In this document: one piece after another, positions 1 to 44,100 of the stretch
Numbering within the stretch: position 1 is the stretch's first letter
How the letters are laid out: the number at the start of each line of letters is the position of its first letter
Source: Candidatus Kuenenbacteria bacterium
Lineage (GTDB): Bacteria; Patescibacteriota; Patescibacteriia; UBA2196; GWA2-42-15
Direction of reading: 5' to 3'
Assembly (NCBI GenBank): GCA_012797775.1
Contig: JAAZOM010000027.1
Location: 1-44,100, forward strand
Length of the DNA stretch: 44,100 nucleotides
The notes under the pieces: model-generated
What the model was told of the DNA's origin: nothing
The model's input: the letters and a program-made list of their open reading frames with translations, nothing else
Database searches by the model: none
Translations under genes and position numbers: made by a program

Positions 1-69
1 AGCCACCTTAATGGCTGGTACTTCGAGGACAAACAGGTCTATGATCTGACTTATTTGTCTATTGGTTAA
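1..69 (+). CDS. C-terminal fragment of an unidentified protein (5' truncated by window edge)
   Basis: Frame 1 is open from the first base to a TAA at 67-69 and gives 22 residues ending in DLTYLSIG. The next gene begins only 8 bases later, so the two are probably in one operon. The fragment is too short to assign a family. It could be spurious, but its position directly before a co-oriented gene favours the end of a real gene. Confidence 0.4.
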   Translation, partial: SHLNGWYFEDKQVYDLTYLSIG

Positions 70-77
70 TTTGCTGT

Positions 78-695
78 TTGGTATTAACTTGCTTGCCATG
101 TTATCAGCATAAATGTTTATGCTGTTCTAGACAAGCTCCTATTTTTATTGTCCCTATTTTGGCCTTGAAATTTAATTTCATCCCCAGAAATTATTATCTA
201 CTTGTGTTGGCGACAATATTGACGATCGTGGTGATATTAGAGTGCCGAGGCGGTTTATTTTATAAAAAATTCAACATACGGACTGATAATTTTTTCTCTG
301 TTGCCGGTCCATATATTATTTTTACGATCGCAGCTGGCACAATATTAATCTTTTTTGCCCAAATTATAAATAATAAAACGGTCGAACTTAATTATTGGTT
401 ATGGTTTTGGGGCTGGTCGCTGCCCATTGGTGCGGTTCAGGAATTTTTATATCGAGGATATTTAATGGTACAACTGGAAAAAATCTGTCAATCACCACTG
501 AAAATTATTCTCATCAATGCTTCGCTTTTTGCCTTGATGCATATTATTTACCAGCCGTTAATAGTCGTCTTGCCCATAACTTTTTTGGGCGGAGTTGGTT
601 TTGCTTGGTTGTACAGAAAATTTCCCAATTTAATATTAGTTTCCATGAGCCATGGGTTTTTAAATTTTATGGCACTTTGGTTGGGATTTTTTTAA
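78..695 (+). CDS. CPBP-family intramembrane metalloprotease-like protein
   Basis: A 205-residue polytopic membrane protein with three CPBP/Abi (Rce1-type) motifs: QEFLYRG at about 121-127, FALMH at 151-155 and SHGFLN at 191-196. In the family the motifs EExxxR, FxxxH and HxxxN form a metal-dependent active site inside the membrane. Here the first Glu of motif 1 is Gln (codon CAG), which may weaken or abolish catalysis. The listed start is a TTG. The first 20 residues are unusually Cys-rich and may not be translated, so the true start is uncertain; an upstream hydrophobic stretch in another frame (71-112) leaves room for a frameshift. The stop is 5 bases before the GtrA-like gene, so the two are probably co-transcribed. 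Substrate unknown. Confidence 0.72.
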   Translation: MVLTCLPCYQHKCLCCSRQAPIFIVPILALKFNFIPRNYYLLVLATILTIVVILECRGGLFYKKFNIRTDNFFSVAGPYIIFTIAAGTILIFFAQIINNKTVELNYWLWFWGWSLPIGAVQEFLYRGYLMVQLEKICQSPLKIILINASLFALMHIIYQPLIVVLPITFLGGVGFAWLYRKFPNLILVSMSHGFLNFMALWLGFF

Positions 696-700
696 TAAAT

Positions 701-1093
701 ATGCTATCAAGGATTCGGCGTTTATTATTTTATTATACTGTTTCCCTGGCCACTTTCGCCGGAAATGTTTTTGGTGCCTGGCTTTTGATGGAATATTTTC
801 AAGTACAGCAGATACCGGCCATAACGGCCGGGTTCATTTTACAAACCGTGACTGCTTTTTTTGTAAACAGGCGCTGGACATTTGAAAAGCAAACAAAAAT
901 TTCACGGGGGCTAACCACGACCTTGGCCATACAGGTGGTGGCGCTTTTGATTGCTATTTTGGGAACAGAGGGGGGAATGAATATACTGGGGCTTAATTTT
1001 ATCAGCTCGCGAATTATCTCTGGGTTGATTGCCGGATTGTGGGGCTACACCATGGATTCTTATTTGACTTTCGGTTTAGCGCCCTTCACTTAG
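701..1093 (+). CDS. GtrA-family membrane protein
   Basis: A 130-residue protein of four predicted membrane segments with the GtrA signature FFVNRRWTFE near residue 60. GtrA-family proteins are small integral membrane proteins thought to help move polyprenyl-linked sugars across the membrane for surface-polysaccharide decoration. ATG 701 was chosen because it lies just after the upstream stop (693-695) and gives the usual family length. The frame stays open further upstream, but that part overlaps the CPBP gene. The protein fits the glycan theme of the following genes. Family assignment is fairly sure; the lipid-sugar carried is unknown. Confidence 0.8.
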   Translation: MLSRIRRLLFYYTVSLATFAGNVFGAWLLMEYFQVQQIPAITAGFILQTVTAFFVNRRWTFEKQTKISRGLTTTLAIQVVALLIAILGTEGGMNILGLNFISSRIISGLIAGLWGYTMDSYLTFGLAPFT

Positions 1094-1131
1094 AGACACA
1101 CTAAGATAAAAAACGAGTAAGATAGAAATTT

Positions 1132-1187
1132 CCCCGATGGCGACACACAAGGACAGTTCTTAAGTATTAAGGACTGTCCTTGTGTGT
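1132..1187. repeat. Palindromic repeat: long near-perfect hairpin preceded by CCCCGATGG motif
   Basis: Bases 1143-1163 and 1167-1187 are complementary over 21 bp, with one G-T pair and a 3-nt loop. The hairpin lies in the 131-bp gap between the GtrA and DUF2079 genes. No run of T follows it, so it is a poor intrinsic terminator. The preceding CCCCGATGG (1132-1140) also occurs inside the palindromes at 1673 and 41824. It looks like a small non-coding palindromic mobile unit (REP/MITE type), although a transcript-stabilising hairpin is possible. Confidence 0.6.
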
Positions 1188-1212
1188 TTATAATAACTGA
1201 ACTTTTTCGTGT

Positions 1213-1218
1213 TATAAT
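1213..1218 (+). promoter_or_regulatory. -10 box TATAAT placed for a leaderless transcript
   Basis: A perfect TATAAT ends 6 bases before the ATG at 1225, which would put the transcription start on or next to the start codon. No convincing -35 box is seen at 17 bp, and there is no Shine-Dalgarno site. The same geometry recurs at 12107, 17296 and 19758. Confidence 0.55.
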
Positions 1219-1224
1219 AACCTC

Positions 1225-2817
1225 ATGAATAAATTAATGTCTTGTTTTTCAAAAAATAGCGGGAAAATACTGGCCGGAATGATTAGCGCTTATGTGGTGG
1301 CAATCTCAGCAGTCTGTTTTTGTAAATACCAACATTTTTTGTATGGCGGACTGGATTTGGCAATTTTTAATAATGCCCTGTTTAATACCCTCCACGGCAA
1401 CTGGTTTTGGTCATCTATTCAGGGGCACAATTACTGGGGCGATCATTTTGAACCACTGTTAGTTGTGTTTTTACCTATTTATTATCTCTGGCAGTCGCCG
1501 GTTTTGCTTCTGATTTTACAAACAATATTTTTGGGTCTGGCCGCTTGGCCCTTGTATTTGGTTGTTATACAAGCCTGTCCCGAGTGCAGCGGAGCGGAGT
1601 CGAGGGAACCCGTGCCACCAAGTTCTGATTTTAATTATAGTGAGTGCGGGTCTAAACGTGATCCCTCCGCTCCCCCGATGGACGTCGGGGTCGGTCGGGA
1701 TAAACCCAAAATCATGGCTCTGGGCGTAGCTTTCCTCTGGCTCATTAATCCGCTGGTTCACAATCTTAATTTGTTTGAATTCCACGCTATTGCTTTTTTC
1801 CCGTTTTTCTTTTTCTCCCTATTTTATTTTTATCTCCAATTAAAAGAAAGCCCTGCCAACAAAAAATTGCTTTCGTCTTTTTATATTTTAATATTTCTAT
1901 GCCTCATGGTCCGCGAAGACATCACTTTTATAATTTTGACATTTATAATTCTGATCTGGCTAGACGCACTTAAAAATAAAAACAAGGCCTTTCTCCTGAT
2001 TGCTAGTTATGGATTACTAATTACTATTTTTTATCTAATAATCTCTTTCAAAATTATTGCCCACTTCTCCCCTTCTGGTTTTTCCCCTTTTGGCTATTAC
2101 TATGGCTGGCTAGCCAGAACTAATATACTCGGGACAATAAAACACTTTTTGACGCTGACCAATTTGGAAATGATTTTGGGTTTTTTGGCCCCATTTTTGT
2201 TTTTGCCAATCATTAAGCCAAAGTGGCTTTTGCTGACCACGGTTCCTTTGACGCAAATAATATTTTCGGCTGGTGGTGGGGGGGCTTTGGTCTGGCAGAT
2301 GCACTATGGTGCCTTATTTTTGCCTGCCCTCATAATAGCTTTTATTTATGCTTTTCTGCCGGCTGATAATTTTATAAACAAAAAACTCGGTGGAAAATAT
2401 TTGCTTTTAATACTCGCTTTGGCGGCAAACTTTTGTTTGTGGCCGAGTTTTGGTATTTTAAAAAATGATTTTTCTCAGACAAAAAATGGTCCTGACTTGG
2501 ACCAGATTGAAAGGGGCGCGGCCGTGATGAGCAGTTTTAATTATCTACCGAATCTATCAAGTAGAAAAAATATTTATTCCCTGCATTATTATTTCTTGGG
2601 TGTCCAGCAGTTTGCCCAGGCTGATTATAGCTTCAAACTACTACCAGAATATATCCTTTTGGATGAAGCTGATTATAAATATTATGATGAAATATTGAAA
2701 ACCTCTGCTTGGGCTGGCAAATATTATAGTCGTGGGTACAAAAGGCTGGAAGAAATACTCGATTCTTACAAAAAAATAGAAAGTAAAGATGGAGTGAGTT
2801 TGTGGAAAAAAATTTAA
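1225..2817 (+). CDS. DUF2079 multi-pass membrane protein with in-frame repeat insertion
   Basis: A 530-residue polytopic membrane protein. The N-terminal region (GGLDLAIFNNALFNTL, then DHFEPLLVVFLPIYYLW) matches DUF2079, a GT-C-like fold family found in actinobacteria, archaea and CPR bacteria and presumed to be involved in surface glycans. Residues about 117-161 interrupt a hydrophobic segment with a polar, Cys/Pro/Gly-rich stretch encoded by a palindromic repeat (1574-1711). The frame is preserved across it and the hydrophobic pattern resumes at ALGVAFLWL. Start is ATG 1225 directly after a leaderless-type -10 box. The gene ends at a shared terminator with the convergent GT-C gene. Enzymatic activity is unproven, and the insertion may impair it. 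Confidence 0.8.
   Translation: MNKLMSCFSKNSGKILAGMISAYVVAISAVCFCKYQHFLYGGLDLAIFNNALFNTLHGNWFWSSIQGHNYWGDHFEPLLVVFLPIYYLWQSPVLLLILQTIFLGLAAWPLYLVVIQACPECSGAESREPVPPSSDFNYSECGSKRDPSAPPMDVGVGRDKPKIMALGVAFLWLINPLVHNLNLFEFHAIAFFPFFFFSLFYFYLQLKESPANKKLLSSFYILIFLCLMVREDITFIILTFIILIWLDALKNKNKAFLLIASYGLLITIFYLIISFKIIAHFSPSGFSPFGYYYGWLARTNILGTIKHFLTLTNLEMILGFLAPFLFLPIIKPKWLLLTTVPLTQIIFSAGGGGALVWQMHYGALFLPALIIAFIYAFLPADNFINKKLGGKYLLLILALAANFCLWPSFGILKNDFSQTKNGPDLDQIERGAAVMSSFNYLPNLSSRKNIYSLHYYFLGVQQFAQADYSFKLLPEYILLDEADYKYYDEILKTSAWAGKYYSRGYKRLEEILDSYKKIESKDGVSLWKKI
1574..1711. repeat. Palindromic repeat element inserted in frame in the DUF2079 gene
   Basis: A GC-rich block of about 138 bp inside an AT-rich gene. 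It has outer arms TCCCGA (1578-1583) and TCGGGA (1695-1700) and an inner hairpin CCCCGA/TCGGGG (1673-1678 with 1685-1690). Its core CCCCGATGG is shared with intergenic palindromes at 1132 and 41824. Sequence such as GCGGAGCGGAGTCGAGGGA resembles intergenic palindromic repeats common in environmental bacteria. It adds about 45 residues without breaking the frame, as Rickettsia palindromic elements do. Confidence 0.7.
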
Positions 2818-2829
2818 CAGACAACCTAC

Positions 2830-2857
2830 AAAAACCCGGTCAAAGGGCCGGGTTTTT
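2830..2857. terminator. Bidirectional intrinsic terminator between convergent genes
   Basis: A 10-bp stem, AAAAACCCGG with CCGGGTTTTT, encloses an 8-nt loop, with T runs on both strands. It sits 13 bases after the DUF2079 stop. The stop codon of the opposing GT-C gene (2840-2842) lies in its loop, so it can end transcription from both sides. Confidence 0.85.
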
Positions 2858-4372
2858 GAATATATATACGGCAGCCCTCTCAAAAAAACCTTCAAACTTT
2901 TGTTCTTTAATTAACTTCCAATCACTTTTTAAGAATTTATCTAGAATAAAATCAGCATGATGAATTTCGGCTGAAACTGCTGGGTAAATCAAAATTACCC
3001 TCTTATCATTTTTAAACGCCTCAAAAAAATCTGGTAAATCTTTTGGTTGAATCGCGGGATACCAATTATATTTTATTGCCAAAAGCAGTGGGTCACTGCC
3101 AAGTTTTTCGCTCAAAATATTGGAAATTGCCAATTTGCCCCGATAGTAATAATCAAAGGGAACATTATAAACAAAAGCCGGGAAAAAAATAATATCACCG
3201 GGGGCTTCAATCTGCTCAACATAGCTCGCCAGTTCATCCCATTTGTGTTGGCCTTGATTTTTTATGATATCAAAACTGTAAGGCAAAAGGAGAAACAAAA
3301 TGCCAACTATAATAATTTTTTTGTGGCTACTTTTAAAATTTAATTTTTCAAAGCCCATGGCTAAAAGCAAAAATAAACCGGGACTGCCAAGAATATAATA
3401 CTTGGATACCCAAATCTGCAAGCACAGACCGATGGATAGCGGTATGATAAAAATCAACAAAGACAAAAGTGCTGCTGAGGGGAACTCTAAATTAAATTTA
3501 ACTTCTTTTAATTTTGATGAACACTCGAGGTGAGAAACAAAAACGGAGACAAAAAGTACCCCAAAAAATAATAAGGCAATAATTTCTAAAAATGGATGTT
3601 CGACACCAAGAAAAAAATAGGCACGAGGTAGCTCAAATAAAAGCGCGCCACTGCCAGATGTATTGAAATACCAGGCATCGTCGGTCAGGCGAGAGACATT
3701 GTGAGTAATAAAATTTATAAGCCACGGCAAAAAGGCTAAGACAACCAAAAATTGGGCCAAAAGCCACTGGCGCCAGCTGGTTTTTTTTTGAGAAATAAAA
3801 AAATAATGATAAAACCAATATAAATTGCAGGTTATAATCATGGCAAGGCCTATTAGGTGAGTATAAAGAGTAATAATCGCAGCTATAATATAGGCGGCAA
3901 GAAATAATTTTTTATTTGATTCTAAATAGCGCCAGAAAAAATATAAGGATAAAAGAAAAAAGCAAAACAACATCGGATACATACGCGCATCCATAGAAGT
4001 AAAAAGGTGATAGCTAGAAGCGGCAGAGAGAAGGGCAGCAAATAAGCCGACACTGTCTTTTTTGGTAAGGGTGCGACCCAAAAGATAAATGATAAAAATA
4101 TTAAGAATAGAAAACAGAAAAGATGAGAGGCGTAAAATCACTTCTGTTTGGCCAAATATTTTTATCCAAAAATGCAAAAGCCAATAATGGGCTGGTGGGT
4201 TGTTTTCCCACTGTAAATACTGCCAACTTTCGACAAAGCCCTTTTGGGCAATGCTCAAACTGACAACCTCATCAAACCAAAAGCTACCAGAATGAAAAAC
4301 AGCAACCAGGCGAAGTATCGCGCCCAAAATAATTATTAGCAGCAAAAGAATAATAACCTTTAATTTTTTCAT
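2840..4372 (-). CDS. GT-C family membrane glycosyltransferase (PMT/ArnT/GT39-like)
   Basis: A 510-residue protein with about 10-12 membrane segments. Near the N terminus, FWFDEVVSLSIA in the first external loop carries the acidic residue expected of GT-C enzymes. It is followed by NNPPAHYWLLHFWIKIFG and LRLSS, the PMT_2/ArnT pattern. Such enzymes move a sugar from a polyprenyl-phosphate donor to a protein or lipid outside the membrane; the donors could be products of the two GT2 synthases in the same locus. It is the last gene of a minus-strand series from 12107 and ends in the bidirectional terminator. Donor and acceptor cannot be deduced. Confidence 0.75.
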   Translation of the reverse strand: MKKLKVIILLLLIIILGAILRLVAVFHSGSFWFDEVVSLSIAQKGFVESWQYLQWENNPPAHYWLLHFWIKIFGQTEVILRLSSFLFSILNIFIIYLLGRTLTKKDSVGLFAALLSAASSYHLFTSMDARMYPMLFCFFLLSLYFFWRYLESNKKLFLAAYIIAAIITLYTHLIGLAMIITCNLYWFYHYFFISQKKTSWRQWLLAQFLVVLAFLPWLINFITHNVSRLTDDAWYFNTSGSGALLFELPRAYFFLGVEHPFLEIIALLFFGVLFVSVFVSHLECSSKLKEVKFNLEFPSAALLSLLIFIIPLSIGLCLQIWVSKYYILGSPGLFLLLAMGFEKLNFKSSHKKIIIVGILFLLLPYSFDIIKNQGQHKWDELASYVEQIEAPGDIIFFPAFVYNVPFDYYYRGKLAISNILSEKLGSDPLLLAIKYNWYPAIQPKDLPDFFEAFKNDKRVILIYPAVSAEIHHADFILDKFLKSDWKLIKEQKFEGFFERAAVYIFKNPAL

Positions 4373-4401
4373 AGTAGAAAATAATTTTATTTAATGGCGG
4401 A

Positions 4402-5656
4402 TTATTTAGACACTGAAATAATTTTATCATCAATAAGAAAATAGGAGACAATAAATATTTGGGAAATAAAACCAATATAATTATCATGAAAAAATCTAGA
4501 TAGAAATAAATAAATAAAAATTAGAGCGCCGTAACAAAAAACTAGATGGGACATATTTTGGCTATTGCCGTAATTTTTAATTAAAAAATAATAAAAAATA
4601 ATTGTGATAGGAATCTGAGCTATCCAAAACGGGAAATAATCAGTAATATTTTTGATAAGCCCAAGTTGATAAAATACTACGGACAAACCATAACCACTTA
4701 TGGGGTAGCTTGTCGGTATTGTGCCGGCTGGGTAAGCATAAATATCTTGAAAAAAAGAAATTGGGTCCCAAATAACAAATGGCAAAATTAAAAGTAAGAA
4801 TAATGTTGGGAATGGCCAGATTAATTTAATAAAATTTTTTAAATACTCCCCAATCTCAATTTTTACATTTTTTTGTTTAATAAAAAAATGAACATAAATA
4901 AAATAAAATGGTACAAAAAACCAAGCTGTGTGTTTGGAAGAGCAGGCTAGGGCTAGGGTGACTGCCGACCAAGATATTATTCCTCTTTCAAGTAAAAAAA
5001 TGGTTAAAATCAACCAACTTAAAACAAAAACATCGTCTCTCCCCTCCAAAAAAAAATCTCAAAAATAAGGGATTAAAAGCATAGGCGGCAACAAGAGAAA
5101 ATTTATTTTCTACTTTTTTGGGGAGCTGGTAAAGAACCAACGAGCTCATGATAAAAAGAATAATATAAACTAGCCGCTCGTCAAAAAAATGTATTGTGTT
5201 ATTAAAAAATAAATAAAAAGGAGTAGAAAAAACAAGGTGAAAGGGCAATTTTATGCAATGATAAAGGGCTGGATTTACTAAAAGGTGGTCGTTAACAAAA
5301 GGGAAGTCTTCTAGCTCCGTGCCAAAATAATTTTCGATATAGGGATTTTTACCCTGTAGTAACATTTGAATAGCTGGTTCAACTTGCAAGATATTATCAT
5401 GTACAAAGACTGGCGCTCCTTGACTTCTATTATTAATTTCTGTTATAAAAGCTGTACCCACAACAACAAATATAACAATAAAAAGAGCTAGCTGTTTTTT
5501 AAATAATAAATTGCCCCTATAATCAACCCAAAAATAGAAAAAAATAGTACAAAAAAACAATAATGCGTGCAAAGAAGTTGCTGATGGCCACGAAGAAAGA
5601 AAGAGAAAGCCACCGATAAAAATTATTACTGAGCTTAAAGAAATATTTTTTTTCAT
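4402..5656 (-). pseudogene. GT87/GT-C-like membrane glycosyltransferase split by a frameshift at a 9-base homopolymer
   Basis: Two overlapping minus-strand frames form one protein. Residues from 5656 run through NPLFLRFF; the second frame continues with EGRDDVFVLSW to the stop at 4402. The switch falls in a run of nine A on the plus strand (5048-5056). Removing one base gives a continuous product of about 417 residues. The joined protein has a long first external loop (LLQGKNPYIENYFG) and the GRDD-type motif seen after a membrane segment in GT87/PIG-M-like mannosyltransferases. The cause may be a sequencing or assembly error, a real mutation, or polymerase slippage restoring a fraction of product. 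The start ATG 5656 overlaps the end of the GT2 gene by 4 bases, suggesting translational coupling. Confidence 0.75.
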
Positions 5657-6402
5657 GTTGTTTTGTGTCTAGAAATACTTTTTATAAATAACAAAAAAGC
5701 TTTCCTGTTTATTTTTAAATTTAAAATTGTTTTAAAAAATTCACGAATATCTTTCTGCCCAAGTTTGGATTGGCCTTTTTGGCGGTCAATAAATGTAACT
5801 GGGGCCTCAACAATTTTCAGACCGGCTTTTTCCAGATGATAAACCATTTCGATTTGAAAAGCATAGCCGTTGCTTTTTATTTTTGAATAATCTATTTTTT
5901 TTAGAGCGTTCGTGCAAAAACAACGAAAGCCCGCGGTAATATCACGTGTTTTCAGGTTTAATAAAAAACGAGCAAAAAACATGGCGCCATTGGAATAAAG
6001 ATGCCTTTCCCAGTTCCAGCCGATAATCTGACCGCCTTTTATTTTTCGTGAACCGATAACCAAATCGGCTCCGTCTTTGGCGGCAGATAATAACCGCGGT
6101 AAATCTTTGGGATCATGAGAGAAGTCTGCGTCCATCTCAAAAATATATTCTGCGCCTTTATCTAAACAATAATCAAATCCCTCACGATAAGCAGAGCCCA
6201 AACCAAGTTTGCCCCGACGATGAATAACAAAAACTGGATATTTCTGTGACAGCTCATCGGCCAATACACCGGTGCCGTCAGGTGAATTGTCATCTATTAT
6301 TAATATTGATAAATCATTAATACCCTGCCCGAAAATCTCCATGACCAGCTCGGCCAGGTTTTCCTTCTCGTTGTAGGTGGGGAGAATAATAAAATTTTTC
6401 AT
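5653..6402 (-). CDS. Polyprenol monophosphomannose synthase-like glycosyltransferase (GT2, Dpm1 type)
   Basis: A 249-residue soluble GT2 enzyme that should transfer a hexose, probably mannose, from its nucleotide donor to a polyprenyl phosphate at the inner membrane face. Visible motifs are LPTYNEKENL at the N terminus, DDNSPDGT, KLGLGSAYREGF, the metal-binding EMDADFSHDPKDL, GSRKIKGG, and RCF for acceptor-loop positioning. It has no C-terminal membrane domain, like bacterial Ppm1/Dpm1 catalytic units. I prefer ATG 6402 because an AGGA lies about 6 bases before it; ATG 6408, two codons earlier, is possible. Its 3' end overlaps the next GT-C gene by 4 bases, and that gene or others in the locus could use the lipid-sugar. 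Confidence 0.85.
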   Translation of the reverse strand: MKNFIILPTYNEKENLAELVMEIFGQGINDLSILIIDDNSPDGTGVLADELSQKYPVFVIHRRGKLGLGSAYREGFDYCLDKGAEYIFEMDADFSHDPKDLPRLLSAAKDGADLVIGSRKIKGGQIIGWNWERHLYSNGAMFFARFLLNLKTRDITAGFRCFCTNALKKIDYSKIKSNGYAFQIEMVYHLEKAGLKIVEAPVTFIDRQKGQSKLGQKDIREFFKTILNLKINRKAFLLFIKSISRHKTT

Positions 6403-6409
6403 AAACATC

Positions 6410-8071
6410 CTATTCTAACATTACCCGATAAATATAAACTTGACCAGAGCGATAGACCTCTCTTAGATAATTCTTTTGACCGGGCTCAAAATCTCCAACC
6501 TCGGCCTCGCTTTCGCTAAAAAAAATAAAATTAATATCATTTTCTTTTAAAAATTTTTTCTTCTTATCATCAAGATTGTTTATTTTATAAAACCAGAGGA
6601 CTTGTTCTGATTTGCTGCCGAAAAACAAAGTTTCCACACCGTGGCCGGCAAAAACCTTGCGACCAGTAATGCCCGGGATAAGATTGCCATTTATAATATC
6701 CGACAAAATAACATTGTCGAGGGTGGCATTATCTTTAAGCCAATGAAATGCAATGAGCTTGTCATTTTTTGGGTAGAGTTGTTCAATATACCTTTTGTCG
6801 GTGAAAATAGAAAATTCGCGCACCCAGTTGAAGATTTGTGAGGGGCAGAAAAAAATAATAAATAAAATAACAGCCAGATATTTGTTGTTGACAAAAAAAT
6901 TGAAATTCTGGGGAGAAATTTTTCTTTTGAGAAAATAAAAAAAATAATATAAACCCCAGACAGCCAAAATTCCAAGTGGAATTTGCAGGCCTTGGAGCAT
7001 GCGCCTTTGCCAAGGTAGGGGGGAATAAACCAAAATTGACTGAGCAACAATCCAGACAACCAAAAAGATGTACTTGTTCTCTAATTTTTTATTTTTGAAT
7101 AGCTGATAGCTGCCATAAACAGTAAAAGCTAAAATAAATCCGTAGCTAATAATGGTCACCCACCAAGACGGTGTCAGACAAATATTCTGATAAGTGCGCA
7201 TCTGGGTAAAAAAATCAGAGCGAGAAAGCCAAAAATAATACGCGAGCGATGGCGAGGAAATAGCAAAAAATATAAAAGCGTGTTTTAAAATATTAAAACC
7301 TATTTTTTTATTTTTGATAAACAAATAAAGAATATAGATGCCAATAACGGCAAAAATAGTGGGAACATGAAAGGGGTGGAACTGAAAAAGAATAAGTGCC
7401 AAAAAGCCAGAGATAATACTATATTTAATTTTTTTGTGTTCCAATGAAATAAAAAATAAAAAGAGGGTTGCAATAATCAAGCCAGTGGAAAGCACTAGAT
7501 GGCCAGACTGAAGCATGGTCAAAAGGGTGTTGCTTTCGGCAGCCCAAAGATCCAGCGGCCAATTATACCAACCCTTTTTATAAACATTATTTTCTAAAAC
7601 GAAAGAAAAGGCTGCACCTAGCCCAGAAGCAAAGACCAAGAAAATAAAACCAACCAGGCGCCATCTTGGGTTGGGGAAATAATAAACAGTAAGGAGGTAT
7701 AAAATAAAAAGTAAAAGAGGAATAAAAAGTATGCGTACCAACTGGAAAACAACAATGTTTGAGAGGTGAAAAGCTTTGGCCAAAATACCAGTGAAGGACC
7801 AAAAACCATTGAACATCACCCTGCCCTGCGGTTCACCAGAATATAAATCCAGTTGTACCAGGTGCCCTTGGCGCGCCTGCTCAATATAGGAAAAATAAAC
7901 GTGAATATCTCCGGGCGTGAGCGAATGAAGGCCGCTATAAGTTGAATCTGGTGGTGTTTTATACCAACCGTAAATATAAGGGATGGTAGTAGTAATAATA
8001 ATAAAAACAGTAATGATAATAAAAAAGCACCATTCTTTTTTGGTTATAGATTTTATCAGCGCCTGCAGCAT
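6410..8071 (-). CDS. Large polytopic GT-C-like membrane protein
   Basis: A 553-residue protein with about 11-13 hydrophobic segments. The first external loop contains LTPGDIHVYFSYIEQARQG, in the position where GT-C glycosyltransferases carry acidic catalytic or metal residues. The C-terminal 130 residues are a soluble domain (NVILSDIINGNLIPGITGRKV, then FAGHGVETLFFGSK). Similar proteins are common in CPR glycan loci, usually without a named function. It lies between a GT2 synthase and another GT-C-like gene with spacings under 5 bases, so they are surely co-transcribed. Membrane topology is clear; glycosyltransferase activity is inference from the fold and context. Confidence 0.7.
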   Translation of the reverse strand: MLQALIKSITKKEWCFFIIITVFIIITTTIPYIYGWYKTPPDSTYSGLHSLTPGDIHVYFSYIEQARQGHLVQLDLYSGEPQGRVMFNGFWSFTGILAKAFHLSNIVVFQLVRILFIPLLLFILYLLTVYYFPNPRWRLVGFIFLVFASGLGAAFSFVLENNVYKKGWYNWPLDLWAAESNTLLTMLQSGHLVLSTGLIIATLFLFFISLEHKKIKYSIISGFLALILFQFHPFHVPTIFAVIGIYILYLFIKNKKIGFNILKHAFIFFAISSPSLAYYFWLSRSDFFTQMRTYQNICLTPSWWVTIISYGFILAFTVYGSYQLFKNKKLENKYIFLVVWIVAQSILVYSPLPWQRRMLQGLQIPLGILAVWGLYYFFYFLKRKISPQNFNFFVNNKYLAVILFIIFFCPSQIFNWVREFSIFTDKRYIEQLYPKNDKLIAFHWLKDNATLDNVILSDIINGNLIPGITGRKVFAGHGVETLFFGSKSEQVLWFYKINNLDDKKKKFLKENDINFIFFSESEAEVGDFEPGQKNYLREVYRSGQVYIYRVMLE

Positions 8072-8074
8072 AAA

Positions 8075-9742
8075 TTATTTTAATTGATAAACATAATCGT
8101 TATCCACAAAATAGATAAGATCAGCAAGACCCTCCTCTGATAACCTGTTTATAATCTTGGATTTAAAATTGGGAGGATAATAATCAAAATGAAAAATTAT
8201 ATGAGTAGCCCCATAATTCTTGATGGCAGAGAGGTCTTCCTTTTGAATATCAAAATTGCACAGCTGGATGATTAGCCCCTCGTAATTTCTTGGCGAATGG
8301 CCGCTATAACCATTGACCATCTTTTTGAAATGAGAGATGGAATAATATTCATAAAAACCGCCCAAATTATTTTCTGAATAACCAACCCCCAAGGGTAATT
8401 CTAAATAAACATTAATATCACTGGTGTTTTTGATCCAATTATAAATTTTGGGTACTGGGGGAACAGCCACATATTCTTTGGGGGGCACAAAACTAAACTC
8501 CACAAATAGAAGAATTATAATTGAAAAGAATACAAATAATATTTTCTTCCGCTTATTTTTAAAATAATCAACAAAGAGCCAGCGCAGACCAATACTGATA
8601 AGTGCGGCTGAGCTCAAAAGAAAAAAGATACTATACCGACCAACACATCGGACGCCAGAAAAACCGGGGACAAAATGATAAAAAAAAGCCCAGGGGCCAA
8701 TAAGACCCCCCATTTCTCCGCGCGTAAATTGAATATAGTAGCCAAGAGAAAAAAGAACCGCGACAAAGCCGATCAACAAATAGATGGCCTTTGTCTTGTC
8801 TCTTTGAATTGAATGATGAAGCACAATAATGGAAAAAAATAATAACAATAAAACAAAAACCCCCGGACCGACTATCCACTCTGAGAGATAGGTGGGATAA
8901 AAGTATTTGTAAAAAAATGGGCTAACTAAATAATCATATAAATCAGGGGAAAGGCCTTCAATATTATCAACAGAGCGGGCAAAACCCTGGCTTTTGAGCT
9001 GTAGATACGGCCAAAGTACAGACAAACAAACAATGATTATGATTGAACAAAAAATAAATAATTTGAGAACAAACTCTTTGGTGATTTTAATGCTTTTGAA
9101 GTCGATATTGGCCAGAATAAAAAAAATGATCACAACTGGCAAAAATAGGAAATACTGCATGGCATTGAGAAAAACCATCAGCGTAAAGAATAGCAACAAT
9201 AAGGTATGTCGCCAAGAAAAATCTTTAAAAATTTTGTGGAGATAAAGAAAAAAATAGGGCAGCCACATGCCGCTTAGATTGATGTGCTCTAAATGAGTAA
9301 TTTTGTAAGGCGCAAAGGCATAAATAAAAGCAGCAATAAAAGAAGCTGCCTTGTTTTTAGTCAGATAAAAGGCTAGTAAATACATACCCAGGCCGCCGAT
9401 GGCAAAAGATGACAGGCTAATAATATTAAAAACCAAAATAATATTTTTGAAAATCAAAAACAACGGCCAAGCTAAAAGGAGCGAGCCAAACATGTGCTCG
9501 GTAAAAGCTAGGGTATTTTTGAAGGGGGCAAAAATATTGGTGTCAAAAACAGCGAGAGGATTAATCGGGATTTGATGCATCTCCCAAGACCAGATCCAAC
9601 TGACCAAAAGCGGGTCCGGACCCTTGGGTAGCGCTGAGCCAAGGTGATCGAGCGGGGCCTTGGTAAATACCAAGGATAATACTAAAAAAATCACAAAAAC
9701 ACCCAAACAAATTATTTTATTATTTATTTTGTTTAAAAACAT
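8075..9742 (-). CDS. Large polytopic membrane protein (GT-C/YfhO-like)
   Basis: A 555-residue protein with an N-terminal signal-anchor, about 12 membrane segments and a periplasm-type C-terminal domain (residues about 430-555). The first loop has GPDPLLVSWIWSWEMHQI followed by NIFAPFKNTLAFTEHMFGS, a pattern shared by YfhO-like and other GT-C-like proteins in bacterial glycan clusters. It sits 3 bases upstream of the previous GT-C-like gene and 6 bases downstream of the second GT2 gene. It probably transfers a sugar from a lipid carrier, but no specific family or substrate can be named from the sequence alone. Confidence 0.68.
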   Translation of the reverse strand: MFLNKINNKIICLGVFVIFLVLSLVFTKAPLDHLGSALPKGPDPLLVSWIWSWEMHQIPINPLAVFDTNIFAPFKNTLAFTEHMFGSLLLAWPLFLIFKNIILVFNIISLSSFAIGGLGMYLLAFYLTKNKAASFIAAFIYAFAPYKITHLEHINLSGMWLPYFFLYLHKIFKDFSWRHTLLLLFFTLMVFLNAMQYFLFLPVVIIFFILANIDFKSIKITKEFVLKLFIFCSIIIIVCLSVLWPYLQLKSQGFARSVDNIEGLSPDLYDYLVSPFFYKYFYPTYLSEWIVGPGVFVLLLLFFSIIVLHHSIQRDKTKAIYLLIGFVAVLFSLGYYIQFTRGEMGGLIGPWAFFYHFVPGFSGVRCVGRYSIFFLLSSAALISIGLRWLFVDYFKNKRKKILFVFFSIIILLFVEFSFVPPKEYVAVPPVPKIYNWIKNTSDINVYLELPLGVGYSENNLGGFYEYYSISHFKKMVNGYSGHSPRNYEGLIIQLCNFDIQKEDLSAIKNYGATHIIFHFDYYPPNFKSKIINRLSEEGLADLIYFVDNDYVYQLK

Positions 9743-9748
9743 AAAGGA

Positions 9749-10459
9749 TTACTTGTGATGGCTAAAATAAACACGAAAAATATTTTTTAAATACTCAAAA
9801 GCCACAAACATTGGACTGACCTTGCTTTTTCTATTTGCTGCCCGTGGCTCTTGCCAGACAACCGGAATTTCTTTTATTTTATAATGGGCGCGCTCCGATA
9901 AAATTAAGAGCTCTGTATCAAAAAACCAAGTCTGGTTTTTTACTCTGGGAATGATGCTGTCAACTATTTGTTGGTTAACGGCCTTGAAACCACAGGGTGC
10001 GTCTTTTATTTTTAGGTTAAAAATAATTTTTAAAATGTTTTTTAAAAAAATAGAAAATAATTTTCTGGCGAAGGATCGCTCAACTACTGATTTTGGCAGA
10101 AAGCGCGAGCCAGCGGCAATATCGGCTCCGGCTTTGACTGCACTAATAAGCGCGGGTAAATCGTTTAAGCCAACGGACAGATCTATGTCCATAAAAATAT
10201 AAATATCACTTTTGAATTTTTGCCAAGCAGATATCACAGCCAGACCCTTGCCCTGTGAATTAAGATGAAAATATTTTATTTTTTCATGAGTATGGGATAA
10301 TTTTTCTCCAATTAACCCCGTAGCGTCAGCGGAATTATTGTCACTAATAATTATCTGCCAGTCGCCGGATAAATTTTTCTGGCAAAAATCAAAAACTTGA
10401 AGCGCATTTTTCTCCAAAATCAGCGCTTCATTAAAAACCGGCAAGACAATAGAAATCAT
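9749..10459 (-). CDS. GT2 glycosyltransferase (dolichyl-phosphate glucose/mannose synthase type)
   Basis: A 236-residue GT2 enzyme with SIVLPVFNEA at the N terminus, ISDNNSADAT, NSQGKGLAVISAW, the DXD-like FMDIDLSVGLNDLP and GSRFLPKS. The order resembles Alg5/DPM-type synthases that load a hexose onto polyprenyl phosphate. It differs clearly from the other GT2 at 5653-6402: the motif reads DID rather than DAD, and AAGSRF replaces VIGSRK. The locus therefore probably makes two different lipid-linked sugars. It lies 4 bases after the STT3-like gene's stop. Whether the donor is UDP-Glc, GDP-Man or another sugar cannot be read from the sequence. Confidence 0.82.
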   Translation of the reverse strand: MISIVLPVFNEALILEKNALQVFDFCQKNLSGDWQIIISDNNSADATGLIGEKLSHTHEKIKYFHLNSQGKGLAVISAWQKFKSDIYIFMDIDLSVGLNDLPALISAVKAGADIAAGSRFLPKSVVERSFARKLFSIFLKNILKIIFNLKIKDAPCGFKAVNQQIVDSIIPRVKNQTWFFDTELLILSERAHYKIKEIPVVWQEPRAANRKSKVSPMFVAFEYLKNIFRVYFSHHK

Positions 10460-10463
10460 AAGC

Positions 10464-12107
10464 TTAATTTATCTGGTAAATCCGCCCATCTCGATCTTCA
10501 TAAACTTTAACACACTGGTGATCCAAGTCTAGTTTGGGCTGCAGGGCCTTATTTTCTTTTTGGATAAAGACAAAACTGGTGTTGAATTGCTCTTTAATCA
10601 GCTGGCAGACACCGAATCTTTTTTTGCCATTAATAATATTTTTCCAGAGAAGATATCTATCTTTATCTTGGAAATACATAAAAGTCGGATCAAGACCAAG
10701 GACATAGGAGTTGTTGGGGTTGTGATAAAAAAGCAAAGGGAAAGAGCCCCAATTGTCATGAAAAATAATACTGCCTACCGGGGTATTTTGCTTGAGCCAA
10801 AGACTGGCGCCCTCAAGGCTAGTAAAATTATAACCGCTAGTCAGTGACCGGCGAAGACTAAAAAAATTGTAAGAAAAAATAACCGGCAGACAAAGCAAAA
10901 GCAGGCTGATTAAAACTATAACCAAAGAGCGATAGCGAAAATAGATGATTGATAAATATTTTCTTACTCCTGATAAACTATTAAAAACGAGGCTGGAGAA
11001 AACCAGGGCTAGGGGGATAAAATACTCAATATTTCTCTGGGATTTGAGGGTGAGGATGAAAAATATTAAACTTAAAAAAAGTAACAGCCAGCTGAGCCGG
11101 CTCTGGCGCTTAATAAAAATAAAAAAGAAAAGCAGAGAAATAAAAAAAAGAATTGAAGTGTAGATATTGTGACCAATTAAATCAAAGATACTAAGATCAT
11201 ACCACTCGGCGCCGACAGCCACAATGTTTTTGTAATTAATAAGGCCGATTTCAAAAGTCTGCTGCCAATAAAATAATAAATTTTTCGGGAAATAGGGGTT
11301 GATAATCAGACCAGCCAAGAGTCCAGAAAAAATGCTAAGTGGTAATTTTAAATTTGACCAACTGAATATATTTAAAAATAATAATCTTAAATTTTGTCCG
11401 TTAGTCCGTTTCGGTCTAGTAAGATGACTAGTAAGATGGAATGGGGAATGATTGAGTTTATTTCTGTTGATGCCCTCAAGCCACTGGTAAACCCCAGAGA
11501 CAATAAAATAGATAAAACCTATCCCAAATAGTATAGGCCAACCGCCATAAAGCCAGACATAGGCAAAAGATAGAATAAAAAGCGGGAGAGAAAAACGTCT
11601 TTTGTCTCGGGCAATAAAATAAAGAGCCACCAAAATAAAAACGAGAGAGAGCGAGGGTACTTTGGCTAGATTCAAGCGAAAAACAAATTGATCGGAAAAT
11701 ATTAAAATCAGAGTATAAATAAAAGAATATCTGATTTTTAGGCGGTCAAGTAGCCATTGAAAAATAACTACGGCCAGGGCGGCCAAAAAGATAGCAGCAA
11801 ACTTTACCACCGCAATAGCACTCCAAGAATAACTAAAAGGCACCAATAACAAATGGTAGAGAAGGTGGTGGTCAATAAAGACTTTGTCCAAAGTAGTAAG
11901 GGGTAGCCAGTGAAATTCCTTGATAAGGCCGTGGTCTCGAATAATTTCTACTATTTTGGCATGGTAAAAAGAATCCGGGTCGGGGAAAGATGGGCTATTG
12001 GTCAGCCAGAAAAAATAGCTAAAAACCAAACAAAATAACACAAAATAAAGAATTAGCCGCTGGGCTAATATCCTGCCAAATAATCTTTTTTGGTATAAGG
12101 AAAACAT
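10464..12107 (-). CDS. STT3/PMT-like GT-C membrane glycosyltransferase, first gene of the glycan operon
   Basis: A 547-residue protein with about 12 membrane segments. Its first external loop has PDPDSFYHAKIVEIIRDHG, the acidic loop typical of STT3/AglB/PglB-like oligosaccharyltransferases, followed by a long amphipathic loop ending in DHHLLYHLLL. The C-terminal soluble domain has HDNWGSFPLLFY, in the region where STT3 enzymes carry WWDYG, but that motif itself is absent. Residues about 217-238 are encoded by a tandem-repeat insertion (11396-11439). The ATG follows a TATAAT by 6 bases, so the operon mRNA is probably leaderless. The acceptor could be protein or lipid; the STT3 kinship is moderate. 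Confidence 0.7.
   Translation of the reverse strand: MFSLYQKRLFGRILAQRLILYFVLFCLVFSYFFWLTNSPSFPDPDSFYHAKIVEIIRDHGLIKEFHWLPLTTLDKVFIDHHLLYHLLLVPFSYSWSAIAVVKFAAIFLAALAVVIFQWLLDRLKIRYSFIYTLILIFSDQFVFRLNLAKVPSLSLVFILVALYFIARDKRRFSLPLFILSFAYVWLYGGWPILFGIGFIYFIVSGVYQWLEGINRNKLNHSPFHLTSHLTRPKRTNGQNLRLLFLNIFSWSNLKLPLSIFSGLLAGLIINPYFPKNLLFYWQQTFEIGLINYKNIVAVGAEWYDLSIFDLIGHNIYTSILFFISLLFFFIFIKRQSRLSWLLLFLSLIFFILTLKSQRNIEYFIPLALVFSSLVFNSLSGVRKYLSIIYFRYRSLVIVLISLLLLCLPVIFSYNFFSLRRSLTSGYNFTSLEGASLWLKQNTPVGSIIFHDNWGSFPLLFYHNPNNSYVLGLDPTFMYFQDKDRYLLWKNIINGKKRFGVCQLIKEQFNTSFVFIQKENKALQPKLDLDHQCVKVYEDRDGRIYQIN
11396..11439. repeat. Tandem short repeats inserted in frame in the STT3-like gene
   Basis: Two 8-bp units (GTCCGTTA then GTCCGTTT, 11396-11411) are followed by two 12-bp units (CTAGTAAGATGA then CTAGTAAGATGG, 11416-11439). 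They encode a polar loop containing LTSHLTRPKRTNGQ between membrane segments. The frame is preserved. It resembles an inserted repeat rather than family-conserved sequence. Confidence 0.6.
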
Positions 12108-12113
12108 GCCTTT

Positions 12114-12119
12114 ATTATA
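12114..12119 (-). promoter_or_regulatory. -10 box TATAAT for the glycan operon (leaderless geometry)
   Basis: On the minus strand TATAAT ends 6 bases before the ATG at 12107. A -35 box 17 bp further would fall in the loop of the upstream terminator hairpin and is weak (TTCTAC). No Shine-Dalgarno site is present, so the operon probably starts with a leaderless mRNA. Confidence 0.55.
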
Positions 12120-12123
12120 TCAA

Positions 12124-12152
12124 AAAACCGCGGCTCGTAGAACCGCAGTTTT
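12124..12152 (-). terminator. Intrinsic terminator after the ACT-like gene
   Basis: Minus-strand hairpin AAAACTGCGG/CCGCGGTTTT (10 bp, one G-T pair) followed by a run of T (12127-12122). It lies 10 bases past the stop of the 12162-12425 gene and separates it from the glycan operon. Confidence 0.8.
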
Positions 12153-12161
12153 ATTGAAATA

Positions 12162-12425
12162 TTATTCATTATACATAATAGATAGCTTGGTTTTTATACC
12201 CTTGAGCCGGCTGAGGTCGGTGGCCAATTTTTGAATTTTGTCTTTTTCGCCAGAGAGCACCAAAATTATAATCCCGAGACAATGTGCTAGGCAGGCGGTG
12301 TTGGGATTGACACCAAGACGCGACATTATGAGATGGCCATTTTGGGTAAGAATTTGGTTGACTTTGACAACATTGGCCTGACGATCAGTAACTAGAATAG
12401 AGAGTGTGGCGAGATATTTTTTCAT
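12162..12425 (-). CDS. Small ACT-like protein of the TM1266 (putative hydrogenase-system regulator) family
   Basis: An 87-residue protein that matches in outline the TM1266 family of ACT/NikR-C-like domains: ATLSILVTDRQANVVKVNQ, then a Gly-containing loop MSRLGVNPN, a hydrophobic strand GIIILVLSG, and LSRLKGIKTK at the end. The family is annotated in databases as an iron-only hydrogenase system regulator, but no hydrogenase gene lies in this window, so that name should not be taken as function. It follows the phosphoglucose/phosphomannose isomerase by 9 bases and may bind a small effector. It ends at an intrinsic terminator. Confidence 0.65.
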   Translation of the reverse strand: MKKYLATLSILVTDRQANVVKVNQILTQNGHLIMSRLGVNPNTACLAHCLGIIILVLSGEKDKIQKLATDLSRLKGIKTKLSIMYNE

Positions 12426-12434
12426 ATTAATAAA

Positions 12435-13505
12435 TTAGTTTGCTAATTGTTTTTTGAAATAATCAACAAAGGGGACGCCAGCTGGGTCGATGCCGTTTAA
12501 CATGGCTAGATAGAAACTAAGGTAGGAGCCAAAAAGCAGAGCGGCGAAAGACTGTTCTAGCTCGCTCCCGCCGGGAACAGAAAAAGTGGAATAGCCGACC
12601 TTATTTTGCCGGACAACATCCTCGGTAATCTGATAGCGCTTTCTGTTGCGCACATGATAAAGATTGGATTCTAAAAATAAGAAATGTAAATTTTTATGAT
12701 TGGATCTTGGATGAGCCAAACCCTCTAATAAGTGATGATTGAGTTCGGAGATAAGAAAGTAAGTGGAAAAATTTTTGGCATTTTCGTTGAGCTGGTTGGA
12801 GAGGATATGAGCATTGCCGGATAAAAACTCAGAGGCGATGACAGCAATAATCTTGTCTTGTAGATCGACTGCCAACTTTTTGGCATTATTTTGAGAAAAG
12901 CTCTGGCGGGGAGAAAATTCTTCATTGAGCCGAGATAAGAGTGCTAAAACTGATTTTATTTCTTTTTCAGTGGTTTGGACTACGCCGCATTTATTTAATA
13001 ATCCTAGTATACCAGCGACTGAATAACCAAGGCCGATCCGCGGCTGGTTGCAGATATTATGCTCGGGGTTGAAAACATAACCAGGGATCTGACCGCTTTT
13101 AATTAACCCAGCTAGATCTCCGCCAGAAGCAATGCCCAATATTTTGGCGCCACGACGCTTGGCCTCACGAAAGGTGGAGAGAACTTCTTCGGTAGTACCA
13201 GAATAACTGGAAATAATATAAAGGGTATTTTTATCGACTAGCCCGGGTAAATCATAGCTGTGGATGTTGCCAAGTGGTAATTTTAGTTTTTTGAAATAAA
13301 CAGAACGGATGAGATGGGTGCCAAGACCCGAGCCGCCCATGCCATTGATTATCACCTTATTGATTTTTTTGTAATTGACAGGAATTTTGAGTTTTTGGGT
13401 TTCGCTCCAAGCCTGCTCGATTTGGCGCGGCAAAAGAGCAATAGATTCTAAGACCCTGTCTTTGTCCAGTTTGCCAAGATAAGCGAGATTGTCGAGAGTG
13501 TGCAT
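12435..13505 (-). CDS. Bifunctional phosphoglucose/phosphomannose isomerase
   Basis: A 356-residue SIS-domain enzyme interconverting glucose-6-phosphate or mannose-6-phosphate with fructose-6-phosphate. VIINGMGGSGLGTHLIRS begins the first SIS domain; ISSYSGTTEEVLS is the sugar-phosphate-binding loop. SELNHHLLEGLAHP holds the Glu and His expected at the active site, and LLFGSYLSFYLAMLNGIDPAGVP is the usual C-terminal helix. Length and motif order match the archaeal/CPR PGI-PMI family (TIGR02128 type). It supplies mannose-6-phosphate to the phosphohexomutase at 21878 and the nucleotidyltransferase at 16454, and so to the glycan enzymes. It heads a two-gene unit with the ACT-like protein. Confidence 0.88.
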   Translation of the reverse strand: MHTLDNLAYLGKLDKDRVLESIALLPRQIEQAWSETQKLKIPVNYKKINKVIINGMGGSGLGTHLIRSVYFKKLKLPLGNIHSYDLPGLVDKNTLYIISSYSGTTEEVLSTFREAKRRGAKILGIASGGDLAGLIKSGQIPGYVFNPEHNICNQPRIGLGYSVAGILGLLNKCGVVQTTEKEIKSVLALLSRLNEEFSPRQSFSQNNAKKLAVDLQDKIIAVIASEFLSGNAHILSNQLNENAKNFSTYFLISELNHHLLEGLAHPRSNHKNLHFLFLESNLYHVRNRKRYQITEDVVRQNKVGYSTFSVPGGSELEQSFAALLFGSYLSFYLAMLNGIDPAGVPFVDYFKKQLAN

Positions 13506-13560
13506 ACACTAATAATTTTCAATTTCTAATTTTGTAATTGTCTGTATTTATTATATCCCC
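13506..13560. repeat. Degenerate AT-rich repeat filler
   Basis: The gap between the isomerase and RlmE genes contains ATTTTCAATTTCTAATTTT followed by TGTAATTGTC, a drifting pattern of short AT-rich near-repeats. Comparable tracts are at 38694-38773 and 42077-42130. No gene is seen in it. Confidence 0.4.
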
Positions 13561-13564
13561 TACC

Positions 13565-14152
13565 CTATTTTCTCGCAATTAAATAAACTTCAAAGCTCCG
13601 ATCACGGCTGGCTTTGGGCTTGTAGATTTCGACATTGGCAAACTGAGGTTTTAATTCTTGGATAAATTCATCAAATTCACTACCCTGAAAGACCTTTAAG
13701 ATCAGTGCTCCACGTGGAGCTAAAAATTTTTCTGCCAATTTAACAACTTGGCGATTTAAATCTAGCGAGCGGAAATGGTCTAATTCCTTTTCGCCAGAAG
13801 TGGCTGGGGCGAGATCAGAAAGGATAATCGGAAATGGAGCGGGGTGATATTTTTGAATTAATTTGACCGCCTCATCAGAAAAAATATCAACAATGAAAGT
13901 TTTGATATTTTTGGCAATGGGCTCGATTTTTTGGAGGTCTAAACCAATAAGCAGAGACTTTGCCCCAGTAATTTTACTCGCATATTGTAGCCAACTGCCG
14001 GGTGCGGCACCCAAATCCAAGACATCCAAACCCGGTTTGAGAATATAAAATCTTTTTTGAATTTCTTCTAGCTTAAAAGCGCTCCTAGCGCGATAGCCGA
14101 GCTCTTTGGCTTTTTGAAAATAAGAATCTTGGGGAACAAAATTTTTGGGCAT
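13565..14152 (-). CDS. rlmE: 23S rRNA 2'-O-ribose methyltransferase RlmE (FtsJ/RrmJ)
   Basis: A 195-residue SAM-dependent methyltransferase expected to methylate the 2'-OH of U2552 in the 23S rRNA A loop. The SAM-binding motif is DVLDLGAAPGSWLQYASK. The catalytic K-D-K-E set is visible as K27 (SAFKLEE), the Asp of LSDLAPATSG, the Lys of LILKVFQG, and the Glu of RSFEVYLI near the C terminus. I chose ATG 14152 over a TTG three codons upstream because it gives the usual family N terminus. The gene stands alone between repeat-bearing intergenic regions. Confidence 0.92.
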   Translation of the reverse strand: MPKNFVPQDSYFQKAKELGYRARSAFKLEEIQKRFYILKPGLDVLDLGAAPGSWLQYASKITGAKSLLIGLDLQKIEPIAKNIKTFIVDIFSDEAVKLIQKYHPAPFPIILSDLAPATSGEKELDHFRSLDLNRQVVKLAEKFLAPRGALILKVFQGSEFDEFIQELKPQFANVEIYKPKASRDRSFEVYLIARK

Positions 14153-14169
14153 AGAAAACAAATTTTATC

Positions 14170-14243
14170 CTGACCCCGCCCGAGGCGGGGGAAGGACCCC
14201 GTGGTAATTTGATCACCAGCGAGACCCCTCACTGGCGTTCAGG
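14170..14243. repeat. GC-rich palindromic repeat unit
   Basis: CCCCGCC/GGCGGGG (14174-14180 with 14184-14190, 3-nt loop) is followed by a second hairpin formed by CCAGCGA and TCACTGG with a 6-nt loop. The block is markedly richer in GC than its surroundings and sits in the 180-bp gap upstream of RlmE. It resembles the units at 1574 and 41668. Confidence 0.6.
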
Positions 14244-14299
14244 GTAAAATATGATTTATATCTTAATACTAGCCCAAAAAGATTTTTTAGACAAAATAA

Positions 14300-14326
14300 A
14301 GCGGGGCACCTGGTGGGTGACCCGCT
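14300..14326 (-). terminator. Hairpin terminator of the porin-like gene
   Basis: An 11-bp stem, AGCGGGTCACC with one mismatch against its partner, and a 5-nt loop, located 7 bases past the porin-like stop on the minus strand. It is followed by TTATTTTG. The T run is weak but position and stem support a terminator. Confidence 0.65.
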
Positions 14327-14332
14327 GTTTTG

Positions 14333-15262
14333 TCAGAATTTGAAGCTGTAATAAATCTGGCAGAGAAAGAGAAAATCATCTTTCCCCTCCTCGCGCCAGA
14401 CATAATTGAGCTGGAATTTTAGGATGTCAATGAAATACTGACATCCCACCACGGCCTCCATCCCGTGGTAATCTTTTACCCGATCATTGCCGATGTTATA
14501 CAGGCGGCTGACGAACTGTAGACTGTCAGCGCCGACGAATTTGGTGAACATGTGGTTGGCTTCCAGCAACCAGCCGCGATATTCCAGCGAATGGCTTTTT
14601 TCTTGAAGTAACGAGCCGCCCAAGGTAGTTCCTCTGAAAGTCACAAAGGCCTGCAGGAACCCCTTGCCTTTCTGGCCGATCGGAGCGGGCTGCTTGCCGG
14701 TTTGGAAACCGCCACGAGTCACAACCCAAGACCACGGGCGCTGTTCAAAGTAGAACATCACGTCCATGGAGGTGTTGTTGTCGACCGATCCGCCTGAGCC
14801 ATTGAGAATATAAAAGGTGAAAAAATTCTTCTCCTTTAATTCTCCGTATTGGATCCCAACGCCCATATCGGATGTGGGTTTACCGAATGGTGAGAAGGGA
14901 TTTAGAATAAAAATTTTCATCTCGCTCGGTGGATCAATGGCACGCATCCAATTGATCAACCGCCCTCCTTGCAACTTCCACTGCGACGCGAGTCGATAGG
15001 AAATATACGCGTCCAAAATGTGACTGGCAGTGTCAGCCGGAGAAGCATCAAACTTGCCCGAAAACGAAACCCGGCCATGGTTGAGCTGGCAGGTGATTTG
15101 CGGGTTTCTGTAATAGAAACCTTTTTTTACTGGGTCGGTGCCGTTCAAGGTCTGAATGAACATAGTGACTTTGTTGGCTGGTTTTTTAACCGTAGTGTCA
15201 GGTTCTTGCGCCGTGACAGTTGCAATCAATACAAACAACAAAAACAATACTTTGCGCAACAT
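14333..15262 (-). CDS. Secreted porin-like beta-barrel protein of foreign character
   Basis: A 309-residue protein with a clear signal peptide (MLRKVLFLLFVLIATVTA, predicted cleavage before QEP). The rest alternates hydrophobic and polar residues in short amphipathic strands (KVTMFIQTLNG, AYISYRLASQWKLQGGRL, FFTFYILNG) and ends in YYSFKF. A terminal aromatic residue is typical of outer-membrane barrels recognised by BamA. It resembles phosphate-selective or other porin-like proteins of Gram-negative bacteria only in general form. A strong Shine-Dalgarno (AAAGGAGAG) precedes the ATG, and the base composition is richer in GC than its neighbours. This contrasts with the surrounding genes and suggests lateral acquisition. 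Function unknown. Confidence 0.75.
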   Translation of the reverse strand: MLRKVLFLLFVLIATVTAQEPDTTVKKPANKVTMFIQTLNGTDPVKKGFYYRNPQITCQLNHGRVSFSGKFDASPADTASHILDAYISYRLASQWKLQGGRLINWMRAIDPPSEMKIFILNPFSPFGKPTSDMGVGIQYGELKEKNFFTFYILNGSGGSVDNNTSMDVMFYFEQRPWSWVVTRGGFQTGKQPAPIGQKGKGFLQAFVTFRGTTLGGSLLQEKSHSLEYRGWLLEANHMFTKFVGADSLQFVSRLYNIGNDRVKDYHGMEAVVGCQYFIDILKFQLNYVWREEGKDDFLFLCQIYYSFKF

Positions 15263-15391
15263 GGTTGCACTCTCCTTTTTATATGATGACGTAATTTTAA
15301 TTTTATTACCTTTTTGTGTTCACCTAAGATTAGTATAAAATCATCAAAATGTCAATTGCTTAATTTCCAAAAAAATTATAAACTTCTAGAT

Positions 15392-16444
15392 ATGGAAATT
15401 ATTGCTGATTATAAAAATAAAACTGAATGGAATAACTTTGTAGCGGACAATACCAGCCCGTCGAGTTTTTTGCAATCGTGGGAATGGGGTGAATTTAATG
15501 AGAAAATACTTGGCAATAAGGTGGTGCGCCTGGCAATGTTAGTGGACAACAAATTGGTGATGACGGCTAGTTTGATCAGAAAAGAGCTACCCAGCGGGCA
15601 TTTTTATTATTATTGCCCGAGAGGTATTGTCTGGGCCAAGGACTTTATGGATAAGCGGGCAGATTATTATCGACCTATTTTGAAAAAAGCAGAGGCGGAA
15701 TTGGGAGAGGCGGTATTTTTGAGATTGGACCTGCCTTATGAACACAAAGATTATCTGGCGGGGTTTTTGGGCCGGTTGGGTTTTAGAAAGCCAAAAATAT
15801 TGACCAAAACCAGCGAGCCAAAAAGTACTCTACTTTTAGATATCACGAGAAGTGAGGAGGATCTTTTGGAAAAGATGAATCAAAAAACCAGATATAATAT
15901 TCGCTTGGCGGAGAAGAAAGGAGTAAAAATTAGAATAATGAATTATGAATCTAGAATTATGGATAAGGATATAGAAAAGTTTTATCAGCTGAGCAAAGAA
16001 ATGGCGGGAAGGAATAAGATAAAAATTTACGAGCGTAGTTATTATGAGAAGTTGGTTAATTTTTTTGGCCAAGGGGATAAGGATGTCAAACTGAAATTGT
16101 ATCTGGCTGAATATGAGGGAAGGGCACTCGGCTCGATAATGGTAGTTTATTTTGGCAATGGTGCGACCTATCTGCATGGAGCGTCGTCAAATGAACATCG
16201 CGAACTGATGCCCAATTATCTCTTGCAGTGGAAAGCAATAATGGAGGCCAAAAAAGAAGGTTATAAGATATATGATTTCTGGGGAGTGAGTGAGGAAAAC
16301 AGACACTGGGCTGGTATTACCAGATTCAAACATGGCTTTGGCGGCAAGACGGTGGAATATTTGGGGAGCTGGGATTATGTCTTGAATAAAAAATGGTATA
16401 ACCTTTTGTGGGGTGCAAAATTTTTTAAAAAAATAATACCCTAA
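15392..16444 (+). CDS. FemAB/FemX-like aminoacyl- or acyltransferase (peptidoglycan cross-bridge type)
   Basis: A 350-residue double-GNAT protein. N-terminal SFLQSWEWGEFNEKILG and C-terminal YLHGASSNEHRELMPNYLLQWKAIMEAKKEG and YDFWGV are the usual FemAB/MurM signatures. FemAB proteins add amino acids from aminoacyl-tRNA to the stem peptide of lipid II; CPR members are widespread but their amino acid is unknown. ATG 15392 gives a normal family N terminus; 26 further in-frame codons upstream lack family similarity. Around residues 180-190, IRIMNYESRIMDK is encoded by an AATTATGAAT-type repeat (15927-15965), perhaps an in-frame insertion. The next gene starts 10 bases downstream. Confidence 0.85.
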   Translation: MEIIADYKNKTEWNNFVADNTSPSSFLQSWEWGEFNEKILGNKVVRLAMLVDNKLVMTASLIRKELPSGHFYYYCPRGIVWAKDFMDKRADYYRPILKKAEAELGEAVFLRLDLPYEHKDYLAGFLGRLGFRKPKILTKTSEPKSTLLLDITRSEEDLLEKMNQKTRYNIRLAEKKGVKIRIMNYESRIMDKDIEKFYQLSKEMAGRNKIKIYERSYYEKLVNFFGQGDKDVKLKLYLAEYEGRALGSIMVVYFGNGATYLHGASSNEHRELMPNYLLQWKAIMEAKKEGYKIYDFWGVSEENRHWAGITRFKHGFGGKTVEYLGSWDYVLNKKWYNLLWGAKFFKKIIP

Positions 16445-16453
16445 GATGCTTTT

Positions 16454-17197
16454 ATGATAAAAAAGATTGTGATCATGGCGGCCGGCAAAGGTACAAGAAT
16501 GCTCGAGCTGTCAGCAGATAAACCAAAACATTTGATCGGCGTGAAAGACCGCCCTTTTTTATATTACTCCCTAGCCAATGTCAAAGCGGCTGGATTTGAG
16601 GAGATAATTTTGGTGGTAGGTTATAAAAAGGAAAAAATGGCAGAATTTACAGAAGAGTACGGAAAAGAATTTAATCTGAAATTGGTAGACCAATTTGAAA
16701 AAATGGGCGAAGATAAATACGGCACGGCTATGCCTGTCGCGGCAACAAAGGAGGCGGTCTCAAATGAAAATTTTGTGGTGATCAATGGCGATGATCTCTA
16801 CGCGGTAGAAGATCTGAAAAAAATGAAAGAACTAGATGATGAATTTTGCTATGCTGGTGGTATGCCGACCGATGACCCATCGCCATATGGAATTTTAAAG
16901 CCTGATGGTGATAATTTTTTGGAACGCATTGTAGAAAAACCAAAACCAGATATTGATTTTGATGGCAGTCGGCCTAGAGACTATCTGGTCAATGTGGGGA
17001 TGTATAAATTTACACCGGAAATTTTTTGGGCGATTGAAAAAATAAAACTTTCTCCTCGCGGTGAATATGAACTGACTGACGCGGTAAGTATTTTGGCCAG
17101 AGAGAAAAAAGTAAAAATAGTACCAGTGACTGGCAAATGGAAAAGCTTTACCAATCCGGATGATATAAAAAGAATGGAAGAGTATTTAAATTATTAA
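16454..17197 (+). CDS. Sugar nucleotidyltransferase (hexose-1-phosphate NTP transferase)
   Basis: A 247-residue Rossmann-type NTP_transferase. MAAGKGTRM at residues 8-16 binds the nucleotide, KPKHLIGVKDRPFLYY follows, INGDD near residue 112 carries the metal-binding Asp, and EKPKPD and NVGMYKF complete the usual RmlA/GlmU-N/ManC-like core. It lacks a C-terminal beta-helix, so it should only make an NDP-sugar and not acetylate. The product is likely UDP-, GDP- or dTDP-hexose for the glycan genes. It is co-transcribed with the FemAB-like gene (9-base gap) and ends at a strong terminator. Confidence 0.85.
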   Translation: MIKKIVIMAAGKGTRMLELSADKPKHLIGVKDRPFLYYSLANVKAAGFEEIILVVGYKKEKMAEFTEEYGKEFNLKLVDQFEKMGEDKYGTAMPVAATKEAVSNENFVVINGDDLYAVEDLKKMKELDDEFCYAGGMPTDDPSPYGILKPDGDNFLERIVEKPKPDIDFDGSRPRDYLVNVGMYKFTPEIFWAIEKIKLSPRGEYELTDAVSILAREKKVKIVPVTGKWKSFTNPDDIKRMEEYLNY

Positions 17198-17228
17198 ATT
17201 GTCTTATTATTAAATTATTGAAAAGGAT

Positions 17229-17257
17229 AAAAGCCCGGGGTGCCTCTCGGGCTTTTT
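17229..17257 (+). terminator. Intrinsic terminator after the nucleotidyltransferase
   Basis: Stem AAAAGCCCG/CGGGCTTTT with a loop of about 10 nt, followed by a T run ending at 17257. It lies 32 bases after the stop of the 16454-17197 gene. Confidence 0.88.
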
Positions 17258-17260
17258 GAT

Positions 17261-17289
17261 TTGCCCCAGGCATAAGGGCGTGATAGACT
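17261..17289 (+). promoter_or_regulatory. Sigma-70-type promoter, leaderless, for the MurE-like gene
   Basis: TTGCCC (17261-17266), a 17-bp spacer and TAGACT (17284-17289). The -10 box ends 6 bases before ATG 17296, putting the predicted transcription start at the start codon. It begins right after the upstream terminator. Confidence 0.6.
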
Positions 17290-17295
17290 GAAAAT

Positions 17296-18636
17296 ATGAT
17301 AAAAACACTGATTAAAAAATTAATACCTAAATTTTTACTAGGCTGGTATCACTTGGGTTTAGCTGTTTTGGCCAAGTGGTATTATAGTAATCCATCGGGA
17401 AAATTGATCGTGATTGGGGTGACAGGGACCAATGGCAAGTCTACAACTGTCAATCTGATTGGCAAAATTCTCGAAGAAACTGGAGCCAAGGTCGGCTGGA
17501 CCACTACGGTCAATTTTAAAGTGGCTGGCAAAAAGTGGCTCAATGATAAAAAAATGACCATGGTTGGCCGGATGCAATTACAAAAACTCTTGGCCGAGAT
17601 GGTAAAAGCAGGTTGTAGATATGCTGTAATAGAAACTTCTTCTGAAGGAATAAAACAACATCGCCACTCGGGCATAAATTATGATGTGGCGGTTTTTACC
17701 AATTTGACGCCAGAGCATATTGAATCACATGGTAGTTTTGAAAATTACAAAAAAGCCAAGGGGAAATTATTTGTGCACCTAATGAAATGCCGACGCAAAA
17801 TAATTGCGGGGCAAAAAGTACCAAAAATTAGTGTGGTTAATTTGGATAGTGAGCACGCGGATTATTATTTAAATTTTCCAGCAGATAAAAAGTGGGGCTA
17901 CACGGCAAAACACAAAACTCAACCAACAAAACTCAATAATATAATTATGGCTGATAATGTAAAGATAGGAACAAATGGTTCTGAATTTGAAGTGGAGAAT
18001 GTAAAATTTACCACCAAGCTACCCGGTGAATTTAATGTAGAAAATTGTCTCTCCGCCATTGCCACAGCTGGGGCTTTGAATATTGGCCTGGAAATTAGCA
18101 AAAATGCTTTGGAAAAAATTGATGGCGTGGCTGGCCGGATGGAATTTATTGATGAGGGACAAAATTTTCAGGTTTTGGTGGACTATGCGCCAGAACCAGA
18201 ATCAATGCGCCGGCTGTATGAATTTATTAATAATAACTTGAGAATAAAAGGAAAAATAATTCACGTGCTTGGCTCGTGCGGTGGAGGACGAGATAAGTCA
18301 AGACGACCGGTTCTCGGTAAAATGGCGGCCGAAAATGCCGAGGCGGTGATTGTGACCAATGAAGACCCTTATGATGACGAACCGATAAAAATAATTAATG
18401 AAGTGGCAGCAGGATCAGAAGAAATAAAGAAATTGGGGAATAAAAAAGTTGAGGTAATCAAAATCCTTGATCGCCGCGAGGCAATAAGAAAGGCCATCGA
18501 ATTGGCAAAAGAAAATGACCTGGTACTTTTGACTGGTAAGGGGGCGGAGCAATTTATCTGCGTAGCCAAGGGAGAAAAAATCCCTTGGGATGAAAGGATG
18601 GTGGCAAGGGAAGAATTAAGGAAATTGAATAAATAA
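17296..18636 (+). CDS. MurE-like Mur ligase lacking the usual N-terminal UDP-binding domain
   Basis: A 446-residue ATP-dependent ligase. The P loop GVTGTNGKSTT is at residues 41-51, much earlier than in standard MurE (about residue 110), so the N-terminal UDP-MurNAc-binding domain is replaced by a roughly 38-residue hydrophobic or amphipathic segment. Further Mur ligase signatures are ETSSEGIKQHRH, FTNLTPEHIESHGSFENYKKAKG (carbamylated Lys region), LPGEFNVENCLSAIA, VDYAPEPESM and GSCGGGRDKSRRP in the C-terminal domain. The site that reads DNPR in diaminopimelate-adding MurE reads NEDPYDDEP here, so the amino acid added is uncertain. It may act on a lipid-linked or otherwise unusual muropeptide. 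Confidence 0.82.
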   Translation: MIKTLIKKLIPKFLLGWYHLGLAVLAKWYYSNPSGKLIVIGVTGTNGKSTTVNLIGKILEETGAKVGWTTTVNFKVAGKKWLNDKKMTMVGRMQLQKLLAEMVKAGCRYAVIETSSEGIKQHRHSGINYDVAVFTNLTPEHIESHGSFENYKKAKGKLFVHLMKCRRKIIAGQKVPKISVVNLDSEHADYYLNFPADKKWGYTAKHKTQPTKLNNIIMADNVKIGTNGSEFEVENVKFTTKLPGEFNVENCLSAIATAGALNIGLEISKNALEKIDGVAGRMEFIDEGQNFQVLVDYAPEPESMRRLYEFINNNLRIKGKIIHVLGSCGGGRDKSRRPVLGKMAAENAEAVIVTNEDPYDDEPIKIINEVAAGSEEIKKLGNKKVEVIKILDRREAIRKAIELAKENDLVLLTGKGAEQFICVAKGEKIPWDERMVAREELRKLNK

Positions 18637-18638
18637 GG

Positions 18639-18644
18639 TATAAT
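18639..18644 (+). promoter_or_regulatory. Possible -10 box upstream of the PfkB gene
   Basis: TATAAT lies just past the MurE-like stop, 40 bases before ATG 18685. No good -35 hexamer is seen at 16-18 bp. This is a weak call. Confidence 0.35.
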
Positions 18645-18684
18645 AGAACCAAGATATTAGGATATTTAATTTATTTATAGATTT

Positions 18685-19668
18685 ATGAAAAAATTTGACG
18701 CAATTTCTATTGGTTCGGCCCTACAGGACATCTTTATTTTAAATAAGGATATGATTTGTAAAGATGTAAAAGTCTGCCATCCATTTAATCCGGAAAATAT
18801 GGGCGACAAGATCAATGTCAAAAAAATGTATTTTGATATTGGCGGGGGCGGCACCAATGGCGCAGCCACACTGGCCAATATGGGACTAAAAACCGCGGTG
18901 GTCTGCCAGGTGGGAAGAGATTTGGCTGGTGAAAAAGTAATCAGCACCATGAAAAATTTTCGGGTGAATACTGACTTTGTTACGATAAACAAAAAAGAGG
19001 AAACTGGATATTCGGTGATATTTATAGACAAAGATGGCGACAAAACTGCCCTAGTTTATCGAGGAGCCTCGGATTTAAAAAAATATCCAGCCACCAATAT
19101 AAGCCGGCTCTCGACTAAGTGGTTCTTTATAACTTCTCTCCACGCCAATCTAAAACTACTGGGCAATATTTATAGAAAAGCAAAAAAATTGGGAGCCAAG
19201 ATCGCCTGGAATCCGGGAGGAGCAGAATTGAATTTGGGCAAAGAAAAATTGAAAAACTTTTTGGCCCAGACTGATATTCTATTTTTAAATCTCAAAGAAG
19301 CCCAAAAACTATCGGGGGTGAAAAGAAAAAATATTAAACAGATTTTTGAAAGATTGGAGAGGGTCTCTCCGGGGGCGATAATCGCTGTCACCGGAGGAAA
19401 GTCTGGAGCTTGGGTAAAAAATGGATTGGAAACTTTGTGGGCTGATATTTTGGATAGAAAAGTGGTCAATGCCACAGGCGCGGGTGATGCATTCGGCTCT
19501 GGCTTTGTGGCTGGATTGTTTTTATACAAGGGTGATGTCAAAAAATCACTGCAACTAGCGATGCTCAATTCAAATAGTGTGGTGACGGAAATGGGAGCAA
19601 AACATGGGCTTTTGCCTAGGCCACCAGCGACTAGAGAATTGAACAAGATCACGATAAAATTACTTTAA
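18685..19668 (+). CDS. PfkB-family carbohydrate/nucleoside kinase
   Basis: A 327-residue ribokinase-fold enzyme. DIGGGGTNGAATLANMG near residues 51-67 is PfkB signature 1, and NATGAGDAFGSGFVAG near residue 262 is signature 2, with the catalytic Asp of GAGD and the anion hole. NPGG near residue 175 and NLKEAQKLSG are also typical. Length is normal. Substrate could be ribose, adenosine or another sugar or nucleoside; sequence alone does not decide. It follows the MurE-like gene by 48 bases and ends at an intrinsic terminator. Confidence 0.85.
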   Translation: MKKFDAISIGSALQDIFILNKDMICKDVKVCHPFNPENMGDKINVKKMYFDIGGGGTNGAATLANMGLKTAVVCQVGRDLAGEKVISTMKNFRVNTDFVTINKKEETGYSVIFIDKDGDKTALVYRGASDLKKYPATNISRLSTKWFFITSLHANLKLLGNIYRKAKKLGAKIAWNPGGAELNLGKEKLKNFLAQTDILFLNLKEAQKLSGVKRKNIKQIFERLERVSPGAIIAVTGGKSGAWVKNGLETLWADILDRKVVNATGAGDAFGSGFVAGLFLYKGDVKKSLQLAMLNSNSVVTEMGAKHGLLPRPPATRELNKITIKLL

Positions 19669-19671
19669 AAT

Positions 19672-19696
19672 AAAAACCGGCTATGGTCGGTTTTTT
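19672..19696 (+). terminator. Intrinsic terminator after the PfkB gene
   Basis: Stem AAAAACCG/CGGTTTTT with an 8-nt loop and a T run to 19696, starting 4 bases after the stop codon. Confidence 0.85.
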
Positions 19697-19712
19697 GTTG
19701 AATATAAATAAA

Positions 19713-19741
19713 TTGACAATATTTAATAAATATGTCATAAT
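19713..19741 (+). promoter_or_regulatory. Strong sigma-70-type promoter of the 41-residue peptide gene
   Basis: Consensus TTGACA (19713-19718), a 17-bp spacer and CATAAT (19736-19741). A second box, TATAAT at 19745-19750, ends 7 bases before ATG 19758 and could also give a leaderless transcript. This is one of the best promoter matches in the window. Confidence 0.7.
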
Positions 19742-19757
19742 TCTTATAATAAATAAA

Positions 19758-19883
19758 ATGACTATGAATTTTAATAATCACCAATTGAATATGGGTAGTT
19801 GGAAGCCGGTATATGCAATCGACTGTGATTGCGGTACTTGTGAATATTTTTTGTTTGGCCAGGGTGATTATTGTTTAAGGTAA
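19758..19883 (+). CDS. 41-residue Cys-rich small protein in its own transcription unit
   Basis: The product has a polar N-terminal half (MTMNFNNHQLNMG) and a C-terminal part with four Cys arranged CxCxxC then C (residues 23, 25, 28 and 39) around aromatic and Gly residues (YFLFGQGDY). I do not recognise a family. A consensus promoter lies just upstream and a terminator 29 bases downstream, so it forms a monocistronic unit placed directly before an MFS transporter gene. Possible roles are a metal-binding peptide, a precursor of a modified exported peptide, or a regulatory leader; none is shown. A second ATG at 19764 is possible. The open frame extends upstream, but only into the promoter. Confidence 0.5.
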   Translation: MTMNFNNHQLNMGSWKPVYAIDCDCGTCEYFLFGQGDYCLR

Positions 19884-19911
19884 AGATATTTGTATTCTAA
19901 TTAATCAATAT

Positions 19912-19945
19912 AAACGCCTTGGCTAGACAAAAAGCAAGGCGTTTT
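19912..19945 (+). terminator. Intrinsic terminator after the small peptide gene
   Basis: Stem AAACGCCTT/AAGGCGTTT with a 15-nt loop that can pair further (GCT/AGC), then TTTT. It separates the peptide gene from the MFS gene, though read-through could link them. Confidence 0.8.
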
Positions 19946-20006
19946 AAATTTGATTTTAACAAACAAGTCTAGAAAAATTAAAAATAGAACAAAAAAGGAG
20001 GAGCTT

Positions 20007-21185
20007 ATGCCTAAAAGAGTTGTTGGGGTTTATCTGCTGCTTAATTTTCTAGTAAGCCTTTCAATGGCTTATATGGCCGGAACCTACATTACCTTTTTGC
20101 GACACCACGGCCTAGACTATGTCAGCGCTATAATTCCAAACATCGCCTATTTTGTTACAATTTTCATTTTTGAATTACCAACAGGCGCAATAGCCGATGT
20201 TTTTGGGAGAAAGTTTTCCTTTGTCCTTTCGTGTTTTATCTGGGTGGCTGCCAAGGTTGTATATTTTTTTGCCGACAACTTATTAGCCTTCGTGGCGGCA
20301 GAGATAATAGCTGCTATCGGCCAGACTTGTGCTAGCGGTGCTTTTGAAGCCTGGGTAGTAGACAGCTTACGCCATGAGGGATATAAAGGGGAAACGGTAA
20401 AAATTTTTTCTAGTGGGCTAAAAACAAAACAGGCAGCAATGATTGTCGGGGCAATTGTCGGTACCTGGGTGTCCAAAGATAATATTGCTATGCCTTGGAT
20501 TGCGGGGGCAATAACTTTTTTTATAACAGCGATTTTGGCCATGTTTTTAATGAAGGAAAAATATTTTGTTAAAAAAAATTTCTCTTTTGTCTCAGGTTGC
20601 AAAGAGGTCGGAAAAACAATACAAAGAGGTGGTGAATGTGTATTAAAAAATAAAAATATCCGCTTTGTTATAACCTCCAGCGCTGTACTGGCCTTTGCTG
20701 TCCAGGCTCCCAATATGCAATGGCAGCCATTTTTCCAGGGTCTGGGTGTTAATCGATTATTTTTCGGATGGCTGTTCGCATTTATAGCCATCGCAGCAAT
20801 GATCGGATCGCATTATGGACCATGGTTGCTCCAAAAAATCAAAAGTGAACGAAAGGCAATATCAATAACATTGTCACTTGTTGGCTTATTTGTTTTTTTG
20901 ACAGCCATTGGGGCTTTCAAATTATTTTTGGCCTTGCCAGCTTTTTTGACCCATGAGATATTCCGTGGATTATACCAGCCAATAAAAAGCCAATATTTAA
21001 ACGAAAATATTGCTTCGGAAGAAAGGGCCACCCTAAATTCATTTGAGTCACTGACTAGCCATGTTTTTGGAGCCGCCGGCTTGGTTGTAAGTGGGGTGCT
21101 AGCCAAGGAGTTGTCGGTGGAGTGGTGTTGGTTAATTTTTGGACTGGCCACAATATTGGCTAGCTGGAAAATAAATAAAAAATAA
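20007..21185 (+). CDS. Major facilitator superfamily transporter (DHA3/efflux-like)
   Basis: A 392-residue transporter with 12 predicted membrane segments. MFS motif A appears as GAIADVFGRKFSF between segments 2 and 3. ASGAFEAWVVDSL at the end of segment 4 is the pattern of DHA3-type drug or macrolide efflux proteins, and LNEN then ERATLNSFESL occurs in the second half. ATG 20007 is chosen because a strong Shine-Dalgarno (AAGGAGGAG) lies just before it; 19 further in-frame codons upstream are unlikely to be used. A gene with such a strong site differs from most neighbours. It follows the 41-residue peptide unit, so export of a small molecule or peptide is conceivable, but the substrate is unknown. 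Confidence 0.85.
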   Translation: MPKRVVGVYLLLNFLVSLSMAYMAGTYITFLRHHGLDYVSAIIPNIAYFVTIFIFELPTGAIADVFGRKFSFVLSCFIWVAAKVVYFFADNLLAFVAAEIIAAIGQTCASGAFEAWVVDSLRHEGYKGETVKIFSSGLKTKQAAMIVGAIVGTWVSKDNIAMPWIAGAITFFITAILAMFLMKEKYFVKKNFSFVSGCKEVGKTIQRGGECVLKNKNIRFVITSSAVLAFAVQAPNMQWQPFFQGLGVNRLFFGWLFAFIAIAAMIGSHYGPWLLQKIKSERKAISITLSLVGLFVFLTAIGAFKLFLALPAFLTHEIFRGLYQPIKSQYLNENIASEERATLNSFESLTSHVFGAAGLVVSGVLAKELSVEWCWLIFGLATILASWKINKK

Positions 21186-21202
21186 AAAATATACAAAAAC
21201 AT

Positions 21203-21226
21203 ATGCACTGCCCAAGGGTGGTGCAT
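21203..21226 (+). terminator. Intrinsic terminator after the MFS gene
   Basis: ATGCACTGCCC pairs with GGGTGGTGCAT (two G-T pairs) across a tight loop, followed by a T-rich tail. It lies 17 bases after the stop. Confidence 0.75.
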
Positions 21227-21251
21227 TTATTTTTATTATATTTTAAAATCC

Positions 21252-21280
21252 TTGAAAAAACATGAATATTAAGGTAGGAT
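21252..21280 (+). promoter_or_regulatory. Promoter of the tRNA-Cys locus
   Basis: TTGAAA (21252-21257), a 17-bp spacer and TAGGAT (21275-21280). The predicted start near 21287 is about 6 bases before the first tRNA-like sequence at 21293, so the split tRNA, the intact tRNA-Cys and the GIY-YIG gene are probably on one transcript. Confidence 0.6.
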
Positions 21281-21292
21281 AAAAATAAGTAT

Positions 21293-21363
21293 GGCCTGGT
21301 AGCCAAGCGGTAAGGCAACAGTCTGTGTCTCTACGAGACATTCCTCAAAGAGGGACAAAACTG
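21293..21363 (+). pseudogene. 5' part of a split tRNA-Cys carrying a double-hairpin insertion in its anticodon loop
   Basis: GGCCTGG (acceptor 5' strand), TA, a D arm GCC...GGC and the 5' anticodon stem ACAGT, then CTG, a 30-nt insertion (21326-21355), CAAA and ACTG. The sequence then leaves the tRNA. The matching acceptor 3' strand CCAGGCC is found about 450 bases downstream, in the second part (21722-21866). Without the insertion the anticodon would be GCA (Cys). It may be a decayed gene, or half of a tRNA whose halves are made separately. Confidence 0.75.
21326..21355 (+). repeat. 30-nt double-hairpin element, copy 1 (anticodon loop)
   Basis: Hairpin 1 is TGTCTC-TAC-GAGACA (perfect 6-3-6); hairpin 2 is TTCCTC-AAA-GAGGGA (one mismatch, one G-T pair). 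It is inserted between positions 34 and 35 of the tRNA-Cys-like sequence, directly before CAAAAC. Confidence 0.8.
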
Positions 21364-21379
21364 AATATATAAATTTTGG

Positions 21380-21456
21380 GGTCACGTAGCCAAGTGGTCT
21401 AAGGCGACAGTCTGCAAAACTGTTATTCGCGGGTTCAAATCCCGCCGTGACCTCCA
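21380..21456 (+). tRNA. tRNA-Cys (anticodon GCA)
   Basis: A complete cloverleaf. The acceptor GGTCACG/CGTGACC pairs over 7 bp, followed by TA, a D arm with AAGTGGTCTAA between GCC and GGC, anticodon arm ACAGT-CTGCAAA-ACTGT with anticodon GCA, a 5-nt variable loop, T arm GCGGG-TTCAAAT-CCCGC, discriminator T and an encoded CCA (21454-21456). All helices are perfect. This is presumably the functional tRNA-Cys. Its D and anticodon arms are nearly identical to the interrupted copies on both sides. Confidence 0.95.
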
Positions 21457-21461
21457 GATTT

Positions 21462-21722
21462 ATGTATTATGTTTACGCCCTGCAAAGCTTAAAGAATAGA
21501 AACTGGTTATATATTGGGTATTCTGATGACCTAAAGACAAGAATAAAAACACACAATGACGGCAAGGTAAAATCAACACAATTTTATAGACCACTGAGAT
21601 TGATATATTATGAAGCTTACTTACATAAAACAGATGCGGCCAGAAGAGAATATGAACTAAAACATAGTCAGCAACAAAAAGAATTTCTAAAACAAAGAAC
21701 CAAATTCAGCTTGATATCATAG
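21462..21722 (+). CDS. Small GIY-YIG nuclease-family protein (URI type)
   Basis: An 86-residue single-domain GIY-YIG protein: YYVYALQS at the N terminus and YIGYSDDLKTRIKTHNDG form the GIY...YIG core with the conserved Arg, and the Glu of ARREYELKHSQQQKEF matches the usual metal ligand region. Proteins of this size are frequent in CPR and Bacteroidetes genomes; they nick DNA or are uncharacterised. ATG 21462 lies 5 bases after the CCA of tRNA-Cys, and its stop TAG overlaps the second tRNA fragment. So the gene fills the space between an intact tRNA and the rest of a split one, the context expected of a homing-type endonuclease. An earlier GTG inside the tRNA is unlikely to be the start. Confidence 0.85.
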   Translation: MYYVYALQSLKNRNWLYIGYSDDLKTRIKTHNDGKVKSTQFYRPLRLIYYEAYLHKTDAARREYELKHSQQQKEFLKQRTKFSLIS

Positions 21723-21734
21723 GGCGACAGTCTG

Positions 21735-21764
21735 TGTCTCTACAAGACATCACTCGAAGAGGGA
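21735..21764 (+). repeat. 30-nt double-hairpin element, copy 2 (anticodon loop)
   Basis: Hairpin 1 TGTCTC-TAC-AAGACA (one mismatch); hairpin 2 TCACTC-GAA-GAGGGA (one mismatch). It occupies the same insertion site as copy 1, before CAAAAC, within a 50-nt direct repeat. Confidence 0.78.
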
Positions 21765-21785
21765 CAAAACTGTTATGCGCGGGTT

Positions 21786-21815
21786 TCTCTCTATGAGAGA
21801 TCTCTCAAAGAGCGA
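21786..21815 (+). repeat. 30-nt double-hairpin element, copy 3 (T loop)
   Basis: Hairpin 1 TCTCTC-TAT-GAGAGA (perfect); hairpin 2 TCTCTC-AAA-GAGCGA (one mismatch). It is inserted in the T loop after TT and before CAATT. Confidence 0.8.
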
Positions 21816-21834
21816 CAATTCCCGCCCAGGCCTC

Positions 21835-21864
21835 TCTCCCTACGGGAGATGTCCCTAAGGGACA
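21835..21864 (+). repeat. 30-nt double-hairpin element, copy 4 (3' CCA tail)
   Basis: Hairpin 1 TCTCCC-TAC-GGGAGA and hairpin 2 TGTCCC-TAA-GGGACA, both perfect. It lies between the first C after the discriminator and the following CA, again directly before CAA. Paired changes relative to the other copies keep both stems. Confidence 0.8.
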
Positions 21865-21877
21865 CAATTAAAATTTT

Positions 21878-23236
21878 ATGATTCTAAACAAATCCATCTT
21901 CAAGGCATATGACATCCGCGGGGTTTACCCAAGTCAGCTCAACTCCAAGACGGCTTTTTTTGTTGGGATGGCTTTTGCCCAAAAAACCAAGGCCAAAGAA
22001 GTGGTCATCGGTCGGGATATGCGGCTGGGCGGGAATGTTTTAAAGAAAAGTTTGATGGCGGGGCTCTCGGCTGGTGGGGTGAAAAAAATTATTGATATTG
22101 GCCTAGTGCCGATTGACGCCATATATTTTGCTGTGGGCAAACTCAAACATGAAACGGGTATCATGATCACGGCCTCGCACAACCCCAAAGAGTACAATGG
22201 TTTTAAAATGATGGCCCAAAAGATGAAAGTAGTCAGGGGAGAACAGCTTTTCCCCTTGGCTCAAAGGCTGGCCGAATTAAATAGCAAGAAAAAAAATACC
22301 AAAGTAAAAATTGTCAAAGAAAATATCTGGCCGGGTTATATTAAACATGTTTTAAGTTTTGCTGATATAAAAAAAATAAAACCATTCAAAGTGGTGGTGG
22401 ATGCTGGTAACGGCATGGCGGGCAAAGTAATGCCGATTTTGACTAAAAAATTACCGATCAAAATCATTCCTTTAAATTTCCAGCTTGATAGTACTTTCCC
22501 AGCCCATCCGTCCAACCCGCTGGAACCCCAAAGTCAAATACAGATTGTCAAAAAAGTAAAAGAGACCAAAGCGGACTGTGGAGTAATTTTTGATGGTGAT
22601 ACTGACCGTTTGTTTTTTGTTGATGAAAAAGGGCGTTTCGTGCCAGCGGATATTACACTTTTAATTTTAGCGGAAAAATTTTTGGAGAAAGAACCAGGAG
22701 CAGGGGTGGTCTATAATTTGATTTGCTCCAAAATTATCGTGGAGAAAGTTAGAGAGTGGGGAGGGCGGCCAATCAGGACGGCGGTCGGTTATGTCAATGT
22801 GGCTGAGGGAATGAGAAAAAACAAAGGGATAATGGGCGGCGAATTATCAGCGCATTATTCTTTTCGAGATAATTCCTATGCCGATTCTGGTTTTATTGCC
22901 CTTATTATTTTACTGGAGCTATTATCTAAAAAAAATAAACCCCTATCAGAGATAATCAAGCCGCTTAATAAATATTATAAATTGCCAGAAATAAATACGC
23001 GATTTGATAAGCGCGAAGAGATGGACGGAAAGATCAGGCAAATAAAAAATAATTATAAAAAATACAAGCAGGATTGTTTGGACGGCGTGACGGTTGATAG
23101 TTGGGATAAGGGTGGTTGGTGGTTTAATCTCCGTGCTTCCAATACCGAGCCGCTACTCCGACTGACAATTGAGTCAAAAAATAAAACAACGGCGGAAAAA
23201 GTAAAAAAAGAAGTGTTAAACATTCTTGCTATTTAA
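21878..23236 (+). CDS. Phosphomannomutase/phosphoglucomutase
   Basis: A 452-residue alpha-D-phosphohexomutase moving phosphate between C6 and C1 of mannose or glucose. The phosphoserine loop is ITASHNPKEYNGFKM (Ser100). The Mg-binding loop is DGDTDRLFFVDE near residue 238, the sugar-specificity loop is GGELSAHYSFRDNSYADSG near residue 324, and the phosphate-binding loop RASNTEPLLRLTIES is near the C terminus; all four are intact. GEXSXH is the usual dual Man/Glc pattern. It supplies hexose-1-phosphate to the nucleotidyltransferase at 16454. ATG 21878 starts 14 bases after the last double-hairpin element. The next gene begins 3 bases after its stop. Confidence 0.9.
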   Translation: MILNKSIFKAYDIRGVYPSQLNSKTAFFVGMAFAQKTKAKEVVIGRDMRLGGNVLKKSLMAGLSAGGVKKIIDIGLVPIDAIYFAVGKLKHETGIMITASHNPKEYNGFKMMAQKMKVVRGEQLFPLAQRLAELNSKKKNTKVKIVKENIWPGYIKHVLSFADIKKIKPFKVVVDAGNGMAGKVMPILTKKLPIKIIPLNFQLDSTFPAHPSNPLEPQSQIQIVKKVKETKADCGVIFDGDTDRLFFVDEKGRFVPADITLLILAEKFLEKEPGAGVVYNLICSKIIVEKVREWGGRPIRTAVGYVNVAEGMRKNKGIMGGELSAHYSFRDNSYADSGFIALIILLELLSKKNKPLSEIIKPLNKYYKLPEINTRFDKREEMDGKIRQIKNNYKKYKQDCLDGVTVDSWDKGGWWFNLRASNTEPLLRLTIESKNKTTAEKVKKEVLNILAI

Positions 23237-23238
23237 TT

Positions 23239-25725
23239 ATGACCGATCAAAAATTTTTTAAATTTTTAGACTATAAATTCCAGCCCCAAAGTGGGGTTTT
23301 GGTTTTTAAATATGCGCTGGGCAATATTAATTTTCAAGAAAAACTAAAATTTCCAGCCAGAAAAATAAAATTAGACAAAAATAAACTCGTAGCTCTGGAT
23401 AAGGCAATTTTTAATCTGTTTTTGATTGCGGGTATTAGTTATTACAAAACCTACTGCCCAAAAAAGATTGATTTGGGCAAATATAAGCTGACTAAAGAGC
23501 AGGCAAATTTTTGGGGATTAGTTTATACCAAGGGCCTCGGCGAATTTTTTTACCGCAATAAAATAGACTTCTGCGGCTTAGTCAATTTTCCTTTTGAAAA
23601 AAACTATCAGGTCAAACCAATCAAAGTAAAAACGCAAAACAAGACCTTGGTGCCAATCGGGGGTGGCAAAGATTCTATCGTGGTGGCGGAGATGCTGAAA
23701 AAGAAGAAAAGAAATTTTGATTTGATTTATTTGGGCCAGTCAACGCTGGTTGATGAGGTGGTCGGCGTCATTGGCCGGCCGCTGATCCGGGTGGAGCGCT
23801 ATTTGTCGCCCAATTTATTTGCCTTAAACAAAAATAAAGGCGTTTATAATGGTCACATCCCGATCAGTGTTTATTATTCTCTCGTCGATGTGGTGGCAGC
23901 TATTTTGTATGGACACAAGGAAATTGTTTTGGGCAATGAAAAGAGCGCCAGCTACGGTAATGTGGAATACTTGGGCATGATGATCAACCACCAGTGGAGC
24001 AAATCAGCGGAGTTTGAAAAAATGTTTCAGAAATATGTGTTTAAATTTATCACGCCGAGTATAAAATATCATAGTATCTTGCGGCAAAAAACTGAATTAG
24101 AAATCGTGGGGGAATTTGTAAAATATAAAAAATATTTTCCGGTTTTCTCTAGTTGTAATACCAATTTCAAAATCACCAAAAAAGCCAAAAAAAGGTGGTG
24201 CGGCCAATGCCCTAAGTGTGCTTTTGTCTGGACAATGCTGTCGGCCTATCTAGCAGAGAGTGAGCTGGAAAAAATTTTTGGTAAAAATCTATACCAAGAT
24301 AGAAAACTAAAACCAATTTTTGATGAGCTTTTAGGGCTAAAAAGACACAAACCATTTGAGTGCGTTGGAACGCCAGAAGAAATGGAAAATGCCATAAAAA
24401 TGGCTGATAAATTGAGAAACAAAAAAGTATTAATCCTCGGTTTTGGCCGGGAAGGTTTGTCAACTTTGAAATTTTTGTTGAAAAATAAACTGGCAACACC
24501 CGAAGGGATAACTATTGCTGATCAGAATAAACTAGGAGAATTTGGGCCAGAATATAGAAATTTTATTAAAAAATATCCGTCAATATCTTTAAAATTGGGA
24601 AAAGATTATCTCAAAGGACTGGCTCAATTTAAAACTATTTTTAAAACACCGGGGATAAAATTGGCCGGGAAGACAACCAAAGAGCTAAAGACAAAAAACA
24701 TAGAAATAACCAGCGGGCTCAATCTTTTTCTATCTAGTATTAAAGGCAAGGTGGTCGGAGTGACTGGCACCAAGGGTAAGAGCACGACCGCTAGCCTAAT
24801 TTATGAAATTTTAAAAACCGCTGGTAAAAAGACAGTATTGGTCGGTAACATTGGCAAACCATTTTTGGATTACATCAACCAAGATTCCAAAGACACAATT
24901 TTTGTGGCGGAATTATCCTCTTACCAGTTGGAGATTTTAAATAAAAAAATTGATTTGGCAGTCGTCACCAGCTTTTATCCAGAGCACCTAAATTATCACG
25001 GTAGCTTGGACAACTATTTTCAAGCCAAGATGAATATTGTGCGCCAGCTGAAACCGGGCGGAGTGGTAGTTTACAATAAAAATTTCAAGCCAGTGGCAGA
25101 ATTTATCAGAAAACAAAAAGTCCGGGCCAGCACATATAGCGATCTTGATCGAAATTTCAATGCCGTCTCCCAACTATTGGGCAACCACAATGAACAAAAT
25201 ATGGCTGGAGCAATCGCTGTTGCTAAAATTTTTGGAGTGAAAGAGGAGATAATAAAAAAGGCGCTCAAAAAATTTCAGCCCTTAGAACACCGTCTGGAAT
25301 TCGTGGGTAAATTTAAAGGTATTAACTTTTATAATGATGTTTTGTCTACTACGCCGGAATCAACCATTGAGGCCATCAAGGCTCTGCAAAGTAAAAATTT
25401 ACAAACTTTAATCGTTGGCGGTTTTGATCGGGGCTTGGACTATAAAAAACTGGCGGCAGAGATAAAAAAATCAAAAATCAGGACTGTCATCTGCTGGCCG
25501 CACGCAGGCGAGACCATCGCGGGAGAGCTGGCTAAAACAAGGGCGGAGAATAAAATTATCCGAGTTAAAAATATGGCGGAAACGGTACGGACGGCATATA
25601 AGTATACCGAACTGGGCGAAACAGTAGCGCTCTCACCGGCCGCTTCGAGCTATGATTTTTATAATGATTATCGGGCTAAGGGTACAGAATTTAAAAAATT
25701 AGTAAAACAATATGCTAAAAATTAA
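23239..25725 (+). CDS. Fused MurL epimerase and MurD-type ligase
   Basis: An 828-residue two-domain enzyme. Residues 1 to about 370 match MurL, which epimerises the terminal L-Glu of UDP-MurNAc-L-Ala-L-Glu: a PP-loop-like PIGGGKDSIVVAEML at 138-152, NEKSASYGNVEY, SSCNTNF, and the Cys motif WCGQCPKC at 321-328. Residues 395 to 828 are a complete MurD-type ligase: VLILGFGREG, P loop GVTGTKGKSTT at 507-517, ELSSYQLE, YPEHLNYHG, NHNEQN, and C-terminal SPAASSYDFYND. MurD reads NDSKATN where this reads NDVLSTT, consistent with a MurD2-like enzyme that adds L-Glu. MurL and MurD2 were described as neighbouring genes in Xanthomonas; here they form one polypeptide. This would provide D-Glu in peptidoglycan without a free-glutamate racemase. 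Confidence 0.85.
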   Translation: MTDQKFFKFLDYKFQPQSGVLVFKYALGNINFQEKLKFPARKIKLDKNKLVALDKAIFNLFLIAGISYYKTYCPKKIDLGKYKLTKEQANFWGLVYTKGLGEFFYRNKIDFCGLVNFPFEKNYQVKPIKVKTQNKTLVPIGGGKDSIVVAEMLKKKKRNFDLIYLGQSTLVDEVVGVIGRPLIRVERYLSPNLFALNKNKGVYNGHIPISVYYSLVDVVAAILYGHKEIVLGNEKSASYGNVEYLGMMINHQWSKSAEFEKMFQKYVFKFITPSIKYHSILRQKTELEIVGEFVKYKKYFPVFSSCNTNFKITKKAKKRWCGQCPKCAFVWTMLSAYLAESELEKIFGKNLYQDRKLKPIFDELLGLKRHKPFECVGTPEEMENAIKMADKLRNKKVLILGFGREGLSTLKFLLKNKLATPEGITIADQNKLGEFGPEYRNFIKKYPSISLKLGKDYLKGLAQFKTIFKTPGIKLAGKTTKELKTKNIEITSGLNLFLSSIKGKVVGVTGTKGKSTTASLIYEILKTAGKKTVLVGNIGKPFLDYINQDSKDTIFVAELSSYQLEILNKKIDLAVVTSFYPEHLNYHGSLDNYFQAKMNIVRQLKPGGVVVYNKNFKPVAEFIRKQKVRASTYSDLDRNFNAVSQLLGNHNEQNMAGAIAVAKIFGVKEEIIKKALKKFQPLEHRLEFVGKFKGINFYNDVLSTTPESTIEAIKALQSKNLQTLIVGGFDRGLDYKKLAAEIKKSKIRTVICWPHAGETIAGELAKTRAENKIIRVKNMAETVRTAYKYTELGETVALSPAASSYDFYNDYRAKGTEFKKLVKQYAKN

Positions 25726-26254
25726 ATACCCAAAATTAACCTTGCTCTTGATCAGTTATTTGGTGGTGTTTTTTATCTTTAAAAATTGGCTGGCGGCTGG
25801 CAATGTTTTTATTTTGGGGCTCGGCTATGTGGGTGCGCTCATCGCTGGCATGATGTATTCTTATGGCTTTACGGCTAGTATTGGCACGGCGATAATTGTC
25901 CTGATGGCTGGAGAATATAATATTTGGGTGACCGGGCTGATTGCTGGGCTCGGCTCGCTTGTTTCTGATCTGGTGCTTTTCCGCTTTATCCGTTCATCTT
26001 TTCAAAAAGAAATAGACCGACTGGGCGAGGAAAAAGTCTGGCGAATTTTTAAAGTCAGTAGAAAAAATAATCTTTTTATTAAAAAATACATTATCCCGGT
26101 CGTAGCTAGCGGGGTGATCGCCTCGCCCTTGCCAGATGAAATCGGCGTAACCATGCTTGCCGCTGATAAGCTGGTAAATAATAAATTTTTTGCCCTACTG
26201 TCCTATGTTTTGAATACAGCCGGGATACTGATAATTTTATTAATTGCGAGATAA
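25712..26254 (+). CDS. Small polytopic membrane protein (VTT/DedA-like features)
   Basis: A 180-residue protein with about five hydrophobic segments. It overlaps the MurL-MurD stop by 14 bases. YSYGFTASIGTAIIVL, GLIAGLGSLVSDLVLFRFIR and IIPVVASGVIASPLPDEIG suggest a re-entrant-loop membrane protein; the SPLPDE segment recalls DedA/VTT proteins, though similarity is modest. Function unknown. Its tight coupling to the MurL-MurD gene might indicate a cell-envelope role. Confidence 0.65.
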   Translation: MLKIKYPKLTLLLISYLVVFFIFKNWLAAGNVFILGLGYVGALIAGMMYSYGFTASIGTAIIVLMAGEYNIWVTGLIAGLGSLVSDLVLFRFIRSSFQKEIDRLGEEKVWRIFKVSRKNNLFIKKYIIPVVASGVIASPLPDEIGVTMLAADKLVNNKFFALLSYVLNTAGILIILLIAR

Positions 26255-26255
26255 A

Positions 26256-26789
26256 ATGAAAAAATATTTACTCATCTCTGGCAGCCCGCGACCAGGCAAC
26301 ACAGAATATGTACTAAGAAAAATTTATACTGACCTGATTGGCAAGAAAGAACTCTTGCTTTTGAGAAAAATGAAAATTAATCATTGCCTGGGCTGTTTTA
26401 AGTGCGAAAAATCTTTTAGTTGCGTTCAAAATGATTCCATGACTAAAATAATTAAGAGAATAATGGCAGCTGATATTTTGATTTTTGGCGCGCCTCGTTA
26501 TTATGATAATATAAATGGGCTTTCAAAAAATTTTATTGACCGTCTTTTGCCGCTTGACTGGCAGGCCGCGCTAAAAGGTAAAAAAATATTTATGATTATG
26601 ACCGGTGGTGGAAGCATAAAAGGCTCAGAAAAATATTTAAAACAAGCAATGTCTGGATTTATTAAATATTTAGAGTTAAAATTGATTGGAGTGGCAGCTT
26701 TTAAAGCCATGGACGCCAATGAATTAAAAAATAATAAAAATACAGATAGAAAAATAAAAATGATTATTAAAAAGCTAAACCAAACATAA
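26256..26789 (+). CDS. NAD(P)H-dependent FMN reductase/flavodoxin-fold protein
   Basis: A 177-residue flavodoxin-like protein. ISGSPRPGNTEYVL at the N terminus is the FMN-phosphate loop. NHCLGCFKCEKSFSCVQND, with several Cys, is typical of iron-sulfur-flavoprotein-like reductases of the FMN_red family, and FGAPRYYDNINGLSKNFIDRL binds the isoalloxazine. ATG 26256 lies 1 base after the upstream stop; a start four codons earlier would overlap it. It probably reduces a quinone, nitro compound or metal using NAD(P)H. No partner is obvious nearby. Confidence 0.82.
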   Translation: MKKYLLISGSPRPGNTEYVLRKIYTDLIGKKELLLLRKMKINHCLGCFKCEKSFSCVQNDSMTKIIKRIMAADILIFGAPRYYDNINGLSKNFIDRLLPLDWQAALKGKKIFMIMTGGGSIKGSEKYLKQAMSGFIKYLELKLIGVAAFKAMDANELKNNKNTDRKIKMIIKKLNQT

Positions 26790-26806
26790 GAGGGAAGGAG
26801 GGCTTT

Positions 26807-26989
26807 ATGACCAAAACAGGAGATGCCTTCTTTGGCGTGAGACTAACCGAAGAGGAGATAGGAGAGGGCCTGAAACAACTCGAGGCAACTCAGAACCAAG
26901 CCAGCCCCGAGCCTACAGCTGAAAAGCCTGAGACCAGGCGTAGACCTTATCCTGATTTACAGATAACCGGCTGCGGGCCAACAGACTAG
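26807..26989 (+). CDS. 60-residue hypothetical protein with a strong Shine-Dalgarno
   Basis: The product begins MTKTGDAFFGVRLTEEEIGEGL, has a Pro/Glu/Thr-rich middle and ends RRRPYPDLQITGCGPTD. No family is recognised. AAGGAGG lies 4 bases before the ATG, and the codons are richer in GC than in the adjacent FMN reductase, matching the style of the genes at 14333, 42307 and 43420. The N-terminal part is predicted helical and the C-terminal tail disordered, with one Cys. It is followed directly by a terminator. It could be a short regulatory or precursor peptide; nothing firmer can be said. Confidence 0.55.
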   Translation: MTKTGDAFFGVRLTEEEIGEGLKQLEATQNQASPEPTAEKPETRRRPYPDLQITGCGPTD

Positions 26990-27010
26990 AAAACTATGGC
27001 CCAAAAACAA

Positions 27011-27038
27011 AAAGAGCGAGGAAAATTCTTCGCTCTTT
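27011..27038. terminator. Bidirectional terminator between convergent genes
   Basis: Stem AAAGAGCGA/TCGCTCTTT with a 10-nt loop, T-rich on both strands. It lies 21 bases after the 60-residue gene and 7 bases past the stop of the convergent MtaB gene. Confidence 0.8.
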
Positions 27039-27044
27039 CTTTTA

Positions 27045-28262
27045 TTAAATAAATTGTTTGGGTATAAAATATTCTATTCTATTCTCCCAATTTTCTCTGA
27101 GTTTAATTTTCTTTTTGATACGCAGATAATTGTCGGTAAAACCATACTGATAACCAGTGGCCAGACCCTCCCACAAGACTGGGAGTTTTTTGTTTTTAAA
27201 ATTAATCTTTACTACTCCCGCAACTCGCTTGGCAATTGCGGATAGTTTTTGGTATCTGGCTTGTTTGATGGAGCCAATAATCTGATCAGGCATTTTGGCC
27301 GCTCGGGTATTGGGCCGGGGTGAGAATTGAAAAATATGAACTTTGGAAAAACCAATTTTTTGAATTAAATCGCAAGTATCCTGAAAATCTTTGGCGGTTT
27401 CGCCCGGGAAACCGACGATAATGTCACAAGTAAAATTGATATTTTTTATTTTAGCGCGGCAGGATTTAATAATCTTAAAAATTTCTTCTCGAGTGTACTG
27501 CCGGCCCATTGATTTTAAAATCTGATTGGAGCCGGACTGAATGCTCAAATGGAAATGCGGACAGAGACGCGACTCTTTGGCATAAAGATCAATCAGCTCT
27601 GGTGTAACATTGGTAGGCCAGAGAGAGCCCAAACGGATGCGAGGAATATTGGTTTGGGCGAGAATGATTTTTAATAATTTAACCAGACCGCCGTGATAAA
27701 GGCCGACATTGACGCCAGTCAAAACAACTTCTTTTAATCCTTGTTTTTCTGCCTCATTAATATCTTGAATAATATCTTTGGCTCCCCTACTTTGTGGTAA
27801 ACCGCGCAGAATAGGCACGATACAATAGGCACAAAAATTGTTGCAGCCGTCCTGAATTTTGACAAAAGTGCGGTGCGGATGGCGGGAATTTGTTTTTAAT
27901 TCACCTGCCAAATCGCGAGCGTTTTGATTAATTTTAAACTTGCTTGAAAACTCCCTTACAAAAGACCTTTTGTCTTTAATTCTTAGATCAATGCCTGATA
28001 ATTTATTTTTAGCAAAACAGCCGGTCAGGATAATTTTGGAATTGGGATACTTGTTTTTAATAATTTTAAGCTTTTTTATTACTTCTGATTCTGCCTTTTC
28101 GGTAACCGAACAGGAGTTGATAATAAAAAAATCGGCTGATGATGTTGTGGTCATCTGCAGTCCCAGAGAAATTAAATCGGCGGAGATCATCTCTGATTCC
28201 GCCTGATTGAGCTTGCAGCCGTAGGTTATTACTTGAAATTTATAATTAGATGTCCTCTTCAT
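27045..28262 (-). CDS. mtaB: tRNA methylthiotransferase, MtaB type (radical SAM)
   Basis: A 405-residue MiaB-family enzyme. The N-terminal UPF0004 domain carries the auxiliary cluster cysteines (TYGCKLNQAE, INSCSV, LTGCFA). The radical SAM motif GCNNFCAYCIVP lies near residue 140, and SIQSGSNQILKSMGRQYTREE is typical of the family. Length and the KLNQ sequence fit MtaB, which adds methylthio to t6A37 of tRNAs reading ANN codons, rather than MiaB. A short C-terminal TRAM-like region ends the protein. Its start overlaps the 3' end of HisS by 17 bases, suggesting coupled translation. Confidence 0.87.
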   Translation of the reverse strand: MKRTSNYKFQVITYGCKLNQAESEMISADLISLGLQMTTTSSADFFIINSCSVTEKAESEVIKKLKIIKNKYPNSKIILTGCFAKNKLSGIDLRIKDKRSFVREFSSKFKINQNARDLAGELKTNSRHPHRTFVKIQDGCNNFCAYCIVPILRGLPQSRGAKDIIQDINEAEKQGLKEVVLTGVNVGLYHGGLVKLLKIILAQTNIPRIRLGSLWPTNVTPELIDLYAKESRLCPHFHLSIQSGSNQILKSMGRQYTREEIFKIIKSCRAKIKNINFTCDIIVGFPGETAKDFQDTCDLIQKIGFSKVHIFQFSPRPNTRAAKMPDQIIGSIKQARYQKLSAIAKRVAGVVKINFKNKKLPVLWEGLATGYQYGFTDNYLRIKKKIKLRENWENRIEYFIPKQFI

Positions 28263-29817
28263 CTTTTAGATTATAGTGGTAATCTTCGTCCTCTTTGTCT
28301 AAACCATCTTCAGAGTCCACACCCTCCTCTTCGTCAATATCATCCTCGAGCTCGTCATCCTCAAAATCATAATCAGCGTCTGAAAAACCATTGAGACTAC
28401 CCAAACTATCATCTTGGTGCTTATTTTTAAAATCATGGACTTTTTCCGAAGTTACGAGTGGAGTCTCGGCGGGCCTTTCTTCAAATTGCAGGTTCTCCAT
28501 TTTATAGCTTTTGACAACGTTAATTTTTGGATCAAGTCTCTTTTTGACTTCACTGACAGCCTTGTCATAGTTCACGATCTCCTGAATACCCGAGGTCATA
28601 TCGCGAAAGATAATAGTATGATCCATCAACTCTTTTTGGCCAAGGATAAGACATATCTTGGCGTGAACACTGTCGGCTTTTTCTAGCTGATTTTTGAGGC
28701 CATCTTTGGAAAAATTTTCTGCTACATGTATACCTTCAGCAATCAATTTTTCATAGAGACGGAAACTCTCCTTGCGGGCTTCGGCTCCCAACTGTGCGAC
28801 AAAAACATCTATTCCTTCTTGGACCTGAAGATCTGGTTTGGCTTCGCGTATTTTATTGACAACTCTCTCAACGCCGATCGCCAGCCCAGCGGCCGGTGTG
28901 GGGCGGCCACCCAAAATTTCCATCAAGCCGTCAAATCGACCCCCGCCCAAAAGGGCGATGGGAGTTTTGCCCTCGGCTTCCTCTATAAAAACCTCAAAAG
29001 TGGTTCGGTTGTAATAATCAAGGCCGCGAACCAGATAAACGTCCAAAACATACTCTATCCCCATATCGTCTAAATATTCTAGTACCTGCATAAAATGTTT
29101 TTTGCAGTCTTCGCAGAGTGAATCCACTATTTGTGGGGCATCTTCCAAAATTTTGTGGCAAGTTTCTTCTTTGCAGTCCAAAATCCTCAAGGGATTTTTA
29201 ACAAAGCGCTCTTTGCAGTTTTCGCAGAGTCCTTTTTTCTTGCCACTATTGCTCAGATGTTGCTTTAATTTGGTGATGTAGGAGGTGCGGCACTCTAGAC
29301 AGCCAATACTATTTATATGAACTATGGGGACCAGTCCAAGCGCTTCCAAAAGACGGTAAGAAATTATGACGAGCTGGGCATCAACTACTGGGCTATCAGA
29401 GCCAATAATCTCGAGATCAAGCTGATGAAATTGACGATAGCGGCCAGACTGCGGGTTGTCGTGACGGAAAACCGGCCCGTAGGCATAAAGTTTTACTGGT
29501 TGAGGCTTATTAAACATACCGTGCTCGATATAAGAACGGCAGACTCCGGGAGTGAATTCCGGACGAAGGGTAACATTTTCCCCGCCCTTGTCTTCAAAAC
29601 TATAAAGTTCTTTGGTAACAATGTCGGTGTGCTTACCGGTGCCTTTGTGATAAAGGGAGGTCTGCTCCAAAACCGGCACATCAATCTTTTTAAAACCATA
29701 ATTGATAATTATCCTTTCGGCGTGGTATAAAAAATAATCCCAATATATTTGGTGCTCGGGTAAAATATCTTTGAATCCTTTTAATAGTTGGATGGGCTTA
29801 TTGGTGATTTTTGGCAT
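28246..29817 (-). CDS. hisS: Histidyl-tRNA synthetase with an acidic C-terminal extension
   Basis: A 523-residue class II synthetase charging tRNA-His. The core has LKGFKDILPEH, motif 2 YAYGPVFRHDNPQSGRYRQF, the His-specific LVRGLDYYNRTTFEVF and ALLGGGRFDGLMEILGG (motif 3). Between residues about 185 and 255, four Cys pairs (CLEC, LCENC, DCKEETC, LCEDC) suggest a zinc site. The anticodon-binding domain ends near residue 431. A further 92 residues follow, of which the last 45 are mostly Asp and Glu. Usual bacterial HisRS is about 420-430 residues, so the tail is extra. It lies between LepB (24-base gap) and MtaB on the minus strand. Confidence 0.92.
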   Translation of the reverse strand: MPKITNKPIQLLKGFKDILPEHQIYWDYFLYHAERIIINYGFKKIDVPVLEQTSLYHKGTGKHTDIVTKELYSFEDKGGENVTLRPEFTPGVCRSYIEHGMFNKPQPVKLYAYGPVFRHDNPQSGRYRQFHQLDLEIIGSDSPVVDAQLVIISYRLLEALGLVPIVHINSIGCLECRTSYITKLKQHLSNSGKKKGLCENCKERFVKNPLRILDCKEETCHKILEDAPQIVDSLCEDCKKHFMQVLEYLDDMGIEYVLDVYLVRGLDYYNRTTFEVFIEEAEGKTPIALLGGGRFDGLMEILGGRPTPAAGLAIGVERVVNKIREAKPDLQVQEGIDVFVAQLGAEARKESFRLYEKLIAEGIHVAENFSKDGLKNQLEKADSVHAKICLILGQKELMDHTIIFRDMTSGIQEIVNYDKAVSEVKKRLDPKINVVKSYKMENLQFEERPAETPLVTSEKVHDFKNKHQDDSLGSLNGFSDADYDFEDDELEDDIDEEEGVDSEDGLDKEDEDYHYNLKDEEDI

Positions 29818-29841
29818 AAAATAATAAATTATTACAGTATT

Positions 29842-30462
29842 TTATTGGAAATTCGGGGTTTTGAAAATCTGGGCACGGTTGAAAGGCCAGCCGCGTATCC
29901 AGGCTCGGCCGACAATGTTGGAGCGTTCGATCGGGCCAAAGACACGCGAGTCCAAGGAGGCCGTGCGATTGTCGCCCAAAACGTAATATTCGTTGACGCC
30001 AAGAAGCAAGTCTATGTCTCCTTGGGTATAAACTTCCGGTAAATAACCTTTTTCTTCCAAGAAAAATCCTTCTGGGTGATCTTTGTTTATAATCACAATC
30101 TTGCCTTCTTTTATTTTTATCGTTTCGCCCGGCAAGCCGATGATGCGCTTTATAAAATACTGCTTGGGGTCTTCGGGATATTTAAAAACGATAACATCGC
30201 CCCTTTTTATCTCTCCCAAGCGATAAGAAATCTCATCTATCACTAGATATTCATGATCAAAAAAATTAGGCTCCATTGAGGCGCCTTTGACATAAAATGG
30301 CTGGATAATAAAATAACGGATGGGTAAGATTATCGCCAGAGAAAAAACAACAACCTTGATAGTTTCCCAAATAAAATCTTTTATTTGGCCAAGGATATCA
30401 CCATCGCCATTGGCTGGCTCAAAACTTGGTTTTTCTTCTTTTGGTTTTTCGATAAATGACAT
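29842..30462 (-). CDS. lepB: Signal peptidase I
   Basis: A 206-residue type I signal peptidase cleaving Sec/Tat signal peptides outside the membrane. A single N-terminal membrane anchor (residues about 34-53) is followed by GASMEPN with the nucleophile Ser62, YFIKRIIGLPGE with the general base Lys105, and VLGDNRTASLDSRVFGPI near the C terminus (boxes C to E). The acidic N-terminal 25 residues are cytoplasmic. It could process the exported proteins encoded at 14333 and 42307. It lies downstream of tRNA-Val on the same strand. Confidence 0.92.
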   Translation of the reverse strand: MSFIEKPKEEKPSFEPANGDGDILGQIKDFIWETIKVVVFSLAIILPIRYFIIQPFYVKGASMEPNFFDHEYLVIDEISYRLGEIKRGDVIVFKYPEDPKQYFIKRIIGLPGETIKIKEGKIVIINKDHPEGFFLEEKGYLPEVYTQGDIDLLLGVNEYYVLGDNRTASLDSRVFGPIERSNIVGRAWIRGWPFNRAQIFKTPNFQ

Positions 30463-30481
30463 AAATAATTGATAATATTAA

Positions 30482-30557
30482 TGGTAAGCATATCTGGGCT
30501 CTAACTGTTGCGAAGATAATCAATCTTCGCAACCCTCGCCGATGTGAACGGCGCGCG
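30482..30557 (-). pseudogene. Decayed partial copy of tRNA-Val with a palindrome in place of the T-stem 5' side
   Basis: On the minus strand it contains the anticodon arm CGCCG-TTCACAT-CGGCG, AGG, an insertion, then GAGC-CCAGA-TATGC-TTACCA. It is nearly identical to the intact tRNA-Val just upstream, but the acceptor 5' strand and D arm are missing and the T stem plus loop start is replaced by a 32-nt palindromic stretch. It cannot fold as a tRNA. It probably arose by tandem duplication. Confidence 0.8.
30507..30533. repeat. Palindromic insertion in the tRNA-Val copy
   Basis: A perfect 11-bp hairpin, GTTGCGAAGAT and its complement, with a 5-nt loop. No T run follows on either strand, so it is not a typical terminator. 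It differs in sequence from the double-hairpin elements at the tRNA-Cys locus. Confidence 0.75.
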
Positions 30558-30573
30558 CCCTTAAAGATTTTAA

Positions 30574-30650
30574 TGGTGGGCATATCTGGGCTCGAACCAG
30601 AGACCTCGCCGATGTGAACGGCGCGCTCTAACCAACTGAGCTATATGCCC
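30574..30650 (-). tRNA. tRNA-Val (anticodon CAC)
   Basis: A complete cloverleaf on the minus strand: acceptor GGGCATA/TATGCCC, D arm GCTC-AGTTGGTTA-GAGC, anticodon arm CGCCG-TTCACAT-CGGCG, variable loop AGGTC, T arm TCTGG-TTCGAGC-CCAGA, discriminator A and encoded CCA (30574-30576). The anticodon loop gives CAC, reading GUG. All stems are perfect. Confidence 0.95.
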
Positions 30651-30729
30651 ATATCAAAAAAAATTGTTAATCAAAAAGTTTATGTGCTAAAATTAGCGAA
30701 TTTGCTCTAATAATAGCATAATTTTTTGA

Positions 30730-30758
30730 TTGACGCAAGTCTGAATTTAGTATATTAT
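30730..30758 (+). promoter_or_regulatory. Promoter of the LCP-Der-Pth gene series
   Basis: TTGACG (30730-30735), a 17-bp spacer and TATTAT (30753-30758). It lies 52 bases before ATG 30811 and faces away from the divergent tRNA-Val. Confidence 0.65.
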
Positions 30759-30772
30759 ACAAAAGAAAGAGG

Positions 30773-30785
30773 GCCCCAACGGGGC
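30773..30785 (+). other. Small GC hairpin in the 5' leader of the LCP gene
   Basis: GCCCC-AAC-GGGGC, a 5-bp stem with a 3-nt loop, lies 15 bases after the -10 box and 25 bases before the ATG. It is not followed by T residues. It might stabilise the transcript; no riboswitch or attenuator is recognised. Confidence 0.4.
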
Positions 30786-30810
30786 GCTTAAATTTTATAA
30801 AAAGAAAAAA

Positions 30811-32307
30811 ATGAAAGACAACATTAATTTAGTGCCGTCACAATATAATCACAACGACCAAGAAAAGAAAAATCATGGGTTTTTTTATAAATTATTAAAA
30901 AAGGCCGCTCTTTTTTTGGTGGGTGTTTTTATTTTTACTTGGATTTTGTCGTCTAGTGCCGCTTTTTCGGGGAGCTCCTTTGGGCAGGCTATCGGGAGGT
31001 TACCAGTAATAAGCCAATTTAGGATGCTTTTGGGAGACGGTGAACAGTTGAGCGGCGCCGAAGATGATAGAATCAATTTTTTGTTGATGGGTATAGGCGG
31101 GGCGGGTCACGATGGCGCCCTTTTGACTGACACCATTATGCTTGGAAGTATAAAATTATCCACTAAAGAAGCAGCACTAATTTCTATACCCAGAGATCTT
31201 TTGGTGAAAATACCCGGCAATGGCTACCAAAGAATAAATAATGCTAGCGCTTACGGTGACTTAAATAACTATGAGGGTGGCGGCTCGGCTTTGGCGGCTA
31301 AAACTGTCTCTGAAACCTTTGGCATACCAATACATTATTGGCTTAGAATAGATTTTCAGGGCTTTAAAAAGGTGATTGACGAGCTTGGCGGCGTAGATGT
31401 GGAAATCGAAAAAAATTTTACTGACAATCAATACCCAACCAATGACTATAAAATCCAAACCATAGCTTTTGAAAAAGGCTGGGAACACATGAATGGCGAC
31501 CGAGCCTTACAATTTGCCAGATCAAGGCATGGTAATAATGGGGAGGGATCTGACTTTGCCAGAAGCAAAAGACAACAAAAAATACTGACTGCGGTAAAAA
31601 ATAAACTGATGAGCTGGAAAGTTTTTTTGAATCCAAATAAATTATATAAAATATTGGACACAGTGAAAGACCATACTCAGACCAATCTGGAAACCAGGGA
31701 GATACCAGAAATAATAAATATTGCCAAAGATGTCGATTTTAAAAATATAAAAAATTATGTAATTGATGACTCACCAGGCGGACTCTTGAAGCCAGCCACG
31801 ACTGAATCCGGCGCTTTTGTCCTAGTACCAAAATCTGGTGATTATTCTGATCTTCAATATTTTGGCCAAAATATTTTTACCATGAAACAGATAGCAGAAA
31901 AAAATATGAAAATAATAGTGGTAAATGGCACCAATTCTGATGGGCTGGCCACCTATGTGGCTGCCAGTATGGAGTCTCTTGGATTTAGGGTGGAGAGAAT
32001 TGCCAACTCGCAAAACCAAAATTTTGAGAAGACGGTTATCTACGATTTATCGCAAGGGGCAAACAATGAGGTGTTAAAATTTTTGAAAGAAAAACTCAAC
32101 GCGCACACTGATAATACTCTGCCAGAATTTTTGACTCCAATTTTGTACAAAAAAAATGACCAAGGGCAAGATGAGCCGGTTAATGCTGATTTTATGATAG
32201 TGGCCGGCTATGATCGGGCCGTGGAAATACAAGCAATAAATGAGTGGCGCAGTAAGCAGGAAGATTTGAACAAAAAATCAACCAGCACCACGAACTCTCT
32301 GGAATAA
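30811..32307 (+). CDS. LytR-CpsA-Psr (LCP) family protein with LytR C-terminal domain
   Basis: A 498-residue protein anchored by one N-terminal membrane segment (residues about 28-52). The LCP domain follows: FLLMGIGGAGHDGALLTDTIML, ISIPRDLLVKIP, a region with IDFQGFKKVIDELGGVDV, and FARSRHGNNGEGSDFARSKRQQKIL with the catalytic or phosphate-binding Arg residues. A LytR_C domain (IIVVNGTNSDGLATYVAASMESLGF) fills residues about 365-435, followed by a tail. LCP enzymes transfer polyprenyl-linked glycopolymers to peptidoglycan or protein, which would be the last step for the glycans made by the 2840-12107 locus. It is the first gene after the 30730 promoter. Confidence 0.88.
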   Translation: MKDNINLVPSQYNHNDQEKKNHGFFYKLLKKAALFLVGVFIFTWILSSSAAFSGSSFGQAIGRLPVISQFRMLLGDGEQLSGAEDDRINFLLMGIGGAGHDGALLTDTIMLGSIKLSTKEAALISIPRDLLVKIPGNGYQRINNASAYGDLNNYEGGGSALAAKTVSETFGIPIHYWLRIDFQGFKKVIDELGGVDVEIEKNFTDNQYPTNDYKIQTIAFEKGWEHMNGDRALQFARSRHGNNGEGSDFARSKRQQKILTAVKNKLMSWKVFLNPNKLYKILDTVKDHTQTNLETREIPEIINIAKDVDFKNIKNYVIDDSPGGLLKPATTESGAFVLVPKSGDYSDLQYFGQNIFTMKQIAEKNMKIIVVNGTNSDGLATYVAASMESLGFRVERIANSQNQNFEKTVIYDLSQGANNEVLKFLKEKLNAHTDNTLPEFLTPILYKKNDQGQDEPVNADFMIVAGYDRAVEIQAINEWRSKQEDLNKKSTSTTNSLE

Positions 32308-32323
32308 AATAATCACAAAAAAT

Positions 32324-33736
32324 ATGTTGGGAAGCGTAGTTATAATTGGCCGAGCCAATGTTGGCAAATCAACCCTTTTTAACCGGCTCTCGGAAAGTAA
32401 AAAAGCAATGGTTTCCAGAATACCAGGGACAACCAGGGATTTGAAATATGCCGAAGTGCGTTGGCAGGGTAAGGTTTTTGAGCTAGTAGATACTGGCGGA
32501 TTTTTGGCAGAAGAAAAAAAGGAAATAAAATCTCTATCAAAAAAACAAGAAAAGAAAATTAAAATGGCTGCCAAAGACAATGTTGACAAACAGGTAGAGC
32601 TACGTGCTAGAGCCGCACTGGAAAAAAGTGATTTAGTTTTGATGGTGGTTGATGCTATTGAAGGTCTGAACCCCCAAGATAAAAAAATAGCTGATTTTGT
32701 CAGAAAAAGTGGCAAACAAAAAATATTGGTGGTCAATAAGTGTGAAAACAATGAGAGACGAGCACAGGCTGGTGAATTTTATAAGCTGGGGCTTGGCGAA
32801 CCGGCGCTCCTATCAGCAGCCAGTGGCGGCGGAACTGGCGACTTGGTTGATTTGATTATAAAAAAATTTAAAGGCATAAAAAAGACAAAAGAAAAAAAAG
32901 CCAAAAGACCAAGGATCAAGGTAGCCATCGTGGGTAAACCCAACGTAGGCAAATCATCACTTCTAAACACCCTAGCCAAAGAGGAGTTCGCTATCGTCTC
33001 TCCGACCCCCCACACCACCAGAGAACCAAATGATATTCTGATAGATTATCAAGAAAACGACATCTTGATCATCGACACGGCGGGTATCAGGCGTAAGGCT
33101 AAAATAGAAAAAGATAGTTTGGAATATCTAGGGGTAAGGATGTCTGCCAGCGCCTTATATAGAGCTGATGTGGTACTAATGGTGGTCGATATCAGCCAAG
33201 AAATAGCACACCAAGACCAACAGTTGGCAAAGATGGTCGCCGAAAAGGGGTCTGGAGTGATTATTATTATAAATAAATATGATTTGGCAAGGGGTGGAGA
33301 AAAAGACAAAACTGCTGAAGATTATTTGAATTATATAAAACACTATTTCCCTCATTTGGCTTTTGCCCCAAGGATTTTGGTGAGCGCTAAAACTGGCTGG
33401 AATACGGAAAAAATATTAAAATTAGTCTTGGAGGTAGCGGCGGCACAAAAAACAAAGGTGTCGGATAATGCGCTCAGTAAATTTTTGAAGCAGATAATAA
33501 AAAAACAGCCTCCAGTCAGAAAAAGGATAAATGTCCGCGGCCGGGTCGCGGTCCGCAGAGCTTTTATCACCAAACTCCAGCAGATAGATACTGCACCGCC
33601 GGTATTTAGTTGTGAGATAGATACCGATGATGAGCTGCCGGAAAGCTATAAACAATATATAATTAATAGTCTCCGGGAAAAATTCGGTTTTTTGGGATCA
33701 CCCATAAAACTAGTAATCAGACACAAAAAATCTTAA
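32324..33736 (+). CDS. der: Ribosome-assembly GTPase Der (EngA)
   Basis: A 470-residue tandem GTPase needed for 50S assembly. G domain 1: GRANVGKSTLFNRL, GTTRD, DTGG and VNKCE (a Glu replaces the usual Asp of NKxD). G domain 2: GKPNVGKSSLLNTL, HTTREP, DTAGIRRK and NKYD. The C-terminal KH-like domain spans residues about 375-470 and ends LVIRHKK. A Lys-rich stretch (about residues 66-85) lengthens the switch II region of domain 1. It starts 16 bases after the LCP stop and is followed 3 bases later by pth. Confidence 0.92.
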   Translation: MLGSVVIIGRANVGKSTLFNRLSESKKAMVSRIPGTTRDLKYAEVRWQGKVFELVDTGGFLAEEKKEIKSLSKKQEKKIKMAAKDNVDKQVELRARAALEKSDLVLMVVDAIEGLNPQDKKIADFVRKSGKQKILVVNKCENNERRAQAGEFYKLGLGEPALLSAASGGGTGDLVDLIIKKFKGIKKTKEKKAKRPRIKVAIVGKPNVGKSSLLNTLAKEEFAIVSPTPHTTREPNDILIDYQENDILIIDTAGIRRKAKIEKDSLEYLGVRMSASALYRADVVLMVVDISQEIAHQDQQLAKMVAEKGSGVIIIINKYDLARGGEKDKTAEDYLNYIKHYFPHLAFAPRILVSAKTGWNTEKILKLVLEVAAAQKTKVSDNALSKFLKQIIKKQPPVRKRINVRGRVAVRRAFITKLQQIDTAPPVFSCEIDTDDELPESYKQYIINSLREKFGFLGSPIKLVIRHKKS

Positions 33737-33739
33737 GTT

Positions 33740-34276
33740 ATGTTTTTAATTGTAGGGCTCGGCAATCCAGGCAAAGAATACCAAAATACTAGGCACAATG
33801 CCGGCTTTGCGGCGATTGATTTTTTGGTTGAACATGAAAAGCTCGGGGAATTAAAAAAACAGAAAAAACTTAAAGCAGAGGTATCGGAGAGCAAGATAGA
33901 TAACCAAAAAATAATTTTAGCCAAGCCGCAAACTTTTATGAATAATTCTGGTGAGGCAGCCACGATAATGAAAAAATTCTGGCAGGTCGATAATAAAAAT
34001 ATCATAATTGTCTATGACGAACTGGATCTGCCAGTAGGCAAAATAAGGGTGCGCGATGAAGGATCCTCGGCCGGACACAATGGTATCAAATCAATTATAG
34101 AAAAGCTGGGCACGGATAAATTTTGGCGGGTGCGCATTGGTATAAAAAATGAATTAAAAGAAAAAATGGAAGCGGCTGATTTTGTCCTATCAAAATTTTC
34201 TAGGGAAGAGAAAAAAATGCTGGTAAAAGAAATATTACCAAAAGTCACTGAAGAGATTAAAAAAATCATAACCTAA
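33740..34276 (+). CDS. pth: Peptidyl-tRNA hydrolase
   Basis: A 178-residue enzyme freeing tRNA from stalled peptidyl-tRNA. LIVGLGNPGKEYQNTRHNAGF at the N terminus includes the catalytic His and substrate-binding Asn. KPQTFMNNSGEA and VYDELDLPVGKIRVRDEGSSAGHNGIKSI contain the conserved Asn and Asp residues and the GHNG motif. Length and motif order are normal. It starts 3 bases after der, so the two are co-translated. Confidence 0.94.
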   Translation: MFLIVGLGNPGKEYQNTRHNAGFAAIDFLVEHEKLGELKKQKKLKAEVSESKIDNQKIILAKPQTFMNNSGEAATIMKKFWQVDNKNIIIVYDELDLPVGKIRVRDEGSSAGHNGIKSIIEKLGTDKFWRVRIGIKNELKEKMEAADFVLSKFSREEKKMLVKEILPKVTEEIKKIIT

Positions 34277-34331
34277 CCGGCTTTTTGATAAATAATTTTA
34301 TCTTTTGATTTTTATATTTTGATTTTTTAAC

Positions 34332-37037
34332 GTGTCTTTACTCTCACAATCGATATACCAACAAAAACAAAAAAAAGACCATAAAAAATGGTATGTTTTG
34401 CCGTATGAGGATGTTCTGCTACAGCTAAAAACCGACAAAAATGGTCTTGATGAAAAAGAGGTATTGGCCCGGAAAGAAAAATACGGGGACAACCGCCTAC
34501 CAATAAAAGAAAAAGAAACCAAACTAAACCTGCTCCTAAAGCAATTTAAAGGGTCTTTGGTTTATGTGCTTCTGGGTGCGAGTGCTATTAGTTTTTTTTG
34601 GGGTGATCACACAAATGCTTGGGTTATTCTTTTGGCAATATTAATAAATGTAATAATGGGCTTTTATCAGGAAAATAAAGCCAAAAAATCACTGCTCGCC
34701 CTAAAAAAAATAGCCGTTAATTATTGTAAGGTTTTGAGAGATAAGAGAGAGCGCCAAATAATGGCTGAGGAGCTGGTGCCCGGTGATGTTGTTTTCTTGA
34801 CCGCTGGTGATAGGGTGCCGGCGGATATGCGCTTGATAAAGGTAAACAATCTGAGAATAGGTGAATCCCCTCTGACTGGCGAATCAATAGAGATTGAAAA
34901 AACACACAAGCCGCTGGCCGGTGATTTGGTTTTGGGTGACCAAATAAATATGGCTTTTATGGGCACGCAAGTAGTCCAGGGCAATGGCATTGGCGTGGTT
35001 GTGGCCATCGGTCAAGAAACCCAAATCGGCAAAATAGCCTCTCTGGTTTCGGAAACAATAGATGTGGAGACGCCGCTACAAAAAAAATTATCCTCTTTTG
35101 CTAAAAAACTGAGTTGGGCGGCAATTATTATTTGTCTTTTTGTTTTTTTGGTCGGAGTGGTATTGGGCTATGATGCCGAACAGATATTTTTGACTTCCGT
35201 AGCAATATCGGTGGCGATTATCCCAGAGGGATTACTGGTGGTAATGACTGTTCTCTTGGCTTTTAGCATTCAGCGAATATTGAAAGACAAGGCTCTGGTA
35301 AAACAACTGCTGGCGGCAGAGACACTGGGCTCGACTACGGTAATTTGTACTGACAAAACAGGGACGGTTACTGATGGAGAGATGCGCGTGGTGGAAATAA
35401 ATACTCTAGATTATAGTTTTGATCTTTTCGCCGGCGAGCCAGAGGATAAAATAAAAGGTGGGGATGAACTTTTGGCCTTGTTGAAAATAATGGTGCTTTG
35501 TAATAATGCCTATATAGAAAACCCAGAGGTGGAGCTGGAACATAGAATTGTCCGTGGTTCTCCGACAGAAAAAGCCCTTCTGATGGCAGCGGCCAATTTG
35601 GGACTAGAGAAAAGTCGCCTAGACAAAGAAGAGCCGAGACTAGAAGAGCTGCCTTTTGATAGCGCCTGGAAATATATGATGACCCTGAACCGGGGTAAAG
35701 AAGAAAATTATACTTATTTAAAGGGCGCCCCTGAGTCAGTGCTGGGATTCTCAAAATATATTTATTCTTCAAAGGAACAAAATAAATTGATAAGCGATAC
35801 CGAGAGAGATTTTTTGATCAAGAAACACCAAGAAATGAGCAAAAAGGGTCTTCGGGTGCTTGCTTGTGGTTATAAAAAAGTTGGCGGATCAATCAAATCC
35901 CTAAAGACAATAGAAAAAAATGATTTTATTTTTGTGGGTTTTGTTGGCTTGAAAGACCCTCTTCGACCGGAAGTAAAACAAGCAATAGAGGAAACAAAAA
36001 AAGCCGGGATAAAAACCGTGATTATCACCGGCGATCACGAGCTGACAGCCAGAACAATAGCCAGGGAACTCGGATTGCCATCAGAAGCAAAGAATATCAT
36101 GAGCGGTGAACGTCTGGCCAAATTAAAAGAGAGTGAACTAAAAGAAATTGTACCAGAGATATCCATCTATGCTAGGGTGGCGCCGGAAGACAAATTAAAA
36201 ATTGTCAGAGCCTGGCAAGACCGGGGCGAGGTGGTAGCAATGACCGGAGACGGCATCAATGATGCTCCGGCCCTAAAGAAAGCCGATATTGGCGTGGCGG
36301 TAAATTCCGGCACGGACGTCTCCAAAGAAACAGCCGACATCGTGCTTTTAGATAATAATTTTTTGACAATTGTTAAAGCAGTAAAAGAAGGACGAGTTAT
36401 TTTTGATAATATTAAAAAAGTGATTTTATATTTTCTTTCTGATGGACTAGCCGAGGTGATAGCCGTTGGTGTCGGCATGCTTTTGGGCTGGCCGCTACCG
36501 CTTTTGGCTTCTCAAATTATCTGGATCAACCTGATTAATGATACTTTTCCCGGTATCGCTATGGCCAAAGAACCACCAGACGATCATATAATGAGCCAGC
36601 CACCAAAAAAGCCAGGAGACTCACTGATGCCTAGAAAAACTGCGATTTTGGCATTGATGATCAGTATAATGGCGGCTCTTGGGGCCTTATTTCTTTTTAA
36701 TTTTTTCTATCGCCAGACTGGCGATATCGCCTTGGCCAGAACCGTGGCTTTCACTTTTTTGGCGATAAAAACCTTATTATATATTTTTAGCGCTAGAAAT
36801 CTTTATACGCCAATATGGAAAACCAATCTATTTAATAATAAATATTTGATTTTAGCGCTGATAGCTGGCCTGACCATGCAGACGTTTGTTGTTTATAATA
36901 ATTTTGCAAATAATATTTTTCAGACCACCCATATTGGTTTATTAGAGTGGCTGGTAGTCATCTTGGCTTGCGTTCTTTTGGTAGGAATGATAGAGTTGAT
37001 AAAAATATTTTATTATAAAAAAGAAGAGGCAAAATGA
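34332..37037 (+). CDS. P-type ATPase, cation-transporting (P2A/Ca2+-type)
   Basis: A 901-residue P-type pump. The N-terminal cation ATPase domain (WYVLPYEDVLLQLKTD, NRLP) is followed by the actuator motif SPLTGESIEIEKT, the membrane-4 motif IPEGL, the phosphorylation site CTDKTGTVTDGEM (Asp341), the nucleotide-binding KGAPESVLG, and the hinge MTGDGINDAPALKKADIGVAV. Membrane 6 has WINLINDTFPGIAMA. The layout with ten membrane segments and the PEGL motif indicates Ca2+ or a related cation; the ion is inferred. The start is a GTG at 34332, 55 bases after pth. It overlaps the CapA gene by 4 bases (ATGA). Confidence 0.88.
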   Translation: MSLLSQSIYQQKQKKDHKKWYVLPYEDVLLQLKTDKNGLDEKEVLARKEKYGDNRLPIKEKETKLNLLLKQFKGSLVYVLLGASAISFFWGDHTNAWVILLAILINVIMGFYQENKAKKSLLALKKIAVNYCKVLRDKRERQIMAEELVPGDVVFLTAGDRVPADMRLIKVNNLRIGESPLTGESIEIEKTHKPLAGDLVLGDQINMAFMGTQVVQGNGIGVVVAIGQETQIGKIASLVSETIDVETPLQKKLSSFAKKLSWAAIIICLFVFLVGVVLGYDAEQIFLTSVAISVAIIPEGLLVVMTVLLAFSIQRILKDKALVKQLLAAETLGSTTVICTDKTGTVTDGEMRVVEINTLDYSFDLFAGEPEDKIKGGDELLALLKIMVLCNNAYIENPEVELEHRIVRGSPTEKALLMAAANLGLEKSRLDKEEPRLEELPFDSAWKYMMTLNRGKEENYTYLKGAPESVLGFSKYIYSSKEQNKLISDTERDFLIKKHQEMSKKGLRVLACGYKKVGGSIKSLKTIEKNDFIFVGFVGLKDPLRPEVKQAIEETKKAGIKTVIITGDHELTARTIARELGLPSEAKNIMSGERLAKLKESELKEIVPEISIYARVAPEDKLKIVRAWQDRGEVVAMTGDGINDAPALKKADIGVAVNSGTDVSKETADIVLLDNNFLTIVKAVKEGRVIFDNIKKVILYFLSDGLAEVIAVGVGMLLGWPLPLLASQIIWINLINDTFPGIAMAKEPPDDHIMSQPPKKPGDSLMPRKTAILALMISIMAALGALFLFNFFYRQTGDIALARTVAFTFLAIKTLLYIFSARNLYTPIWKTNLFNNKYLILALIAGLTMQTFVVYNNFANNIFQTTHIGLLEWLVVILACVLLVGMIELIKIFYYKKEEAK

Positions 37038-38137
37038 AAAACAGAAATCTAATAATAATCGTATTTGGCACAGCCCTAGCATTGACTCTGGGCTTGTTTT
37101 TTCTCAGCCTTTGGTTGTTGGCCGACAGCAAATTTGTTCCGGCAGAAAAAACAATCATCAATACTCGGCCGCCAGCGATAATAAACAAGCTCGAGCCAGA
37201 GGGTGAACAAGTAAAAATAATAGTTGTGGGCGATATAATGCTCTCGCGTACGGTAGAACAAAAAATGATTGGGTATAAAGATTTTAATTATCCTTTTTTG
37301 AAAACAGCCAATTATCTAGAAAGGGCGGACTTGGCTTTTGGCAATCTAGAGACAGCTATCACGCCCGGGCGAATAATCCAGGCTGGTGAAATGGCTTTTC
37401 GTGCCGATCCCAAGGTGGCCGGAGTCTTGGCAAATAATAATTTTGGAATAGTCTCTTTGGCAAATAACCATTCGCCAAATTTTGCCCAAACTGGGCTCGA
37501 AGATACTTTTAAATATCTGGATGAAGAGGGAATAAAATATATCGGGGCTGGAAAAAACAAAGAAATGGCACTTGCCCCCCAATATACAGAAATAAAAGGA
37601 ATAAAAATAGCTTGGCTGGCTAGAACCGAACAGCTGATGGTGCCAGACAATTACGAGGCTGGGGCAAGCCGGGCTGGAACGGCATTTTGGGATAAGGAAG
37701 AAATAAAAAAAGCAATAAAAGATGCCAAAAAACAAGCGGATTTGGTTTTTGTATCTATACATGCCGGTCAGGAGTATACAAATAAACCGACCGAGAAACA
37801 AAAACAATTTGCTAGAGCGGCGATAGAGGCTGGGGCAGAGATAATAATAGGCCACCATCCTCATGTGGTCCAATCAGCCGAAAAATATCAAAACAAATAT
37901 ATTTTTTATAGCTTGGGTAATTTTATTTTTGACCAGATGTGGTCAAGAGAAACCAGAGAGGGACTGATGCTGGGGCTAATGGTTGAAAAAGATGGGATAA
38001 AAAAAATAGAAGCTCTACCAATTTTGATAGAAGACTATAGCCAGCCAAGGGTTTTGGCTGGCGAACAAGGGGAGAGGATAATAAAAAGATTGGAGTTGGA
38101 ATATACCAAAAATCAGGATGATTATAAGATAAAATAA
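37034..38137 (+). CDS. CapA-family metallophosphatase-like protein (PGA_cap)
   Basis: A 367-residue exported protein with an N-terminal membrane anchor (residues about 5-27). The CapA/PGA_cap fold shows VGDIMLSRTVEQKM, AFGNLETAIT, FGIVSLANNHSPNF, VSIHAGQEYTNKPTE, GAEIIIGHHPHVVQ and FYSLGNFIFDQMWS, the metal-binding Asp, Asn and His set of calcineurin-like phosphoesterases. Relatives are linked to poly-gamma-glutamate capsule production, but many are uncharacterised, and no capB or capC is present here. Its ATG overlaps the ATPase stop, so it is translationally coupled. An envelope role is likely; a specific reaction is not. Confidence 0.85.
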   Translation: MKNRNLIIIVFGTALALTLGLFFLSLWLLADSKFVPAEKTIINTRPPAIINKLEPEGEQVKIIVVGDIMLSRTVEQKMIGYKDFNYPFLKTANYLERADLAFGNLETAITPGRIIQAGEMAFRADPKVAGVLANNNFGIVSLANNHSPNFAQTGLEDTFKYLDEEGIKYIGAGKNKEMALAPQYTEIKGIKIAWLARTEQLMVPDNYEAGASRAGTAFWDKEEIKKAIKDAKKQADLVFVSIHAGQEYTNKPTEKQKQFARAAIEAGAEIIIGHHPHVVQSAEKYQNKYIFYSLGNFIFDQMWSRETREGLMLGLMVEKDGIKKIEALPILIEDYSQPRVLAGEQGERIIKRLELEYTKNQDDYKIK

Positions 38138-38144
38138 CAAAATT

Positions 38145-38693
38145 ATGAAAGAAAAAATCTTATTCCATACCTGTTGTTCGCCGTGTGCCTGCCAGCCGAT
38201 CGAGGAATTATTGGGGGGTGGTTTCGAGGTAACAATTTTTTATTACAACCCCAACATCCATCCGGAGCCAGAATACAAAGCTAGGTTCCAAGAGTTAAAA
38301 AAATATTTGCAAGAACTGCCAGTAATAAAAATTATTGGGGGCGAATATGAAATCGAACAGTGGTTCAAAAAAATAAAGGGGTTCGAAAGAGAGCCAGAAC
38401 GAGGCAAGAGGTGTGATTTGTGTTATGAGCTGCGTCTAAAAAAAACTGCCGCAGAGGCAAAAAAAATGGGCTATGAATATTTTGGTTCTAGCCTATCAAT
38501 AAGCCCCCATAAAAAAGCAGAAAAAATAAGCGAACTAGGCAATAAAATAGCCAAGGAATACGGGTTGAAATTTTTGGATAGGGACTGGAAAAAAATGGGT
38601 GGCTTTCAAAAAGCTTGCGAGCTTTCCAGGGAACACAATTTCTACCGCCAAAATTATTGCGGCTGTGTGTTTTCTAGAAGAAAGCACCAGTAA
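38145..38693 (+). CDS. queH: Epoxyqueuosine reductase QueH
   Basis: A 182-residue protein of the DUF208/QueH family, which carries out the last step of queuosine synthesis in tRNA in place of QueG. HTCCSPCACQPIEEL near the N terminus, GKRCDLCYELRLKKTA, SLSISPHK and YCGCVFS near the C terminus hold the Cys residues that bind the iron-sulfur cluster and a further metal. Length is normal. It follows CapA by 7 bases. No other queuosine gene is in the window, so the organism may salvage precursors. Confidence 0.9.
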   Translation: MKEKILFHTCCSPCACQPIEELLGGGFEVTIFYYNPNIHPEPEYKARFQELKKYLQELPVIKIIGGEYEIEQWFKKIKGFEREPERGKRCDLCYELRLKKTAAEAKKMGYEYFGSSLSISPHKKAEKISELGNKIAKEYGLKFLDRDWKKMGGFQKACELSREHNFYRQNYCGCVFSRRKHQ

Positions 38694-38773
38694 CTCATAA
38701 CTAGTGGTTGGTAAATAGTAAGATATTTTTATTCTTCATTGCTAGTCACGAGCTACTAATTACTGATTACCAA
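38694..38773. repeat. AT-rich imperfect inverted repeat filler
   Basis: TTGGTAAATAGTAA (38708-38721) is complementary at 12 of 14 positions to 38760-38773, with a spacer of 38 bp. It has the drifting TAGT/ACTAAT texture seen at 13506 and 42077. It lies in the 148-bp gap after QueH. No gene is seen. Confidence 0.4.
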
Positions 38774-38780
38774 TAATGCC

Positions 38781-38808
38781 TTGCGATTTCCCCGACTGTT
38801 GCTATAAT
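38781..38808 (+). promoter_or_regulatory. Promoter upstream of the 38842-41660 gene series
   Basis: TTGCGA (38781-38786), a 16-bp spacer and TATAAT (38803-38808), 33 bases before ATG 38842. Confidence 0.6.
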
Positions 38809-38841
38809 ATAATCATATTAATTCTCTTAACCTAAGCTACT

Positions 38842-39174
38842 ATGACTCGTGAAAAATGGTTAGAAATATTAGAAAAAATAAAAAAACAGTTTGGGGTGGA
38901 GAGCGAATATAAGGAGCCCATAGGGGAAAACATCCCGGGCGAAAAATGGGTGGTGGAATTCAGGGCGTCAGCAATGGGCAAAATAAAAATGGAGTGGGTA
39001 GAAAAAGCCAGGCTCAAAGATGTTAAAACAATTTATTCCAATCGTATCGGCTCTAACACTAAAATAGAGAATGTCTATGATGAGGAAGAAAAAACAAACT
39101 ATCTAAATGTTTTTAAGTGGAACGATAGAGACAATGACTGGGAAAAAATAAGTACTGAACTAATAAATTTATAA
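38842..39174 (+). CDS. Conserved hypothetical protein, small soluble
   Basis: A 110-residue soluble protein. IPGEKWVVEFRASAMGKIKMEWVEKARLKD and TIYSNRIGSNTKIENVYDEEEKTNYLNVFKWN resemble a small protein type seen repeatedly in Parcubacteria, without a known function. Predicted mainly beta. It starts 33 bases after a good promoter and heads a four-gene series with the two membrane proteins and the HtrA-like protein. Confidence 0.65.
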   Translation: MTREKWLEILEKIKKQFGVESEYKEPIGENIPGEKWVVEFRASAMGKIKMEWVEKARLKDVKTIYSNRIGSNTKIENVYDEEEKTNYLNVFKWNDRDNDWEKISTELINL

Positions 39175-39191
39175 AAATTAATAAAAATAAT

Positions 39192-39668
39192 ATGTCAAAA
39201 TCACAACTCTTTGTAAAATACCATTGGAACCAAATCATTGTGGTTTTTGTCTTGGCGGTAGCGGCCGTAACCCTAAATGTTGCCAATGATGAGGGCTGGT
39301 TGAAAAAGAAAACCGGGGGCGCCGTACTCGGGGAAACAGCGAGTAGTGGAGAACAAAAAAACGAAAAAGAAAATAATCAGGCGGTTATGGCTTATCAGGT
39401 CGCACTTAAAAAAGAACTGGGAGAATATTTGAGCCAAAGAGCTGGTCTGGAAAACGATCCAGAAAAATGGCTGCAATTGATAAATGATAGCCAGACAAAA
39501 ATTTTGGGCCTCGGGGTGCCGAATGAATACAAAGACCTCCATCTAAAAGTAGTGACCAATCTGGATCTAGAAGAGGCCGGGGTAAGGGAAAATGATGGGG
39601 ATAAAAAAGAATCAGCCAATGATGTCTGGGGTAAGATACTAAAACAATTCTTTTGGCTAAATAATTAA
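39192..39668 (+). CDS. Hypothetical single-pass membrane protein
   Basis: A 158-residue protein with one N-terminal membrane segment (about residues 13-30, IIVVFVLAVAAVTLNVA) and a charged, mainly helical outer part (YQVALKKELGEYLSQRAGL, VPNEYKDLHLKVVTNLD). The spacer GGAVLGETASSGEQKNEKE is low complexity. No family is recognised. It lies 17 bases after the previous gene and 9 before the next. Confidence 0.6.
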   Translation: MSKSQLFVKYHWNQIIVVFVLAVAAVTLNVANDEGWLKKKTGGAVLGETASSGEQKNEKENNQAVMAYQVALKKELGEYLSQRAGLENDPEKWLQLINDSQTKILGLGVPNEYKDLHLKVVTNLDLEEAGVRENDGDKKESANDVWGKILKQFFWLNN

Positions 39669-39677
39669 TCATCTCTT

Positions 39678-40430
39678 GTGCCAATCTTTCTTGCTTATTT
39701 ATACGGAATAATTACTTTTTTGGGGCTACAGGCGGGCATACTCAAACCCTCTCTTTTTTGGGTTTCATTATCTTTTGTCTTGTTACTAAATATATTGTTT
39801 GTTTGGCTTTCCAACCGATCAAAGCTGGATAAAAATTTTTTTAATTTTCTTATTTCTCCTTTTATTTTTTTGTTGTCCGGTTTTATTTTTTTGGGCTTCG
39901 CTGATAATAATATTATAAGACAGGCAGCGGTGATCTTTCTTTCGGTGGGAAGCGCCGCTTTTATAAAACAGCTGATTCTTTTAAACTTTCATAAATATCA
40001 ATACAAAAACCACTCGCTTTCGACGGTTTCCAGAGTTTTGAATACCACGACTATTTTTTTCTGGTTTGGCGGAGTTTTTGATCTATATATATTTTTAAAA
40101 ATTCCTTTTTGGATAATCTTCCCTATCACAATAGCAGTAGCCTATCTTTTGACTTACCAGTTTTTCATAATCAATAAAATAAAAATTATTGGCAGCCAAT
40201 GGTTTATCCCGGTGATCGCCCTCTTGATAACAGAATTATTCTTGGTGGTCTTTTGGTTGCCACTCTTGTCGGCGGTAAAAGGACTTCTAGTGACCAGTTT
40301 TTATTACTTTTTTACGGGCATTGCTCAGCACTTTTTTCTGGCAACTTTGACAAAAAAAACCTACTGGCGCTATGGAACCATGGTTTTATTTATTTGCATT
40401 CTGACTCTTTTAACAGCGCGCTGGAATTAA
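39678..40430 (+). CDS. Hypothetical polytopic membrane protein
   Basis: A 250-residue protein with about seven or eight membrane segments and very short loops, rich in Phe, Leu and Ile. The start is a GTG at 39678, 9 bases after the preceding stop. No catalytic motif is visible; FHKYQYKNHSLSTVSRV lies in the one longer cytoplasmic loop. Similar proteins occur next to HtrA-like genes in CPR genomes as far as I recall, but this is not certain. Confidence 0.6.
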   Translation: MPIFLAYLYGIITFLGLQAGILKPSLFWVSLSFVLLLNILFVWLSNRSKLDKNFFNFLISPFIFLLSGFIFLGFADNNIIRQAAVIFLSVGSAAFIKQLILLNFHKYQYKNHSLSTVSRVLNTTTIFFWFGGVFDLYIFLKIPFWIIFPITIAVAYLLTYQFFIINKIKIIGSQWFIPVIALLITELFLVVFWLPLLSAVKGLLVTSFYYFFTGIAQHFFLATLTKKTYWRYGTMVLFICILTLLTARWN

Positions 40431-40445
40431 ATTAAAAATATATTT

Positions 40446-41660
40446 ATGCTCAACAATTTTACGCACAAAAAAATAGGGAAAGAAAAATCTGGTGAGTTGC
40501 CAAAAAATGGCGCAGAAAAATTGCCAGAAATTTATAAAGCGGAAGCTGAGGAACAACTAGAAAAACCGCGCGGCGGCTATGGTATGATAGTTTTGGCTTG
40601 TTTTTTGGCGACAGCCTTTAGCTTGGCCGCAATTTTTGTTTATGATGGTTTTTTTAGAGAGCCGGTGGGTGGAGGCGTGGCCGGACAAAGAGTAATTGTT
40701 GATAAGCAGGAAAATATTACCGTGACTTTTGAAGAGAGGCTGGGATATTTAAACGAACAAGCATCACAGGTGGTGGTCAGTTTTTACAAAAAACCGACCG
40801 AGACTAGTGGTTATTTTTTTGAAACAGCCGAATCTTTTGGCGGTGGGGTTGTAATAACCAATGACGGCTGGGTGGCTACCTCAAAGGGGCTTTTGGCAAA
40901 AATCGGCAAGGAAAAATATATTATTTTGACCAATAACCAAAAAGTTTTTGAGGTGGAATCTGTGGTCCTTGATCCGGGCAGTGATCTGGCTTTTGTAAAA
41001 ATCGACGGGAGGGATCTGCCGGTGGCCAAATTTGGAGAAACCAAAAATGTTGTGTCCGGCCAAGAGCTGTATGGCATAATAAAAGATTTCCCAAAATCAA
41101 GAATGGCTAGCCTGCATGTCGCTGAAGTCGATCTAAAAAACGAAAATGAGATAATAGAGTCTACGGAAAAAATGAACCTAGTTGTCTTTTGTCAAGAAGG
41201 GTATGACATGAGCTTGCTCGGAGCGCCATTGATAAATATTTCTGGGGAAGTGATAGCAATAGTCAACAACCAAAGTGAGGCGGTGCCAATGGCTTATACA
41301 AAGACAATCCTCGATGGGCTTTTGAAAAAAAATAAAATAACCAGAACGAGTCTCGGGGTAAATTATATCAATCTCGCCAAGCATCCAAAAATTGATTCGA
41401 AAACCGGCGAGCTGGTCAGCCGCGGAGCGCTCTTGTCTGGTTATAAAAATGTGACGGCAGTAGTAAAAAATAGCCAAGCAGAAAAGGCCGGTCTAAAATC
41501 AGGAGATATTATTATCAGCGTGGAAGAAAATACCTTGGGAGAAAAAGAATCTTTGGGTGAAATAATACAAAATTATTTGCCCGGGCAAAAGATAAAAATG
41601 ACGATTGTCCGCGAGGACAAGGAAAAAGGGATAGAGGTGACACTAGGAAAAACGGAATAA
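40446..41660 (+). CDS. HtrA/DegP-like protein with a degenerate active site and a PDZ domain
   Basis: A 404-residue membrane-anchored protein: a cytoplasmic N terminus, one membrane segment (about residues 46-65), a trypsin-like fold (about 95-285) and a PDZ domain (about 300-400, SRGALLSGYKNVTAVVKNSQAEKAGLKSGD). HtrA normally has VTNNHV with the catalytic His; here the site reads VATSKG. The Asp region DPGSDLAFVKID is kept. The serine site GNSGGPL reads SLLGAPL near residue 257. The His and Ser of the triad are therefore missing, and it is probably a pseudoprotease that binds substrates or regulates. It closes the 38842 gene series. Confidence 0.8.
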   Translation: MLNNFTHKKIGKEKSGELPKNGAEKLPEIYKAEAEEQLEKPRGGYGMIVLACFLATAFSLAAIFVYDGFFREPVGGGVAGQRVIVDKQENITVTFEERLGYLNEQASQVVVSFYKKPTETSGYFFETAESFGGGVVITNDGWVATSKGLLAKIGKEKYIILTNNQKVFEVESVVLDPGSDLAFVKIDGRDLPVAKFGETKNVVSGQELYGIIKDFPKSRMASLHVAEVDLKNENEIIESTEKMNLVVFCQEGYDMSLLGAPLINISGEVIAIVNNQSEAVPMAYTKTILDGLLKKNKITRTSLGVNYINLAKHPKIDSKTGELVSRGALLSGYKNVTAVVKNSQAEKAGLKSGDIIISVEENTLGEKESLGEIIQNYLPGQKIKMTIVREDKEKGIEVTLGKTE

Positions 41661-41667
41661 GTCGCTT

Positions 41668-41848
41668 GTCATCCTCGGGCGAGCGGAGTGAGACCCGGGG
41701 ATCCATAACCTTATTATTCTAAATTATTTTAATAAATTCTTTTCTTTTTGTTTCTGGATTGCCCGGTCAAGCCGGGCAATGACGGGAGTGGATGTTTTTT
41801 ATCTGGATTCCCGCCGGAGTTTACCCCGATGGCTATCGGGGCGGGAAT
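41668..41848. repeat. Cluster of three GC-rich palindromic repeat units
   Basis: Unit 1 (41668-41704): GTCATCCTCGGG... ending ACCCGGGGATCC. Unit 2 (41758-41780): a perfect 9-bp hairpin ATTGCCCGG/CCGGGCAAT. Unit 3 (41807-41848): nested stems, outer ATTCCCGC with GCGGGAAT, inner CCCCGAT/ATCGGGG. Such units are widespread in bacterial intergenic regions. Unit 3's core is shared with the insertion in the DUF2079 gene. Confidence 0.75.
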
Positions 41849-41880
41849 GACAGAAAAATCTTGTATTCTAATTTTAAATT

Positions 41881-41902
41881 CTCCGTTTCGGGGAGTTTTT
41901 TT
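41881..41902 (+). terminator. Weak intrinsic terminator downstream of the HtrA-like gene
   Basis: CTCC and GGAG form a short stem, followed by a run of seven T (41896-41902). It lies about 220 bases after the HtrA-like stop, beyond the repeat cluster. Confidence 0.5.
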
Positions 41903-42306
41903 GTTTGCCAAAAACTGCCAATTTTAGCCATCTCTTGACAAATATATAATAATATGGTAAGGTAATAAGAATTTAAATGAACAAAAATCCTTTAATTTGT
42001 GCTAAAATAATATTCCCGAATCGGCTGTTTTTGCCTTTAAAAATCATGCCTGCCCGCCTCTGGTGTAAATTATTTTCCAATTATACATAATACTTAATAC
42101 TAAATACTTGATACTTGCCATACTTGCCCCATTTTTGTTCCTCCGCTTCTGTCCCCTATTTTGGAGATATTGGTGGGAGAATAAACAACGGAATGTAGTT
42201 TGAAAACCGAATATCAAAGAAAGGAGAAATTTTTAGTTGTTTTAGTTGTTCGAGTAAACAATAATTCAATCAAATAACGTTTCAAATTTTGCATGGAGGT
42301 TTCAAA
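41903..42306 (+). other. Long intergenic region before the secreted beta-barrel gene
   Basis: About 400 bases without a supported gene. TTGACA (41935-41940) with TAAGGT 17 bp downstream (41958-41963) is a possible promoter. The part from 42077 to 42130 is drifting AT-rich repeat of the type ATACTTAATACTAAATACTT. AAAGGAGAAA near 42220 looks like a Shine-Dalgarno but no ORF of useful length follows it. GGAGG (42295-42299) serves the next gene. Confidence 0.4.
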
Positions 42307-43404
42307 ATGAAACGCACATTTTTGTTTCTCATCGTCTTCTTCGCGCTGATGGCCATCTCGGCTGTCGCGCAGGAGGCGGAAGCGGTGGTAGCCGAAACCG
42401 ATACATTTTTTTTCAGGTATAGTGAAAAATACAACCTGGAAAGTGGCGGTGGGCTCACCCCCGATGGTGGATGGGGGGTTTTCGATCAATTAATCGCCGA
42501 GTCTGGCGATTACGATCTAGTCTTCGTGGGCCAAGCAGATCTAAAGACGGAGGCCTACGACAATCTGGCCAAGCCAACTGATCTACGACTCGACCCCAAG
42601 GGCCTGTTGCTCCAGAATATGGGGCAGGAGTTCATTGCACGGCAACGTGCAATGGTTGCTCGGGATCGTGTTGGCCGTGGGCAGGTCCTCGGTAGGGTTG
42701 TCGATTCGCCAGACGACCGTGGGCTCAAAGTTTTTCGAACTCCACGTGAATTGTCTGGAAGAATGGCAGAGCTTGCTGAAGCTGCATCTGATTCCTCTGC
42801 AAAAGAGGAGGCCCTGCCTGATACGACCCAAAAGGTCGCAGAGGCCGACAGCACTGAGGCCGAGGATACTAAAACCGGCACCGGCGACGGTGGTTTCATC
42901 GGGATGGTGGCGAATCGGATATCTTTGTCAGCCGGTCATCAATTTTCTCGCTATGGCTTCAACGGCCCTGTGGGGAAAATTTCTATCGCCCTCTTTGGCG
43001 ACCCTGAGGTAAAAGGCTTTTCCTTTTCTGTATGGGGTCTTATGGGGCGGACCAGCCTGTTGAAAGACTACTCAGAAACCAAAAGATTTGGGCTGGAACT
43101 GCGATACCAAAAAACCCCAAACTTGGGGGTCTCTATAAATGGTGGCTACCATTTGTGGGGCGACTACTACAACGACCCCCAAATTGAAAAGAAGTATAAC
43201 AAATACTCTCGGCAATTTGAGGGGTGGCAAACCGGCGCATCTCTTTATTTATGGTCCATAGAAGTTTCTTACTTCTGGTCCCAGGGAAGATTTGATGACC
43301 GGAAGGGGCCATTGATAAATTGCCCTTGGACTATAAACGACTACAAAACTGATGGGATTCTGATTACTCTGGACCCCATTAAAACATTGAATTTCATTTT
43401 CTAG
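42307..43404 (+). CDS. Secreted protein with a C-terminal beta-barrel-like domain
   Basis: A 365-residue protein with signal peptide MKRTFLFLIVFFALMAISAVA and probable cleavage before QEA. Residues about 30-140 are soluble, 141-195 are an Ala/Glu/Ser-rich linker, and about 200-365 form alternating amphipathic strands (NRISLSAGHQFSRYGF, KISIALFG, FGLELRYQKT, GVSINGGYHL, GASLYLWSIEVSYFW) ending in TLNFIF. A terminal aromatic residue and this strand pattern suit an outer-membrane barrel. GGAGG lies 7 bases before the ATG. Composition is richer in GC than its neighbours. The next gene has the same style and follows by 15 bases. Function is unknown; lateral origin is inferred. Confidence 0.72.
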   Translation: MKRTFLFLIVFFALMAISAVAQEAEAVVAETDTFFFRYSEKYNLESGGGLTPDGGWGVFDQLIAESGDYDLVFVGQADLKTEAYDNLAKPTDLRLDPKGLLLQNMGQEFIARQRAMVARDRVGRGQVLGRVVDSPDDRGLKVFRTPRELSGRMAELAEAASDSSAKEEALPDTTQKVAEADSTEAEDTKTGTGDGGFIGMVANRISLSAGHQFSRYGFNGPVGKISIALFGDPEVKGFSFSVWGLMGRTSLLKDYSETKRFGLELRYQKTPNLGVSINGGYHLWGDYYNDPQIEKKYNKYSRQFEGWQTGASLYLWSIEVSYFWSQGRFDDRKGPLINCPWTINDYKTDGILITLDPIKTLNFIF

Positions 43405-43419
43405 CCCAAGGAGGGCACC

Positions 43420-44100
43420 ATGAAAAGATTTTTCGCAATTTTTATGATCGTGGCTGCTGTTGTTTTTTTGATGGCGGCCTGCGCCAAAAATCCGGTCGAA
43501 CCGGATGGATGCAAAGAGTGCCCCAAGACCACCCTGTCGATCACCTCGGTGCCGGATAGCGCCGATGTGATGATCGACGGTGGTAGCTACACAACTCCGA
43601 CCGGACCTATTGAGGTTCGCCCTGGTAGTCACCAGGTGTTCCTCGTGAAAGAAGGCTACTGCGACACGCTGGTAACCCCGGCACCTGTGGCGATCAAGGA
43701 ACGGGATATTCCCGTCCACGTGATCCTCACGAAAAAATCTGGGGAACCGCAGACCTACGTTGCCATCACAAGCTCGCCGACTGATGCCCTCGTGAGCTGC
43801 AATGGAGATTATATCGGCCGAACGCCGATCAATAATCGCCCGGCAGTCGAAGGACAAACCTATGCCCTTCAAGTCTCTAAAGAGGGTTTTGTGACCAGGG
43901 ATACAACGGTCACAGCCGTCAAGGGAGAAAACCTCGTACATGTAGTACTCGACACTTTGCCGGGTCTGTCGGTTTCGGCTTCGGCCAATCCGGCAACGAT
44001 CATCTCCGGACAGTCTTCGAATCTGACGGCAGTGGCCAATGGCGGACGCGCTCCTTACACTTACACGTGGAGCAATGGCGCCAGTGGATCATCGATCAAC
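43420..44100 (+). CDS. PEGA-domain lipoprotein with an Ig/PKD-like repeat (3' truncated by window edge)
   Basis: An open frame of 227 codons to the window end. The N terminus MKRFFAIFMIVAAVVFLMAAC is a lipoprotein signal with lipobox MAAC, so Cys is probably lipidated. Two PEGA-type segments follow: ITSVPDSADVMIDGGSYTTPTG with IEVRPGSHQVFLVKEGY, and ITSSPTDALVSCNGDYIGRTP with YALQVSKEGF. Then comes LSVSASANPATIISGQSSNL with APYTYTWSNG, typical of a PKD or SprB-like adhesin repeat. AAGGAGGG precedes the ATG by 5 bases. The upstream barrel gene is 15 bases away. Likely a surface protein that binds glycans or peptidoglycan; total length is unknown. Confidence 0.82.
   Translation, partial: MKRFFAIFMIVAAVVFLMAACAKNPVEPDGCKECPKTTLSITSVPDSADVMIDGGSYTTPTGPIEVRPGSHQVFLVKEGYCDTLVTPAPVAIKERDIPVHVILTKKSGEPQTYVAITSSPTDALVSCNGDYIGRTPINNRPAVEGQTYALQVSKEGFVTRDTTVTAVKGENLVHVVLDTLPGLSVSASANPATIISGQSSNLTAVANGGRAPYTYTWSNGASGSSIN

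Follow-up and report, generated by a model that had tools for sequence, protein, structure and literature searches.

The analysed DNA, hereafter the window, is a stretch of 44,100 nucleotides that corresponds to contig C27 of the 930-kb genome of a Candidatus Kuenenbacteria bacterium (G000), a member of the Patescibacteria (CPR). Between positions 21293 and 21866 it holds, in this order, a 5′ fragment of a tRNA-Cys gene (A), a live tRNA-Cys (B), a nuclease gene, and a 3′ fragment (C), with 30-nt double hairpins set into both fragments:

21293..21363, + strand: fragment A, 5′ remnant of the dead, displaced, presumably native tRNA-Cys, reaching to the anticodon arm and bearing one double hairpin; it pairs with fragment C (GGCCTGG/CCAGGCC), and a syntenic fragment exists in G005 (L016)
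21326..21355, + strand: double hairpin 1 (TGTCTC TAC GAGACA / TTCCTC AAA GAGGGA), within the anticodon (G|CA)
21380..21456, + strand: gene B, live intact tRNA-Cys(GCA), 71.1 bits, probably the incoming copy
21462..21722, + strand: ORF of a single-domain GIY-YIG nuclease, 86 aa, UPF0213-like (PF01541 and BH0048 matches, conserved residues in 20 relatives)
21723..21866, + strand: fragment C, 3′ remnant of the dead, displaced, presumably native tRNA-Cys, which starts on the 5′ side of the anticodon arm and runs to the CCA, with three double hairpins
21735..21764, + strand: double hairpin 2, at the anticodon of fragment C, 10/12 pairs
21786..21815, + strand: double hairpin 3, T loop of fragment C
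21835..21864, + strand: double hairpin 4, interrupting the 3′ CCA of fragment C, 12/12 pairs

The initial annotation of this locus had described four 30-nt units directly followed by CAA and, once these are skipped, a canonical tRNA-Cys(GCA) with the acceptor GGCCTGG/CCAGGCC built from the outer pieces. This tRNA does form, the units are present at 21326, 21735, 21786, and 21835, and the letters after them read CAAAAC, CAAAAC, CAATTC, and CAATTA. The insertion sites in the anticodon, in the T loop, and inside the CCA stand as well, but the supposed double use of the anticodon loop reflects two partial copies of one anticodon arm. The double hairpins are real, but their stems pair less well than had been stated: three of the four copies are imperfect—the first two with 11/12 and 10/12 Watson–Crick pairs—and the copies at 21735 and 21786 have a minimum-energy RNA structure other than the two-hairpin form. 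Counting G+C-rich stretches with at least 10/12 pairs, the window contains six stretches of double-hairpin shape vs 0–2 in 15 dinucleotide shuffles. Overlooked were the intact tRNA-Cys (21380–21456) and the GIY-YIG ORF (21462–21722) between the two tRNA halves.

The window ORF matches PF01541 (E=1.7e-13), and its nearest solved relative is the UPF0213 protein BH0048 (PDB 1zg2, E=2.2e-9). It carries the conserved Tyr, Gly, Arg, and Glu of the GIY-YIG domain, as compared over 20 relatives. A small nuclease gene is physically tied to an intact tRNA-Cys, and the pair sits inside a broken native tRNA-Cys.

The host genome yielded 53 tRNA matches, most of them read and typed, and among these gene B alone was recognised as a tRNA-Cys(GCA). 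An odd tRNA-Cys with the anticodon ACA, called by ARAGORN on contig C21 (L072, 3536–3616), is probably a mis-called tRNA and is not counted as tRNA-Cys(GCA). Since the intact tRNA-Cys and the nuclease ORF lie between its halves, the interrupted tRNA-Cys is a displaced pseudogene and not an intron-bearing tRNA. The syntenic place appears in three states. In the genus-mate G001—identified by an upstream neighbour of 70% and a downstream phosphomannomutase-like gene of 26% identity to that of the window—it holds one uninterrupted tRNA-Cys; in the family member G005, with 67% identity of the downstream gene to its counterpart in the window, an intact tRNA-Cys follows a 5′ fragment that bears double hairpins, and the nuclease is missing; and in G000 the full cassette is found. 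The 5′ fragment of G005 bears a further unit in its D loop (GGTAGC|CAAGCGG), for which G000 presents an exact empty site. Comparison of orthologous loci, proposed early on as a way to find empty sites, delivered one; further copies are present in relatives, and the extra D-loop copy indicates that the hairpin is probably mobile. An assembly artefact is ruled out, as the arrangement recurs in independent genomes and the synteny is coherent. The dead A–C tRNA is closer to the G001 tRNA-Cys than the live gene B is (93% vs 86% over the interior of one short gene). By this narrow margin, the resemblance suggests that gene B came in and A–C was displaced.

Arrangements of this kind are seen again across Patescibacteria, involving tRNA-Cys, Glu, Ser, Arg, and others. 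From a search of 286 genomes of the class, 70 of the best-scoring homologs were examined on both sides: an intact tRNA lies within ~150 nt on the same strand in 39 and on the opposite strand in none, and 27 of those 39 loci have a partial copy of the same tRNA nearby. The targets include tRNA-Cys, Glu, Ser, Arg, Leu, Tyr, and Phe. In one group of cassettes, the broken copy bears the 30-nt double hairpin, usually at the anticodon. Such a cassette typically runs from the 5′ part of a tRNA up to its anticodon arm through the double hairpin to the ORF, ~40–67 nt further on, and to the intact tRNA, with the ORF stop inside the tRNA in several cases. The order seen in the window—tRNA-Cys, GIY-YIG, 3′ fragment with double hairpin—returns in G105 (L198). 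Two marks of a homing cassette are found, namely a conserved site (the tRNA anticodon arm, in many genomes) and an empty allele (the uninterrupted syntenic tRNA-Cys of G001).

Other homologs occupy further structured RNAs. At L247, L270, and L261, the ORFs lie between 16–21-nt inverted repeats in genes whose identities, read from sequence, are 16S rRNA, 23S rRNA, and RNase P RNA, respectively; these three loci and L220 share a GIY-YIG ORF that lies in the loop of a structured RNA and is bounded by inverted repeats. Around the window ORF no inverted repeat was found, and it does not class with insertions of the CPR rRNA type. At L249, L257, and L260, in three genomes, GIY-YIG ORFs sit between shared inverted ends (CCCCGTAG..CTACGGGG) and no tRNA was found nearby. 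At L191 and L201 (G049 and G124), an intact tRNA-Cys between inverted repeats is nested in the anticodon loop of a dead tRNA-Cys—three copies appear nested at L201—and the stretches read there showed no nuclease.

The hairpin element is genuine, and its shape defines it: the geometry—a 6-3-6 hairpin twice—is conserved, the sequence hardly. This case stands on the family and not on the four copies of the window, since these are weaker and two of them miss the two-hairpin form. Two surveys of inserts were made in which no hairpin was assumed. The first collected 12–42-nt inserts between the anticodon flanks of tRNA-Cys in 381 genomes, and among the matches judged to be genuine tRNA-Cys copies six inserts measure exactly 30 nt, and single inserts have lengths of 31, 40, and 12 nt. 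The second took any 8–60-nt insert in partial tRNA copies near an intact tRNA, at loci most of which had been fetched for their hairpin, tRNA-Cys, or nuclease; its lengths peak at 30 nt (33 entries, some of them repeats from the same genome). With repeats removed, 24 different inserts of 30 nt are left, 21 of which pair as 6-3-6/6-3-6 with widely varying stems (TCAATC, CTCGGC, TCCGGC, TCAACC, TGTCCC). Over all 24, 254 of the 288 stem pairs are Watson–Crick vs a mean of 153 and a maximum of 191 when the 3′ arms are re-dealt 2000 times, and vs 79–93 with a slid register.

On the nuclease tree, the hairpin follows one branch. The 30-nt double hairpin is present beside 18 of the 20 nucleases on one side of this branch (L097, L120, L122, L133, L152, L242-L246, L248, L251, L252, L255, L256, L262, L265, L337, L339, L348) vs 0 of the 56 others; the support of the branch is modest (71/84). 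Five of these loci (L097, L120, L122, L133, L152) had been fetched through the hairpin pattern, and leaving them out gives 13/15 vs 0/56; L337 was labelled manually on the basis of the insert survey. The hairpin label requires three changes on the tree vs 12–18 in 200 shuffles. In G126, G002, and G089, which have loci of both nuclease kinds, the hairpin accompanies the first kind alone. At the genome level, of the 13 genomes with a hairpin-group nuclease, six belong to the 19 that carry the hairpin (p=0.0005), a count that overlaps with the locus-level evidence. Partial tRNA copies adjoin the other GIY-YIG groups as well, but the 30-nt element occurs in none of their 56 rows.

The element is not confined to such cassettes. 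A search of relatives for the two-hairpin pattern, with up to three mismatches, gave matches in 19 of 192 genomes, whereas the reversed control pattern gave none in the same set, and a single genome holds up to 21 matches. In a collection of 84,980 species, the element marks 70 stretches, nearly all of them in metagenome-assembled genomes titled as CPR lineages or as bacteria without lineage, and one in a genome titled Nanoarchaeota. The dispersed, structure-conserved element with a target preference that the initial annotation had envisaged is borne out, with TTG on one side (the CAA noted before is its reverse complement): TTG directly adjoins 61 of 87 copies from the genome collection vs 4.4% of random positions. 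No target duplication was seen at element copies. Of the dispersed copies, 20/89 lie in or near tRNA-like sequence vs 2.5% of control sites; open frames proved an unreliable guide to which dispersed copies fall in coding sequence, since intergenic DNA is likewise covered by long frames free of stops. No GIY-YIG gene lies near many of the dispersed double hairpins, and several of the genomes concerned have no close homolog of the nuclease. In the viral contigs searched, the element is absent and no confirmed relative of the nuclease was found, only three weak phage matches of ~40% identity. A Y1 transposase (IS200/IS605, RAYT) as mover was considered and rejected: it shows no enrichment (10/19 element-bearing vs 107/173 other genomes, p=0.46), and Y1_Tnp is absent in G000, G005, and G041.

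Taken together, we consider it probable that the locus represents the takeover of a tRNA gene by a homing-type GIY-YIG cassette, which a geometrically defined hairpin element accompanies. The nuclease would cut the tRNA gene at the anticodon arm, and repair would copy in the donor cassette, bringing or rebuilding a working tRNA. As the cassette would supply this tRNA, the host would survive and keep the cassette. Cassettes that lost the ORF would leave a 5′ tRNA fragment with a hairpin upstream of an intact tRNA. With less assurance, the double hairpin may be a small accompanying element that the nuclease mobilises or that moves together with it, and its position at the cut site of the displaced copy might keep that copy dead and protect it from cutting. 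Single-domain GIY-YIG proteins have relatives among the structure-selective nucleases, and as this fits conservation of shape only, the nuclease itself might move the hairpin. The fullest version—a mobile element of two abutting hairpins of 6-bp stems and 3-nt loops, exactly 30 nt long with stems free to change, that is moved or deposited by a structure-selective GIY-YIG nuclease capturing tRNA genes and that silences the displaced copy—is put forward tentatively, as a possibility more doubtful than not. Against the takeover itself counts that it gives no reason for the nuclease to spare the intact tRNA of its own cassette, as does the dispersal of many hairpins in genomes without a close nuclease homolog.

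In a rival reading, the double hairpins represent a small, palindromic mobile element of their own with insertion sites beside TTG, the nuclease being unrelated and dead tRNAs collecting the hairpins since they are free to change and offer TG or TT targets derived from U33. The 70 stretches, the up to 21 matches per genome, the TTG on one side (61/87 vs 4.4%), and a share of merely 20/89 copies in or near tRNA-like sequence—though controls reach only 2.5%—all agree with this. Against it, the hairpin occurs beside one GIY-YIG group (18/20) and in none of the 56 rows of the others, although these too adjoin partial tRNA copies. The geometry is also held while the stems change freely, unlike in a sequence family spread by simple copying, and no transposase candidate is at hand, Y1_Tnp being absent from the host and not enriched elsewhere (10/19 vs 107/173, p=0.46). 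We regard an independent element as unlikely.

Two other explanations give the hairpin a role in RNA. As a regulatory leader of the nuclease mRNA or the downstream tRNA, the 5′ fragment with its double hairpin would act in folding, stability, or attenuation, and its geometry would be selected for that; in 5′-fragment cassettes, the hairpin indeed typically precedes the ORF by 40–67 nt on the same strand, with the ORF stop inside the tRNA in several. The hairpins of the window and of G105 lie downstream of the ORF, however, copies exist in T loops, D loops, and the CCA, and most dispersed copies are outside tRNA-like sequence, which makes a leader very unlikely. The hairpins could further be tiny introns spliced from transcripts of a split but functional tRNA-Cys, an idea already raised as excised intervening sequences in a working tRNA, as the loop insertions leave the tRNA helices intact and a canonical tRNA-Cys appears once they are skipped. 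This reading found no support and is extremely improbable: the host has one intact tRNA-Cys, other genes separate the two pieces in the window, and no intron family matches the window at Rfam gathering scores. A functional tRNA-Phe with a spliced double hairpin (L014, G126), full-length with one unit in the anticodon, was likewise dismissed, since a separate intact tRNA-Phe exists; in neither genome is the interrupted gene likely to be the functional copy.

The takeover reading has partial parallels in known systems. In the mitochondrial ORF360/atp6 case of Allomyces, an endonuclease element supplies a substitute for part of a gene, and the part it displaces stays alongside; this case differs from the window in being mitochondrial and in concerning a protein gene instead of a tRNA. 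Allomyces mitochondrial genomes also hold double-hairpin elements, and by description the fungal mitochondrial type shares two consecutive short hairpins, dispersal, and filled and empty sites with the element of the window. Among bacteria, GIY-YIG ORFs occur in CPR rRNA insertion sequences, in non-intron inserts at the tops or bases of rRNA stem-loops, and their authors doubted a spread of GIY-YIG by homing (PMC11270868). The hosts are CPR in both cases, and homologs of the window nuclease sit in 16S, 23S, and RNase P RNA, but the main text of that study mentions neither tRNA nor hairpin (PMC11270868). SegB of phage T4 is a free-standing GIY-YIG homing endonuclease in the phage tRNA cluster that is reported to favour inheritance of the tRNA region (PMC2988022). 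Like the window nuclease, its gene lies among tRNA genes, but between them and with an intergenic target, and the portion of the source consulted describes neither a split tRNA nor a hairpin element (PMC2988022). In Caldiarchaeum, a 5′ fragment of tRNA-Thr was left by a mobile element, giving, as in the window, a 5′ tRNA fragment upstream of a tRNA with mobile sequence between (PMC3293823); the differences are the archaeal host, the 1.8-kb recombinase-encoding element, and the intron-containing tRNAs. REP/BIME and RPE sequences resemble the hairpin element as short palindromic dispersed repeats that are often paired (PMC3733652). REP/BIME differ by their GTAG/CGTC tags and RAYT transposases (PMC3733652): no REP-type GTAG or CGTC tag was seen at the hairpin foot here, the flanks being TTG/CAA, and Y1 is not enriched. 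A literature search, with most subscription journals outside it, found no tRNA takeover by GIY-YIG cassettes in Patescibacteria and nothing on tRNA in connection with GIY-YIG of Parcubacteria/CPR.

If the takeover is right, a tiny nuclease would repeatedly capture tRNA genes that its hosts, spread over a very large group of bacteria, cannot do without, and carrying or rebuilding a replacement tRNA would make the selfish gene hard to lose. This would account for partial tRNA copies and nested tRNAs in reduced genomes and offer a natural experiment on tRNA-gene replacement—accompanied by a mobile element whose identity lies in its geometry. The unexplained GIY-YIG inserts in CPR rRNA would then join a wider pattern across tRNA, rRNA, and RNase P RNA genes.

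Further inserts were observed at other loci. The host genome itself contains more partial tRNA copies bearing inserts (L040 and L034, on contigs C6 and C29), namely a tRNA-Lys with a 28-nt D-loop hairpin and possibly a tRNA-Ala with an 18-nt insert. D-loop inserts of the form CCCCG..CGGGGCAGG lie in partial tRNA copies at L040/L077, L278, and L288, and double hairpins of ~40 nt in the T loop of such copies at L331, L335, and L345 (GTT|CG..GGG|CGAAT). In Uhrbacteria (L106, L123, L130, L145), the double hairpin stands within a longer repeated context (GTTTGGA.CATTG|unit|GAATTT), and in the genome titled Nanoarchaeota three double hairpins follow each other in tandem with a 7-nt spacer (L134, 7007–7110).
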